NCBI GenBank assembly: GCA_017442735.1 | Contig: JAFRZE010000003.1 | Span: 1 to 64,000, forward strand | Length of the DNA stretch: 64,000 nt | Source: Bacillota bacterium | GTDB lineage: Bacteria > Bacillota > Clostridia > Lachnospirales > Bianqueaceae | Reading direction: 5' to 3' | Shown: positions 1 to 64,000 of the stretch, one piece after another | Layout: the number at the start of each line of letters is the position of its first letter | How positions within the stretch are numbered: the first letter of the stretch is position 1 | Program-made: the position numbers and the translations under genes | The notes under the pieces: model-generated | The model's database searches: none | What the model was told of the DNA's origin: nothing | Seen by the model: the letters and a program-made list of their open reading frames with translations, nothing else

Positions 1-1
1 A

Positions 2-19525
<19,524 letters not shown>

Positions 19526-19570
19526 TCCTTCCCTGAACAGCTGAAAACAGTTCGAAAGAACAACTGATAC

Positions 19571-19608
19571 AAGGCACTTCCGAGAAATCGGAAGTGCCTT
19601 GTTAGTTT
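19571..19608 (+). terminator. Intrinsic terminator after the giant surface gene
   Basis: A 13-bp inverted repeat (AAGGCACTTCCGA / TCGGAAGTGCCTT) with a short GAAA-type loop is followed by a T-containing tail 46 bases after the stop codon. The remainder of the gap to 19791 shows nothing else that can be supported beyond an A/T-rich stretch ahead of the next gene. Confidence 0.85.
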
Positions 19609-19791
19609 ACTAAGAATAATCTTGAACTACTTGAACAGATGGTTCATGTTCTACGAAAAGCAGAACTAGTTGTTTATGGACAAAGTACGGGGTTTCTGGT
19701 AAAATGAAGTTGAGCCGGCTTTTTGAAGAGTGTTTTTGATTATGGTGGAGTGGCCGAATCAAAAGCAAAATCCAAAAAGGAGGCTCGTAAG

Positions 19792-20497
19792 ATGAACCAG
19801 AGTATGCTGTTCAACGATATTATTCCTATCACTACAGATTATGCTTTTTGTAAGGTGATGGAGGATAACCCGGAAATTTGTCGTAAACTCGTCGAGTTGA
19901 TCCTAATGGATGATCTCGGTGAAATTGAACTTGTTGTTCAGAAACAAAAGACGATCGATACGACTCCGGATGGACGTGGTGTAAGGCTGGATGTCTACGC
20001 CAAAACACCGGACTTTGTCTGCAATATAGAAATGCAGACGACGGACGAAAGAAACCATGGAAAGCGGGCAAGGTATTATCAGAGTCTGATCGATGCTGAC
20101 CTGCTGGACAAAGGGCAGAGATTTGAAAACGGATGCGGAGATTTGGTTTGTTTGTGCGACAGAAGTGACATGCCAGAAAGAAGATGATCTGGGTCATTTT
20201 CTGCGATATATGCGCAGCATGGTTCCATCAAATGCTTTTACAGAAGAAGTACAAAGAGCGGTCGAAGCTGTTTCGAGAGATGCGGAATGGAGGAAGGAAA
20301 TGTATACCTGGGAGATGAAGATTCAGCGCGAAAGAGAGGCGGCTGCCAAAGAAGCGGCGGAAAAAGTAAAAAAAGAAATGATCTTTAATATGAAAGAAAA
20401 CGGTTTGCCAAATGAACAGATTGCGGCAATTGTCAAGCTTCCAATTGAAGTGGTCGTACAGCTGGAGAATGAACCGTTGCATCCCAATAAGGACTAA
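19792..20497 (+). pseudogene. Broken Rpn/PDDEXK-family nuclease (transposase-like) gene
   Basis: The ATG at 19792 follows AAAAAGGAGG. The first frame gives the N-terminal part typical of Rpn/PDDEXK_2 proteins: a start mentioning ITTDYAFCKVM, then RLDVYAKT and CNIEMQT, which match the D and E-x-Q of the nuclease core, then RARYYQSLIDADLL. About base 20100-20150 the match moves to another frame, which carries the family's C-terminal part (EDDLGHFLRYM and a basic coiled helix). The conserved middle that normally joins these two parts is missing, so both a frameshift and an internal deletion are inferred. Such genes are often multi-copy and decay readily. Function here is probably lost. Confidence 0.75.
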
Positions 20498-20511
20498 GAA
20501 TAATGAATAAT

Positions 20512-20540
20512 AACCAGGACCGTATTTGTCCTGGTTTTTG
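20512..20540 (+). terminator. Intrinsic terminator between the nuclease pseudogene and the RNA repair cassette
   Basis: AACCAGGAC and GTCCTGGTT pair across a 7-base loop and are followed by a T-run. It lies inside any extended N-terminus of the next gene that would start at 20503, which argues for the downstream ATG at 20563. Confidence 0.8.
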
Positions 20541-20562
20541 TATAGAGAATGAGGTGTGTCAG

Positions 20563-21501
20563 ATGGCGATTCCTGAGATGGTGATGATGATCGGACTTCC
20601 GGCAAGCGGAAAGTCCACACTGGCTTTAGAGTATGAGAAAAAAGGATATCATATTCACAGTTCGGACGCGATCCGAAGAGAACTGTACGGTTTTCTGGAT
20701 CAACGCGATCCGAACAGAGTGTTTCAGCTGCTTCAGAAGCGGGTCAGGGAAGACCTGAAAAAAGGGATCAGCTGTGTTTATGATGCGACAAATATCCATT
20801 ATCGGTACAGGACTGCGTATCTGGCGGAGATTAAAAGTATTCCTTGTATAAAGACGGCGGCGGTCGTCATGGCGCCGCCAGGACTGGTGAGAGAGCGCAA
20901 TCTTCTCCGGGGCGAAGCCGTCGTACCGGACGATATCATCGAAAAGATGTTGCGCTCCTACCATGCGCCGTACTATCATGAAGGCTGGGACAGGATCGAG
21001 CTCATTCCCGGATGCGATCTTGAGCTGATCAGGGAAGACGCGAAGAAAAATGATGGCTGGGAGCCGGAGAAGATGGTAGAGATCGGACATGATAATCACC
21101 ATCACCCGGAGACGATTGGACAGCATATGCTGATGGCGGAGGCCTATGCGAAGGAACACGGATTTTCGGAGCTGGTAAGAATAGCCGCTCGATATCATGA
21201 TATCGGCAAGCCATACACCAAAGCGTTTTTCAATTATAAAGGTGAACCTACTGAAGAGGCTCATTTCTACGGACATGAGAGTGTGAGTGCGTATTTCTAT
21301 CTCCTGAAAGCACTGGCAGAGGGGATGGAGACTGATCCGGCACTGTATGTGGCAGCCATGATCAGTCTGCATATGCGGCCGCTTCATGCATGGAACAACT
21401 CAGAGAAAATGAGAGAGGTGGATGGAAAACTTCTGGGCGAGACGCTGTATGAAGATGTCTGGAAGCTGAACGCTTGTGATAAAAATGCACGATTGAAATA
21501 A
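20563..21501 (+). CDS. Polynucleotide kinase-like P-loop domain fused to HD phosphohydrolase (putative RNA end-healing enzyme)
   Basis: 312 residues from ATG 20563, preceded by GAGGTG. The N-terminal half is a P-loop kinase of the Pnk/AAA_33 type: Walker A GLPASGKST, then SSDAIR and DATN motifs and an arginine-rich lid (RERNLLRGE). The C-terminal half is an HD domain with H in GQHML, the HD pair in ARYHDIGKP, a further H in FYGHES, and a later LHMRP. Family knowledge: HD-Pnk from Runella removes 2',3'-phosphates with HD and phosphorylates 5'-OH ends with Pnk, but there HD comes first; here the order is kinase then HD, as in T4 Pnkp, which uses an unrelated phosphatase. The gene is four bases from an RNA ligase gene, so a role in RNA end healing is inferred. 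Alternative: a nucleotide or nucleoside kinase/phosphatase. Confidence 0.8.
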   Translation: MAIPEMVMMIGLPASGKSTLALEYEKKGYHIHSSDAIRRELYGFLDQRDPNRVFQLLQKRVREDLKKGISCVYDATNIHYRYRTAYLAEIKSIPCIKTAAVVMAPPGLVRERNLLRGEAVVPDDIIEKMLRSYHAPYYHEGWDRIELIPGCDLELIREDAKKNDGWEPEKMVEIGHDNHHHPETIGQHMLMAEAYAKEHGFSELVRIAARYHDIGKPYTKAFFNYKGEPTEEAHFYGHESVSAYFYLLKALAEGMETDPALYVAAMISLHMRPLHAWNNSEKMREVDGKLLGETLYEDVWKLNACDKNARLK

Positions 21502-21505
21502 TAAA

Positions 21506-22645
21506 ATGGCAAGTTTGATTTTAGATTTAGTAAAGCAGTATCCCATCGAAACCGTCAAAGAAAGGATGAACGAGAAAGCAGTCTCGGTCAGTTGGGACGG
21601 GGATCTGTATATTTTTAATTACGGTGCCGCGCCGGACTTTTCCGATCCATATGTGTGCGAAGCAAGAGGGATCATCATCGATATAGTTCGCCAGAAAGTC
21701 GTGTGCCGCGGATTCGATAAATTCTTCAATTTCTCGGAACCCTACGCGGCTTCGATCGACTGGGAGAGCGCGAAGGTACAGGAGAAGGTGGATGGTTCGA
21801 TCATCAAGCTGTACTGGTATGACGGGGAATGGCGGTTTTCTACGAATTCGGTCGTCAACGCGAAGAATTCCCATCTTTCGGAAGTAAACGCCAATATCGG
21901 CGGTAAGTTTAAAAACTTCGATGAACTGATTCGGGCAGCGGAAAACTATGGCTCGATCCCTTTTGAGAAACTGGACAAAAATGCAACCTATATTTTTGAG
22001 CTGGCTTCTCCGTACAATCATGTGGTGATCCACTACGGGAGGATCATGCTGTACCATACCGGAACAAGAGATAATCTTACCGGACAGGAACGAGTGGAAG
22101 ATATCGGTGTGATCCGGCCGGCGGAGTATTCGTTTCATACGCTGGATGACTGTATCGAAGCCGTGAAGAAGCTCAACCGGTCTGATCAGACAGTGGAAAA
22201 AGAAGGGTTCGTGGTCGTCGATCAGTACTTTCGAAGGATCAAGATCAAAGCGCCGGAGTATCTTTTCTTTCATAGTAAAGCGAATAATCATGTCCTGACG
22301 AAGGAACGCGTCATCGAAATGATCGAGAGTGATGATTTCGATGAAAAGCTGTTCCTGGAGCAGTTTCCGGAATTTTCCGGTGTTTTTTCCTGGTATGAGG
22401 CCGAACTGATGCATTTTCTGGAAGAATGCGAGGCGCATGCGATGGCCGGACGGGAGGCTTTTCAGGAAGGTATCCTGTCAGCAAAGGAATTATACGCGAA
22501 ATATCAGGATGATCCCTATGTGTTTGTGGTGATGAACGCGTTCAATCGCCCAGAGAAAACGATGCGAGAGATCATGAACGATATCCGGCATACAAAGAAG
22601 ATGAGTCTTCTAAAGGATTATGTGTCCGATGGAGGAAACGGATGA
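21506..22645 (+). CDS. T4 Rnl1-type ATP-dependent RNA ligase
   Basis: 379 residues, close to the length of T4 RNA ligase 1 (374). Nucleotidyltransferase motifs are visible in order: motif I with the adenylated lysine as KVDGS (about residue 93), preceded by KFFNFSEP as in Rnl1; motif III-like YIFELASPYN; motif IV EGFVVVD; motif V RIKIKAPEY. It should seal 5'-phosphate and 3'-OH RNA ends with ATP. The start is 4 bases after the kinase-HD stop and lacks a strong Shine-Dalgarno sequence, which suggests translational coupling. With the upstream kinase-HD it forms a heal-and-seal pair. The substrate, tRNA or another RNA, is unknown. Confidence 0.85.
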   Translation: MASLILDLVKQYPIETVKERMNEKAVSVSWDGDLYIFNYGAAPDFSDPYVCEARGIIIDIVRQKVVCRGFDKFFNFSEPYAASIDWESAKVQEKVDGSIIKLYWYDGEWRFSTNSVVNAKNSHLSEVNANIGGKFKNFDELIRAAENYGSIPFEKLDKNATYIFELASPYNHVVIHYGRIMLYHTGTRDNLTGQERVEDIGVIRPAEYSFHTLDDCIEAVKKLNRSDQTVEKEGFVVVDQYFRRIKIKAPEYLFFHSKANNHVLTKERVIEMIESDDFDEKLFLEQFPEFSGVFSWYEAELMHFLEECEAHAMAGREAFQEGILSAKELYAKYQDDPYVFVVMNAFNRPEKTMREIMNDIRHTKKMSLLKDYVSDGGNG

Positions 22646-23448
22646 AAATCTATGAACTGAAATATTCCAACACGAATACGTATCTGATCGAAGGGTCGAA
22701 GGGCCGGATCCTCTGGGATACCGGATGGGCCGGAACATTTCCCGCGTTCTGCCGGGAGATGGGAGAGCTTCGGATCCCGGTCCAGAAGATCGACTATATT
22801 CTGATCTCGCATTTCCATCCGGACCATATGGGGATCGCGCAGGAGATCGCGGATCTGGGACCTGTGATCACGGTGATGGATGTACAGAAAGAGTTTCTTC
22901 ATGCCGCGGATACTGTCTACGCAAAGGAAAAGAATATGCGATTTCTTCCGATCAGGGATGAGAAAATCAAGGTGATCTCTCCGGACGAAAGCCGGAGCTT
23001 TCTGGCTCGGCTGGGAATTCGGGGCGAGATCCTTTCTACGCCGGGTCACAGTGATGACAGTATCTCACTCTGCCTGGATGAAGGCGATTTCTTCGTGGGC
23101 GATCTGAATCCGCTATATGAGCTGGAGTTACATCAGGGGACGCAGATCGCTAAAAGCTGGGAAAAGCTGCTTGAATGTCATCCGAAAACGATCTACTACG
23201 GCCATGCGAAGACTGCGCACCTTGAGAAGAAGGAGATACAGGAAAAAGCTCCGCAGGATCTGGATCTTCTGGTCACAAGAATCACGAAGTATATCGATCG
23301 GGGCCTGTCGCTGGAGAAGATCGCGAAGAAAACAGGCGCAGAGTTTTCTTTTGTAGAGAATGTGGCCAGGATGTATCTGACGCATCAGAATATCAGTGTG
23401 CAGGGGATCCTGGACAGGATCCAGTCACGCGCAGGTTATGGAAGATGA
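22642..23448 (+). CDS. Metallo-beta-lactamase-fold hydrolase in the RNA repair cassette
   Basis: 268 residues. The HFHPDHMG motif (HxHxDH type) gives the dinuclear metal site; TPGHSDDS and FFVGDL supply further His and Asp ligands, and YYGHA is the late His. The start ATG overlaps the stop of the RNA ligase gene (ATGA), with GGAGG just upstream. The C-terminal 60 residues after the MBL core look helical and may be a small accessory domain. MBL enzymes range from thioesterases and lactonases to nucleases. The overlap suggests work linked to the ligase (for example RNA trimming or a small-molecule by-product), but the sequence lacks the extra nuclease domain of RNase J and RNase Z hallmarks were not identified, so the substrate is unassigned. 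Confidence 0.75.
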   Translation: MKIYELKYSNTNTYLIEGSKGRILWDTGWAGTFPAFCREMGELRIPVQKIDYILISHFHPDHMGIAQEIADLGPVITVMDVQKEFLHAADTVYAKEKNMRFLPIRDEKIKVISPDESRSFLARLGIRGEILSTPGHSDDSISLCLDEGDFFVGDLNPLYELELHQGTQIAKSWEKLLECHPKTIYYGHAKTAHLEKKEIQEKAPQDLDLLVTRITKYIDRGLSLEKIAKKTGAEFSFVENVARMYLTHQNISVQGILDRIQSRAGYGR

Positions 23449-23461
23449 CTGCCTTTAGTTC

Positions 23462-23490
23462 TTGAAATATTGTCTGAAAAAGGGTAAAAT
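23462..23490 (+). promoter_or_regulatory. Sigma70-type promoter for trkA
   Basis: TTGAAA at 23462-23467 and TAAAAT at 23485-23490 are 17 bp apart, 36 bp before the trkA ATG. A GGAGGA ribosome binding site follows. Confidence 0.6.
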
Positions 23491-23526
23491 AAAGAGAAGT
23501 ATCCATACACTGGAGGATAACGCGTA

Positions 23527-24894
23527 ATGAAGATAATTGTCGTGGGTTGCGGGAAGATCGGAACATATATCGTGGGGACGCTGGCAGCGGAAGGACACGA
23601 TGTGACAGCGATCGATCTGTCGGAGTCTGTGATCAAAAGTATTGCTGATCAGTATGACGTTCAGACGCTGGTAGGCGACGGAACTGACTACGATACGCTG
23701 CAGGAAGCCGGCGCGGAAGAATGCCGGCTCTTCCTTGCGATGACGACATCGGATGAAAAGAATATCCTCTGTTGTTTCCTGGCAAGGAGAATGGGCGCCC
23801 ATCATACGGTGGCAAGGATCGAAAAACCGGAAACATCCGACCGGGAACTCGCCTTTATCAAGCAGCAGATGAATATTTCCATGTTCCTGAATCCGTCTCA
23901 GATCGTGGCTTCGGAGCTTTTCAACATGCTCAAGCTCCCGTCCGGCATGCACGCGGATTATTTCGCGCGCAGAAGCTTTGAGATGGTCGAGATGAAACTG
24001 CCCGCGGATTCTTCTCTGGATGGGATGACGCTGATCGATATGCGTAAACAATATAAAGGCAAATATCTGATCGTGGCTGTGGGACGCGGAGACGATGTCT
24101 TCGTTCCCGACGGCTTTTTCCGGCTGCGTGCAGGCGACCGGATCACGATGAATGCCTCTCCCGCGGAGGCGGACCGTGTTATTTCGGAACTGGGATTCAG
24201 TACGATCGCGTCCAGAAACGTGATGATCCTGGGCGGCAGCCTGACAGCCATGCACCTCGGGAAGATGCTGGTGGAGCTGGGTACCACGGTCAAGATCATC
24301 GAGGAAGACCGTGACAGATGCCGTGATCTTTGCGAGGCGGTACCTGAGGCGATCGTTATCCATGGTGACGGCGCGCACGGAGATATGCTGATGGAAGAAG
24401 GTCTGGAAAACTGCGACGCGTTCGTGGCGCTGACCGGCATGGATGAGGAAAACATCCTGATGGCGATCTACGCGGCTTCGCAGAATGTAGGCAAGACGCT
24501 GGCGAAGATCGACCGGACAGAGTTCAGCAACCTGGCGATGAAGCTTGGCCTGATGGGTCAGGTAGAGCCGAAGAAGCTGGTGGCGGATCTGATCGTTCGT
24601 TATGCCCGAGCGATCGAGAACGCGGTAGGCAACAACGTGGAGACCCTGTATAAACTGATGGGCGGCAAGGCGGAAGCGCTGGAGTTCAACGTACGTCAGA
24701 ACTTTAAGAGAGCCGGTGTGGCGCTGCTCAATCTGAACGGACAGATCAAGCCGAATATCCTGATCGGCGGCATCGTGCGCGGGGATCAGAGGATCATCCC
24801 CGGTCCTACCGACAGTATGCAGGTCGGCGATCGCGTTATCGTAGTTTCCGCAGGTCATACACTGTATGACCTTTCCGATATTTTTGTCGAATAA
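23527..24894 (+). CDS. trkA: Trk potassium uptake system NAD-binding peripheral subunit
   Basis: 455 residues, the usual length for full TrkA with two RCK units. The first Rossmann fold starts with VVGCGKIG and an acidic residue at the end of strand 2 (TAID), which indicates NAD(H) binding. The second Rossmann-like half begins MILGGSLTAM and lacks the full GxGxxG pattern, as is common. Each half is followed by a TrkA-C-like segment (about residues 140-220 and 375-455). It gates the TrkH channel on the cytoplasmic face. trkH follows after 18 bases, so they form one operon. No unusual truncation is seen. Confidence 0.92.
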   Translation: MKIIVVGCGKIGTYIVGTLAAEGHDVTAIDLSESVIKSIADQYDVQTLVGDGTDYDTLQEAGAEECRLFLAMTTSDEKNILCCFLARRMGAHHTVARIEKPETSDRELAFIKQQMNISMFLNPSQIVASELFNMLKLPSGMHADYFARRSFEMVEMKLPADSSLDGMTLIDMRKQYKGKYLIVAVGRGDDVFVPDGFFRLRAGDRITMNASPAEADRVISELGFSTIASRNVMILGGSLTAMHLGKMLVELGTTVKIIEEDRDRCRDLCEAVPEAIVIHGDGAHGDMLMEEGLENCDAFVALTGMDEENILMAIYAASQNVGKTLAKIDRTEFSNLAMKLGLMGQVEPKKLVADLIVRYARAIENAVGNNVETLYKLMGGKAEALEFNVRQNFKRAGVALLNLNGQIKPNILIGGIVRGDQRIIPGPTDSMQVGDRVIVVSAGHTLYDLSDIFVE

Positions 24895-24912
24895 TCCTTC
24901 CGGGAGAATGAT

Positions 24913-26430
24913 ATGAACCGAAAAATGATTTTCTTCATGATCGGTCAGGTCATGGAGGTGGTGGCGGCACTGATGATCCTGCCGCTCGTGGTCTCGATCA
25001 TTTATCATGAGCGATGTATCACAGCTTTTCTGATCACGATCCTGATCTCGCTGGCCGGCGGACTGATACTGACACTTATTTTCCGCAAAGGAAACCGCGT
25101 GATCTACGCGAAGGAAGGATTTATCATCGTCGCGCTGTCGTGGATCATCGTATCCGCGATAGGCGCGCTACCGTTTGTCATCAGCAAAGAGATCCCGAAC
25201 TATATCGATGCGTTTTTCGAAGTGGTCAGCGGCTTTACGACGACAGGGGCTTCGATCCTTCGGGATGTGGAAGCGATGAGTAAAGGAATGCTGTTCTGGC
25301 GAAGCTTTACGCACTGGATCGGCGGTATGGGCGTGATCGTGTTTATGATGGCGATCGTTCCTTCGCAGAATGACCGCAATATGCATGTCATGCGGGCAGA
25401 GGTGCCCGGGCCGACCGTAGGTAAACTGGTGCCGCGTCTGCGCGATACCGCGAGGATCCTGTATCTTCTCTATATCGCGATCAGCGTGATCGAGGTGATC
25501 TTCCTTCTGGCCGGCGGCATGCCGCTTTTTGACAGTTTATGCCATATGTTCGGTACCGCCGGTACCGGCGGTTTCGGCGTCAAGGGAGATTCCATTACTT
25601 CCTACAATCCGTATCTGCAGTGGGTCATCACGATCTTCATGCTGATGTTCGGTGTCAACTTCAACCTGTATTATCTGGTCGTCCGAAAACAGCTCAAGCT
25701 GGCGCTGAAATCCTCGGAGCTTCGCTGTTATCTCCTGATCTGGGTAAGTGCGAACGTGCTGATCGTCATGAATCTGATGAACCGGATGGGCCTTACCTTC
25801 AATCTGGCCCTTCGCCAGTCAGCCTTCCAGACAGCGTCTATCCTGACGACGACCGGTTACGCGACGGCTGACTTCAACACCTGGCCGCAGCTTTCGAAGT
25901 CGATCCTGCTTGTCCTGATGTTTATCGGCGGATGTGCCGGTTCCACAGGCGGCGGTCTGAAAGTCTCGCGTGTGATGATGCTCTTTTCCGACATCAAACG
26001 GGAACTGAGACATCTGTTGCATCCCAGATCCGTCGAGATCATCAAGTTCGAGGGCAAGCGTCTGGATAATACTGTGCTGCATTCCGTCAACTCGTACTTT
26101 TCTCTGTATATGGCATTGTTGATCCTGATGATCCTCCTGCTGGCGTTTGACAAGTCCGATTTCGAGACGGATGTCACAGCTGCGATCGCCTGCTTCAACA
26201 ATATCGGTCCCGGTTTTGCGGCCGTCGGTCCGTCGGCGAACTACGCGGATTATTCCTGGTTCTCCAAGCTTGTGCTGGCAGCCGGTATGCTGCTTGGACG
26301 TCTGGAAATCTATCCGATCGTGATCGCGCTGACGCCGGCTACCTGGACGACGAGAAACCTTCTGACGCTGCGGGAACGCATCCGGATCGCGTATCAGCGG
26401 TCGTATCACCGCCGTCATCACGAGGAATAG
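24913..26430 (+). CDS. trkH: Trk potassium transporter membrane subunit
   Basis: 505 residues with about ten hydrophobic segments. The four selectivity-filter repeats are recognisable: TTTGAS, GTAGTGGFG, TTTGYA and NNIGPGF, each with the conserved glycine. This is the K+ pore that pairs with TrkA. The terminal HRRHHEE tail is cytoplasmic. The next gene starts two bases after the stop codon, so trkA, trkH and rsmI are probably co-transcribed. Confidence 0.92.
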   Translation: MNRKMIFFMIGQVMEVVAALMILPLVVSIIYHERCITAFLITILISLAGGLILTLIFRKGNRVIYAKEGFIIVALSWIIVSAIGALPFVISKEIPNYIDAFFEVVSGFTTTGASILRDVEAMSKGMLFWRSFTHWIGGMGVIVFMMAIVPSQNDRNMHVMRAEVPGPTVGKLVPRLRDTARILYLLYIAISVIEVIFLLAGGMPLFDSLCHMFGTAGTGGFGVKGDSITSYNPYLQWVITIFMLMFGVNFNLYYLVVRKQLKLALKSSELRCYLLIWVSANVLIVMNLMNRMGLTFNLALRQSAFQTASILTTTGYATADFNTWPQLSKSILLVLMFIGGCAGSTGGGLKVSRVMMLFSDIKRELRHLLHPRSVEIIKFEGKRLDNTVLHSVNSYFSLYMALLILMILLLAFDKSDFETDVTAAIACFNNIGPGFAAVGPSANYADYSWFSKLVLAAGMLLGRLEIYPIVIALTPATWTTRNLLTLRERIRIAYQRSYHRRHHEE

Positions 26431-26431
26431 C

Positions 26432-27274
26432 ATGGGCACATTGTATCTTTGCCCGACGCCGATCGGTAATCTGTCGGATATTTCCGAAAGGGTGCTGGAG
26501 ACCCTCCGGTCGGTGGATGTGATCGCCTGTGAGGATACGCGCACATCGCTGGGGCTGCTTACACATTTTGATATTCATAAACCGCTCATCAGCTATCACA
26601 AGTTCAACGAACAGGAACGTTCCGAAGAGATCATCCGAAGGCTCAAAGGCCTGGATCAGCCGGAAGAAGACGTCGCGCTGATCTCAGACGCCGGGATGCC
26701 GGCGATCTCCGATCCCGGGCAGATCCTGGTCAGGAAATGCCATGACGCGGGGATCCGTGTGACAGCGCTGCCCGGGCCCTGCGCGTTCGTGACGGCCCTG
26801 GCGCTGTCGGGACTAGACTCCCGGCGGTTCAGCTTCGAAGGGTTTCTTCCCACGGATAAAAAAGAGAGGGAAGAAGTACTGGAAGCACTCGCCAAAGCGC
26901 GTGGGACAACGATCTTCTATGAAGCGCCGCACAGGCTCAAGGAGACCCTGAAACTGCTCTCCAAATCAGCGGGAGAACGTCCGGCGGCCTGTGTGCGGGA
27001 GATCTCCAAACGATTCGAGGAGATCCGGCTGGGGACGATCGAGGAACTTGGCATCTACTTTGATAGGGTCGAGCCCAGAGGCGAGTTCGTGATCCTGATC
27101 GAAGGCGTGCCGGAAGAAGAAAGGCAAAAGGAAATGGCGGCGCGCTTTGAGGACTTGAGCATCGAAGAGCATATGGCGCTGTATCAGGATCTTCCGGAGA
27201 AGGACGCCATGAAAGCGGTAGCGAAGGATCGCGGGATCTCCAAGCGGGACGTCTACGCGGCGCTGAAAAAGTAA
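26432..27274 (+). CDS. rsmI: 16S rRNA (cytidine-1402-2'-O)-methyltransferase
   Basis: 280 residues. The sequence begins GTLYLCPTPIGNL and contains CEDTRTS, SDAGMPAISDPG and ALPGPCA, the signature of the RsmI/YraL branch of tetrapyrrole-methylase-fold enzymes. It uses SAM to methylate the ribose of C1402 in 16S rRNA, tuning the decoding site. The C-terminal segment (KDAMKAVAKDRGISKRDVY) is the small helical tail typical of the family. It starts right after trkH. Confidence 0.93.
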   Translation: MGTLYLCPTPIGNLSDISERVLETLRSVDVIACEDTRTSLGLLTHFDIHKPLISYHKFNEQERSEEIIRRLKGLDQPEEDVALISDAGMPAISDPGQILVRKCHDAGIRVTALPGPCAFVTALALSGLDSRRFSFEGFLPTDKKEREEVLEALAKARGTTIFYEAPHRLKETLKLLSKSAGERPAACVREISKRFEEIRLGTIEELGIYFDRVEPRGEFVILIEGVPEEERQKEMAARFEDLSIEEHMALYQDLPEKDAMKAVAKDRGISKRDVYAALKK

Positions 27275-27308
27275 ACGATCGATATTTTTACATAAAGGAG
27301 TACGGGTG

Positions 27309-27743
27309 ATGGACAACTGTATTTTCTGCAAGATCGCGGCGGGAAAAATCCCGTCGAACACCGTTTATGAGGATGAAGATTTCCGTGTGATCCTGGATCT
27401 CAATCAGGGGATGAAAGGGCATATGCTGATCCTCCCGAAGGAACACTATGAGAATTTCTACGAACTTCCGGACGAGCTGGCAGCCAAAGCGATGATCCTG
27501 GCGAAAAAGCTCTCTCTGGCCGCGAGAAAGGCCTTTGAAAAGGCCGGGACGCCGCTGGACGGACTGAATATCCTTCAGAATAATGGTGAAGCCGCCGGAC
27601 AGAGTGTGATGCATTATCATCTTCACGTGCTTCCCCGGATCAAAGGGGATGATCCGCTGTTCCCGCTCTGGAGCGAAGCGGCCATGGAATCCGGTGATAT
27701 GAAAGCGCTTGCGGAAAGCCTGAAAGGAGCACTGGAGTCATGA
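27309..27743 (+). CDS. HIT-family (HinT-like) nucleotide hydrolase
   Basis: 144 residues from ATG 27309; an AAGGAG lies 8 bases upstream, which favours this codon over the GTG at 27306. The N-terminus CIFCKIAAG and the histidine triad HYHLHVLP are diagnostic of the HIT/HinT branch, which hydrolyses purine nucleoside phosphoramidates or related substrates. The two cysteines (CIFC) could bind zinc. The stop overlaps the start of the galactokinase fusion by four bases. Confidence 0.9.
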   Translation: MDNCIFCKIAAGKIPSNTVYEDEDFRVILDLNQGMKGHMLILPKEHYENFYELPDELAAKAMILAKKLSLAARKAFEKAGTPLDGLNILQNNGEAAGQSVMHYHLHVLPRIKGDDPLFPLWSEAAMESGDMKALAESLKGALES

Positions 27744-30619
27744 GTGACCAGAAGGCTTATCTGCTCGAAGAATTCACCAAGCGTTTCAGTGGGTCCGAGG
27801 AGGATGTCAGAGTCTATTATGCTCCCGGACGTGTGAACCTGATCGGTGAGCATATCGACTATAACGGCGGCAAGGTATTTCCCTGCGCGCTGACTTTCGG
27901 TACCTGGGGTGCGATAAGGCTGCGCAAGGACCGGGTACTGCGCTTTGAAAGCCTGAATTTCCCGCACCGCGTGGAGACGAGCCTCGACCCGGTCGAATAC
28001 CGCAAGGAAGACGGCTGGTCGAACTATCCGAAGGGAGTCATCAAGGAATTCCTGACACGGGGCGTGCCGCTTACGGGCATGGATATCATGGTGTATGGAG
28101 AGATCCCGAACAGCTCGGGCCTTTCTTCATCCGCTTCGCTGGAAGTTCTTATCGCTACCATGCTGAACGATCAGTTCCACACGGGGATCGACAAAGTCAC
28201 TCTGACCAAGATGTGCCAGCACTCCGAGAACACCTTCAACGGGGTGAACTGCGGGATCATGGATCAGTTTTCCGTAGGCTTAGGCCGGGAGAACAAGGCG
28301 ATCCTGCTGGACTGCGCGAGCCTTGATTACAGCTATGTACCGCTGGAACTGGGGCCGGTGGCGATCGTGATCGGCAACACAAAGAAAAAACGGGGCTTGG
28401 CGGATTCCAAATATAATGAACGGCGCGCGGAGTGCGAGCAGGCACTGTCAGATCTTCAGACAAAGCTGCCCATCCAGGCGCTGTGTGATCTGACGCCCAA
28501 ACAGTTTGAAGCGAATAAACGTCTGATCCAAAGCGGTGTCTGCCGCAAGAGAGCCGAACATGCGGTCTATGAGAACGCACGCGTTCTGGAGGCGGTGGAA
28601 GTCCTCTCCAGAGGAGATATCGAAGCTTTCGGAAAGCTGATGAATCAGTCTCATGATTCTCTGCGGGATCTTTATGAGGTGACAGGTAAAGAGCTGGATA
28701 CCATGGTGGAAGAAGCCCGGAAGATCCCGGGTACGCTGGGTTCCCGTATGACAGGGGCCGGCTTCGGCGGATGTACCGTGAGCCTTGTAAAAGAGGATCA
28801 GGTGGAAGTATTCATCCGCCGTGTGAGTGAAGTCTATGAGAAAAAGACCGGCCTGAAGCCGGAATTCTATGTGGCGAAAGCCGGAAAAGGCGCCTGCCGC
28901 GTGGACGAGCCTATCGAGTTTCTGGTAGAGGAACTCCTGGCATACGGTCTGACGGAAGAGCTCATAGAAAAGAATGATGTGGTCTATGTCCGCAATCAGC
29001 TGCTGGATCTACTGAAACTGCAGGAGCCCTGGGCCGAGACGAACGGTACCCAGCCGCCGCAGGCTGCCTTTGACGCCGTCGCCAAAACGCTGCACTATAA
29101 CCGCGGGAGTCTGCAGGAAGTGAAGCGGATGGAGAAGCTCGGGATCAAGGTGGTCTTCGATGATGGAAACGGTCTTTCCTCAGAAGAGACGAGAAAGCTT
29201 CAGGCCGTGGACGCGTCCAGGGATACCTTTACTCCGGAGCCGATTCTTTCCAAGATCCTGGACTATATGGTGGATGCCGGACTCATCGAGTCGGAGAGTA
29301 TCGATCACCGTGATCTGATGGATGCGAAGATCATGGGATTCTTCGTGGCTCGTCCTTCGGAGGTGTCCAGGCGTTTTGAATCTCTTCGTCAGGACGATCC
29401 GGAGAAGGCTTCCGAGTATTTCTATCATCTGTCCCGCGCGAGCCATTATGTGATGGATGAGCGGATCAAGAAGAATCTGTACTGGCAGACGAAGACCGAA
29501 TACGGCGATCTGGAGATCACGATCAATCTTTCCAAGCCGGAAAAGGATCCGCGCGTGATTGCAAAGATGCTGAAGATGAAGAATTCTTCCTATCCGAAGT
29601 GTCTGCTGTGCCCGGAGAACGTGGGCTATCAGGGAAGGCTCGGCCATCCGGCGAGACAGAACCTGAGACAGATCCCCATGGATCTCGTCGGGGAGGAATG
29701 GTATCTGCAGTATTCTCCCTATACCTACTATAATGAGCACTGCATTTTGCTAAAGGGCGAGCATGTGCCCATGAAGATTTCGGAATTGACGTTCCGGCGA
29801 CTGTTCCAGTTCATCACATACCTGCCGCATTATTTCATGGGTTCCAACGCCGGTCTGCCGGTGGTAGGCGGGTCGATCCTGACGCATGAACACTACCAGG
29901 GCGGCCATCACGTGTTCCCCATGGAAAACGCGTATATCCGCTGTGAGTACCGTGACCGGTCCGTACCGAATGTGAAGATCGCGATGGTGCACTGGGCGAT
30001 GAGCTGCATCCGGCTGACCGGAAAGAATCCTTCCGAGGTGATTCGGGTGGCGGCGCACATCCTGACAGCCTGGGAAGCGTATTCGGATACTTCTGTGGGC
30101 ATTTATGCCTTTACAGAAGAAGACGAGAAGATGGTACCCCATAACGCGATCACGCCCATCGCCAGACGGACGAAGGACGGCGGCTATGAGCTCGATCTGG
30201 TGCTTCGCAACAATCTGACGAGCGAGGAATATCCGGACGGGATCTTCCATCCTCATCCGGAACTGCATCATATCAAGAAAGAAAACATCGGCCTGATCGA
30301 GGTCATGGGTCTGGCGGTGCTGCCGGGCCGGCTCGAGAAGGAACTGGGACTGATCCGCGGGATCCTGACCGGTATGGATGAGACTCGTCTTAATGATGCG
30401 CAGAAAGAAAGCCTGGAAAAGCATCAGCCCTGGATCCAGGAGATGAAAGAAAAGTACGGGACCGACCTGGATGAGGAAAGAGCGGAAGAGATCCTGAAGG
30501 ATGAAGTCGGCGATATCTTCCGTAAAGTCCTGGAAGACTGCGCGGTCTTCAAGAACAGTCCGTCCGGGCTGCTCGCGTTCGACAAGTTCATGCTCAAATG
30601 CGGATTTACCCGTTTATAA
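27740..30619 (+). CDS. galKT: Bifunctional galactokinase / galactose-1-phosphate uridylyltransferase (GalK-GalT fusion)
   Basis: 959 residues with no stop between two normally separate enzymes. Residues about 1-390 are galactokinase (GHMP kinase): APGRVNLIGEH with the following DYNGG, then LSSSASLEV (ATP loop), and GSRMTGAGFGGCT. Residues about 395-959 match the class II GalT family used by Firmicutes, with MKNSSYPKCLLCPEN and a His-rich LTHEHYQGGHH centre. It would phosphorylate galactose and exchange it onto UDP-glucose in one chain, the first two Leloir steps after mutarotation; galE lies at 51959. The start overlaps the HIT gene (ATGA), with GGAG upstream. The joint is well inside continuous, uniform coding sequence, so an assembly artefact seems unlikely. 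Confidence 0.9.
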   Translation: MSDQKAYLLEEFTKRFSGSEEDVRVYYAPGRVNLIGEHIDYNGGKVFPCALTFGTWGAIRLRKDRVLRFESLNFPHRVETSLDPVEYRKEDGWSNYPKGVIKEFLTRGVPLTGMDIMVYGEIPNSSGLSSSASLEVLIATMLNDQFHTGIDKVTLTKMCQHSENTFNGVNCGIMDQFSVGLGRENKAILLDCASLDYSYVPLELGPVAIVIGNTKKKRGLADSKYNERRAECEQALSDLQTKLPIQALCDLTPKQFEANKRLIQSGVCRKRAEHAVYENARVLEAVEVLSRGDIEAFGKLMNQSHDSLRDLYEVTGKELDTMVEEARKIPGTLGSRMTGAGFGGCTVSLVKEDQVEVFIRRVSEVYEKKTGLKPEFYVAKAGKGACRVDEPIEFLVEELLAYGLTEELIEKNDVVYVRNQLLDLLKLQEPWAETNGTQPPQAAFDAVAKTLHYNRGSLQEVKRMEKLGIKVVFDDGNGLSSEETRKLQAVDASRDTFTPEPILSKILDYMVDAGLIESESIDHRDLMDAKIMGFFVARPSEVSRRFESLRQDDPEKASEYFYHLSRASHYVMDERIKKNLYWQTKTEYGDLEITINLSKPEKDPRVIAKMLKMKNSSYPKCLLCPENVGYQGRLGHPARQNLRQIPMDLVGEEWYLQYSPYTYYNEHCILLKGEHVPMKISELTFRRLFQFITYLPHYFMGSNAGLPVVGGSILTHEHYQGGHHVFPMENAYIRCEYRDRSVPNVKIAMVHWAMSCIRLTGKNPSEVIRVAAHILTAWEAYSDTSVGIYAFTEEDEKMVPHNAITPIARRTKDGGYELDLVLRNNLTSEEYPDGIFHPHPELHHIKKENIGLIEVMGLAVLPGRLEKELGLIRGILTGMDETRLNDAQKESLEKHQPWIQEMKEKYGTDLDEERAEEILKDEVGDIFRKVLEDCAVFKNSPSGLLAFDKFMLKCGFTRL

Positions 30620-30641
30620 TCATGTTACAAAGAGGCAGTTT

Positions 30642-31439
30642 ATGAAAAAAGTATTTGCACTTGTCCTGTGTCTGGTCCTTGCCGTGGCCTTCCTTTCCGG
30701 CTGTGGAGGAAGCGTCAAAAAGGACTATCAGTATCAGTTCTCCGAGCCGGCCAAAGGGGACACCATCGCGGTGATCCATACCAGCATGGGAGATATCACG
30801 GTCCGGTTTTTCCCGGATGAAGCGCCGAAAGCGGTGGAGAATTTCCTGACTCACGCGAAAGAGGGATATTTCGATGGTCAGGAATGGTTCCGCGTAATGG
30901 ATTTCTTTATCCAGTCCGGCGACCCGACGAATACCGGCGACGGCGGCGAGAGTATCTGGGGAGAGACCTTTGAAGACGAGATCGTCAATTATCTTTCTCC
31001 TTACTACGGAGCTCTCTGCATGGCGAACTATGGTGCTTTCACCGGTACCAATTCCTCGCAGTTCTTTATTATCACGACAGAGAATAAAGATATTACGCAG
31101 GCACAGGCAGCGAATGAGGCTGAGAATACGCCGAAGGATATGAAGATCGACCAGGCCAAGCTGGACAACTACCAGAAAGTCGGCGGAGCGATCTGGCTGG
31201 ACGCGCAGGTAGGCGCGCTGTATGAATCTACCCTCAGCGGCTACACCGCGACGGCACATACCGTTTTCGGCCAGGTGATCGACGGAATGGATGTGGCAGT
31301 GGCGATCTCTCAGGTACAGACGTACTCGAAGATCCAGGAGACCGACGCGATGATCGATGATCCCAAGCAGACCAAAGTGAAGGAGAATCGTCCGATCGAA
31401 CCGGTGTATATCCTGAGCATCGAAGTCAAAGAATATTGA
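30642..31439 (+). CDS. Cyclophilin-type peptidyl-prolyl isomerase lipoprotein
   Basis: 265 residues from ATG 30642, preceded by AAAGAGG. A short signal peptide ends in the lipobox LSGC (Cys about residue 24), so the protein should be membrane-anchored on the outside. The rest is a cyclophilin domain: TSMGDITVRFFPDEAPKAVENF, FIQSGDPTNTGDGG, and NSSQFFI(I)T. An insert of about 40 residues lies between the FFIITTENKD strand and the HTVFGQVIDGMDV strand and is not in small cyclophilins. It probably assists folding of exported proteins. Confidence 0.9.
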   Translation: MKKVFALVLCLVLAVAFLSGCGGSVKKDYQYQFSEPAKGDTIAVIHTSMGDITVRFFPDEAPKAVENFLTHAKEGYFDGQEWFRVMDFFIQSGDPTNTGDGGESIWGETFEDEIVNYLSPYYGALCMANYGAFTGTNSSQFFIITTENKDITQAQAANEAENTPKDMKIDQAKLDNYQKVGGAIWLDAQVGALYESTLSGYTATAHTVFGQVIDGMDVAVAISQVQTYSKIQETDAMIDDPKQTKVKENRPIEPVYILSIEVKEY

Positions 31440-31467
31440 GTCAGAATGTAAGCAAACCTCACAGTTT

Positions 31468-31496
31468 TTGACTTTACACACCCGCGTTTTTATGTT
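31468..31496 (+). promoter_or_regulatory. Probable sigma70-type promoter of the PFOR gene
   Basis: TTGACT (31468-31473) and TATGTT (31491-31496) with 17 bp between them. The leader to the ATG at 31590 is about 90 bases and includes a GC-rich inverted repeat (about 31516-31560, CCGGCCGCAG facing CTGCCGGCCGG) that may form a hairpin upstream of the AAAGGGAG ribosome binding site. Confidence 0.5.
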
Positions 31497-31589
31497 ATGA
31501 TTACCTATGGTACATGATCCGGCCGCAGGTCTCGTCCAGTTGATGATCGGCTGCCGGCCGGCCCATATAAAATGAAAGGGAGAAAAACT

Positions 31590-34500
31590 ATGGCAAGAAA
31601 AATGAAGACCATGGACGGCAACAACGCAGCGGCGCATGTCAGTTACGCGTTTACTGAAGTTGCGGGCATTTACCCGATCACCCCGTCCAGCCCGATGGCC
31701 GACTACGTGGATCAGTGGTCCGCGCAGGGTCTGAAAAACATTTTCGGCACGACTGTTAAGGTTGCCGAGATGCAGTCTGAAGCCGGTGCGTCCGGTACCG
31801 TTCACGGTTCTCTGGCCGCAGGTGCTCTGACGACCACCTACACCGCTTCTCAGGGACTTCTTCTGATGATCCCCAACATGTACAAGATCGCTGGTGAACT
31901 CCTTCCCGGTGTCTTCCATGTATCCGCTCGTACAGTCGCGGCTCAGGCGCTGAACATTTTCGGTGATCACTCCGATGTGTATGCCTGCCGTCAGACCGGT
32001 TTCGCGATGCTCTGCGAGACCAACACCCAGGAAGTTATGGACCTCGGCGCGGTCGCTCATCTGGCAGCGATCAAAGGCCGTGTTCCGTTCCTGAACTTCT
32101 TCGATGGATTCCGTACTTCTCACGAGATCCAGAAGATCGAGATCTGGGATTATGATGATCTGAAAGAAATGGTCGACATGGATGCAGTTGCCGAGTTCCG
32201 TAAGAGAGCGCTGAATCCGGAGCGTCCCGTTATGCGCGGTTCTCACGAGAACGGCGATATCTTCTTCCAGCATCGTGAAGCTTCCAACAAGTACTATGAT
32301 GCTCTTCCGGCGATCGTCGAAGAGTACATGGACAAAGTCAATGCCAAACTCGGCACCAACTACAAACCGTTCAACTACTACGGTGCTCCCGACGCGGAAA
32401 AGATCATCATCGCCATGGGTTCCATCGTGGACGTAGCGGAAGAAGTTATCGACTACCTGACCGCCAAAGGCGAGAAGGTCGGTCTGGTCAAGGTTCGTCT
32501 GTACAGACCTTTCTGCGCGGACAAACTGCTGGCTGCCATTCCCGAGACCGTTAAGAAGATCGCGGTCCTTGACCGTACCAAAGAGCCCGGCGCGCTTGGC
32601 GAGCCCCTGTTCCTGGATGTCGTTACCGCTCTGGCGGAAGCCGGCAAGAATGATATCAAGGTCATCGGCGGCCGTTATGGTCTGGGTTCCAAAGATACGC
32701 CTCCGTCCAGCATCTTCGCTGTATATGACGAGCTGGCGAAAGACGCTCCCAAAGAGAGATTCACTCTCGGCATCAACGATGATGTCACCTATCTGTCCCT
32801 GGAAGAGAAACCCTCTCCCAACACCGCGGCAGAAGGCACCATCGAGTGCAAGTTCTGGGGTCTTGGCGGCGACGGTACTGTTGGCGCGAACAAGAACTCC
32901 ATCAAGATCATCGGCGACTATACCGACAAATACGTTCAGGCATACTTCCAGTATGACTCCAAGAAGACCGGCGGCGTGACCATTTCCCATCTGAGATTTG
33001 GTGACAAGCCGATCAAATCTCCCTACTATATCAACAAAGCAGACTTTGTTGCCTGCCATAATCCTTCCTACATTACCAAAGGCTTCAAGATCGTCAACGA
33101 CGTTAAACCCGGCGGTGTCTTCCTGATCAACTGCCAGTGGAGCCCGGAAGAGCTTTCCGAGCATCTGAATGCCGAGACCAAACGCTACATCGCGAAGAAC
33201 AACGTTCAGCTGTACACCATCGACGCGATCGATCTGGCACAGAAGGTCGGCATGGGCAAACGTACCAACACCATCCTTCAGTCCGCATTCTTCACCCTGG
33301 CAGAAGTCATGCCCAAGGAAGAAGCGATCCAGCACATGAAAGACGCTGCCAAGAAGTCCTACCTGAAGAAAGGTATGGATGTCGTTGAGAACAACTGGAA
33401 AGCGATCGACGCCGGCTCCGATGCCTTCGTGAAGATCACTGTTCCCGCAGACTGGGCTGACGCTGTCGACGCTCCCGCCGAGAACAAGCTGGCCGGTCCC
33501 GAAAAGCTGGTCAAGATGGTCGACAAGATCCTGAATCCGGTCGACAAGATGGACGGCGACTCTCTGCCGGTTTCCGTATTCATGGATCACGCAGACGGTA
33601 CCTTCGAGCAGGGCGCTGCCGCTTATGAGAAACGTGGCGTAGCCGTTAACGTTCCGGTTTGGAATGAGGCTACCTGTGTGGCTTGTAACAAGTGCGCGTT
33701 TGTCTGCCCGCATGCTACCATTCGTCCGTTCGCTCTTTCCGAGGCAGAAGCCGCTGCGGCTCCCGCGAACACCAAGTACGCTCCCAAAGCTGCTCTGGTC
33801 AACAAGGCCGGTTACAAGTTCACGCTGGCGATCAGCCCGCTGGACTGCATGGGCTGCTCCGTCTGTGTAGGCGTCTGCCCGACCAAGTCTCTGTCCATGG
33901 CTCCGATCGAGTCTCAGCTGGATCAGCAGCCGGTATTCGATTACGCGGTAGCAAACGTAACCGAGAAACCCGAACTGACCAAATCCATTACCGCTATCTC
34001 CAGCCAGTACAAGAAACCGCTGCTTGAGTTCTCCGGCTCCTGCGCAGGCTGTGCGGAAACCTCTTACGCTCGTCTGATCACCCAGCTGTTCGGTGAAAGA
34101 ATGTACATCTCCAACGCGACCGGTTGCTCCTCTATCTGGGGCGGCCCCGCGGCTACTTCTCCCTACACCACGAACTTCAAGGGTCAGGGTCCAGCCTGGG
34201 CGAACTCCCTGTTCGAGGACAACGCGGAGCATGGCTTCGGTATGTACCTTGGCCAGAAAGCGATCCGTAACCGTCTGGTCGACAAGGTGAAAGCCATTGT
34301 CGAGAAGACCGGCGATGAAGCGCTGAAGGCTGCCGGCGAAGCTTACCTCGCGACTCTGAACGACGGCGCCAAGAACCCGGCCGCGGCTGAGGCTCTGGTA
34401 GCTGCTCTCGAGAAGACCGAGTGCGGATGCGAAGAGAAGAAAGACATCCTTGAGAACAAAGAATATCTGGGCAAGAAATCTGTCTGGATCTTCGGTGGTG

Positions 34501-35141
34501 ACGGCTGGGCCTATGATATCGGCTTCGGCGGTCTGGATCATGTCCTGGCTTCCGGCGAAGATATCAACATCATGGTCTTCGATACCGAAGTTTACTCCAA
34601 TACCGGTGGACAGGCCTCCAAGGCTTCTCAGATCGGTCAGGTCGCTCAGTTCGCGGCTGCCGGTAAAGAGATCGCTAAGAAGAGCCTTTCCGAGATCGCT
34701 ATGAGCTACGGCTATGTATACGTTGCTCAGATCGCGATGGGCGCTGACAACAACCAGACCCTGAAGGCTCTGCAGGAAGCGGAAGCTTATCCGGGACCGT
34801 CACTGGTCATCGGCTATGCTCCTTGTGAGATGCACTCCATCAAGGGTGGTATGGCGAACTGCCAGGCTGAGATGAAGAAAGCGGTCGATTGCGGCTACTG
34901 GAATCTGTTCCGTTACAACCCGGCTCTGAAGGCTGAGGGCAAGAACCCCTTCACGCTGGATTCCAAGGCTCCGGTTTCCGAGAACTACCGTGCATTCATC
35001 CTGAACGAGGCTCGTTACAGCGCGCTGACCCGTTCCTTCCCGGAGAGAGCAGAGACTCTGTTCGCGAAGGCCGAGGCTACCTCTGTCGCTCGTTACAAAC
35101 ACCTGCTGAGACTGAAAGATCTGTACGCGCCGGAAGAATAA
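31590..35141 (+). CDS. nifJ: Pyruvate:ferredoxin (flavodoxin) oxidoreductase
   Basis: 1183 residues from ATG 31590, which follows AAAGGGAG; an upstream in-frame ATG at 31572 is less well placed. This is the single-chain PFOR of anaerobes. Seen: domain I start AAHVSYAFTEVAGIYPITPSSPMA; two ferredoxin-type 4Fe-4S motifs CVACNKCAFVCP and CMGCSVCVGVCP; the proximal cluster cysteines in CAGCAE and NATGCSSI; and the TPP-binding GDGWAYDIG region. It decarboxylates pyruvate to acetyl-CoA and reduces ferredoxin. It is monocistronic by position, with its own promoter and a strong terminator. The 4Fe-4S clusters point to an anaerobe. Confidence 0.95.
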   Translation: MARKMKTMDGNNAAAHVSYAFTEVAGIYPITPSSPMADYVDQWSAQGLKNIFGTTVKVAEMQSEAGASGTVHGSLAAGALTTTYTASQGLLLMIPNMYKIAGELLPGVFHVSARTVAAQALNIFGDHSDVYACRQTGFAMLCETNTQEVMDLGAVAHLAAIKGRVPFLNFFDGFRTSHEIQKIEIWDYDDLKEMVDMDAVAEFRKRALNPERPVMRGSHENGDIFFQHREASNKYYDALPAIVEEYMDKVNAKLGTNYKPFNYYGAPDAEKIIIAMGSIVDVAEEVIDYLTAKGEKVGLVKVRLYRPFCADKLLAAIPETVKKIAVLDRTKEPGALGEPLFLDVVTALAEAGKNDIKVIGGRYGLGSKDTPPSSIFAVYDELAKDAPKERFTLGINDDVTYLSLEEKPSPNTAAEGTIECKFWGLGGDGTVGANKNSIKIIGDYTDKYVQAYFQYDSKKTGGVTISHLRFGDKPIKSPYYINKADFVACHNPSYITKGFKIVNDVKPGGVFLINCQWSPEELSEHLNAETKRYIAKNNVQLYTIDAIDLAQKVGMGKRTNTILQSAFFTLAEVMPKEEAIQHMKDAAKKSYLKKGMDVVENNWKAIDAGSDAFVKITVPADWADAVDAPAENKLAGPEKLVKMVDKILNPVDKMDGDSLPVSVFMDHADGTFEQGAAAYEKRGVAVNVPVWNEATCVACNKCAFVCPHATIRPFALSEAEAAAAPANTKYAPKAALVNKAGYKFTLAISPLDCMGCSVCVGVCPTKSLSMAPIESQLDQQPVFDYAVANVTEKPELTKSITAISSQYKKPLLEFSGSCAGCAETSYARLITQLFGERMYISNATGCSSIWGGPAATSPYTTNFKGQGPAWANSLFEDNAEHGFGMYLGQKAIRNRLVDKVKAIVEKTGDEALKAAGEAYLATLNDGAKNPAAAEALVAALEKTECGCEEKKDILENKEYLGKKSVWIFGGDGWAYDIGFGGLDHVLASGEDINIMVFDTEVYSNTGGQASKASQIGQVAQFAAAGKEIAKKSLSEIAMSYGYVYVAQIAMGADNNQTLKALQEAEAYPGPSLVIGYAPCEMHSIKGGMANCQAEMKKAVDCGYWNLFRYNPALKAEGKNPFTLDSKAPVSENYRAFILNEARYSALTRSFPERAETLFAKAEATSVARYKHLLRLKDLYAPEE

Positions 35142-35181
35142 TTTGGGAAGACAGTAGGCTTTCAGCTTAACAAAACAAATG

Positions 35182-35213
35182 AAGCCCGGGACTTTATGGT
35201 CCCGGGCTTTTTG
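35182..35213 (+). terminator. Strong intrinsic terminator after PFOR
   Basis: An 11-bp GC-rich inverted repeat (AAGCCCGGGAC / GTCCCGGGCTT) with a short loop, followed by TTTTT, 41 bases downstream of the stop. Confidence 0.93.
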
Positions 35214-35224
35214 TGTGCGTGCCG

Positions 35225-35478
35225 ATCTTGTTAACGTTATACTATCCGATAGCAAGAATGATTAAAAAAACATGAGAACCTTGCTACCACTATAGCAAGA
35301 TAGGCGATTTTTTCGAACTGACCTTGCTATTGCTGGGTCACTGAATAGCAAGGTGGAAAGCTAAATTGAGCAGACCTTGCTACGAAATTAGCAAGGTAAG
35401 TGGCTTTTTTTCTTGTATCTTGCTAAAGGTTAGCGGTTGTTTAGCAAGGAAGCCTGAAATAAACAAAGAATCTTGCTA
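35225..35478. repeat. 48-bp-phased palindromic array A (ACCTTGCTA/TAGCAAGGT)
   Basis: Eleven 9-bp half-sites at 35225, 35250, 35278, 35293, 35321, 35346, 35374, 35389, 35417, 35442 and 35470. The sequence alternates ACCTTGCTA-like and TAGCAAGGT-like, so each pair is a dyad. Loops within dyads are 16, 6, 16, 6 and 16 bases; every spacer between dyads is 19 bases. Dyad centres are therefore 48 bp apart and the pattern repeats every 96 bp. The end half-sites are degenerate. The array lies between the convergent PFOR and lipoprotein genes; the rest of the gap (35485-35573) holds nothing recognised. Confidence 0.9.
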
Positions 35479-35573
35479 GTGCTAGTCACATCGTATCAAG
35501 GGAGAGTAAGCGCTAATTAACGGAAATCCTTGCTTCAGGTCTTTGATATAGTCTTTTTTCTTATCATTGACAC

Positions 35574-35612
35574 AAAAAACCAGTCTGCCCAAAAACAGCA
35601 GACCGGTTTTTG
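35574..35612. terminator. Bidirectional intrinsic terminator of the knuckle lipoprotein gene
   Basis: A 10-bp stem with one mismatch (ACCAGTCTGC / GCAGACCGGT), flanked by A-run on one side and T-run on the other, so it can act in both directions. It lies just past the stop codon of the minus-strand gene. Confidence 0.8.
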
Positions 35613-35638
35613 TTGTCTTATCATGCTATAATATGGAT

Positions 35639-36853
35639 TTAGTCCTCTGGCTTGATGCCGGTACCGCCACAGGCTTCGCATAAGCCGGTGCCACCGCAGT
35701 GACAAACAACGGTACCTTCGCCATCGCAGTCTTCACAAGTGACCATTCCGGTTCCGTCGCAGTGTGGACAGTCACGGACGCTGGTCCCGCCGCAGATCTG
35801 ACACTGGCCGGAGCCCTCACAAGTCGGACAGGGATCACCATCTTCGTTCAGGCCGCTGCCGTCGCAAGCATCACACAGACCGCCTTCACATTCACAGTCT
35901 TCATAACCTGCGCCATCACAGGAAGGACAGGGCATGACACCAGATCCGTCGCACCTATAGCAATGTTCACGGCCGGTTCCGTCACAGCGAGTACAGACAC
36001 CGGTTCCCTGGCAGACGCTGCAGCCTTCGTGTTCATCTCTAGGCTCACCGCCTTCTTCATTATCTTCGTCGTCAGCGTCGTCACCATCACCGTCATCGCC
36101 GTCGTTGTCTTCGGCATCTTCGTCCTCGTCGCCGTCTTTATTCTCGTCTTTGGCGTCTTCGTCGCTGTCTTCATCTTCATCCTTGTCGGATTCTTCCTCG
36201 CCTTCGTCTTCCGGCTGACCTTCAGACTCTTCGGTTTTCGGTTCTTCGGACTGCTGGGAAGGATCGGGAGCATACTGGACGACAGAATCAACTTCGATGG
36301 TCGGGACGATCGTCAGGCTGCGTTCCTTGGCGGTATCCTGCATACTCTTGTGCGCGCGGGACAGAAGATCCTGTGTCGCAGATTCGGTCTCAGTGGTACC
36401 GAGAAGGGTGATTTTGACATCCACACCTTCCTTCAGAAAACCGTCATCGATGGCGACCATGATCAGATCCTTCACAGCTTCGTTGAAAGGACGGTCAACG
36501 AACATCATGCGGCCTTCCGCATCCATCTTTTTGGCATCCTCATTTAGCGGTTCATAGGAAAAGACATCGCCGTTTTCATGCAGATAGAAAACAAAGTCCG
36601 GATTGATCGTGACACGAACCGCATAGGCATAGACCTCAGGCGCTTTGGCAAGCACTTCGTCCGTTTTCTGGAGGGTTTCCGGCTGTGCCGGAGCCGTGCT
36701 GCTTTCGGTCGTGTCCGTTTTTGTCGAATTCTCTGTAATGATGGGAACATCCTGATTGTCTTGCTGCTTGGTACATCCGGAGAGTGCGCCGGAAAAGGCC
36801 AGACAGGAGGATAAAATCAGGCAGAGTACCCATCTTTTTTTATTTGTAAACAT
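35639..36853 (-). CDS. Lipoprotein with acidic linker and about twelve CxxCxGxG-type zinc knuckles
   Basis: 404 residues. A signal peptide ends in the lipobox ALSGC (Cys at about residue 27), so it should be anchored outside the membrane. A folded segment follows (about 60-195, with ITLLGTTETESATQDLL), then a 55-residue Asp/Glu-rich stretch, then a Cys-rich C-terminal part of about 125 residues. That part repeats DnaJ-like CxxCxGxG units (CSVCQGTG, CTRCDGTG, CYRCDGSG, CPSCDGAG, CDACDGSG, CPTCEGSG and others); two copies have CxC in place of CxxC. DnaJ itself has four units, so this is about three times as many, on a secreted protein. A zinc-binding or redox/chaperone role is inferred; no J domain is present. 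RBS GGAAAGGA precedes the start. Confidence 0.8.
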   Translation of the reverse strand: MFTNKKRWVLCLILSSCLAFSGALSGCTKQQDNQDVPIITENSTKTDTTESSTAPAQPETLQKTDEVLAKAPEVYAYAVRVTINPDFVFYLHENGDVFSYEPLNEDAKKMDAEGRMMFVDRPFNEAVKDLIMVAIDDGFLKEGVDVKITLLGTTETESATQDLLSRAHKSMQDTAKERSLTIVPTIEVDSVVQYAPDPSQQSEEPKTEESEGQPEDEGEEESDKDEDEDSDEDAKDENKDGDEDEDAEDNDGDDGDGDDADDEDNEEGGEPRDEHEGCSVCQGTGVCTRCDGTGREHCYRCDGSGVMPCPSCDGAGYEDCECEGGLCDACDGSGLNEDGDPCPTCEGSGQCQICGGTSVRDCPHCDGTGMVTCEDCDGEGTVVCHCGGTGLCEACGGTGIKPED

Positions 36854-36888
36854 AGGTGCATCCTTTCCAAGTTAGAAATTGTGTATCT

Positions 36889-36917
36889 ATTATAGCGGAA
36901 AGCCTGAAAGAAAACAA
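36889..36917 (-). promoter_or_regulatory. Promoter of the knuckle lipoprotein
   Basis: On the minus strand TTGTTT (36917-36912) and TATAAT (36894-36889) are 17 bp apart, about 36 bases ahead of the lipoprotein start. Confidence 0.6.
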
Positions 36918-36957
36918 CATTTTTACCGAATCAGGCAGATCACACGGTAAAAGCGGA

Positions 36958-37188
36958 TCAGTCTCTCCGCACGAGGATGTCGTCGATCGGCACGCCGAAC
37001 AGATCGGAAAGGACGAGCAGATTGTCAATGGTCGGCATGGTATCACCTCGCTGCCATTTATAGATCGCCTGAGGCGTGGAGAAACCAAAGGCTGATTGAA
37101 GCTGCTTGACAGAAAGGCCGGATCCTACGCGCAGCTGATGAATCTTCTGACCTGTCCGGCTCAGGTCAACGACCGGAAAATGGTCCAT
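36958..37188 (-). CDS. Small XRE-family DNA-binding protein
   Basis: 76 residues from ATG 37188, which follows AAAGGAG with 11-base spacing; longer in-frame versions read through a terminator hairpin and are unlikely. The fold is a five-helix HTH_3 domain: GQKIHQLRVGSGLSVKQLQSAFGF, recognition segment STPQAIYKWQRGDTMPTID, and the closing LFGVPIDDIL. It is a likely transcription regulator. It lies upstream of, and in the same direction as, the knuckle lipoprotein, which has its own promoter 41 bases after this gene ends. Confidence 0.85.
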   Translation of the reverse strand: MDHFPVVDLSRTGQKIHQLRVGSGLSVKQLQSAFGFSTPQAIYKWQRGDTMPTIDNLLVLSDLFGVPIDDILVRRD

Positions 37189-37221
37189 GATAGTTTGATC
37201 TCCTTTACGAAATAGTCCAAC

Positions 37222-37251
37222 AAAAAACGCCTGCCTCATCAGAGGCAGGCG
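37222..37251 (-). terminator. Intrinsic terminator or attenuator ahead of the XRE gene
   Basis: A perfect 10-bp stem (CGCCTGCCTC / GAGGCAGGCG) with a 4-base loop, followed by six T on the minus strand. It lies only 34 bases before the XRE start codon and about 250 bases after the end of the fructoselysine operon. It can end that operon, or limit read-through into the regulator gene. Confidence 0.85.
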
Positions 37252-37274
37252 CAGGGTTTCTGGAATTCGCAAAT

Positions 37275-37418
37275 CTAGCGCATTCGGATAAGCTGCGGCA
37301 ATCGGGCCTCTTCAGAGGGTATACGGGTAGAGTGAGCAGGCATAATAAGGCACTGCATATTCATACGAACTGCAGGCTTACGGATGATGTTAACTGAAAA
37401 ATACAAGTTGTTTATCAT
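37275..37418 (-). CDS. Possible 47-residue leader peptide
   Basis: ATG 37418 follows AGAAAGGGACGGG, a weak but placed ribosome site, and the frame runs 47 codons to TAG, 24 bases before the terminator hairpin. The peptide (begins MINNLYFSVNIIRKP, ends PQLIRMR) has no recognised family, and no clear amino-acid bias. A TATAAT at 37496-37491 lies upstream but its -35 is poor. It may be a leader ORF, a small protein or chance. The 37419-37497 stretch shows no other structure that can be supported. Confidence 0.3.
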   Translation of the reverse strand: MINNLYFSVNIIRKPAVRMNMQCLIMPAHSTRIPSEEARLPQLIRMR

Positions 37419-37497
37419 TGTTTCCCGTCCCTTTCTAAAGATTTGGTTTTGCACACTATGGGTAGTTTACCACAGGCAGATCGTTTTGTCATTATAC

Positions 37498-38403
37498 TCA
37501 CGGTATAAAATGTTCAGAAAAAGAATACATCACCGCTTTGTCTTCCTCGGTCAAAGGCACTTGTTTTCCATATCCGAAGGATCCGGAGACAAGACACTGC
37601 GCGGCGGCAAAATCGGCCGCAAAGGAGAGGCTTTCGTGGATGTATTCGTCCTGGATAGGGGAGTCGTCGGACTTGGTCTTCAAGGCTTTGACATAGTTCG
37701 TCAGAAAACAGGTCAGAAATGCGTCTCCGGCACCCATGGTATCGGTCGCTTTGACCGGATGCGGCGGCTGGAGATAGAGCTTGTCGTGGATCAGTACCTG
37801 AGCGCCTTTGGAACCGCGGGTAGCGATCACGACACTCGGACCGTAAGAGGAGACTTTTTTCTGAAGTGCCAGGATTTCATCCTCCGGCATCTTTCCACAG
37901 GAGAGAACGGCTGCGTCGATATAGGGGCAGTGCTGCGCCAGATATTCCGGCGTATAGTCATCCGAGAAGTCCATGGAGACAAAAGCGCCGCTTTGTTTCA
38001 GCTTATATAGCTGTGGCTCCAGATAGCTGTAAATACTGGTATGGAGCAGATCAAATCCCTTCATATAGGCCATATCCGCGTCATCCAGAATGGGCGGATG
38101 CTCTTTGCAGGCGCCGCCTTTGTTGCCGGGGAGAAAGACCCGGTCACCGTTTACCAGCCAGACTCTGGCCAGACCGTTCTCGCCGGAGATATAGCGGCAG
38201 TGGGAAAGATCGAGCCCGAGCTCTTTTGCCACGCTGGAAACATGGCGGCCTACGATGTCATCGCCGAAAGAGCCGAGATAAGCGGATTCGCATCCCAGTT
38301 TCTGAGCAAATACGGCGAAGTTCATGGCGTTGCCGCCGGGATAGATCGTGCTGGTCTCGAGGTATTTATCGCAGACGTTATCGCCGATACCTAATACTTT
38401 CAT
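37498..38403 (-). CDS. frlD: PfkB-family sugar kinase, likely fructoselysine 6-kinase
   Basis: 301 residues. PfkB signatures: the N-terminal PGGNAMNFAVFAQKLG and C-terminal DTMGAGDAFLTCFL, which holds the catalytic Asp and anion hole. Size and start (MKVLGIGDNVCDKYL) resemble FrlD. It is the last gene of a three-gene unit with two SIS-domain deglycase-like genes. In E. coli FrlD phosphorylates fructoselysine at C6 and FrlB splits the product to glucose 6-phosphate and lysine, so the context fits Amadori-product use. No dedicated transporter or regulator gene lies in this window, and a different aminosugar substrate remains possible. Confidence 0.75.
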   Translation of the reverse strand: MKVLGIGDNVCDKYLETSTIYPGGNAMNFAVFAQKLGCESAYLGSFGDDIVGRHVSSVAKELGLDLSHCRYISGENGLARVWLVNGDRVFLPGNKGGACKEHPPILDDADMAYMKGFDLLHTSIYSYLEPQLYKLKQSGAFVSMDFSDDYTPEYLAQHCPYIDAAVLSCGKMPEDEILALQKKVSSYGPSVVIATRGSKGAQVLIHDKLYLQPPHPVKATDTMGAGDAFLTCFLTNYVKALKTKSDDSPIQDEYIHESLSFAADFAAAQCLVSGSFGYGKQVPLTEEDKAVMYSFSEHFIP

Positions 38404-38434
38404 ATTTGGGTCCCCTTACTGTTTGATTTCGGCA

Positions 38435-39430
38435 TCAATACGTGAGCTTACGGTAGTAGCGCCGAATAGCCATAGGATGACGTCTCAGATGCTCCAGATG
38501 TGCACTTAAACGGCGGCAGATCACACTGATGATAAAGGGCGACAGGAAAGGTCGGAAAGAGGGATCGATATCTTTAAGATCATAGTCCGACGTATCGATT
38601 TTATAGACTTTGGCGCTGATCGTTTCAGCAAATCTCTGGACACGTGTCATCTCAGGACGGGTCTTATCTTCTCCGAAAAACAGGAGCAGCGGGACGTCAC
38701 GCTCGATCACTTCCAGTGTCCCATGGAAGAAATTCGCGGCACTAATGGGACGGGAACGCATCCAAAGCATTTCTTCCATAATGCACATGCCATAACAGGT
38801 CGCCCAGTCTTCCAAAGAGCCGGAACCTACGATATAGAGCAGGGGCTCTTCGCAGATCGCCATGGCCAGTGCAGCCATATCTTTTTCACATGTCTGACTG
38901 ATGGAAACAAGGTTTTCCGGAAGTGCCTTTAAAGCAGTTATAAGGTCCTGATAGGCCGGGAACTGTCCGGCATGGTACATCAAACGGAAGACAACACTGT
39001 ACAGGAATTCTTTCTCGCCATATGGATGGACAAGAGGAAAGTCGGCCTTCTTTGCCAGAGGAGTATTCGGGGTAGCAACATAAGCCAGTACTTTCGCCCC
39101 GCGGGCTTGCGCGTAATCGACAGCAGCGAGGATCTCTTTTGTGTCGCCGGAAGCAGAACAGGTGACAACGAGGGTTCGTTCATCCAGATAGGCGGGAGCC
39201 TCCAGGACCAGGTCCGCCGCGTTCTCGAGATAAACTGGCAGGCGGCAGCCGTACTGTTTAGCAAGATGAAGAATCTGGCTTTCAGCAAGGATCGTACCGC
39301 CGATACCTACAAAGATAATGTTGGAATAGCCGTTTTGAACGATCTGATCGACCAGACGTTCGGCTTCAGAAATGACCTGAAGACTGGTTTTCATTTCTTC
39401 CAGATGCTTTTCCGGTTCATAAGCTTTCAT
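38435..39430 (-). CDS. SIS-domain protein, second deglycase-like paralog
   Basis: 331 residues. Two SIS halves are visible: VGIGGTILAESQ with SASGDTKE in the first, and GSGSLEDWATCYGMCIMEEMLWM in the second. The C-terminus RRYYRKLTY resembles the RRYMWKMEY end of its upstream neighbour, so the two are paralogs arising from duplication. Paired SIS deglycases are known for fructoselysine and glucoselysine 6-phosphates (FrlB, GfrE, GfrF), so one copy may serve the glucoselysine-type substrate. Only four bases separate it from the upstream gene, so it is in one operon. Confidence 0.75.
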   Translation of the reverse strand: MKAYEPEKHLEEMKTSLQVISEAERLVDQIVQNGYSNIIFVGIGGTILAESQILHLAKQYGCRLPVYLENAADLVLEAPAYLDERTLVVTCSASGDTKEILAAVDYAQARGAKVLAYVATPNTPLAKKADFPLVHPYGEKEFLYSVVFRLMYHAGQFPAYQDLITALKALPENLVSISQTCEKDMAALAMAICEEPLLYIVGSGSLEDWATCYGMCIMEEMLWMRSRPISAANFFHGTLEVIERDVPLLLFFGEDKTRPEMTRVQRFAETISAKVYKIDTSDYDLKDIDPSFRPFLSPFIISVICRRLSAHLEHLRRHPMAIRRYYRKLTY

Positions 39431-39434
39431 ATCA

Positions 39435-40421
39435 TCAGTACTCCATTTTCCACATATATCGTCTCTGGCTTAAGGGATGCTCACGTTCTTCTGATAAACG
39501 CTCCGCGTAGACCCGCAATATGGCGCCTAACAGCACAGGGTTGAAGAAGTCTTTGACTTCTGCCGGGACAGCCTCGTCCAGATGATAATCCCTGGCATCC
39601 ACGACGGTCAGTTTTGCTTCGAAACGAAGGAGAAAGGTCTTGGCCCGTTCATCCATGGGACGGGTTGGGCCATCATTCATCAGCAGCAGGTAGGGAACAT
39701 CTTTATCCACCATCTCAAAGGGACCATGAAAGAAATCACCGACGTTATAGGTGGAAGCCGGGATCCACTGCATTTCCATCATGAGACAGGCCGCAAAGGA
39801 CCAGGCAAGCTCCTGCATGGAACCGGAAGAGGTGACATAGAGAAGGGGCATGTCGCGGTAGTCTTTCGCGAATTTACCCGCGGGTTCAGAAAGATCGGCC
39901 GTGACCTTATCGATCACGGGAAGGATCTGTCGTACGGCCTGATACATCAGGGGAAGATCCCGGTAGCCTTCCGTCTGGTCCAGCAGTTCCGCTGCCAGAA
40001 GAAGCGCTTTGATGGTTTTATCTTCCTTAACGGAATAAGCGCCCTTCCATTCGAAGGTTACGATGGCATCGGCGTCTTTTGTCATGGGAGAGGTCGGGTC
40101 GTTGGTCAGGGTGATCGTTACCGCGCCGCGGGCTTTAGCGACCGAAGTGGCTTTGACCGTTTCGGGTGTGGTGCCACTGAGCGAGCAGGTGATCACCACG
40201 GCGGATTCATCGACCGCGTCCATGGTAGCCAAAACGAATTCGTTGGCTGTGTGCAGAGAGGAGCGCAAGTATCTTGCTTTAGCGGAAAGCAGATAACACG
40301 CGGGATAGAGATCTGAGCGGGAAGCGCCGCAGCCTACGAAATAGACGCTGCGGACAGTCCGGTTAGCAATTAGTTGACGGATCAGGCCTTTTATTTCATC
40401 GATCTGTGAAATCTGAAGCAT
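39435..40421 (-). CDS. frlB: SIS-domain deglycase, FrlB-like (fructoselysine-6-phosphate deglycase)
   Basis: 328 residues, first gene of the minus-strand operon, with GGGAG before its ATG. The SIS fold is shown by FVGCGASRSDLYPA and TCSLSGTTPET. The block ASTYNVGDFFHGPFEMVDK and the terminal HPLSQRRYMWKMEY match FrlB-type deglycases, which use a Glu-based active site to release lysine and glucose 6-phosphate. A strong promoter and a palindrome overlapping its -10 lie upstream, so the operon is probably repressed. Assignment rests on family resemblance and the kinase neighbour. Confidence 0.8.
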   Translation of the reverse strand: MLQISQIDEIKGLIRQLIANRTVRSVYFVGCGASRSDLYPACYLLSAKARYLRSSLHTANEFVLATMDAVDESAVVITCSLSGTTPETVKATSVAKARGAVTITLTNDPTSPMTKDADAIVTFEWKGAYSVKEDKTIKALLLAAELLDQTEGYRDLPLMYQAVRQILPVIDKVTADLSEPAGKFAKDYRDMPLLYVTSSGSMQELAWSFAACLMMEMQWIPASTYNVGDFFHGPFEMVDKDVPYLLLMNDGPTRPMDERAKTFLLRFEAKLTVVDARDYHLDEAVPAEVKDFFNPVLLGAILRVYAERLSEEREHPLSQRRYMWKMEY

Positions 40422-40446
40422 AAGAATCTCCCTTCGTACATGATAG

Positions 40447-40463
40447 TTTCTGTATAACAGAAA
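40447..40463 (-). promoter_or_regulatory. 17-bp palindromic operator candidate overlapping the frl -10 element
   Basis: TTTCTGTATAACAGAAA is a perfect 7-bp inverted repeat around three bases. It covers the -10 hexamer, so a bound protein would block the promoter. FrlR-type GntR regulators govern frl operons elsewhere, but none is encoded nearby and the site is not a canonical GntR box that I can confirm. Confidence 0.55.
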
Positions 40464-40480
40464 AGGGCGGAAAATGTCAA
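40451..40480 (-). promoter_or_regulatory. Promoter of the frl-like operon
   Basis: On the minus strand TTGACA (40480-40475) and TATACA (40456-40451) with an 18-bp spacer. This is the best -35 hexamer in the window and lies about 30 bases before the first operon gene. Confidence 0.75.
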
Positions 40481-40582
40481 GACCAGGATCATGCCAAATT
40501 ATGTATCAGAGTTCAAGTTTTTTATATTTTTGTACAAGATTGTGCAAAGGTGACAGATTTGTGGATAGATGAGAAATATGAG

Positions 40583-40611
40583 TTGCATTCACAGTTAAAG
40601 TCCATTATAAT
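40583..40611 (+). promoter_or_regulatory. Promoter of the type VII secretion locus
   Basis: TTGCAT (40583-40588) and TATAAT (40606-40611) with 17 bp between, 52 bases before the first gene. A loose inverted repeat (TTGTACAAG...ATTGTGCAA, 40530-40547) lies upstream and could be an operator, but matching is partial. Confidence 0.7.
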
Positions 40612-40663
40612 AGTGCTTACTTTCTAACGATAATATCAAGTGAAACAGAAAGGAGGCGCATGG

Positions 40664-41200
40664 GTGAAATTCAGAGTGAAAACCAAAGATGACCGGCTAT
40701 ATATTAAGGTAAAAACAGTAAGAAAAGAGGACTTTAATAGTGTAGAAATGTATTATTTCGCATCCAAGTCTTTTCCTTTCTTTCTTTGTCCGATTCAGGA
40801 AAAAAAGAATACCGTCATATTTTCCGGCCCGAAGGGGATCCCACTTAAAGATTATCTGGAACACGGTGTAACGCAGGGCGATTTCTTTTCTTTAATCCGG
40901 CAGATCACCGATGTGACTTTGTGGCTTAAGAAAGAGATGTTCGCGGTCAATCGGGTGGTCTGGGATCTCCGTTATATTTACATCACGGAACGGACGAAAG
41001 AGATCCGGATGATCTTTGTGCCGGTCGAACAAAGGACGGATCCGAGAGAGATATTGGTTTTCTTCGTCAGGATGATGAATACGCTGCGGCCGTCCTCAGA
41101 AAGGGATCATGAGTATCTGGAGAAGTTTTACCGTTTTCTGAAGACCCAGCAGTCCTACGAGCCGGTCCGGATCGACCGCTATCTCAGCCAATATGCCTAA
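40664..41200 (+). CDS. DUF6382/EssB pseudokinase-like cytosolic protein of the type VII locus
   Basis: 178 residues from GTG 40664: AGGAGG sits 7 bases upstream, while the GTG at 40640 has no such site. The sequence has a small beta-rich N-terminal half (RVKTKDDRLYIKVKT) and a helical part. Segments FFSLIRQITDVTLWL and VVWDLRYIYITE, then IRMIFVPVE, follow the pattern of the pseudokinase-like DUF6382 domain, which is often found beside WXG100 genes and is also reminiscent of the cytosolic part of EssB. No membrane segment or FHA domain is attached. It overlaps essC by 8 bases. Likely role: docking partner of EssC or substrate; inferred from family and position. Confidence 0.6.
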   Translation: MKFRVKTKDDRLYIKVKTVRKEDFNSVEMYYFASKSFPFFLCPIQEKKNTVIFSGPKGIPLKDYLEHGVTQGDFFSLIRQITDVTLWLKKEMFAVNRVVWDLRYIYITERTKEIRMIFVPVEQRTDPREILVFFVRMMNTLRPSSERDHEYLEKFYRFLKTQQSYEPVRIDRYLSQYA

Positions 41201-44200
41201 AATTGCATGGATTCATTTGACCCTGTATCGTTCTAAGGCGGATCAGCGGGCGAAGGAAGCGGATCTGGAGATCCCGCTTTCGATCACGGCGGACGATCTT
41301 CGGGAAGCTATTTCCGGGATCTATCAGGTAAAGATCGGGCTCCTGAAAACAGAATATCCTTCCAGAGTTCTTTCCGGAAAGATGGTTTTGGGCGAGTCGG
41401 GAATCAGAAACGGTACCCACCTGATTGCGGGACCCCCTGTCAGTGAATACCTTACGGTCGGGGAAGAGATGTTAGCGGATTTCCACCCGGGGAAAGAATA
41501 TCCTAAGTTTACCAGAAATACCCGGATCCGGACAGTACTGGATCAGGAGGGGATCGAGATCCTGGATCCTCCGAAAAAGCCTGAGAAGAGAAAAGAAGGC
41601 TGGTTTCTCCGACTCCTTCCGGCTTTCAGTATGCTGGTTACCGCGGGTGCGCTGGCTTTACTCGGCGGCGGCCGGATGCTGGTCTTTTCGATCATTTCCG
41701 GCATCATGGCGATCATCAGCTCCGTGGGAGCGCTGATCCAGAACCGCAATGAGAAAAAAGAAAGCATCAGGGGACGGACACAGAAATACAAACAGTATAT
41801 CGCGAACAAACAACGAGAGATCGAACTGGCGCGCGAAAAGGAGAAGAAAGACCTGGAGAAGATCTGCCTGTCTCTTTCGGAAGAGGCAGAGAGGATCCTG
41901 TGTTTTTCACCGGAGCTTTTCGACCGGACGCTGGAGGACGAGGATTTCCTTCTTGTTCGTCTGGGAAGCGGGTCGGTCCCGGCTGTCAAAGAGGTCATCT
42001 GCCATCATCAGGAACGGCTGGAAGTGGAGGATGAGCTTTTTGATCTTCCCGAACAGCTGAGGCGGCGGTATCAGTTTATCGCGGACGCGCCTGTGACAGT
42101 AGATCTTAAGAAGATCTGCGCGATGGGCGTGGTGGGGACAGAAGCGGATCGCTATGAGATCCTGAAGGAGATGCTGATCGATCTGTGTTCCCGTCAGTAC
42201 TATTCCGATCTTCGACTGTTCCTGGTATCCGGTGAAAGAACTGCCCAAAGGATTCGGTGGGCACGGTTTTTTCCACACGTGTTCTGTGAAGAGTTGGGCA
42301 TGCCAGCGACGGCCGTGACGGATGAATATCGTCTGATCATCTACGAGTATCTATATAAAGAACTGTCCGAACGCGAGCAGATGCCGAAAGAAGCCATCAG
42401 GCACAGAGAATGGCTGGTCGTTTTTCTCTATGAGGATACCGGGTTTATGACGCATCCGGTTTCCCGGTATGTCGAGAAGGCGAAGGAGCTGGCGGTCACG
42501 TTCATTTTCTTTAAGGAGCGTCCGGAGGATGTCCCCGTGGGATGTCAGTATATCCTGGAGATCAGGGACCTGAGAGGCGCCGTGCTGATCCCGGTAGTGG
42601 ACAGTGCGCAGTCTGTATATGTTTTTTATCCGCGGATCGCGGATGAAAGAGCAGAGAAGCTCGCGAAGATCCTTGCTCCGGTCTATACGGAAGAGATCTC
42701 GCTGGAAGGTTCGCTCTCCACAAGCTATTCCCTCTTTGAAATGCTGGGTATCCACTCCGTGAGAGAACTGGATCTTTCCAGACGGTGGAAAGAGTCGGAT
42801 GTGACCCGTCACATAGCGGCGCCGATCGGCATTTCAAAGACGGGGATCCTGGAACTGGATCTGTCGGAGCAGGCGCACGGACCTCACGGACTCGTCGCTG
42901 GTATGACGGGTTCCGGCAAATCGGAGCTGCTGCAGACACTGATCCTTTCCCTGTCGACTTTGTTCCATCCGTATGAAGTAGGATTTTTGATCATTGATTT
43001 CAAGGGCGGCGGGATGTCCGGACCCTTCAAAGATCTGCCGCATCTGATCGGCACCATCACGAACATAGACGGAAGTGCCGTCGAACGATCATTAAGGTCT
43101 ATCAAAGCGGAACTGACCAGGAGGCAGAAGCTTTTTCATGAGGCGAATGTCAGTCATATCGACCAGTATATTCATCTGTACAAGGCAGGGAAGGCTTCTT
43201 CCCCCATGCCGCATCTGATCATCATCGTGGATGAGTTCGCGGAACTGAAAGCTGAGCAGCCGGAGTTTATGAAGAAACTCATCTTGGCGGCCCGTATCGG
43301 ACGAAGCCTGGGAGTCCATCTGATCTTGGCGACGCAGAAACCGGCCGGACAGGTGAGTGAGCAGATCTGGTCAAATTCACGCTTCCGGATCTGTCTGAAG
43401 GTCCAGAGCAGGGAGGACAGCAATGAAGTGCTGAAATCTCCTCTGGCGGCGGAGATCAGGGAACCGGGCCGGGCCTGTTTTCAGGTGGGGAATAACGAGC
43501 TCTTTGAACTGTTCCAGTCCGCCTATTCCGGCAGCGATGTTAGTGAAGCGTCAGCAAGCTTTGCGGACAGGAAAGAATTCACGATCAGACAGTATACGGA
43601 GCAGGGGAAAAAAGTGCCGGTCTATGTACGGAAGAATCCGCAGACCGTAGAGAAGAAGACTCAGCAGGAAGCGCTCGTCCGGCATATCCGTGAGTACGCG
43701 GATTCAGCCAGGATCCGGAAACTCCCGGACATCTGCCTGCCGGTACTTCCGAAGGTACTGAACTATCCGGATGAGGAAGAAGCTACCATTTCGGGGATGT
43801 TGTGCAGGATCGGGATCTATGATGATCCGGATGAGCAGTATCAGGGAGAGTATTCGCTCGATCTTTCCGGACAGAATGTCATGGTGATCGGTTCATCTCA
43901 AAGCGGAAAAACAAATCTGCTGCAGACGATGATACGAAGCCTCACGAGCCGGTATTCGCCTGAGGAAGTCCATATCTATCTTCTGGACTTTGCATCGATG
44001 ACATTGAAGCATTTCGAAGAGCTTCATCATGTGGGCGGAGTCGTCACTGCTTCGGAGGATGAAAAGCTGAAGCATCTTTTCCGGATGCTGCTGGATGAGT
44101 TATCGTTTCGAAAAGAAAAACTACTGAAAACGGGCGTCAGTTCCTTCACAGCCTACCGGGAAGCAGGACGAAACGATCTTCCGCTGTTCGTCCTGATGAT

Positions 44201-45335
44201 CGATAATCTGACGGTTTTGAAGGAACTATATCTGCAAGACTGTGATGAACTGCTGATGCTCTGCAGGGAAGGAGCTTCTTTGGGAATCAGCGTGATCATC
44301 GCCAACGCGAATACACAGGGCATCGGGTATCGGTATCTTTCTTCCTTTGGCATAAGGATCGCGTTATTCTGCCACGACGCGGGCGAATACAGCGCACTCT
44401 TTGATCACTGCCGTGAGCGGCTTCCGAATATCCCCGGACGGGCACTTCTCGGGATGGATAAGAAACATCCGGAGTGTCAGACCTATCTGGCTTTCCAGGG
44501 GGAAAAGGAGATCGAGCAGGCGGACAAGATCCGGGACTTTATCAGGAAGACCAATCAGAAATATCCAGGTATGCACGCGCGAAGGATTCCTGGGATCCCG
44601 GACCGTCTTCGGATGGAAGACCTCTGCAATGGTTTTTCATCGGAGAAGCCATATCAGGTAGCGATCGGGCTCGACTATGAGACAGTCACTCCTTTCATCC
44701 TGAATCTCGCGGCGGTGGGAACACTAGCGGTCTCCGGCAGGGATGAAAGCGGATACCATGAAAGGGTGATCAGCCTGCTTCAGATGGCGAATAAGCTTTA
44801 TCCGGGCAGGATCCAGGTACATGTCGTGGACGGGGTAGAGAGAAGACTGGAAAAGCTGCGGACAGAACGCTTTGTCAGCAGTTATACGCTCAATGCGGAA
44901 GCAGTTTGTCCAATCATCCGGCAGATGGAGAAAGAACTGAAAAAACGATATGAATTTCTGGTAAGCGGAGACATGGAGAAACTTAGGAAGACGTCGCTTC
45001 TCGTCCTGGTGATGGAAGGGCAAGATCCCATCACAGCAATCCAGAATGATCGTGATGCTCTGACAGCTTACAAGAATATTGCAGGTCGGTATAAGAATCT
45101 GAATGTCTGTATCCTTCTGCTGATTGAAAACGCGACTATCAGCTACAATGCGCCGGATATGTTGAAAGCAATAAAAGATTCACGCCATGTTCTGTTCTTT
45201 GATGACTTGGTAAATCTGAAGATCTTCGATCCGCCGCTTCCCTGGCTGCGAACATACAAAAAGCCGCTCGAACAAGACAGCGGCTATTATATGAAAGGAA
45301 ATGGAATTGTGAAGCTGAAGACACCAAGTTGTTAA
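41193..45335 (+). CDS. essC: EssC-like FtsK/SpoIIIE ATPase of type VIIb secretion
   Basis: 1380 residues. An N-terminal 130-residue part is followed by two hydrophobic segments (about 139-185). ATPase D1 has Walker A GMTGSGKSELL (about residue 570) and Walker B IIIVDEFAEL; D2 has GSSQSGKTNLL (about 900) and Walker B FVLMIDN. A third ATPase-like part (about 1150-1380) has SGRDESGYHE where the P-loop should be, so it is probably degenerate, as is usual for the last domain in this family. EssC drives export of WXG100 and LXG proteins. The N-terminus appears shorter than the double-FHA EssC of Staphylococcus. Co-transcribed with flanking genes. Confidence 0.88.
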   Translation: MPKIAWIHLTLYRSKADQRAKEADLEIPLSITADDLREAISGIYQVKIGLLKTEYPSRVLSGKMVLGESGIRNGTHLIAGPPVSEYLTVGEEMLADFHPGKEYPKFTRNTRIRTVLDQEGIEILDPPKKPEKRKEGWFLRLLPAFSMLVTAGALALLGGGRMLVFSIISGIMAIISSVGALIQNRNEKKESIRGRTQKYKQYIANKQREIELAREKEKKDLEKICLSLSEEAERILCFSPELFDRTLEDEDFLLVRLGSGSVPAVKEVICHHQERLEVEDELFDLPEQLRRRYQFIADAPVTVDLKKICAMGVVGTEADRYEILKEMLIDLCSRQYYSDLRLFLVSGERTAQRIRWARFFPHVFCEELGMPATAVTDEYRLIIYEYLYKELSEREQMPKEAIRHREWLVVFLYEDTGFMTHPVSRYVEKAKELAVTFIFFKERPEDVPVGCQYILEIRDLRGAVLIPVVDSAQSVYVFYPRIADERAEKLAKILAPVYTEEISLEGSLSTSYSLFEMLGIHSVRELDLSRRWKESDVTRHIAAPIGISKTGILELDLSEQAHGPHGLVAGMTGSGKSELLQTLILSLSTLFHPYEVGFLIIDFKGGGMSGPFKDLPHLIGTITNIDGSAVERSLRSIKAELTRRQKLFHEANVSHIDQYIHLYKAGKASSPMPHLIIIVDEFAELKAEQPEFMKKLILAARIGRSLGVHLILATQKPAGQVSEQIWSNSRFRICLKVQSREDSNEVLKSPLAAEIREPGRACFQVGNNELFELFQSAYSGSDVSEASASFADRKEFTIRQYTEQGKKVPVYVRKNPQTVEKKTQQEALVRHIREYADSARIRKLPDICLPVLPKVLNYPDEEEATISGMLCRIGIYDDPDEQYQGEYSLDLSGQNVMVIGSSQSGKTNLLQTMIRSLTSRYSPEEVHIYLLDFASMTLKHFEELHHVGGVVTASEDEKLKHLFRMLLDELSFRKEKLLKTGVSSFTAYREAGRNDLPLFVLMIDNLTVLKELYLQDCDELLMLCREGASLGISVIIANANTQGIGYRYLSSFGIRIALFCHDAGEYSALFDHCRERLPNIPGRALLGMDKKHPECQTYLAFQGEKEIEQADKIRDFIRKTNQKYPGMHARRIPGIPDRLRMEDLCNGFSSEKPYQVAIGLDYETVTPFILNLAAVGTLAVSGRDESGYHERVISLLQMANKLYPGRIQVHVVDGVERRLEKLRTERFVSSYTLNAEAVCPIIRQMEKELKKRYEFLVSGDMEKLRKTSLLVLVMEGQDPITAIQNDRDALTAYKNIAGRYKNLNVCILLLIENATISYNAPDMLKAIKDSRHVLFFDDLVNLKIFDPPLPWLRTYKKPLEQDSGYYMKGNGIVKLKTPSC

Positions 45336-45396
45336 ATAGATTGGAAAAAATCCCGGGATATCCGGTGATATAAAAACAAAATGGGAGGAAAAAACT

Positions 45397-45693
45397 ATGG
45401 CAAGTCAAATCAGGATCACCCCCGACCAGATGCGGGGAAGGGCAAATGAATACCGGCTTGAGGCGGATACGGTAAACGGTGTGATCAGCCGGATGGATAT
45501 ACTTCTGTCCATGCTTGCGAGCGAATGGGAGGGTGCGGCCAGCGAATCCTATCAGAGTCGGTACAGTGAGCTGAAACCTTCTTTCCTGAAAGCGGAGGAG
45601 CTGATCCGGGAGATCGCGCAGGCACTGGATACGACCGCGAATATCGTGGAAGAGACGGATACTTCGATCGCCGCTCAGTTCAGAAATGGCTGA
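45397..45693 (+). CDS. WXG100-family secreted protein (EsxA-like)
   Basis: 98 residues, the usual length. A helical hairpin with the central turn WEG (in SEWEGAASESY), and helices rich in heptad-spaced hydrophobic residues, identify it. Such proteins are exported by EssC as dimers, and often pair with an LXG substrate. GGGAGG lies upstream of the ATG. No YxxxD/E-type tail could be assigned with certainty; the C-terminus ends TSIAAQFRNG. Confidence 0.9.
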   Translation: MASQIRITPDQMRGRANEYRLEADTVNGVISRMDILLSMLASEWEGAASESYQSRYSELKPSFLKAEELIREIAQALDTTANIVEETDTSIAAQFRNG

Positions 45694-45961
45694 TACGATC
45701 CTATTTAATGAAAGTGTATTTCAAACCTGGATATCGGAACTGGAAGCATCTTTAGTATACGATCTGGCCTCTATGGAGGTTTCTTCAAAGGAAACCCTGA
45801 GCGCTGTCAGGATGATGCAGGAAAGCATGACCGCTTATGTGGAAGTTCTGAGGCTGCTGTCGGAAAATCTCGCGGAAGAAGTCAGTCATATGAGAGCAGC
45901 GGCGGAAGCTATTATAGATACGGACCAGAAAGCTAGAGGGAGTTTTAGCGGAAAGATATGA
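45686..45961 (+). CDS. Small helical WXG100-like partner protein
   Basis: 91 residues, overlapping the WXG100 gene by 8 bases and the next gene by 4. It is predicted to be mainly helical (DLASMEVSSKETLSAVRMMQESMTAYVEVLRLLSENLAEEV) with no W-x-G turn. LXG substrates often have small helical chaperone-like partners encoded just ahead of them, and that is the likeliest role. Family assignment is uncertain. Confidence 0.6.
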   Translation: MADTILFNESVFQTWISELEASLVYDLASMEVSSKETLSAVRMMQESMTAYVEVLRLLSENLAEEVSHMRAAAEAIIDTDQKARGSFSGKI

Positions 45962-48087
45962 ATAGCACTTTTTATTTGGATCCGGAGTCCGTTCAGGCTT
46001 CCTGTCAGCTTTATATCTCGCGTCTGGAAGAAGGAAATGAAAGCCTGAAGCGAACAGAAGACGCAGTTCTTTTGGGATCGGATCAGGATGGAAGCCTGGC
46101 GGGCGAAGGGATAGAAGCTTGCAAAAGCCACCTGGCAGCGTATAGGGAGATCCTCTCCGCAATGATCACCATAAGTGCGATCGAGATCGAAGAAAGCCGT
46201 GCTTTGAGCCGGTCGGTGGGAGATGAACTGCTGGATGGGGATGAGCTATTGAGCTCGCTGGATGAACTAAGCAGCGCCGGGCGGGAGGCACAGGGAAACG
46301 CGGATATCTGGTACTCAAAGGCACGTACGGAGACACACAGTGGGATTCAGGAAGAATACTATGCGAACAGTCGGTACTGGCAGTACAAGGCCGATCAATA
46401 TGAGGAAATGGTGGAGCGGACATCACGGAAGATCCGCCAGTACGGAGATATACAAACGAGTACGGCTTCTCTCTTTTCGGAAACGGCCGGACTTCGAAGA
46501 GAACTGGTATCAGCACTCAGGGATCTTAGTTCGAACGGGACGAGAGTAGTGGTAACAGAGCTTGATCAGCCCGACTGGGAAAACAGCTATTTGACCTTCC
46601 TGGGAAAGAGCGTGCAGCTCTCCCTGGAACGGCGTCAGAAGCTGAGAGCCATGGGGATCACGGATGAACAGCTTTCCCGTATCTTCTCAAAGGTCCGAAC
46701 GACAGATGACTATCGTTTTCTTTCTCTGGTGACAGAAGGAGACTATATCGCTGCCTTTCAGACAGATCCGAAGGATCTGAGCAATGGGGCGATCCAAGGC
46801 GTCCTTTTCTATATCCTTTGCCTTTCGGCGAACGGGGAAGAGAAGGAAATAAAGGATTTGACAAACGGCATCTTGTGGACGGATGAATCGCATTACCGGA
46901 ACCTGACCAGGCCGGAAGAGGCGGCGCATGGCCAAGAATACCTGTATGGGATGACAGCGGTACTGCAGGACGAACTTACTGGGAACGCGCAGCTTTCCCT
47001 GTGCGGGCGGCTCAGTGAGGAGCAGAAGGAAGAGTATTTGCTGATGCTTCTGGTGGACAGTTATCTTCTTTCCGTCCTTTCGCTGGCTTTTGATCAGAAT
47101 GAGTATCGGAGGATCACGGGACAGAATGTGACGCCTTCGGATTATCGTCAGCATGATCTGGATGACCTGGCAGCCAAGTTGGCGAATAGATATTTGACAG
47201 GAGCAAGGATCGATGATCTGACCTTCACCGGGAATGGGTTTTCTTATCAGATGCAGTACCAGATCTCAGAAAACGGGATCATTCCGGATGAGCGAAGTTT
47301 CTGGTTGGAGGATCCTTCCGAGACGCTTTTTGTAAAGGGAGGAACATATCGGTCACAGTCGTCCATCGATCAGGCGATGAGCCGGGTAGGGATCGAGAGT
47401 TATGTCGATCAGCTGGAAAGGCTGAGCAGCGTGTACGCTTATCAGTGGCTGACTAAGAAGGCCGGGGATCATACGGACAGCCTGGTGGAAGATACGTTCA
47501 ATTATGACTGGAAAAAGGCGCTGCAGCACGGGACAAAGCTGGCAGTGAAGGACAGGACGATCAAAGAAGTCGTGGGGGATGTACCCATCATATGGACGGA
47601 TATCTGCGTACATGAATGGAAGTATCAGGAAAGCAGGAAGGAATATCTGAAAAGGATCGACACCGAGCAGACCAGACAGCAGGTCAAGATGTACGGAGAG
47701 GCTGCCTACTATGAAACGACAGTCGGACAAGGCCCGTATGCAGAGAAAGAGGTCCACCTGACCAACCTGGGAAACTATGATATCCATGTGATGGAAAATC
47801 TGGGGGAGATCGGCAGAGTCGGGTTTGAGCGATTTATGGAAGAGGTCGATACGGAAAACAGGGTCGATATAGATCTGATTCTTCAAATCATAAAAGAAAC
47901 CGAGGATCCATATGTGCGGATCTATGGGAACGCGCTGCTGGACGGAAGAGCGGAACTATTGCTTCGGAACCAGAACGGCAGCGAGGTGTGGAACGCTTTT
48001 TCCATGATAGAACAAAGCTATAACGAAAAAACCGGTCCCATGGAGAACCTGGATCTGTTCAGCCTTCTCCGGGGGAATTATGAATGA
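45958..48087 (+). CDS. LXG-like type VII substrate with unrecognised C-terminal domain
   Basis: 709 residues. The N-terminal 200 residues are helical, with the LXG-type turn SLAGEGIEACKSHLAAYREIL (Leu-Ala-Gly) that names such proteins, followed by long coiled helices. Residues about 230-709 match no toxin family that I recognise; they are mostly helical (LLMLLVDSYLLSVLSLAFDQ) with a later HEWKYQESRKEY segment. The reading frame and the overlap with the small partner gene suit a type VII effector. The downstream lipoprotein could be the cognate immunity protein, by analogy with TipC. Possible alternative: a structural machine part in place of EsaA or EssA, both absent from this locus. Confidence 0.6.
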   Translation: MNSTFYLDPESVQASCQLYISRLEEGNESLKRTEDAVLLGSDQDGSLAGEGIEACKSHLAAYREILSAMITISAIEIEESRALSRSVGDELLDGDELLSSLDELSSAGREAQGNADIWYSKARTETHSGIQEEYYANSRYWQYKADQYEEMVERTSRKIRQYGDIQTSTASLFSETAGLRRELVSALRDLSSNGTRVVVTELDQPDWENSYLTFLGKSVQLSLERRQKLRAMGITDEQLSRIFSKVRTTDDYRFLSLVTEGDYIAAFQTDPKDLSNGAIQGVLFYILCLSANGEEKEIKDLTNGILWTDESHYRNLTRPEEAAHGQEYLYGMTAVLQDELTGNAQLSLCGRLSEEQKEEYLLMLLVDSYLLSVLSLAFDQNEYRRITGQNVTPSDYRQHDLDDLAAKLANRYLTGARIDDLTFTGNGFSYQMQYQISENGIIPDERSFWLEDPSETLFVKGGTYRSQSSIDQAMSRVGIESYVDQLERLSSVYAYQWLTKKAGDHTDSLVEDTFNYDWKKALQHGTKLAVKDRTIKEVVGDVPIIWTDICVHEWKYQESRKEYLKRIDTEQTRQQVKMYGEAAYYETTVGQGPYAEKEVHLTNLGNYDIHVMENLGEIGRVGFERFMEEVDTENRVDIDLILQIIKETEDPYVRIYGNALLDGRAELLLRNQNGSEVWNAFSMIEQSYNEKTGPMENLDLFSLLRGNYE

Positions 48088-49006
48088 GGATAAAGTGAAA
48101 AAACAATGGTTCATGATAACCGCCATGCTGGCGCTGGTTATGAGTCTGAGTGGATGTGGCCTAAGCCTGAAGCAGGAAGGATCGGATCTTTCCTTTGACG
48201 GATGGGTCACATCCGTTTCTCAGATGGGAATCCTATCGGATGATGCCTCTGATGCCTGGTGTCTGTATACAAATGCGAAGGATCTGAAATTCGATTTCAT
48301 CCCGGGCAAGTATTACTTTCAGATCACGGAGTATCAGGAAAGAGAGGGGAAGGTAGAGGTTTGTGAAGTCTCTGTCTGCCCAGTGGATCATAGCTATACA
48401 GAGAAGATCATCGATATCTGCCGGATCCTTTCAGAGTATGAGGAATACCGGCTCAGGGAAACGGAGGTCTACGGCTGCGAGATCGATGGGGAAATATGGA
48501 TAGAGATCCCGCTGATCCATGAGATCTCGGAGGAGGAAGAATGGCTGCTGGTCCGGGTGGAAGACATGGAAACGAAGATCATGACGGGCAGTGAACTCCC
48601 GAACTACGCGACGTCGGATGAAAACATCCGGATCATCAAGTCCGCAAACCTTCTGCGGGCATACGAATTCAGCTGGACGAGGGTCTATAACTGCCGCAGA
48701 TTTCCCGGATATTCTCTGATCATTCTCCCCGCGGATGAACTTAAGTACTGCCATCAGGAGCTCGTCTTCCGGATGTTTCCTGAACTCAAAGATTTCGATC
48801 CGGAGGAAGACGGGACATTCTATTTTTATTTTGCTCAAATGGATGATCGTTTCGGTATTGATTTTCTAATCGGGCTGGACAGAGCGGATCTTGGCTTAGT
48901 AAAGCCAAACGAGGACGGGGTCTACGGCACCTACTATGATCACGGAGAATATCATGATTTTCAAGAAGCAGAATGGAGGGATATCCTGAAAGACTGGACA
49001 AAGTGA
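48080..49006 (+). CDS. Lipoprotein overlapping the LXG-like gene (possible immunity protein)
   Basis: 308 residues. The signal segment WFMITAMLALVMSLSGC ends in a lipobox, so the mature protein begins at Cys and is anchored outside. The rest is acidic and beta-rich with no recognised family (RVYNCRRFPGYSLIILPADELK). It starts 8 bases before the LXG-like stop, so production is coupled. Location outside the membrane matches immunity proteins acting against extracytoplasmic LXG toxins, but this is inference from position only. Confidence 0.6.
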   Translation: MNEDKVKKQWFMITAMLALVMSLSGCGLSLKQEGSDLSFDGWVTSVSQMGILSDDASDAWCLYTNAKDLKFDFIPGKYYFQITEYQEREGKVEVCEVSVCPVDHSYTEKIIDICRILSEYEEYRLRETEVYGCEIDGEIWIEIPLIHEISEEEEWLLVRVEDMETKIMTGSELPNYATSDENIRIIKSANLLRAYEFSWTRVYNCRRFPGYSLIILPADELKYCHQELVFRMFPELKDFDPEEDGTFYFYFAQMDDRFGIDFLIGLDRADLGLVKPNEDGVYGTYYDHGEYHDFQEAEWRDILKDWTK

Positions 49007-49068
49007 TGTCGTTGGTGTAATATATCTGTGTTTATATCATCAGATATTATTCATCAAGGAGAGATGAT

Positions 49069-49935
49069 TTGAAAATCAGGTGCGAAAACTGCGGGGTCTA
49101 CTTTGATCTGGATAAGGACAAGACCTGCCCTCGCTGCGGATCGGTTCCATCACCGGAACACATATTGGTGCAGCGGAAAGATGAGATCGAAGCCAAGAAA
49201 GCGGCCTATGAGGTAGAACGGCTGGAAGCCATGCTGGCGGAGGCGGATCTGCGCGAGCAGAAAGCCAATGCTGAACGCGAAAAGGTAGCGTCGGCACAGA
49301 GGACCCGGGAGACCAATGAGAAGATTTCGAAAGGGATCCGGATCGGTTGTCTGATCCCGGTGATCCTGATCGCGCTGATGGTCATAGCAGGTGTCGTGAT
49401 AGGCGTTTTTCAGGGACTTAAGTCTGTACAGACGTCCGAACAGGAAAAATCTCAGATATCTCAGCCTGGACCGATCATCGTCGAAGTGGACGAAAAAAGT
49501 GAAGAGCCGTTTGTGGAAGTTTCCTTTGGTGAGAGAGCTGAGCTCTCTGACAGAGCGATCATCTGCGAGAAGATAGAGAACTACACATATCCCTGGGGCA
49601 GCCCAAAGCATGGCTTTAAACTGATCAAGCTTTATTTCCGGATCGAGAATACCTCCTCCGGTGATATCGATCAGGACTACTCTGCGGATGATCTGGTATG
49701 TCTGTTCGATTATGACGGGGCTGTCTACGAGGCGGAGCATCCTACGATCGAATCGGAGTATCTGTCAGAAAAACTGTCCTGGAAGAGGATCTCGCCGGGA
49801 GCGTCCAAAGGAGGATGGGCCTGGTTTGAGGTCCCGGAAGACTTTGATGAACTGAGGATCCGGTTCGGGGATCATGTACTGATCCATGTGCCGGGAAGTG
49901 TGAATCCAGTAGTCCAGGAGGAAAAGGAAGAATGA
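49069..49935 (+). CDS. Zinc-ribbon membrane protein with extracytoplasmic DUF4352-like domain
   Basis: 288 residues from TTG 49069, chosen because AAGGAG lies 7 bases upstream and no ATG fits in frame. An N-terminal zinc ribbon has CENC and CPRC pairs; a basic/acidic coiled coil (about 35-95) follows; one membrane segment (LIPVILIALMVIAGVVIGV, about 105-123); then a beta-rich outer domain (IKLYFRIENTSSGDI, WAWFEVPEDFDELRIRF) of the DUF4352 kind. Topology places the ribbon inside. Its role in the locus is unknown. It overlaps the next lipoprotein gene by 4 bases. Confidence 0.7.
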   Translation: MKIRCENCGVYFDLDKDKTCPRCGSVPSPEHILVQRKDEIEAKKAAYEVERLEAMLAEADLREQKANAEREKVASAQRTRETNEKISKGIRIGCLIPVILIALMVIAGVVIGVFQGLKSVQTSEQEKSQISQPGPIIVEVDEKSEEPFVEVSFGERAELSDRAIICEKIENYTYPWGSPKHGFKLIKLYFRIENTSSGDIDQDYSADDLVCLFDYDGAVYEAEHPTIESEYLSEKLSWKRISPGASKGGWAWFEVPEDFDELRIRFGDHVLIHVPGSVNPVVQEEKEE

Positions 49936-51041
49936 AAAAGGGTTTATTGCTGCTGATCTCTGTGGTCATGCTGACTGCGCTGCTGATCGGATGTCAGATG
50001 CAGAAGAAAAGCTACAGTCTGAATGAATATATCGAGTACGAAGTCGAAGGCGCGGACGGCGAAGGAACGATCACGGCAAAGTTCAACTATAAGCAGTTTA
50101 TCGAAGACGCCAGGATCCCTGAAAAATACCAGGATGAGATCAAGGGTTTTAAGGTCCGGATCAGTCAGGAAGACGGATTGTACAACGGAGACAAAGTTAA
50201 ACTGACAGTCAAGTATGACCGTGAGATCGAAGAAAAGATCAACGCGGAACTCATCGATAAAAGCGTGACGATCACCGTTGAGGGACTGGAAGAGCGGATC
50301 AAAGAGACAACTGCGGCGGAGGAAAGCGTAGAAACAAAGGAAGCGGAAGAGGCTGTGGAGTCCGCCGCTGAAGAAGCCGCTGCGGAAGAAAACTCGGAAG
50401 AAGCCGCTCAGGAGTCTTCGGAGGAAGCGGCTCCGGCAGAAAGTTCGGCTGCGGAAGAAGTGGTAGAAGAGTCTTCTGAAGAAGCGCTGGCACAGGAAAG
50501 CGCAGCGGAAGAGTCATCCTCAGAAGAGGCTGCAGCGGTAGAGGAATCCTCTGAAGAAACGCCTGAAGAAGCGGCTGAACCCAGTCCGCTGGATGGTTAT
50601 GTGAAAGTATCGACCGAAATAACCGAGGCGGCGATGGAGCAGATGAAAGCGGATGCAGAACAGCGGATCCGGGACAGAGAAGCCATGGATATGGATGCGG
50701 GCGAATCGCTGGAAAGCGTGTATTTCCTGGAGTCTATGTTCCTCGTATCTAAAGACGGGACGGATGATCCGAAGAATGCCGTCTATCTGATCTTCCGGTT
50801 GAATGGAAAGAATACGAACGGCGATTTCAGCTGGTATGACTGCTTCCGGTATTCGGATCTTCAGATCGACAGTCAGGGAAATGTTTCCGTGGACCTTCAG
50901 ACCGCATCAGGTCTTTGGCAGCGACATATCGCCGAGGACAACAAGCGGGAGAGGTATTTCTATTACACCGGCTATGAGACCATGGATGAGATCCGTGAAT
51001 TCTGCGAGACAGAACTAGGTGATGATTATTCGCTGAAATAA
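49932..51041 (+). CDS. Lipoprotein with Glu/Ala/Ser-rich linker, last gene of the type VII locus
   Basis: 369 residues. The signal peptide ends in LLIGC. A first domain (about 22-120) resembles an outer beta domain (FKVRISQEDGLYNGDKVKLTVKYD); a central 100-residue stretch is rich in EEAAAE and SSEEA repeats; a C-terminal domain (about 220-369) carries FRLNGKNTNGDFSWYDCFRYSD. The neighbouring zinc-ribbon gene is fused to it by an ATGA overlap, so the two may act together. No family assigned. A terminator follows. Confidence 0.7.
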   Translation: MKKGLLLLISVVMLTALLIGCQMQKKSYSLNEYIEYEVEGADGEGTITAKFNYKQFIEDARIPEKYQDEIKGFKVRISQEDGLYNGDKVKLTVKYDREIEEKINAELIDKSVTITVEGLEERIKETTAAEESVETKEAEEAVESAAEEAAAEENSEEAAQESSEEAAPAESSAAEEVVEESSEEALAQESAAEESSSEEAAAVEESSEETPEEAAEPSPLDGYVKVSTEITEAAMEQMKADAEQRIRDREAMDMDAGESLESVYFLESMFLVSKDGTDDPKNAVYLIFRLNGKNTNGDFSWYDCFRYSDLQIDSQGNVSVDLQTASGLWQRHIAEDNKRERYFYYTGYETMDEIREFCETELGDDYSLK

Positions 51042-51068
51042 CAAAAGACAAAGAGTCCATACAGCAGG

Positions 51069-51097
51069 AGAGAAGGTTTACAGGCCTTCTCTTCTTT
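51069..51097 (+). terminator. Intrinsic terminator closing the type VII locus
   Basis: An 8-bp stem (AGAGAAGG / CCTTCTCT) with an 8-base loop and T-rich tail, 27 bases past the stop codon. Confidence 0.8.
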
Positions 51098-51105
51098 ACT
51101 TTCGG

Positions 51106-51134
51106 TTGTCAACCGGCCGGCAGTATGATACAAT
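51106..51134 (+). promoter_or_regulatory. Extended -10 promoter of the nucleosidase-galE-murG unit
   Basis: TTGTCA (51106-51111), 17 bp, TACAAT (51129-51134) preceded by TGA, giving an extended -10. The ATG at 51166 lies 31 bases further. Confidence 0.7.
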
Positions 51135-51165
51135 GTACTGGATATATACCAGAGAGGTGGATCCT

Positions 51166-51870
51166 ATGGTTGGAATTATCGTAGCGACGATCGAGGAGCT
51201 GGAAGCCCTGCAGAAGAAGCTGGGCGTTTCCAAGAGCCGTGTGGCTGTCAGCCGTCATGCCGTCGGCGGTGTGATGGAGTTCGGGACCGGGCTGCTTGGC
51301 AGTGAAAGGGTCTGTTACTGCCGCTGCGGCGTAGGAAAAGTGGCCGCCGCGCTGTGTGTGCAACAGATGGTCGACCGCTTCCGTCCGGAGAAGATCCTGA
51401 TGGTAGGCGTAGCCGGCGCGCTGAATCCCAAACTTCATGTAGGGGATATCGTGGTGTCTGAGGACGCGGTCCAGCATGATTTTGATACGACTTATTTCGG
51501 TGATCCTCCGGGATACGTCAGCGGGATCAACTGCTTCAATTTCAAGGCTGACCCCGTGCTGCGGGACAAGGCGGTCGTCGCGGCCGGGCTTCTGGGCTAT
51601 CACTGTATCGTGGGAAGGATCCTGACCGGGGACCAGTTCATCAGTGATCAGGCCAAGAAGGAATGGCTGATCGAGACCTTCCAGGGCGACTGCTGCGAAA
51701 TGGAAGGTGCGGCGATTGCGCAGGCATGCTATACCAATCATGTGCCGTTCGTCATCATTCGCGCGATCAGTGACAGCGCTTCGGATGAGGCGATCGTTCA
51801 GTATGGAGAATTTGTGAAAGAAGCTGCTGATAAAGCAGTGGCATTGTTGAGCGAAATACTTCAATCATAA
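51166..51870 (+). CDS. mtnN: 5'-methylthioadenosine / S-adenosylhomocysteine nucleosidase
   Basis: 234 residues from ATG 51166, which follows GAGAGGTGG; an earlier in-frame ATG (51106) overlaps the promoter and is rejected. The start VGIIVATIEELEAL, the phosphorylase-superfamily GVAGAL segment, EMEGAAIAQACY and the catalytic Asp in ISDSASDEA match MtnN. It cleaves adenine from MTA and SAH, removing by-products of methylation and polyamine synthesis. This fits the methyltransferases of a normal chromosome; galE, murG and nagZ follow in the same direction. Confidence 0.92.
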   Translation: MVGIIVATIEELEALQKKLGVSKSRVAVSRHAVGGVMEFGTGLLGSERVCYCRCGVGKVAAALCVQQMVDRFRPEKILMVGVAGALNPKLHVGDIVVSEDAVQHDFDTTYFGDPPGYVSGINCFNFKADPVLRDKAVVAAGLLGYHCIVGRILTGDQFISDQAKKEWLIETFQGDCCEMEGAAIAQACYTNHVPFVIIRAISDSASDEAIVQYGEFVKEAADKAVALLSEILQS

Positions 51871-51879
51871 GAGGAGGAA

Positions 51880-51933
51880 CAGGGGCATCCAGCGGCTGCA
51901 GCCGTGAGCCCCTGTCCGAACCGCTTCGCGGTT
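51880..51933 (+). other. Two adjacent hairpins between mtnN and galE
   Basis: CAGGGGC (51880-51886) pairs with GCCCCTG (51908-51914) and encloses a perfect 12-bp palindrome CGGCTGCAGCCG (51893-51904). It is followed at once by AACCGC-TTC-GCGGTT (51919-51933). No T-run follows, so a terminator is unlikely; an mRNA processing or stability element is possible. AGGAGG before galE lies downstream. Confidence 0.7.
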
Positions 51934-51958
51934 TCTGAATACACTAGGAGGAAAAACT

Positions 51959-52987
51959 ATGATCTTAGTTACTGGCGGCGCCGGATATATCGGCAGCCAT
52001 ACCTGCGTGGAGCTTCTGAACGCCGGATATGAAGTCGTGGTCGTGGATAATTTGTACAACGCTTCCGAGAAGGCGCTGGACCGGGTCGAAGAAATCACCG
52101 GGAAGGAACTGACTTTCTACGAGGTGGATCTGAGAGACGAAGAAGCCCTGCGTACCGTATTCGAGAATGAAAAGATCGACGCGGTCATCCACTTTGCCGG
52201 TTATAAGGCGGTGGGGGAATCCGTGGTGAAGCCCTTGGAGTACTATGAGAATAATCTGGAAAGCACGATTAATCTTTGCAAAGTCATGCGGGATTACGGT
52301 TGCAAGAATCTGATCTTTTCCTCTTCTGCGACGGTGTACGGCTATCAGCCGGTGATGCCGATAACGGAAGAGATGCCCAAGCAGCCCGCTTCAAATCCTT
52401 ATGGCTGGACCAAATGGATGATCGAGGAGATCCTGAAAGATCTTAATACGGCAGATCCGGAATGGAATATCATCCTGCTTCGTTATTTCAATCCCATCGG
52501 GGCTCATGAGAGCGGCCGGATCGGTGAGGATCCCAAGGGGATCCCGAACAACCTGGTCCCCTATGTGGCACAGGTGGCTGTCGGAAAACGCGAATATGTC
52601 CATGTATACGGCGGTGACTATGATACGCCCGACGGAACAGGCATCCGTGACTATATCCATGTGGTAGACCTGGCTAAGGGGCATCTGGCGGCGCTCGATA
52701 AGTTCATGCAGAACCCCGGTGTGGCTGTCTACAATCTCGGTACAGGGATCGGCTACAGCGTGCTGGATGTGATCCACGCGTATGAGAAGGCGATCGGTCA
52801 CGAGATCCCGTATAAGATCGAAGATCGTCGTCCCGGCGATCTGGCGGTGACATATTCCGATCCATCCAAGGCCGAGAAAGAGCTTGGCTGGAAAGCGCAG
52901 CTGGGTATCGAGGAGATGTGCCGTGACTCTTACCGCTGGCAGTCGCAGAATCCAAACGGATATCAAGAGGAAGAATATGCGGAATAA
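51959..52987 (+). CDS. galE: UDP-glucose 4-epimerase
   Basis: 342 residues. [19 protein letters not shown] is the NAD-binding site of the extended SDR family; [20 protein letters not shown] and the YGWTK block (catalytic Tyr and Lys in [12 protein letters not shown]) are typical GalE. It interconverts UDP-glucose and UDP-galactose, the last Leloir step that pairs with the GalK-GalT protein at 27740-30619. It overlaps murG by 11 bases. RBS GGAGG precedes the start. Confidence 0.95.
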
Positions 52988-54068
52988 ACATTTGATTTTT
53001 ATGGCCGGCGGAGGGACCGCCGGCCATGTTTACCCCAATATGGCGCTGGTCGATCCCCTGCAGGAGAAAGGCTATGAGATCCATTATCTGGGGAAGAAAA
53101 AAGGACTGGAATACGGTATCGTAAAGGATAAGGGCCTGCCGTTCCATGAGGTCAATTCCGAACGGTTTTTCCGGTATTTTACGCCCAGACTATTACTCAC
53201 GCCGCCCCGGGTCATCCAGGGTATTTTTCAGACGCTGAATCTCGTAAGAAAGTATAAGCCGGCCATGATCTTCTGCAAGGGCGGTTTCGGATCCCTTCCG
53301 GCCGCGGTCGGCGGATGGCTGACCCGTACACCGGTGGTGCTGCATGAGTGCGATATGACCTCGGGCCTTGCCAACAAGCTTTGTATGCCGTTTTCCAAAA
53401 AGCTCTGCGTGACCTTTGAGGAAACGCTGAAATCTGTGCCGAAGGAGAAAGCGGTCTATACCGGGACGCCGATCCGAGCTTCTTTGTTGCAGGGAAGCAG
53501 GGAGAAGGGCTTTGGACTGACGGGACTGGATCCTGCCGGCAAGCCGGTACTGATGGTGGTGGGGGGAAGTTCCGGCGCGAAAGCACTGAATGACGCTGTA
53601 GCGGAAAGCCTTCCGGAGATCCTGGAACGTTTCCAGGTCGTCCATCTCTACGGGGGCAAGCAGGAGGATTATGAACCGCCTGTCTCCGAACCGGAAAAAG
53701 GATATTACGCGAAAGACTACGCGAAAGACGAGCTGATCGATCTGTTCGCCATGACGGATCTGGTGCTTTCCAGAGCTGGTTCGAACGCGATCAATGAACT
53801 GCTGTTGCTGAAGAAACCCCATATTCTTGTTCCGCTGCCGCTTTCCGCCAGCCGGGGCGATCAGATCCTGAACGCGGAATTCTTTAAGGCACAGGGATTC
53901 AGTTATGTGCTTCCTCAGGAAGAGATGACGAAGGAAACCCTTCTGAAAGCGCTGGAAGAGGTCTATGAAAACAGACAGGCCTATATCGACGCGATGAGTT
54001 CCGATAAAGCGAAAAACGGAACAGAGGAGGTCCTGAAAGTGATTCTGGAGGTGTGTGGTGATCAGTAA
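52977..54068 (+). CDS. murG: UDP-GlcNAc:undecaprenyl-PP-MurNAc-pentapeptide N-acetylglucosaminyltransferase
   Basis: 363 residues from ATG 52977; the ORF could begin earlier but only this codon follows AGAGG and places [14 protein letters not shown], the first diphosphate loop, near residue 12. Further blocks: [42 protein letters not shown] and [11 protein letters not shown]. It makes lipid II from lipid I at the inner membrane face. The C-terminus overlaps the next gene. The start lies inside galE, so translation is probably coupled. Confidence 0.93.
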
Positions 54069-55710
54069 AGAACTTAAGTTTATGGTGGGTCAGATGATCA
54101 TGGCCGGATTCCCTTCTCCTTTTGTGGATGACCAGGCTAAAAAACTGCTGAGCGATTATCAGGTCGGCAATTTCATCTATTTTGCCCGGAATATTCAGGG
54201 AGCGGAAAGCTGTGCCAGATTATCGAAGGAACTTTCTGATCTGACCTTTGAGACCTTGAATATCTGCCCATTTATCTCTACCGACCAGGAAGGCGGTATC
54301 GTCTCCCGTCTGATCGAAGGGGCGGCGCTCATTCCCGGAGCGGCAGCGACAGGCGCGGCAGTGGCCGGTGCGGTTTACAGGAATTCTCAGGACAGGACTG
54401 GCGCGGTACTGGAAAAAGCCAACAACATGATCTATCTGAAGGTGAGAAGCGTTTCCAGATCCAGCGGAGAGATCCAGCGTGCCTGCGGGATCAACCTGGA
54501 TCTGGCGCCGGATCTGGATGTGAACATTGAACCGGCCAACCCGATCATCGGAGCTAGATCCCTGGGTGATGACCCGGCGATGGTCGCAAAGATCGGGATC
54601 TGCCAGATGGAAGGTCTTCGTGAAGGCGGCGTGGTGGGTTCGATCAAACATTATCCCGGCCACGGCAATGTCCGGAGTGATTCTCATCTGGGGATCCCCG
54701 TCAATGATACACCGAAGGAAGTTCTCATGGAGACGGAATTCAAACCGTTCGAGGAAGCCATTCGGGCCGGCGCGAAAGCGCTTCTGACTTCACATGTTCG
54801 CTATACGGATGTCGACCCGGACAATCCGGCGACGCTGTCCAAAGTGATCATCACCGATCTTCTGAGAGACACCTATGGATTCAACGGGATCGCGATGACG
54901 GACTGCCTGGAAATGGACGCGATCCGCGCGGCCTACGGTTGCGGAGAAGGTGCTGTGCGCGCGATCGAAGCGGGCATCGATATCCTGACCGTATCTCACA
55001 CTTATGAGGCGGTGAAGGAAGTGGCCGAGGCAATTTATCAGGCGATCGAAAGCGGGCGGATCAGTCCGGAAAGGATCCGGGAATCTTTCGACCGGATCAT
55101 CGGGCTCAAGCAGGAGATGGGACTGGACAAGAAACAGGAGATCGATCCCATCCGTGCCGGAGACATGGTACAGACCAGCGGAAGACTGCTTCTGGCGCAG
55201 GATCTGATGGAAGGCGCCATCACGCTTTTAAAAGGTGATTTCGATCTGGATCCGGCAAAGGATGACTATCTTGTGGTTTCCTTCGATCAGTCGGCTTCCA
55301 ACCGTGCGGAAGATATGCGGCCTTTATCGTTCGGCGACAAGATGAGCGCACAGTTCCAGAAAAAAGTGATCAATCTCTCCCTGAACGCGGAAAGTCCGGA
55401 AGTGGAAAACGCCATTCGTCAGATTGATGAGGCGCTCTCGCAAAAAGAGAAGACGAAGGTCATTCTGGGACTTTATAATGCCCGGTTCCGCAGTGGGCAG
55501 AAGGAGATCATTCAGGCGCTTCGCGAGCGGGCGGAACAGGGGAAGATCGAGGTCACGACCGTTTTGCTCGGCGCGCCGTATGATTTTGATCTGGTCCGGT
55601 TCGCTCCGTGTGTGATCACGACCTATGAATATACGAGACTTTCTCTGGAAGCGCTGCTGGACGCGATGAAGCATCATGACTTCCCCGGAAAATCTCCGTT
55701 CAAACTATAA
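54058..55710 (+). CDS. nagZ: Glycoside hydrolase family 3 beta-N-acetylhexosaminidase
   Basis: About 550 residues; the GTG at 54058 sits 6 bases after GGAGG, slightly better than the GTG at 54055. The GH3 core covers about 1-330: FISTDQEGGIVSRL, KHYPGHGNVRSDSH (the His/Asp acid-base pair typical of NagZ) and AMTDCLEMDA with the nucleophile Asp. The last 200 residues form an extra domain usual for Firmicutes NagZ. It should remove GlcNAc from muropeptides during wall recycling. No signal peptide is seen, so it is cytosolic. The start overlaps murG by 11 bases. Confidence 0.88.
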   Translation: MISKELKFMVGQMIMAGFPSPFVDDQAKKLLSDYQVGNFIYFARNIQGAESCARLSKELSDLTFETLNICPFISTDQEGGIVSRLIEGAALIPGAAATGAAVAGAVYRNSQDRTGAVLEKANNMIYLKVRSVSRSSGEIQRACGINLDLAPDLDVNIEPANPIIGARSLGDDPAMVAKIGICQMEGLREGGVVGSIKHYPGHGNVRSDSHLGIPVNDTPKEVLMETEFKPFEEAIRAGAKALLTSHVRYTDVDPDNPATLSKVIITDLLRDTYGFNGIAMTDCLEMDAIRAAYGCGEGAVRAIEAGIDILTVSHTYEAVKEVAEAIYQAIESGRISPERIRESFDRIIGLKQEMGLDKKQEIDPIRAGDMVQTSGRLLLAQDLMEGAITLLKGDFDLDPAKDDYLVVSFDQSASNRAEDMRPLSFGDKMSAQFQKKVINLSLNAESPEVENAIRQIDEALSQKEKTKVILGLYNARFRSGQKEIIQALRERAEQGKIEVTTVLLGAPYDFDLVRFAPCVITTYEYTRLSLEALLDAMKHHDFPGKSPFKL

Positions 55711-55722
55711 AGCAAAGAAAAC

Positions 55723-55751
55723 TATCATTTCCCTGTGAAATATGGTACAAT
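55723..55751 (+). promoter_or_regulatory. Promoter of the ATP synthase operon
   Basis: TATCAT (55723-55728) and TACAAT (55746-55751) with 17 bp between, and an extended TGG before the -10. A stable hairpin (AGCCGGG / CCCGGCT, about 55763-55788) sits in the leader just ahead of AGGAG. Confidence 0.55.
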
Positions 55752-55800
55752 TAAAGGAACATAGCCGGGTGAACGTCTGGCCCGGCTGATAGGAGTGATC

Positions 55801-56966
<1,166 letters not shown>

Positions 56967-56989
56967 TCTATCTTTTTTAGGAGGCAGGT

Positions 56990-57496
56990 ATGCCACTCAA
57001 TATTGATTTTCAACAGATCCTGCTGCATCTGTTCAATTTCGTGATCCTCGGAGGGGGCCTGTACTTTCTTCTGTATAAGCCCGTAAGAGTGTTCATGGAT
57101 GAGAGAGAAAAGAGGATCTCCGACAGCCTGGATAAAGCAAAAGCGCAGATGGAAGAAGCGGAAGCCATGAAGGCCGATTATCAGAAGCAAATGGCGGACG
57201 CGCACGCACTCATCAAGGCGCATGAGCAGGAAGCGGAGGCCAGGATCGAGATGGAACGCCGTACGGTCGAGAAGGACGCGAAGAAACAGGCGGCCGAATA
57301 CCTTAAATCAGCGCGGGCGGAAGCGGAAAAAGAGCGCGAGCTGATGATGGAAGAAGCGCAAAAGGAGATCCGTGTGCTCGCTTCCGAGGCGGCTGAAAAA
57401 CTGGCGAGAAGTTCCATCAGCAATGTGTATGACGAATTTCTGGATTCTGTATCCGGTCCGGCATCGATGCCGCAGAATGAGCACAGGCAGGGATAG
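56990..57496 (+). CDS. atpF: ATP synthase F0 subunit b
   Basis: 168 residues. One N-terminal membrane helix (LLHLFNFVILGGGLYFLLY), then a long Ala/Glu/Lys-rich coiled coil, and a C-terminal SEAAEKLARSSI segment, as in normal b. It ends with a 15-residue tail (SGPASMPQNEHRQG) and shows no fused delta domain, unlike the b-delta fusion of mycobacteria. RBS AGGAGG. The next gene begins 11 bases later; no atpH lies between them. Confidence 0.92.
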   Translation: MPLNIDFQQILLHLFNFVILGGGLYFLLYKPVRVFMDEREKRISDSLDKAKAQMEEAEAMKADYQKQMADAHALIKAHEQEAEARIEMERRTVEKDAKKQAAEYLKSARAEAEKERELMMEEAQKEIRVLASEAAEKLARSSISNVYDEFLDSVSGPASMPQNEHRQG

Positions 57497-57507
57497 GAGA
57501 CAGGGTC

Positions 57508-59250
57508 ATGAGTGAATTTAGTGACCGCAGAGTCGTACAGGCTTTGATCCGGTCCGCTCAGCCGCCTTCACGGGAGCAGAGGGAACGGTTCGTTAAGTTT
57601 GTCGCGCACAATTACAGCGGTGAAATTCGTCTGTCCTGGGACAAGGAAGAGTCGATCACCGACGGATTTATCCTTCAGGTCGGCTCGGATCTGTATGACT
57701 GGAGTCTGGAAGGCCGTATCCAGCAGATGAAGGAAGCCATCGAGAATGTCGCGGATGAGCCTGGTGTTCCTATTACCACACTGATCCGGCAGAAGATCGA
57801 GAGTTTCCAGCTGGAGGCGATGCCCCGCGAGGTCGGCCGCGTGTTGACGGTCGGAGACGGGATCGCCACAGTAGACGGACTTTCCGGCGCTGCTTACGGT
57901 GAGATCCTGGTCTTTGAGAACGGGATCCGCGGTATGATCCAGGACCTGAGGAAAGACTACATCGGCTGTGTGCTTTTTGGTGACGACGGGCAGATCCTGG
58001 CCGGAAGCCGTGTGTATCGTACGCACAGGCAGGCCGGTGTTCCGGTCGGCAGCAGTTATCTGGGACGAGTCGTGGACGCGCTCGGCGAACCGATCGATGA
58101 TCAGGGTCCGATCCGCGCCGACGACTATATGCCGCTGGAGATCGCGGCTCCGGGGATCATTGACCGTCAGGCTGTCAATGAACCCATGGAGACAGGACTT
58201 CTCTGCATCGACGCGATGTTCCCGATCGGACGCGGCCAGCGAGAGCTGATCATCGGCGACCGTCAGACGGGCAAGACGACGATTGCGCTTGATACGATCC
58301 TCAATCAGAAGGGCAACGGCGTCATCTGTATCTATGTGGCCATCGGCCAGAAAAACAGTTCTGTGGCACAGACAGTCAAGATCCTGTCTGAACACGGGAT
58401 GATGGATCAGACGATCGTGGTCGTTTCCTCGGCCAGTGATCCGGTGCCGCTTCAGTATATCGCGCCATATTCCGGGACCGCGATGGGAGAATACTTCATG
58501 AATCAGGGCAAGGACGTCCTGATCGTGTATGATGATCTTTCCAAGCATGCCACCAGTTACCGGACGATCTCCCTTCTTCTGGGACGATCACCCGGACGTG
58601 AAGCCTATCCCGGCGATATTTTCTATCTGCATTCAAGACTGCTGGAACGTTCGGCGCATCTGTCCGATGAGATGGGAGGCGGATCCATGACCGCGCTTCC
58701 GATCGTCGAGACCCAGGCCGGCGACGTTTCCGCCTATATTCCCACAAACATCATTTCCATCACGGACGGACAGATCTTCCTGGAAAGCGATCTGTTCTTC
58801 TCCGGTCAGCGGCCCGCTGTGAACGTAGGTCTTTCGGTGTCGCGTGTCGGTGGCAGCGCTCAGACCAAGGCGATGAAATCCGCTACCGGAACGCTCCGGC
58901 TGGATCTTTCCCAGTACCGTGAGATGCAGGTCTTTACCCAGTTTGATTCGGACCTGGACGATCTGACGAAAGCGCAGCTTGCGTACGGCCAGTCGCTGAT
59001 GCAGCTTCTCAGGCAGTCACAGCACAGTCCTCTTTCTATGGAGGAACAGGTCGTGGTACTGGTTTGCGCACTGGGGCATAAACTGCAGAATTATCCGCTG
59101 GAGGAGGTCCGTGATGTCCGCGCGCGCCTGCTGCAGGGAATGAAGGATCGTTATCCGCTGATCATGAATGAGATCTCGGAAGGATATAAGCTTACACAGG
59201 AACTGAGGGAAGCGATCCTTTTAGCCTGTGATGAGATTCTGAAAGAGTGA
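57508..59250 (+). CDS. atpA: ATP synthase alpha subunit with N-terminal delta-C-like fusion
   Basis: 580 residues; normal alpha is about 500. Residues about 13-77 match the C-terminal half of the delta/OSCP subunit: [20 protein letters not shown], then TDGFILQVG and SLEGRIQQM (the GGFxIxIGD and GRLxxL pattern of delta). Residues about 88 onward are alpha: [29 protein letters not shown], Walker A GDRQTGKT (about 250) and [12 protein letters not shown]. The operon order is a-c-b-alpha-gamma-beta-epsilon with no separate delta gene, so a fused delta-C with loss of the delta N-terminal domain is inferred. With three alpha chains, three delta-C domains would be present per F1 unless cut off. Confidence 0.92.
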
Positions 59251-59254
59251 TCCT

Positions 59255-60133
59255 ATGGCCAGTACAAAAGAGATCCAGGACAGGATCACGAGTGTCCGGG
59301 ACACGCAGCAGATCACCAATGCCATGTACCTGATCGCGTCCATGAAGATGCGCAAGGCAAAGCGTGAACTGGATGGGACCAGACCATATTTTGAAGCTGT
59401 CAGTAAAGAGATCAAAAGGATCTTCCGGACAGCGGAAAATGTCCGCAGTCATTATTTTTATTCTTCCGAGAGCGAGATCGAGGCAGAAGGGACCGACGGG
59501 CTTCTGGTCATCACGGCCGATAAGGGCCTGGCCGGAGCCTACAACCAGAATGTGCTCAAAAGAGCGGAAGAGATCCTGAAGCAGAATCCGGACACTAAAC
59601 TGTTTGTGGTCGGCGAATTCGGTCGTCAGTATTTTCAAAGGCGAAAGATCGAGGTAGAACAGAATTTTCTCTATACGGCCCAGAATCCGAACATGGCCCG
59701 TGCCAGAGAGATCTGCCTGTCCATGCTGACACCCTACGAAGAAGGCAAGATCAAGCGGATCTTTATTCTCTATACGGATCTGAAAAACGGTATGGTGACA
59801 GAGCCGGTCTACACCAGGCTCCTGCCGTTCAAGCCATCTTCCTTCCAGACGACGACGGAAGAAAAGAAGGTGAAGACCCCCTTTATCTTCATGCCGTCGA
59901 TCGAGGCGGTACTGGACCGTCTGGTGCCGAGCTATGTGTCCGGCAACATTTACAGCGCGCTGGTCGACAGCTTCTGTTCGGAACAGCAGGCCCGGATGAG
60001 CGCGATGAAAGCAGCCGGAGATAATGCCTCCGAGATGCTAGACGAACTATCCATGGAGTACAATCATATCCGTCAGACAGGTATTACACAGGAGATCACC
60101 GAGCTTTCTGCGGGCAGCAGAAACCGGTCCTGA
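59255..60133 (+). CDS. atpG: ATP synthase F1 gamma subunit
   Basis: 292 residues. The N-terminus STKEIQDRITSVRDTQQITNAMYLIASMKMRKA and the C-terminal AMKAAGDNASEML with the ITQEITEL ending are the long helices of the central stalk. The middle TADKGLAGAYN is the conserved core. It turns within the alpha3-beta3 ring. Spacing to alpha is 4 bases and to beta 21, so it is one operon. Confidence 0.93.
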   Translation: MASTKEIQDRITSVRDTQQITNAMYLIASMKMRKAKRELDGTRPYFEAVSKEIKRIFRTAENVRSHYFYSSESEIEAEGTDGLLVITADKGLAGAYNQNVLKRAEEILKQNPDTKLFVVGEFGRQYFQRRKIEVEQNFLYTAQNPNMARAREICLSMLTPYEEGKIKRIFILYTDLKNGMVTEPVYTRLLPFKPSSFQTTTEEKKVKTPFIFMPSIEAVLDRLVPSYVSGNIYSALVDSFCSEQQARMSAMKAAGDNASEMLDELSMEYNHIRQTGITQEITELSAGSRNRS

Positions 60134-60142
60134 TCATCATAA

Positions 60143-62031
<1,889 letters not shown>

Positions 62032-62068
62032 AAAGGAGCCTGAAAGGCTCCGGTTCAGAAGAGATAGA

Positions 62069-62107
62069 AATGGCATGACTTATTGGGTCATGCCATTTTG
62101 TTTTTTG
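62069..62107 (+). terminator. Intrinsic terminator of the ATP synthase operon
   Basis: An 11-bp stem (AATGGCATGAC / GTCATGCCATT) followed by TTTTGTTTTTT. A shorter hairpin (GGAGCC / GGCTCC, about 62034-62052) lies just before it. Confidence 0.9.
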
Positions 62108-62136
62108 AGGAACTTTGCCATCACTTGATTGTCGAA

Positions 62137-62418
62137 TAGCAAGGTGAACTATTATTTTGAACTGACCTTGCTACCGTCGGGCTGTTGAATAGCAAGGTGA
62201 GCCGCCTATTTTGACAAACCTTGCTATTAGAATAGCAAGGTAGATTATTTTTATGAATCAACCTTGCTACCGCTAGAGTGCCAAATAGCAAGGTGAATTG
62301 CTTTTTTCTCCAAACCTTGCTACTGAAATAGCAAGGTGAACTATTATTTTGAACTGACCTTGCTACCGTCGGGCTGTTGAATAGCAAGGTGAGCCGCCTA
62401 TTTTGCCAAATCTTGCTA
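62137..62418. repeat. 48-bp-phased palindromic array B
   Basis: Twelve half-sites of the same 9-bp family as in the array at 35225: 62137, 62165, 62190, 62218, 62233, 62261, 62286, 62314, 62329, 62357, 62382 and 62410, with one more degenerate half before the first. Spacers between dyads are all 19 bases; loops alternate 16, 6, 16, 6, 16 from 62165. Segments of about 90 bp at 62137 and 62329 are nearly identical and lie exactly 192 bp apart, two super-periods. It again sits between convergent genes, so it fills the gap between atpC and the pseudouridine synthase. Confidence 0.92.
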
Positions 62419-62435
62419 GTTGTGCACCAGGAGAG

Positions 62436-63404
62436 TTATTGATCCAGGTCTACCTGGACATCCGAAGGCAGGAAAGCCATGAAGTCTTCCGGCGGTGGGG
62501 CGGTGATCTCCAGAGGCTCTTTCGTGAAGGGCTCCAGGCAGCGGATCTTCCAGGAATGAAGCATGGTGCGGGGAGCCGGCATGGAGGATATGGTGCCGGT
62601 ATATTCCTGATATAGCTGATCGCCCAGGAGGGGATGGCCGAGATGGGCGAAGTGCGTGCGGATCTGGTGGGTCCGGCCGGTGAGGAGATGGATCTTGACC
62701 AGGCTGATCTTTTCACCGGACACATCCAATACCTTGAGTACCTGGTATTCCGTACGTGCAGGTTTCCCGGACGGATCCGGTTTCATGAGGCGAAGAGGCC
62801 GACCGTTTTCTCCCAGCGGCGTATTCTCTCTGGTTTCGAGAAGGGGCTGGTCGATCAGGCCGGCTCCTTCCATTTCTCCGAGGACTAACGCGAGATAGAT
62901 TCGGGAAAGGGTGCCATCCGCGCGCTGCTTTTCCAGGATCGTGGCGGCGGGTGTGTTTCGGGTGACAGCGATGAGCCCGGACGTTTCCTTATCCAGCCGC
63001 CCGATCAGACGGACCGGCTCGGGATATAACGCCGCCAGATAATTGACCAGCGTATCATCATAATGACCATGTGCGGGATGGACTGCCATGCCGGAGGGCT
63101 TGTTGACCATCAATAGGTCATTGGAATGATAGAGGATGGAAAGATCACCTTCCGCGGGGACGACCGAAGGCCCCGTATCCGGCAGGGTGATCGTGATCTC
63201 GTCACCGGACAGGACAGGCGTTTTCATGGTAAAAAGGGGCTCAGCAGTCTTTCTCGCGGGTGACGCTTGAAAGACGAGAGCCCCTTTCAGGTTCAGAACG
63301 TGCCGGATCTGCCCGGCGCTTAAGAAACAGCGGTCTTTCAGGATCTGTCTCAGGGTAAGGCCCTGATCAGCTTCCGTGACGGTGTAGCGAATGATTTTTT
63401 CCAT
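62436..63404 (-). CDS. RluA-family 23S rRNA pseudouridine synthase
   Basis: 322 residues from ATG 63404. An S4-like start (TLRQILKDRCFLSAGQIRHVL) is followed by the catalytic core GRLDKETSGLIAVTRN (Asp as nucleophile) and the closing GRTHQIRTHFAHLGHPLLGD. It converts a uridine in rRNA to pseudouridine. The best guess is an RluD-type enzyme, but the site cannot be told from sequence. The start codon is one base after the stop of the upstream phosphatidyltransferase gene, so they are co-transcribed. Confidence 0.88.
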   Translation of the reverse strand: MEKIIRYTVTEADQGLTLRQILKDRCFLSAGQIRHVLNLKGALVFQASPARKTAEPLFTMKTPVLSGDEITITLPDTGPSVVPAEGDLSILYHSNDLLMVNKPSGMAVHPAHGHYDDTLVNYLAALYPEPVRLIGRLDKETSGLIAVTRNTPAATILEKQRADGTLSRIYLALVLGEMEGAGLIDQPLLETRENTPLGENGRPLRLMKPDPSGKPARTEYQVLKVLDVSGEKISLVKIHLLTGRTHQIRTHFAHLGHPLLGDQLYQEYTGTISSMPAPRTMLHSWKIRCLEPFTKEPLEITAPPPEDFMAFLPSDVQVDLDQ

Positions 63405-63405
63405 G

Positions 63406-64000
63406 TTATTTATAGTCGTGGAGGGTCGGGTCTTCAGGGTCGGGGACGATCGGGTCCGGATCGATCTTCTTGCCTCTGTCATCGACAGTCAGCGTGCCTT
63501 CGGTCCTGCCGTGCCATATGCCCCAGTAATTGTGTGCGTAAAGCATCAGGGTGACGATCATCCAGGTCCCGCAGAAAACGACCAGCGAGAGACGGATGTT
63601 TTCGGGCATCTGAGGAAAGACCAAAAGGAGAAGCAGCGTACCGTCCGTAATACCGGTACCGACTTTACCATACCATTTCGCGCCGCCGAATTTGAGATGT
63701 TTCTTGCGGATCGTCACGGCGCCGGCAATGGCCATAAAAGCTTCTTTGATGAATTCGATGGCGAACAAATACCAGAGCATCGGGTACCGGATACCCAGAC
63801 AGATGACCGCCGCGCCTTGTGTAAACTTATCAGCGACGGGATCGAGCAGGATGCCCAGTTCGGATACCTGGTTGAAAGCTCTGGCTGCCTTGCCGTCCAG
63901 GAAATCGGAAACGATGGACAAAACGAGACATAAAACAGCCCCGCTGTGGTTACCGGTCAGGTACTGGTAAATGAAGATCGGTATCAGTACAAACCGGATA
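63406..64000 (-). CDS. pgsA: CDP-alcohol phosphatidyltransferase, PgsA-like (5' end outside window)
   Basis: The frame runs off the window edge, so the start lies beyond 64000; a TTG at 63921 is not needed. The CDP-alcohol transferase motif DGKAARAFNQVSELGILLDPVADK (D-G-x2-A-R-x8-G-x3-D-x3-D) is complete. About four further membrane helices follow, with a polar C-terminal tail (DPDPIVPDPEDPTLHDYK). It most likely makes phosphatidylglycerophosphate from CDP-diacylglycerol and glycerol-3-phosphate. Confidence 0.85.
   Translation of the reverse strand, partial: IRFVLIPIFIYQYLTGNHSGAVLCLVLSIVSDFLDGKAARAFNQVSELGILLDPVADKFTQGAAVICLGIRYPMLWYLFAIEFIKEAFMAIAGAVTIRKKHLKFGGAKWYGKVGTGITDGTLLLLLVFPQMPENIRLSLVVFCGTWMIVTLMLYAHNYWGIWHGRTEGTLTVDDRGKKIDPDPIVPDPEDPTLHDYK

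Follow-up and report, generated by a model that had tools for sequence, protein, structure and literature searches.

A kinase-HD protein and the T4 Rnl1-type ligase encoded directly after it in a Bacillota genome probably form a pair, derived from phage, that heals and seals RNA ends and now resides on a bacterial chromosome. The window analyzed is a 64,000-nucleotide stretch of contig JAFRZE010000003.1. Domain identities, conserved catalytic residues, linkage and fusion with Rnl1 ligases, nesting within viral trees and purifying selection were all established computationally; the reactions of the two proteins, RNA over DNA as their substrate and tRNA as their target are what we infer.

An earlier note on this DNA had described three open genes with a 4-base gap between the first two and an ATGA overlap between the last two, and the sequence contains all of these features. 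We refer to the genes as KH, LIG and MBL. The relevant features are as follows:

20512..20536, + strand: terminator-like hairpin of the gene upstream of KH (pattern scan, consensus match only)
20548..20562, + strand: 5' limit of identity with the sister species, and likely ribosome-binding site of KH (blastn, sequence)
20563..21501, + strand: KH, 312 aa; kinase at residues 1-153 (~20563-21021), HD phosphohydrolase at residues 154-312 (~21022-21498)
21506..22645, + strand: LIG, 379 aa; T4 Rnl1-type ATP-dependent RNA ligase (Pfam RNA_lig_T4_1)
22642..23448, + strand: MBL, 268 aa; MBL-fold hydrolase (Pfam Lactamase_B)

A mechanical ORF caller places the KH start at 20503. We consider 20563 the better choice because identity with the sister species (G001) begins at 20548, the DNA upstream of that point differing between the two genomes in blastn, and because the terminator-like hairpin occupies 20512-20536. 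A search for structured RNA around the three genes found none.

Profile searches agree with the proposal that KH joins a kinase-like P-loop domain to an HD domain, since Pfam matches AAA_33 (E 2.8e-17, residues 6-136) and then HD (E 7.3e-8, residues 189-274). Across 66 aligned KH sequences, the kinase residues G11, S15, G16 and K17 (P-loop), R38, N77 and R83 are invariant, and D35 and R116 are nearly so. The HD residues H181, H188, H212, D213, H238 and H270, whose conservation the earlier note had singled out for checking, are likewise invariant, D306 is conserved in at least 90%, and the resulting H, HD, H, H, D pattern would suit a two-metal HD site. In the AF2 model of KH (pLDDT 95.8, pTM 0.93), the kinase half matches the Pnkp kinase domain of Clostridium thermocellum (4gp6; Z 18.9, rmsd 2.0, 151 residues) – the closest solved structure to KH – and also mammalian PNKP and T4 Pnk (Z about 16). 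The HD half (154-312) matches PhnZ (Z 14.7), the sole HD-domain structure listed, which we take to be an oxygenase; the HD fold is found in nucleotidases and oxygenases too. PADLOC returned weak HD-domain matches of KH to Cas3 and no match for LIG.

The domain order of KH sets it apart from its relatives. KH carries a polynucleotide kinase and an HD domain in one protein, as the HD-Pnk class does, but the HD domain of that class is N-terminal to the kinase, an order not found in KH. The Runella HD-Pnk is reportedly one such protein, with its HD domain first. Nor does KH share the layout of T4 Pnk (PseT), in which a HAD-type phosphatase follows the kinase, the second domain of KH being HD. Phage RM378 encodes a 5'-kinase/3'-phosphatase (NP_835697; KH profile E 1.7e-35) with the same two domains in reverse order (HD 12-158, kinase 187-336), and the same genome encodes an Rnl1 (NP_835690; LIG profile 2e-42) about 6.5 kb from the kinase gene, whereas KH and LIG adjoin. 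The RM378 stretch L203:48060-49145 is annotated as a probable poly A polymerase; its profile shows an HD domain and a polynucleotide kinase. Deinococcus DRB0098 also holds both domains in one protein, HD first (PMC1997131), and its neighbors, unlike those of KH-LIG, are a macro-domain-like gene and one for an ATP-dependent ligase from a different family.

These comparisons uphold the kinase-first order noted earlier for KH. All 66 KH members match two PHROGs families, phrog_6931 (function annotated unknown) and phrog_505 (polynucleotide kinase). In phrog_6931 the kinase part occupies profile positions 185-338 of 343, suggesting that HD comes first in that family, and PHROGs contains no named family for the kinase-first KH. 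Because the RM378 and Deinococcus kinases are HD-first, the kinase-first arrangement with HD is a real, largely unnamed variant when judged against those two, with an earlier description possible. The parts of the KH-LIG pair are themselves of known kinds.

LIG is a T4 Rnl1-type ligase with a KVDGS motif, as had been claimed. It matches Pfam RNA_lig_T4_1 (E 8.3e-21; 75.3 bits against a cut-off of 28.3) and, by phmmer, T4 Rnl1 structures. The motif I lysine K94 (K94-x-D-G) is invariant in 59 aligned LIG sequences, and R54, E165 (motif III), E233-G234 (IV) and K246/K248 (V, KxK) are invariant in 19- and 59-sequence alignments alike. The AF2 model (pLDDT 93.5) aligns with T4 Rnl1 at Z 21.7 and an rmsd of 2.7 over 227 residues; as for a C-terminal helical domain like that of T4 Rnl1, 2c5u aligns with residues 1-374 at an rmsd of 14 over both domains, the tight core (2.7) comprising only those 227 residues. 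A fungal tRNA ligase comes next, and both rank ahead of DNA ligases. LIG scores 52.5 bits (residues 35-363) against the NCBIfam equivalog for T4 RnlA, TIGR02308, where the cut-off is 242.25, which makes it a relative and not an equivalog of T4 RnlA. It is 19% identical to a T4-like phage ligase.

The pairing of KH with RNA ligases recurs well beyond the window. The earlier note had called for a neighborhood survey of such pairs, and we carried it out on 79 loci with a full-length KH, of which three are non-viral. Near-duplicate contigs among them make the counts non-independent. Neighboring ligases were assigned with profiles, and OB-fold RNA ligases were defined as PF09414 with PHA02142. An RNA ligase lies within ~6 kb of KH in 47 of the 79 loci – 20 Rnl1 and 27 OB-fold RNA ligases – and within 300 bases in 22. 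Eight more loci have RlaP, an RNA-ligase-associated nucleotidyltransferase, alone within ~6 kb. The remaining 24 lack both RlaP and a recognised ligase within that distance and count against the pair as read here. By a rough estimate rather than a computed control, two random genes in a ~120-kb phage genome would fall within 6 kb of each other about one time in ten. Conversely, of 77 Rnl1 loci, 23 lie within 6 kb of a full KH, and another 17 have a kinase-only relative.

In two IMG/VR contigs, the kinase, the HD domain and Rnl1 are encoded as one polypeptide of about 680 aa (L309:4990-7032 and L320:4993-7032). The KH part spans residues 1-303 and the Rnl1 part about 325-651, in the same order as the genes of the window; read from a GTG the frame has 680 codons, and 679 if it starts at the ATG immediately following. 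The two fusions differ at 22 residues and at 80 of 2037 bases and therefore do not reflect a shared assembly error. Judged from its domains, this single chain is a possible one-chain RNA repair enzyme of phages. The conserved catalytic residues, the recurrent linkage in phages and this natural fusion protein together strongly support reading KH and LIG as a pair for healing and sealing RNA ends.

KH is mainly a phage family. Within the order, a search of 392 genomes turned up full-length KH in 3: G000, to which the window belongs, the sister species G001 and a third genome, G257. A KH profile search across the phylum found it in 1 of 398 genomes, G000. The other phylum matches listed cover the kinase or the HD part alone, those to HD alone lying mostly in frames of ~450-500 aa that, as a guess, are probably CCA-adding enzymes. 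Viral contigs yielded more than 70 full-length KH relatives, with one scan returning 80 loci, most of them full-length; named phages with KH include FADO, PJN02, BcoS-136, KLEB27-3 and LC76P1 and, more distantly, phage G. A scan of genome contigs added at least one full-length copy, in a Bacilli MAG. A single-sequence search of viral contigs found no close relatives of LIG or MBL, and an alignment-based LIG search returned 80 viral loci.

Phylogeny points to a viral source. In the KH tree, the window and its sister species join phage contig L115 and G257 with 97% SH-aLRT support, amid viral sequences; the LIG tree likewise places the two among viral rows, with L115/G257, L254 and L261 nearby. 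Both trees are unrooted and come from quick searches. KH directly precedes LIG in both L115 and G257, and in L115 LIG starts a few bases after KH. By our own naming of its translations, L115 seems to encode a DNA methylase, an HNH-like protein and a helicase-like protein. The KH-LIG pair is thus best read as phage-derived and chromosomal, an origin that the earlier note overlooked; of the interpretation given there, the end-healing and sealing pair is well supported and the three-gene operon is not.

That operon would be a single RNA repair unit in which MBL processes RNA ends or strips a blocking group. MBL is an MBL-fold hydrolase, as had been stated (Pfam Lactamase_B, E 2.3e-21), and the ATGA overlap, the conservation of the block in the sister species and a dN/dS of 0.094 speak for its participation. 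So does the remote sequence similarity of MBL to human LACTB2 (4ad9, 2.8e-7), a reported endoribonuclease, through which a role of MBL in RNA is thinkable; the linkage argues against it. MBL orthologues (56-66% identity) are present in eight further genomes of the order, two of them with a match of only about 190-206 residues, and neither KH nor LIG adjoins them there. Their neighbors include DUF3795, GH4 and AraC-type genes (Pfam) as well as dapF-like, murE-like, HAD-like and RND-like genes (judged from first residues only). Conversely, the KH-LIG pairs of L115 and G257 lack MBL, which accompanies KH-LIG only in the window and in the sister species. The block is about 95% identical between those two genomes, so the three-gene arrangement counts as one event. 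MBL also falls below the NCBIfam RNase Z cut-off (18.9 bits against 292.95). The earlier note had regarded homologues of the three genes that usually lie apart and act on unrelated substrates as the outcome that would speak against the operon: KH and RNA ligases are linked, and MBL orthologues are apart. We consider a working part for MBL in RNA repair, and with it the three-gene operon, unlikely, given the eight genomes in which its orthologues sit beside unrelated genes. MBL is probably a co-transcribed passenger.

The KH-LIG pair could instead be a phage leftover with no role in the host, as its rarity in genomes and phage ancestry would allow. The G+C content of KH (0.50) and LIG (0.47) is lower than that of their neighbors (0.53-0.57), and a promoter-like site before KH in the sister species (TTGAAT, 17, TATAAT; such matches are about as frequent as chance would give) is absent from the window, whose sequence ahead of KH is different. 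Nevertheless, both genes are intact in two species, and dN/dS between these (KH 0.042, LIG 0.095, MBL 0.094) is similar to that of nearby host genes, which indicates purifying selection on KH and LIG. The flanking genes, trkA and trkH, belong to the host, and nothing of phage type adjoins the pair. We therefore regard a mere leftover as quite unlikely.

Kinases of the class to which KH belongs act on DNA too. That KH and LIG mend DNA ends, not RNA, is nonetheless very unlikely, since their phage partners are Rnl1, OB-fold RNA ligases and RlaP and since LIG is closer to T4 Rnl1 and fungal tRNA ligase than to DNA ligases, although DRB0098, a kinase of the same class, phosphorylates DNA (PMC1997131).

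Two genomes of the same genus (G002 and G006) carry trkA, trkH and the gene after them but lack the three-gene block upstream. In the sister species the block directly follows a tRNA-Ala gene (L015:6260-6334). The genome of the window has this tRNA-Ala close to the end of contig C66 (L238:about 1795-1870); beyond it come a transposase-like stretch and then a repeat-rich gene, of which only the start precedes the contig break. C66 likely joins the start of the window; if so, a giant surface protein and an Rpn-like gene lie between the tRNA and KH. The surface protein (window 224-19525; 6433 aa, repeat-rich) has a CHAP-like start, many Cna-B-like repeats and a sortase-signal-like end, and probably begins within the end of C66. 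The gene for the Rpn-family recombination-promoting nuclease looks split into two overlapping ORFs (19723-20187 and 20093-20497), perhaps by a frameshift. KH-LIG of G257 lies downstream of a tRNA-Thr gene (L020:3485-3557), and the site downstream of a tRNA in two distantly related genomes is possibly an insertion hot spot. Divergence from the sister species is 24% at the KH 5' end and about 10% further on (20548-21300), but it falls below 3% in parts of LIG and trkA, a pattern suggestive of recombination at the left edge of the block.

Characterized repair systems offer partial parallels. Bacterial Pnkp differs from KH-LIG in its calcineurin-type phosphatase and its ligase of another type. Like KH-LIG as read here, Pnkp1-Rnl-Hen1 combines end healing with sealing (PMC4411300); unlike in that system, no Hen1-like gene adjoins KH-LIG. 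A further likeness is to T4 Pnk and Rnl1, which act on cleaved tRNA, repairing tRNA-Lys by end healing and then sealing (PMC2610378): there too the kinase comes first and the phosphatase second, and LIG is an Rnl1 homologue. The T4 pair differs in being phage-borne rather than chromosomal, in the type of its second domain, which is HD in KH, and in the low identity of its proteins. Jumbo-phage genomics has grouped RNA ligases and kinases with RlaP into one repair set and describes HD-like phosphatases for a small number of phages (PMC7824862).

In the best-supported scheme, which follows the T4 pair, an endoribonuclease would cut RNA, most likely in a tRNA anticodon loop, leaving a 5'-OH end and a 2',3'-cyclic phosphate. 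KH would use its HD domain to open and then remove the 2',3'-phosphate, the kinase domain would phosphorylate the 5'-OH using NTP, and LIG would adenylate itself at K94 and then join the healed ends. Against the phosphatase step stand HD-motif mutants of D. radiodurans DRB0098, which retained the 3'-phosphatase activity seen, perhaps through contamination (PMC1997131). The likeliest target would be tRNA, and repair of anticodon-nuclease damage is a reasonable hypothesis; the most natural guess is that the host keeps the pair for self-protection against tRNA-cutting toxins. Against the anticodon-nuclease link, the genome, which is 88.8% complete, yielded no PrrC/RloC-type gene (PF13166). In favor of a repair role for the pair, no RtcB or PF09414 ligase turned up elsewhere in that genome, the PF09414 search being blind to LIG, which belongs to another Pfam model.

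More tentatively, kinase-HD-Rnl1 may be a distinct, unnamed phage RNA repair module – sometimes a trifunctional chain with kinase, 2',3'-phosphoesterase and ligase on one polypeptide – that bacteria such as this one have domesticated as a constant safeguard against tRNA-cutting toxins or abortive-infection nucleases. The kinase-first HD-type end-healing family occurs across many phages and lacks a functional name, and its pairing and fusion with ligases give it a testable function. The chromosomal copies suggest that bacteria retain phage repair enzymes and use them for themselves. This inverts the usual picture, where a phage mends cuts made by its host. The single-chain enzyme may also have practical use in RNA ligation. 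Another, two-ligase arrangement was observed in three further genomes of this taxonomic order (L017 in G388, L018 in G168 and L019 in G245), where an OB-fold RNA ligase (Pfam-checked in L017) precedes an Rnl1 ligase; in G388 a calcineurin-like phosphoesterase lies between the two.

Follow-up and report, generated by a model that had tools for sequence, protein, structure and literature searches.

Arrays of a short inverted word at fixed spacing in the intergenic DNA of a rumen Bacillota genome and its sister species

Downstream of the pyruvate:ferredoxin oxidoreductase (PFOR) gene in the 64,000-nucleotide stretch of DNA that we analysed (the window) lies an array of 11 half-sites, the word TAGCAAG (F) and its reverse complement CTTGCTA (R) set at fixed distances, and this array belongs to a family found in the genome of the window (G000; 83 contigs, 2.82 Mb) and in a sister species of the same genus (G006). 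The form of these arrays and its conservation are well supported, and we judge it slightly favoured (a probability of roughly 55%) that they are multi-site landing strips for a putative sequence-specific DNA-binding protein and most likely organise or insulate the chromosome, the chromosomal role being the least certain part of this reading. A preliminary description of the window had presented the array as a second copy of one at 62 kb with the same geometry; the observation was confirmed and proved far wider than first described, as it concerns a family of fixed-geometry arrays.

Results

Structure of the arrays in the window

Ten of the half-sites of the 35 kb array are perfect 7-mers and the outermost has one mismatch (Table 1). 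Their starts are separated by steps of 23, 30, 13, 30, 23, 30, 13, 30, 23 and 30 bases, and when the half-site is taken as 9 bases the linkers are 16 and 6 bases and the spacers 19 bases, exactly as first described. The 62 kb array, with its degenerate first half-site, shares this geometry. Of the two periods proposed initially, 96 bp (43 + 53) is real and 48 bp is not. Within the window there are nine CTTGCTA-N4-20-TAGCAAG pairs, against none in each of 100 dinucleotide shuffles. At the position of the probably decayed twelfth half-site the G006 ortholog of the 35 kb array has TAGAAAG at the exact distance (16-base gap). The window also holds tandem repeats at 1–199 and 16777–17038 whose periods are all divisible by three (18 bp × 11; 9-, 18- and 27-bp units), which are probably repetitive coding sequence.

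Table 1. Positions in the window of the two arrays, their parts and their neighbours
Feature	Position	Strand	Remarks
PFOR gene	31572..35141	+	left neighbour of 35 kb array
Stem-loop with T run	35182..35209	.	after PFOR gene, just ahead of 35 kb array; − strand in the terminator listing, + strand T run read from sequence
11-half-site array (35 kb)	35227..35478	.	opens with R* 35227–35233 (CTTGTTA)
Half-site starts, 35 kb array	F 35250, R 35280, F 35293, R 35323, F 35346, R 35376, F 35389, R 35419, F 35442, R 35472		
Unit 1, F-N23-R	35250..35286	.	37 bp
Unit 2, F-N23-R	35293..35329	.	preceded by 6-base linker
Unit 3, F-N23-R	35346..35382	.	preceded by 16-base linker
Unit 4, F-N23-R	35389..35425	.	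preceded by 6-base linker
Unit 5, F-N23-R	35442..35478	.	preceded by 16-base linker
Twelfth half-site, TATCAAG	35494..35500	+	probably decayed; 15-base gap
Cys-rich protein gene, RsgI-like domain	35639..36853	−	right convergent neighbour of 35 kb array
ATP synthase epsilon gene (atpC)	61621..62031	+	left neighbour of 62 kb array
Terminator-like stem-loop	62067..62099	+	between atpC and 62 kb array
Sister array (62 kb)	62124..62418	.	degenerate CTTGATT, then 12 perfect half-sites; linkers 6, 16, 6, 16, 6, 16
Pseudouridine synthase ORF	62436..63482	−	right convergent neighbour of 62 kb array

Number, distribution and genomic setting

The label of a second copy was mistaken, as the 35 kb array is one of 22 TAGCAAG clusters that a mismatch-tolerant search found on 12 contigs of G000. 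Among 295 genomes of the order, G000 has 102 exact matches to the 37-bp unit F-N23-R and G006 has 70, and none of the remaining 293 has more than one. A contig scan over 84,980 species with a 24-base core pattern, which may leave out records of the window's own genome, had as its sole match a water-buffalo rumen MAG (RGIG8018, 14 stretches). Comparison of orthologous loci, proposed at the outset, gave a divided answer in the sister species, where the PFOR ortholog keeps the array and its length and the atpC locus has no array; in G001, G003, G004 and G005 the array is absent from the loci found (the region downstream of PFOR in G001, G004 and G005; atpC in G003, G004 and G005). TAGCAAG arrays thus belong to the G000/G006 lineage, and elsewhere in the genus there are other words. 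The G006 atpC locus (L081) has, within about 320 bases of the atpC stop, a different repeat with TTTTTCAAAA and ACGCGT motifs, the G000 counterpart of that position being the 62 kb array. A phage or plasmid origin was rejected: phage records contained no match to the 35 kb array, plasmid records none to the 62 kb array, and viral contigs scanned by pattern yielded neither TAGCAAG nor TACTGCC arrays.

The 21 parsed G000 arrays lie in intergenic DNA, two of them overlapping (by 59 and 49 bases) an ORF predicted by a crude caller. With gene orientations taken from the same crude ORF caller, 19 of the 21 could be classed by gap, and these comprise 10 convergent, 7 tandem and 2 divergent cases, against 21, 79 and 24 among 124 comparable gaps of 150–1200 bases (10/19 vs 21/124 convergent, p = 4e-4). 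The initial statement that the arrays lie at convergent 3' ends thus holds for both window arrays and as an enrichment, and fails as a general rule: convergent gene ends are favoured, not required. Array-free contigs of G000 sum to 1.96 Mb against a simulation mean of 1.48 Mb (p = 0.0015), but finding 11 of the 19 large contigs empty is not unusual (p = 0.15). Clustering of the proteins encoded near arrays, with families judged by eye from sequence, gave no recurrent DNA-binding or recombinase family and no recurrent partner gene. Two G006 contigs (C14, at the start of L036, and C64, at the end of L043) terminate inside arrays, and their flanks correspond to either side of a single G000 array (L034), which points to a probable assembly break there.

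Conservation of words and distances

An array holds between 6 and 16 half-sites. Distances are exact in 340 of 347 cases over 33 parsed arrays, 21 in G000 and 12 in G006; this set leaves out a one-unit remnant in L032 and the G006 arrays L071/L156, L158, L048 and one in L201. The F-to-R distance is exactly 30 in 180 of 186 cases, and the R-to-F distance is 13 or 23 in 160 of 161, the two steps mostly alternating. In six arrays with orthologs in both species, half-sites are changed at 19 of 511 positions (3.7%) and spacers plus linkers at 258 of 788 (33%; spacers 136/416 with their ends and the A-run left out, linkers 122/372), with 64 of 67 gap lengths equal, although the chain parser, which admits half-sites with up to two mismatches and gaps within 1 base, is biased toward conserved words and lengths. 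Unconstrained alignments show the same conservation in four of the six pairs; L024/L044 is alignable only in register, and L158 is without the last units of L020. A-run positions are changed in 30 of 192 cases, and the linker positions adjoining the half-site are variable, the conserved part being the half-site of 7–9 nt. The flanks of these arrays have 98 substitutions and 7 gaps in 1126 aligned bases, a ratio that predicts about 21 length changes in the arrays against the three observed (Fisher's exact p = 0.0045). The early contention that sequence drifts while geometry stays is upheld by these six pairs.

The pairs differ in how far they have diverged: L026/L046, L019/L040 and the 35 kb array have changed little and L018/L041 and L020/L158 strongly, while the spacers of L024/L044 are near saturation (54/78), with 6 changes in the 194 aligned bases of the flanks. 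L044 resembles L033 (0.77) more than L024 (0.65), its ortholog by position, so modules appear to have been exchanged between arrays, and a module is common to L021 and L041 at 0.98 while the flanks of L041 match L018. Compared between arrays, spacers are close to random (mean identity 0.32), so this copying is mostly old, yet words and lengths persist. The amplification of a fixed unit length that was offered initially as an explanation does occur: there are 96-bp duplications inside arrays, and at a single locus units were gained or lost (one unit in G000, six in G006).

Other words on a similar unit

A word-blind detector, which looks for any 7-mer that recurs with its complement at a constant distance, reported seven loci in 940 kb of loci from G000, G004 and G006, against none in five Markov resamplings. 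Two of these were TAGCAAG arrays, and the others led to TGCTTTA (G000 and G006), TACTGCC and TCCCCCA (G004), and TTATACA and GCCCCAA (G000). The unit TACTGCC-N23-GGCAGTA occurs 29 times in G004 and is absent from the remaining six genomes of the genus; of the 295 genomes of the order, the 294 besides G004 have it no more than once each. Its arrays have linkers of 5 and 23–25 bases (mostly 24–25), and the five that were read by eye have one 5-base linker each, with the flanking units pointing away on both sides. TGCTTTA-N23-TAAAGCA occurs seven times in G000, ten times in G006 and in none of the other five genus genomes. Sampled genomes of the genus gave single, weaker loci of TCGAGGA and GTACACA (G003) and TGACAAG (G005), with spacers mostly of 22–25 bases, and the samples of G001 gave a repeat of a different kind. 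The genus carries a class of such array families with species-private words. There is one clear case of different words at the same site (L195 in G004 and L028 in G000, which both immediately follow the 3' end of the same PLP-enzyme gene); this is about what chance could give and is not counted as support.

TGCTTTA arrays often have three units, F-23-R-24-F-23-R-5-F-23-R (L097, 10820–10959; L049, 537–676; L201, L202 and L196), in which the 24-base linker is conserved and a long near-perfect inverted repeat spans the 5-base linker, and some directly adjoin TAGCAAG units. In G004 (C134; L162, about 15838–16310) there are about 11 near-identical 42-bp tandem units with TCCCCCA-N5-TGGGGGA palindromes. 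The intergenic DNA of G001 has dense short repeats, among them ACAACTT with a period of 34 (L208, 16343–16440) and, in the last ~150 bases of L211, intergenic GTGAGTTT/AAACTCAC repeats.

Spacer composition, pairing and helical phase

A central run of at least four A or T is present in 150 of 173 unique TAGCAAG spacers (shuffle mean 31.9) and 44 of 45 unique TACTGCC spacers (shuffle mean 4.8), in 13 of 26 TGCTTTA spacers (shuffle maximum 14) and in none of six TCGAGGA spacers. Symmetric pairing within spacers is below that of a control in which halves were dealt from different spacers (0.292 vs 0.353, z −5.3, column shuffles), and linkers and neighbouring spacers showed no excess complementarity in column shuffles; given this lack of extra pairing, the arrays look like a protein-binding lattice at the level of DNA, not RNA. 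F-to-F distances over all words fall at 41–44, 50–54, 60–63 and 72–75 bp, near 4, 5, 6 and 7 turns (61 bp is 5.8 helix turns). Phase concentration at 10.5 bp is 0.72 (R), with p = 0.007 for nine collapsed distance classes and p = 0.029 for seven, the collapsing being the analyst's choice and the test weak once families are collapsed, so that helical phasing is supported, not strongly.

Discussion

A cooperative DNA-binding protein would be expected to select for this combination: lengths that stay fixed while the sequence varies, conserved words, a centre that can bend, and distances near whole turns. From these features we infer the protein, its cooperativity, a bend and a chromosomal role. 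In the proposed mechanism the half-site would be the recognition word of the putative protein, and the 37-bp unit would present a pair of inverted words separated by 23 bp, in most cases with a bendable A/T run at the centre. The linkers would keep each forward word close to a whole number of helix turns from the next, which would let bound subunits line up on one face of the DNA and cooperate. Some 20 such nucleoprotein sites in intergenic gaps, preferably convergent, might then organise or insulate the chromosome locally; with this many sites, biased to convergent ends, a structural or insulating role seems likelier than the control of a single gene, and a nucleoid-organising or insulating site is our best guess. 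That a second species has much the same spacing with a different word also suggests landing strips for a putative DNA-binding protein. Against this reading count the lack of any binding protein found near the arrays, the nine arrays in tandem or divergent gaps, and an A/T run that is weak with TGCTTTA and missing with TCGAGGA; in addition, module copying between loci alone would be able to keep lengths for a time.

Several known systems invite comparison. MatP and RacA act at matS and ram sites, which are single short palindromes or loose clusters; the arrays resemble these in offering about 20 sites per chromosome, possibly unevenly spread, to one (here putative) DNA-binding protein, and differ in being rigid. 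The sopC, parC and iteron elements have several binding sites in helical register, and the TCCCCCA array of G004 (42-bp period) looks most similar to these; however, they occupy one locus per replicon beside partition or replication genes, whereas we find about 20 chromosomal loci. The closest known form is REP/BIME, with which the arrays share short dispersed intergenic elements in alternating orientation, species-specific sequences and module duplication; length constancy, tag and transposase link do not fit. In the sections of the literature drawn on here, REPs are palindromes of 20–40 bp with a GTAG or CGTC tag (PMC3733652), RAYT genes are flanked by REPs and inter-REP segments vary in length (PMC2817692, PMC3733652), and BIMEs are reported as binding sites of IHF and gyrase (PMC2817692). 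The element here is a half-site of 7–9 bp, and its distances are constant for each word, with a 23-bp spacer across most words. A search for Y1_Tnp in the genus found one gene in G000, with no TAGCAAG in its 3.3 kb locus, and likewise in G006, and a RAYT/REP system was rejected, the Y1 transposase-like gene of G000 not being flanked by arrays. In G004 (C122; L167, 526, 1045 and 2365–2366) inverted GGGGACGG repeats flank a Y1 transposase-like gene, the layout expected of RAYT and REP, and a related AACACAGGGGACGG repeat lies downstream of atpC in the same genome (L082). The part of the RepRanger paper drawn on here (PMC12306157) held nothing bearing on this genus, and a search of the open-access literature, with most subscription papers outside its scope, found no account of such arrays.

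Of the rival explanations, we consider it unlikely, though worth serious attention, that the arrays are a BIME-like non-autonomous mobile repeat, in which a transposase or recombinase would read the half-sites and copy units and modules among intergenic sites, the geometry arising from its complex and bringing the host no benefit. The modules shared across loci, the gain or loss of units, the adjoining of TGCTTTA and TAGCAAG at one locus and the species-private words, which the portion of the REP literature drawn on here also reports (PMC2817692), all favour it. However, the sole Y1 transposase-like gene of G000 (C18) has no flanking TAGCAAG half-sites within 1.5 kb, such a gene is above cut-off in six of the seven genus genomes and weaker in the seventh, so its presence does not track the word, and words and lengths have outlasted copying that the near-random spacers mark as mostly old. 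Module sharing and the 96-bp duplications could likewise come from a neutral tandem repeat whose geometry is kept only through unit copying within and between arrays, by slippage and recombination, but this would conserve spacers too and not words alone, and the nearly tenfold more frequent change of spacers than of half-sites makes it distinctly improbable.

We find it very hard to credit that the arrays act in RNA, as bidirectional terminators or structured 3' ends built of R-N6-F hairpins: such a hairpin can form a stem of 9–10 bp, two such stems score as terminator-like (the terminator listing includes two weak array stems and not the others) and convergent 3' ends are preferred, but both window arrays are already preceded by separate terminator-like stems, a terminator needs no fixed lengths of 16 and 19 bases, spacers and linkers have no extra pairing, and known Rfam RNAs were set aside, with no match in the window at gathering score. 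Short repeats with variable spacers of fixed length and degenerate edge repeats also recall a guide-RNA-type array (CRISPR or TIGR), a reading to which we give next to no credence. TIGR arrays, in the part of the source drawn on here, have two distinct alternating repeats of 8–12 nt, 9-nt spacers and an adjoining tas gene (PMC12045711), whereas the arrays here have one word in two orientations, gaps of 6, 16 and 19 nt, and spacers that hold an A/T run and drift base by base between orthologs; TIGR-Tas was excluded, as no Nop-domain (Tas; PF01798) protein was found in the seven genus genomes by a search that was positive in four control archaea.

Returning to binding by a protein, we suggest tentatively, and at somewhat less than even odds, that the class as a whole may consist of genus-wide protein-binding arrays in which a scaffold (inverted words 23 bp apart, a central A/T run and a periodicity near whole turns) is conserved and the 7-bp word is swapped between species, some 10–20 loci and the putative DNA-binding protein having changed specificity together. 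If these proposals are true, the arrays would be a bacterial chromosome element whose distances are passed on more strictly than most of its sequence, and TAGCAAG, TACTGCC and TGCTTTA would form a natural set of specificities on one scaffold, showing how a multi-site DNA-binding system adopts a new word at many loci and directing attention to a nucleoid or mobile-element protein of rumen Bacillota that is new to science.

Follow-up and report, generated by a model that had tools for sequence, protein, structure and literature searches.

A run of short inverted repeats at positions 62137-62418 of a 64,000-nucleotide stretch from a rumen Bacillota bacterium (contig JAFRZE010000003.1; the whole stretch analysed is called the window hereafter) raises the question of what kind of element keeps so many half-sites in so exact an order. 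The array consists of six 37-bp units of the form TAGCAAGGT-N19-ACCTTGCTA (Table 1). Eleven of its 12 half-sites are exact copies of TAGCAAGGT or ACCTTGCTA, and the last, at 62410, is ATCTTGCTA, with one mismatch. Every within-unit spacer has 19 bases, and the linkers measure 16, 6, 16, 6 and 16 bp in order, with dyad centres 48 bp apart, unit offsets of 53, 43, 53, 43 and 53 bp and a period of 96 bp. The original prediction had described twelve 9-bp half-sites with alternating loops of 16 and 6 bases, 19-base spacers and this 48/96-bp phase, all of which holds, as does its claim of two nearly identical segments 192 bp apart (62124-62226 and 62316-62418; 93% identity). The unit of invariant length is the 37-bp TAGCAAG-N23-CTTGCTA, and the 6- and 16-bp stretches are the linkers, whose lengths are about one helical turn apart. 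Allowing one mismatch, the window has 27 matches where 7.7 would be expected, a count that none of 100 shuffles reached; origin of the array by chance is excluded. An 88-aa minus-strand frame that runs across the array was also considered as a sign of coding origin and was treated as fortuitous, because not all of the half-site spacings (28, 25, 28, 15) are multiples of three and the loops are unconstrained.

Table 1. Features of the window array, its surroundings and a second array in the window
Feature	Position	Strand	Remark
Phased inverted half-site array, 6 units x 37 bp	62137..62418	.	
Unit 1, TAGCAAGGT-N19-ACCTTGCTA	62137..62173	.	central T-tract
16-bp linker	62174..62189	.	
Unit 2	62190..62226	.	
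6-bp linker	62227..62232	.	
Unit 3	62233..62269	.	
16-bp linker	62270..62285	.	
Unit 4	62286..62322	.	
6-bp linker	62323..62328	.	
Unit 5	62329..62365	.	loop same as unit 1 loop
16-bp linker	62366..62381	.	
Unit 6	62382..62418	.	final half-site with 1 mismatch
atpC-like gene, last of ATP synthase gene run, upstream flank	61621..62031	+	named by reading
Terminator-like hairpin and T-run after atpC-like gene	62067..62105	+	outside array
RluD-type pseudouridine synthase-like gene, downstream, convergent	62436..63482	-	named by reading
Second window array, 5 units, offsets 43, 53, 43, 53	35250..35478	.	array also at orthologous sister site (L074)

The window array is one member of a dispersed family. 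A search of the whole genome for half-site pairs with a free gap (N4-30) returned 38 exact pairs, all of them N19, and the reversed-pattern control of this search returned 0 pairs; allowing up to three mismatches, the genome has matches at 119 places. The excess of dyads is therefore real, and since every copy has the same spacing, random spacing elsewhere or a lack of excess, named beforehand as grounds for refutation, does not apply; the claim of an order stricter than that of ordinary REP/BIME elements also stands. The window genome (G000; 2.82 Mb, about 89% complete) carries approximately 21 dispersed arrays with 118 detected units, and its sister species G006 (public MAG RGIG8018 from water-buffalo rumen) carries at least 18, often at orthologous positions, fully degraded arrays being missed because detection relied on half-sites. 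Each array has 3-7 detected units with offsets of 43 and 53 bp in near-perfect alternation, apart from rare 1-bp departures. Among 392 genomes of the order, the TAGCAAG unit was found in the G000 and G006 species only. An exact-unit search matched 17 stretches, of which all but four come from the sister MAG and the remaining four are single units. A phage or viral origin was rejected: the matches on viral contigs are single units of chance-like quality, and two-unit patterns gave none. Arrays of this kind were not found described in the open-access literature searched.

The TAGCAAG arrays are intergenic. The genes that flank the window array converge, the atpC-like gene ending at 62031 and the RluD-type gene at 62436. 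The proposed excess at convergent sites was confirmed: 10 of the 20 classifiable G000 arrays sit in convergent gaps, a class that makes up 9 of the 49 comparable gaps (p = 0.0013), with mechanical ORF calls and the left neighbour of the 35250 array corrected by reading. Arrays occur in tandem and divergent gaps too. The window also has an 18-bp tandem repeat, AGAGCCTGCTGAAGAGGA, at positions 1-199, with 11 copies and 96% matches.

A profile of 206 units revealed which parts of the unit are kept. The TAGCAAG core is conserved at 94-100% per position, a figure somewhat overstated in that the arrays were located via half-sites; the two bases after the core are R and then mostly T. A central AAAA tract is present at 85-96%, to which the orientation of the units by A/T balance contributes. 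The linkers and the remaining loop positions are variable. The A-tract lies on either strand, sometimes in alternate units within one array. Covariation between half-sites was sought in three pairings, including the halves of a unit and neighbours across linkers, and none was detected. Because the half-sites lack covariation and the A-tracts face either strand, selection acts on DNA and not on RNA hairpins. Rfam, at gathering and relaxed thresholds, gave no credible match, in agreement with the earlier statement that no known repeat family fits.

Comparison of orthologous sites in the two sister species leads to a similar division of the unit. Flanks are mostly 83-96% identical between G000 and G006. 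In pairs with aligned array content, the cores are 97-100% identical and the loops 29-94%, and the well-aligned pairs have 0-1 gap openings per array versus 2-7 in the flanks. The pair L050/L070 is an extreme case, in which the flanks are 90% identical and the loops are at chance level, while core and geometry are preserved; the array content of L070 is unrelated to that of its orthologue. Two pairs, L046/L075 and L049/L071, align less well (core identity 84% and 76%). At the site of the G000 array L044, the G006 array L066 combines the edges of L044 with the middle of another G000 array, L047; arrays at different loci therefore appear to swap contents, and loops and linkers are apparently replaced freely. 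At the orthologous site of the window array, G006 has no TAGCAAG array and a different repeat family instead. This second dispersed symmetric family (ACGCG...TTTTGAAAAAC, GGAGCA, steps of about 39 bp; L079 1270-1500, L063 450-625, L067 2870-3160) has 35 matches in G006 and 15 in G000, is absent from five congeners and fills the G006 intergenic site equivalent to that of the window array.

Relatives that lack the TAGCAAG sequence possess similar arrays built from other half-sites. They were located with a sequence-blind detector (at least six copies of one 7-mer, in both orientations, within 400 bp), which returned no arrays from shuffled DNA. G003 has 96 exact TCGAGGA units, consistent with about 16 arrays or loci, those past the sampled loci being known from matches alone; the listed arrays have offsets of 50, 50/51, 63, 72 and 62 bp within a base. 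A second G003 half-site, GTAGGAA, accounts for 39 exact units, spread over about 9 loci, and its fullest arrays have offsets of 42, 53, 42, 64, 42, 53 and 42 bp, symmetric about the centre, often with a central A/T tract like that of the window species. Further G003 half-sites are AGCACCA (30/12), TGTGACA (30/13/23) and GTAATGA. G005 has TACATCC (30/23, one locus) and GCGGATA (30/35), together with two loci that bear a TAACAAGAT/TGACAAGAT-like half-site; a search for this TKACAAGAT half-site in G005 at N19 found no array, so the two loci are of looser geometry. G015, which belongs to another genus of the same family, has GAAAGTA (29/23) and ACCTGAT (28/22). In all of these arrays 28-31 bp separate the inverted half-sites. 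A sample of 285 kb from the order's other families contained no arrays of similar geometry. Two side observations were made. In G005, the GCGGATA units at L111 120-404 are hairpin-like, and the two arms of one unit or more carry matching changes, which makes a role as RNA or terminator-like element more plausible for these units. In another genus of the family, L155 800-1170 holds a 64-bp unit repeated in tandem that contains a palindrome (AATGAGA, 44/20 spacing), outside the 28-31-bp class.

Between two adjacent G003 arrays (L105 16661-17040 and 17121-17500) the alignment is nearly gapless and 217 of 377 positions are identical (shuffled maximum, 161), yet every half-site is different: one array has the TCATTAC/TCATGA type and its neighbour has TCGAGGA. 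The alignment indicates that homologous arrays came to differ at all half-sites together, because their spacers are homologous yet all of their half-sites differ.

The offset from one unit to the next is close to a multiple of about 10.4-10.5 bp (R = 0.77 at 10.5 bp, phase -0.2 bp). Compared with random offsets, the p value is about 1e-5 on the assumption of independent families, which is optimistic because related families may have inherited their linker classes from a common ancestor. Two marks of a sequence-specific nucleoprotein array were found, namely helical phasing and half-sites conserved independently of the flanking sequence. Protein binding on double-stranded DNA is predicted because the spacing follows helical turns, the A-tract is indifferent to strand and independent half-sites are conserved amid free loops; the original suggestion that the arrays might bind protein is judged a better reading than termination. 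The array is best described as a dispersed non-coding double-stranded DNA element of 36-37-bp units, each with two inverted 7-9-bp half-sites 29-30 bp apart around a central A-tract, in which linker lengths that step by roughly one helical turn keep every unit on the same face of the helix. According to the proposed mechanism, a putative sequence-specific DNA-binding protein would occupy the half-sites cooperatively, yielding a regular nucleoprotein structure. At the roughly 20 intergenic sites per genome, which are in excess between convergent genes, such structures would probably serve as BIME-like anchors or buffers for DNA topology or transcription, a cellular role assigned by analogy with BIMEs. 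We consider it probable, with some reserve, that the helically phased arrays mark the nucleoprotein structure of a putative cooperative binding protein with a BIME-like role.

The usual explanations of dispersed palindromic repeats are transposition relics and RNA hairpins. In the present arrays the conserved quantity is geometry and not sequence, and the half-sites switch between species, which suggests that the arrays are landing strips for one or more putative DNA-binding proteins of fast-changing specificity. It is possible, though we put it forward tentatively, that they represent an undescribed class of chromosomal nucleoprotein rulers, in which arrays of 4-8 units change their half-sites coherently between species and between adjacent homologous arrays while near-helical-turn geometry is held. 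If this were true, several DNA-binding proteins and their dispersed sites would have co-evolved in the manner of an arms race. The arrays also offer a clear example, in bacteria, of many dispersed sites that change in concert, a phenomenon studied so far mainly via RAYT/REP pairs and satellite DNA. The conservation of geometry makes protein binding directly testable, and the differing half-sites provide a natural specificity series for finding the binder.

REP/BIME elements are the nearest known kind. The BIME-2 elements and REPINs of enterobacteria and pseudomonads, with their RAYT transposases, share with the present arrays dispersed intergenic positions, inverted units in alternating orientation, regular spacing and species-specific sequences. 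BIMEs are binding sites for gyrase and IHF (PMC2817692). The present arrays are REP/BIME-like in behaviour and may work in a BIME-like manner by analogy; they fall outside REP membership and are not classed as BIMEs. A REP is a palindrome of 20-40 bp conserved along its length (in the E. coli control, genomes carry a median of 40 copies of a 36-bp REP, conserved over 36 bp), whereas only the 7-9-bp ends and the A-tract are conserved here. REPs have a constant GTAG/CGTC tag, whereas here about 41% of the 6-bp linkers have G immediately before TAG, a position that is not constant. Complementary changes that preserve the palindrome and a cognate RAYT gene flanked by repeats, both characteristic of REPs, are not seen in the TAGCAAG arrays or, for the gene, in G000 and G006. 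The spacing is also much stricter here. The main text of a survey of tagged REPs makes no mention of Firmicutes or Clostridia (PMC3733652).

The original prediction had suggested looking for a RAYT-like transposase, and a gene exists: a RAYT-like gene adjoins ftsY in G000, G006, G005 and G001. Its product (L094 1093-1947, L095 1093-1947) has a Y1_Tnp domain and a C-terminal HTH, the HTH match being in G000 and G006. No array lies within about 1 kb of the gene in these two species, whose draft assemblies could lack other RAYT copies, and the protein scores 20 bits against a family cut-off of 80 bits; for these two reasons the HUH/HTH protein is only a candidate for the array binder. Sequence identity of this protein is 92% for the pair of TAGCAAG species and 24-26% for the remaining two species, in which FtsY keeps 74-77%; this divergence is a lead and not evidence, because any fast-evolving gene shows such a pattern.

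The arrays could be REP/BIME- or MITE-like selfish elements spread by a transposase such as a RAYT-type HUH enzyme, with half-sites as recognition ends and a geometry due to recent or continuing copying. Such a reading would account for discrete dispersed arrays that start and stop at half-sites amid unrelated flanks, for their gain, loss or replacement between sister species, as at the G006 site without the window array, for half-sites that are species-specific as REPs are (PMC2817692), and for a fast-evolving RAYT-like gene by ftsY in four congeners. Copying alone leaves unexplained why loops are near random yet half-sites intact; moreover, conservation of whole units and a constant GTAG tag are both absent, and the low-scoring RAYT-like gene has no flanking arrays and, in the window species, a degenerate HUH motif (NTAH). 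We regard the selfish reading as unlikely.

Without any host function, slippage, templated repair or gene conversion among inverted copies might create and homogenise the half-sites, and the apparent exchange between arrays (the chimera-like L066 and the unrelated content of L070) fits such a process. It seems very improbable, since homogenisation would be expected to act on whole units without sparing loops and linkers, and it predicts neither the exact 28-31-bp spacing, the helical-turn steps and the 42-53-42-64-42-53-42 symmetry nor the conservation of half-sites against point mutations at orthologous sites. Also very improbable is the remaining proposal, that the inverted half-sites pair as hairpins of a structured RNA or transcription terminator: nine-base stems, the convergent-gap excess and one terminator-like hairpin scan match inside the array (62218-62241) speak for it, but tandem and divergent gaps contain arrays as well, the atpC-like gene has its own terminator, separate terminator-like hairpins adjoin arrays, identical half-sites make pairing ambiguous, and covariation, tract orientation and Rfam all count against it, so termination, raised originally, is not supported as the main role.

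Apart from these readings, the predicted nucleoprotein arrays can be compared with two other systems. Neisserial dRS3/RS mosaic arrays (NIME) contain short intergenic inverted repeats interleaved with other repeats and are associated with recombination; dRS3 is a 20-bp palindrome with RS repeats of 50-150 bp between copies, and it is not known to show helical phasing or half-site switching. NIMEs share the intergenic inverted-repeat arrangement with the present arrays. CRISPR arrays have constant short repeats and regular spacers in common with them, whereas here the repeats alternate in orientation, the loops are common to arrays and species, the loci are dispersed (about 20) and unit spacing is exact to the base. 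Membership of CRISPR, defined by direct repeats, foreign spacers and cas genes, was rejected on the inverted repeats and shared loops. Repeats with 54-57-bp steps that the sequence-blind detector picked up at L151 9963-10767, beside a cas1-like gene (named by reading), look unlike the TAGCAAG arrays and are probably an ordinary CRISPR array.
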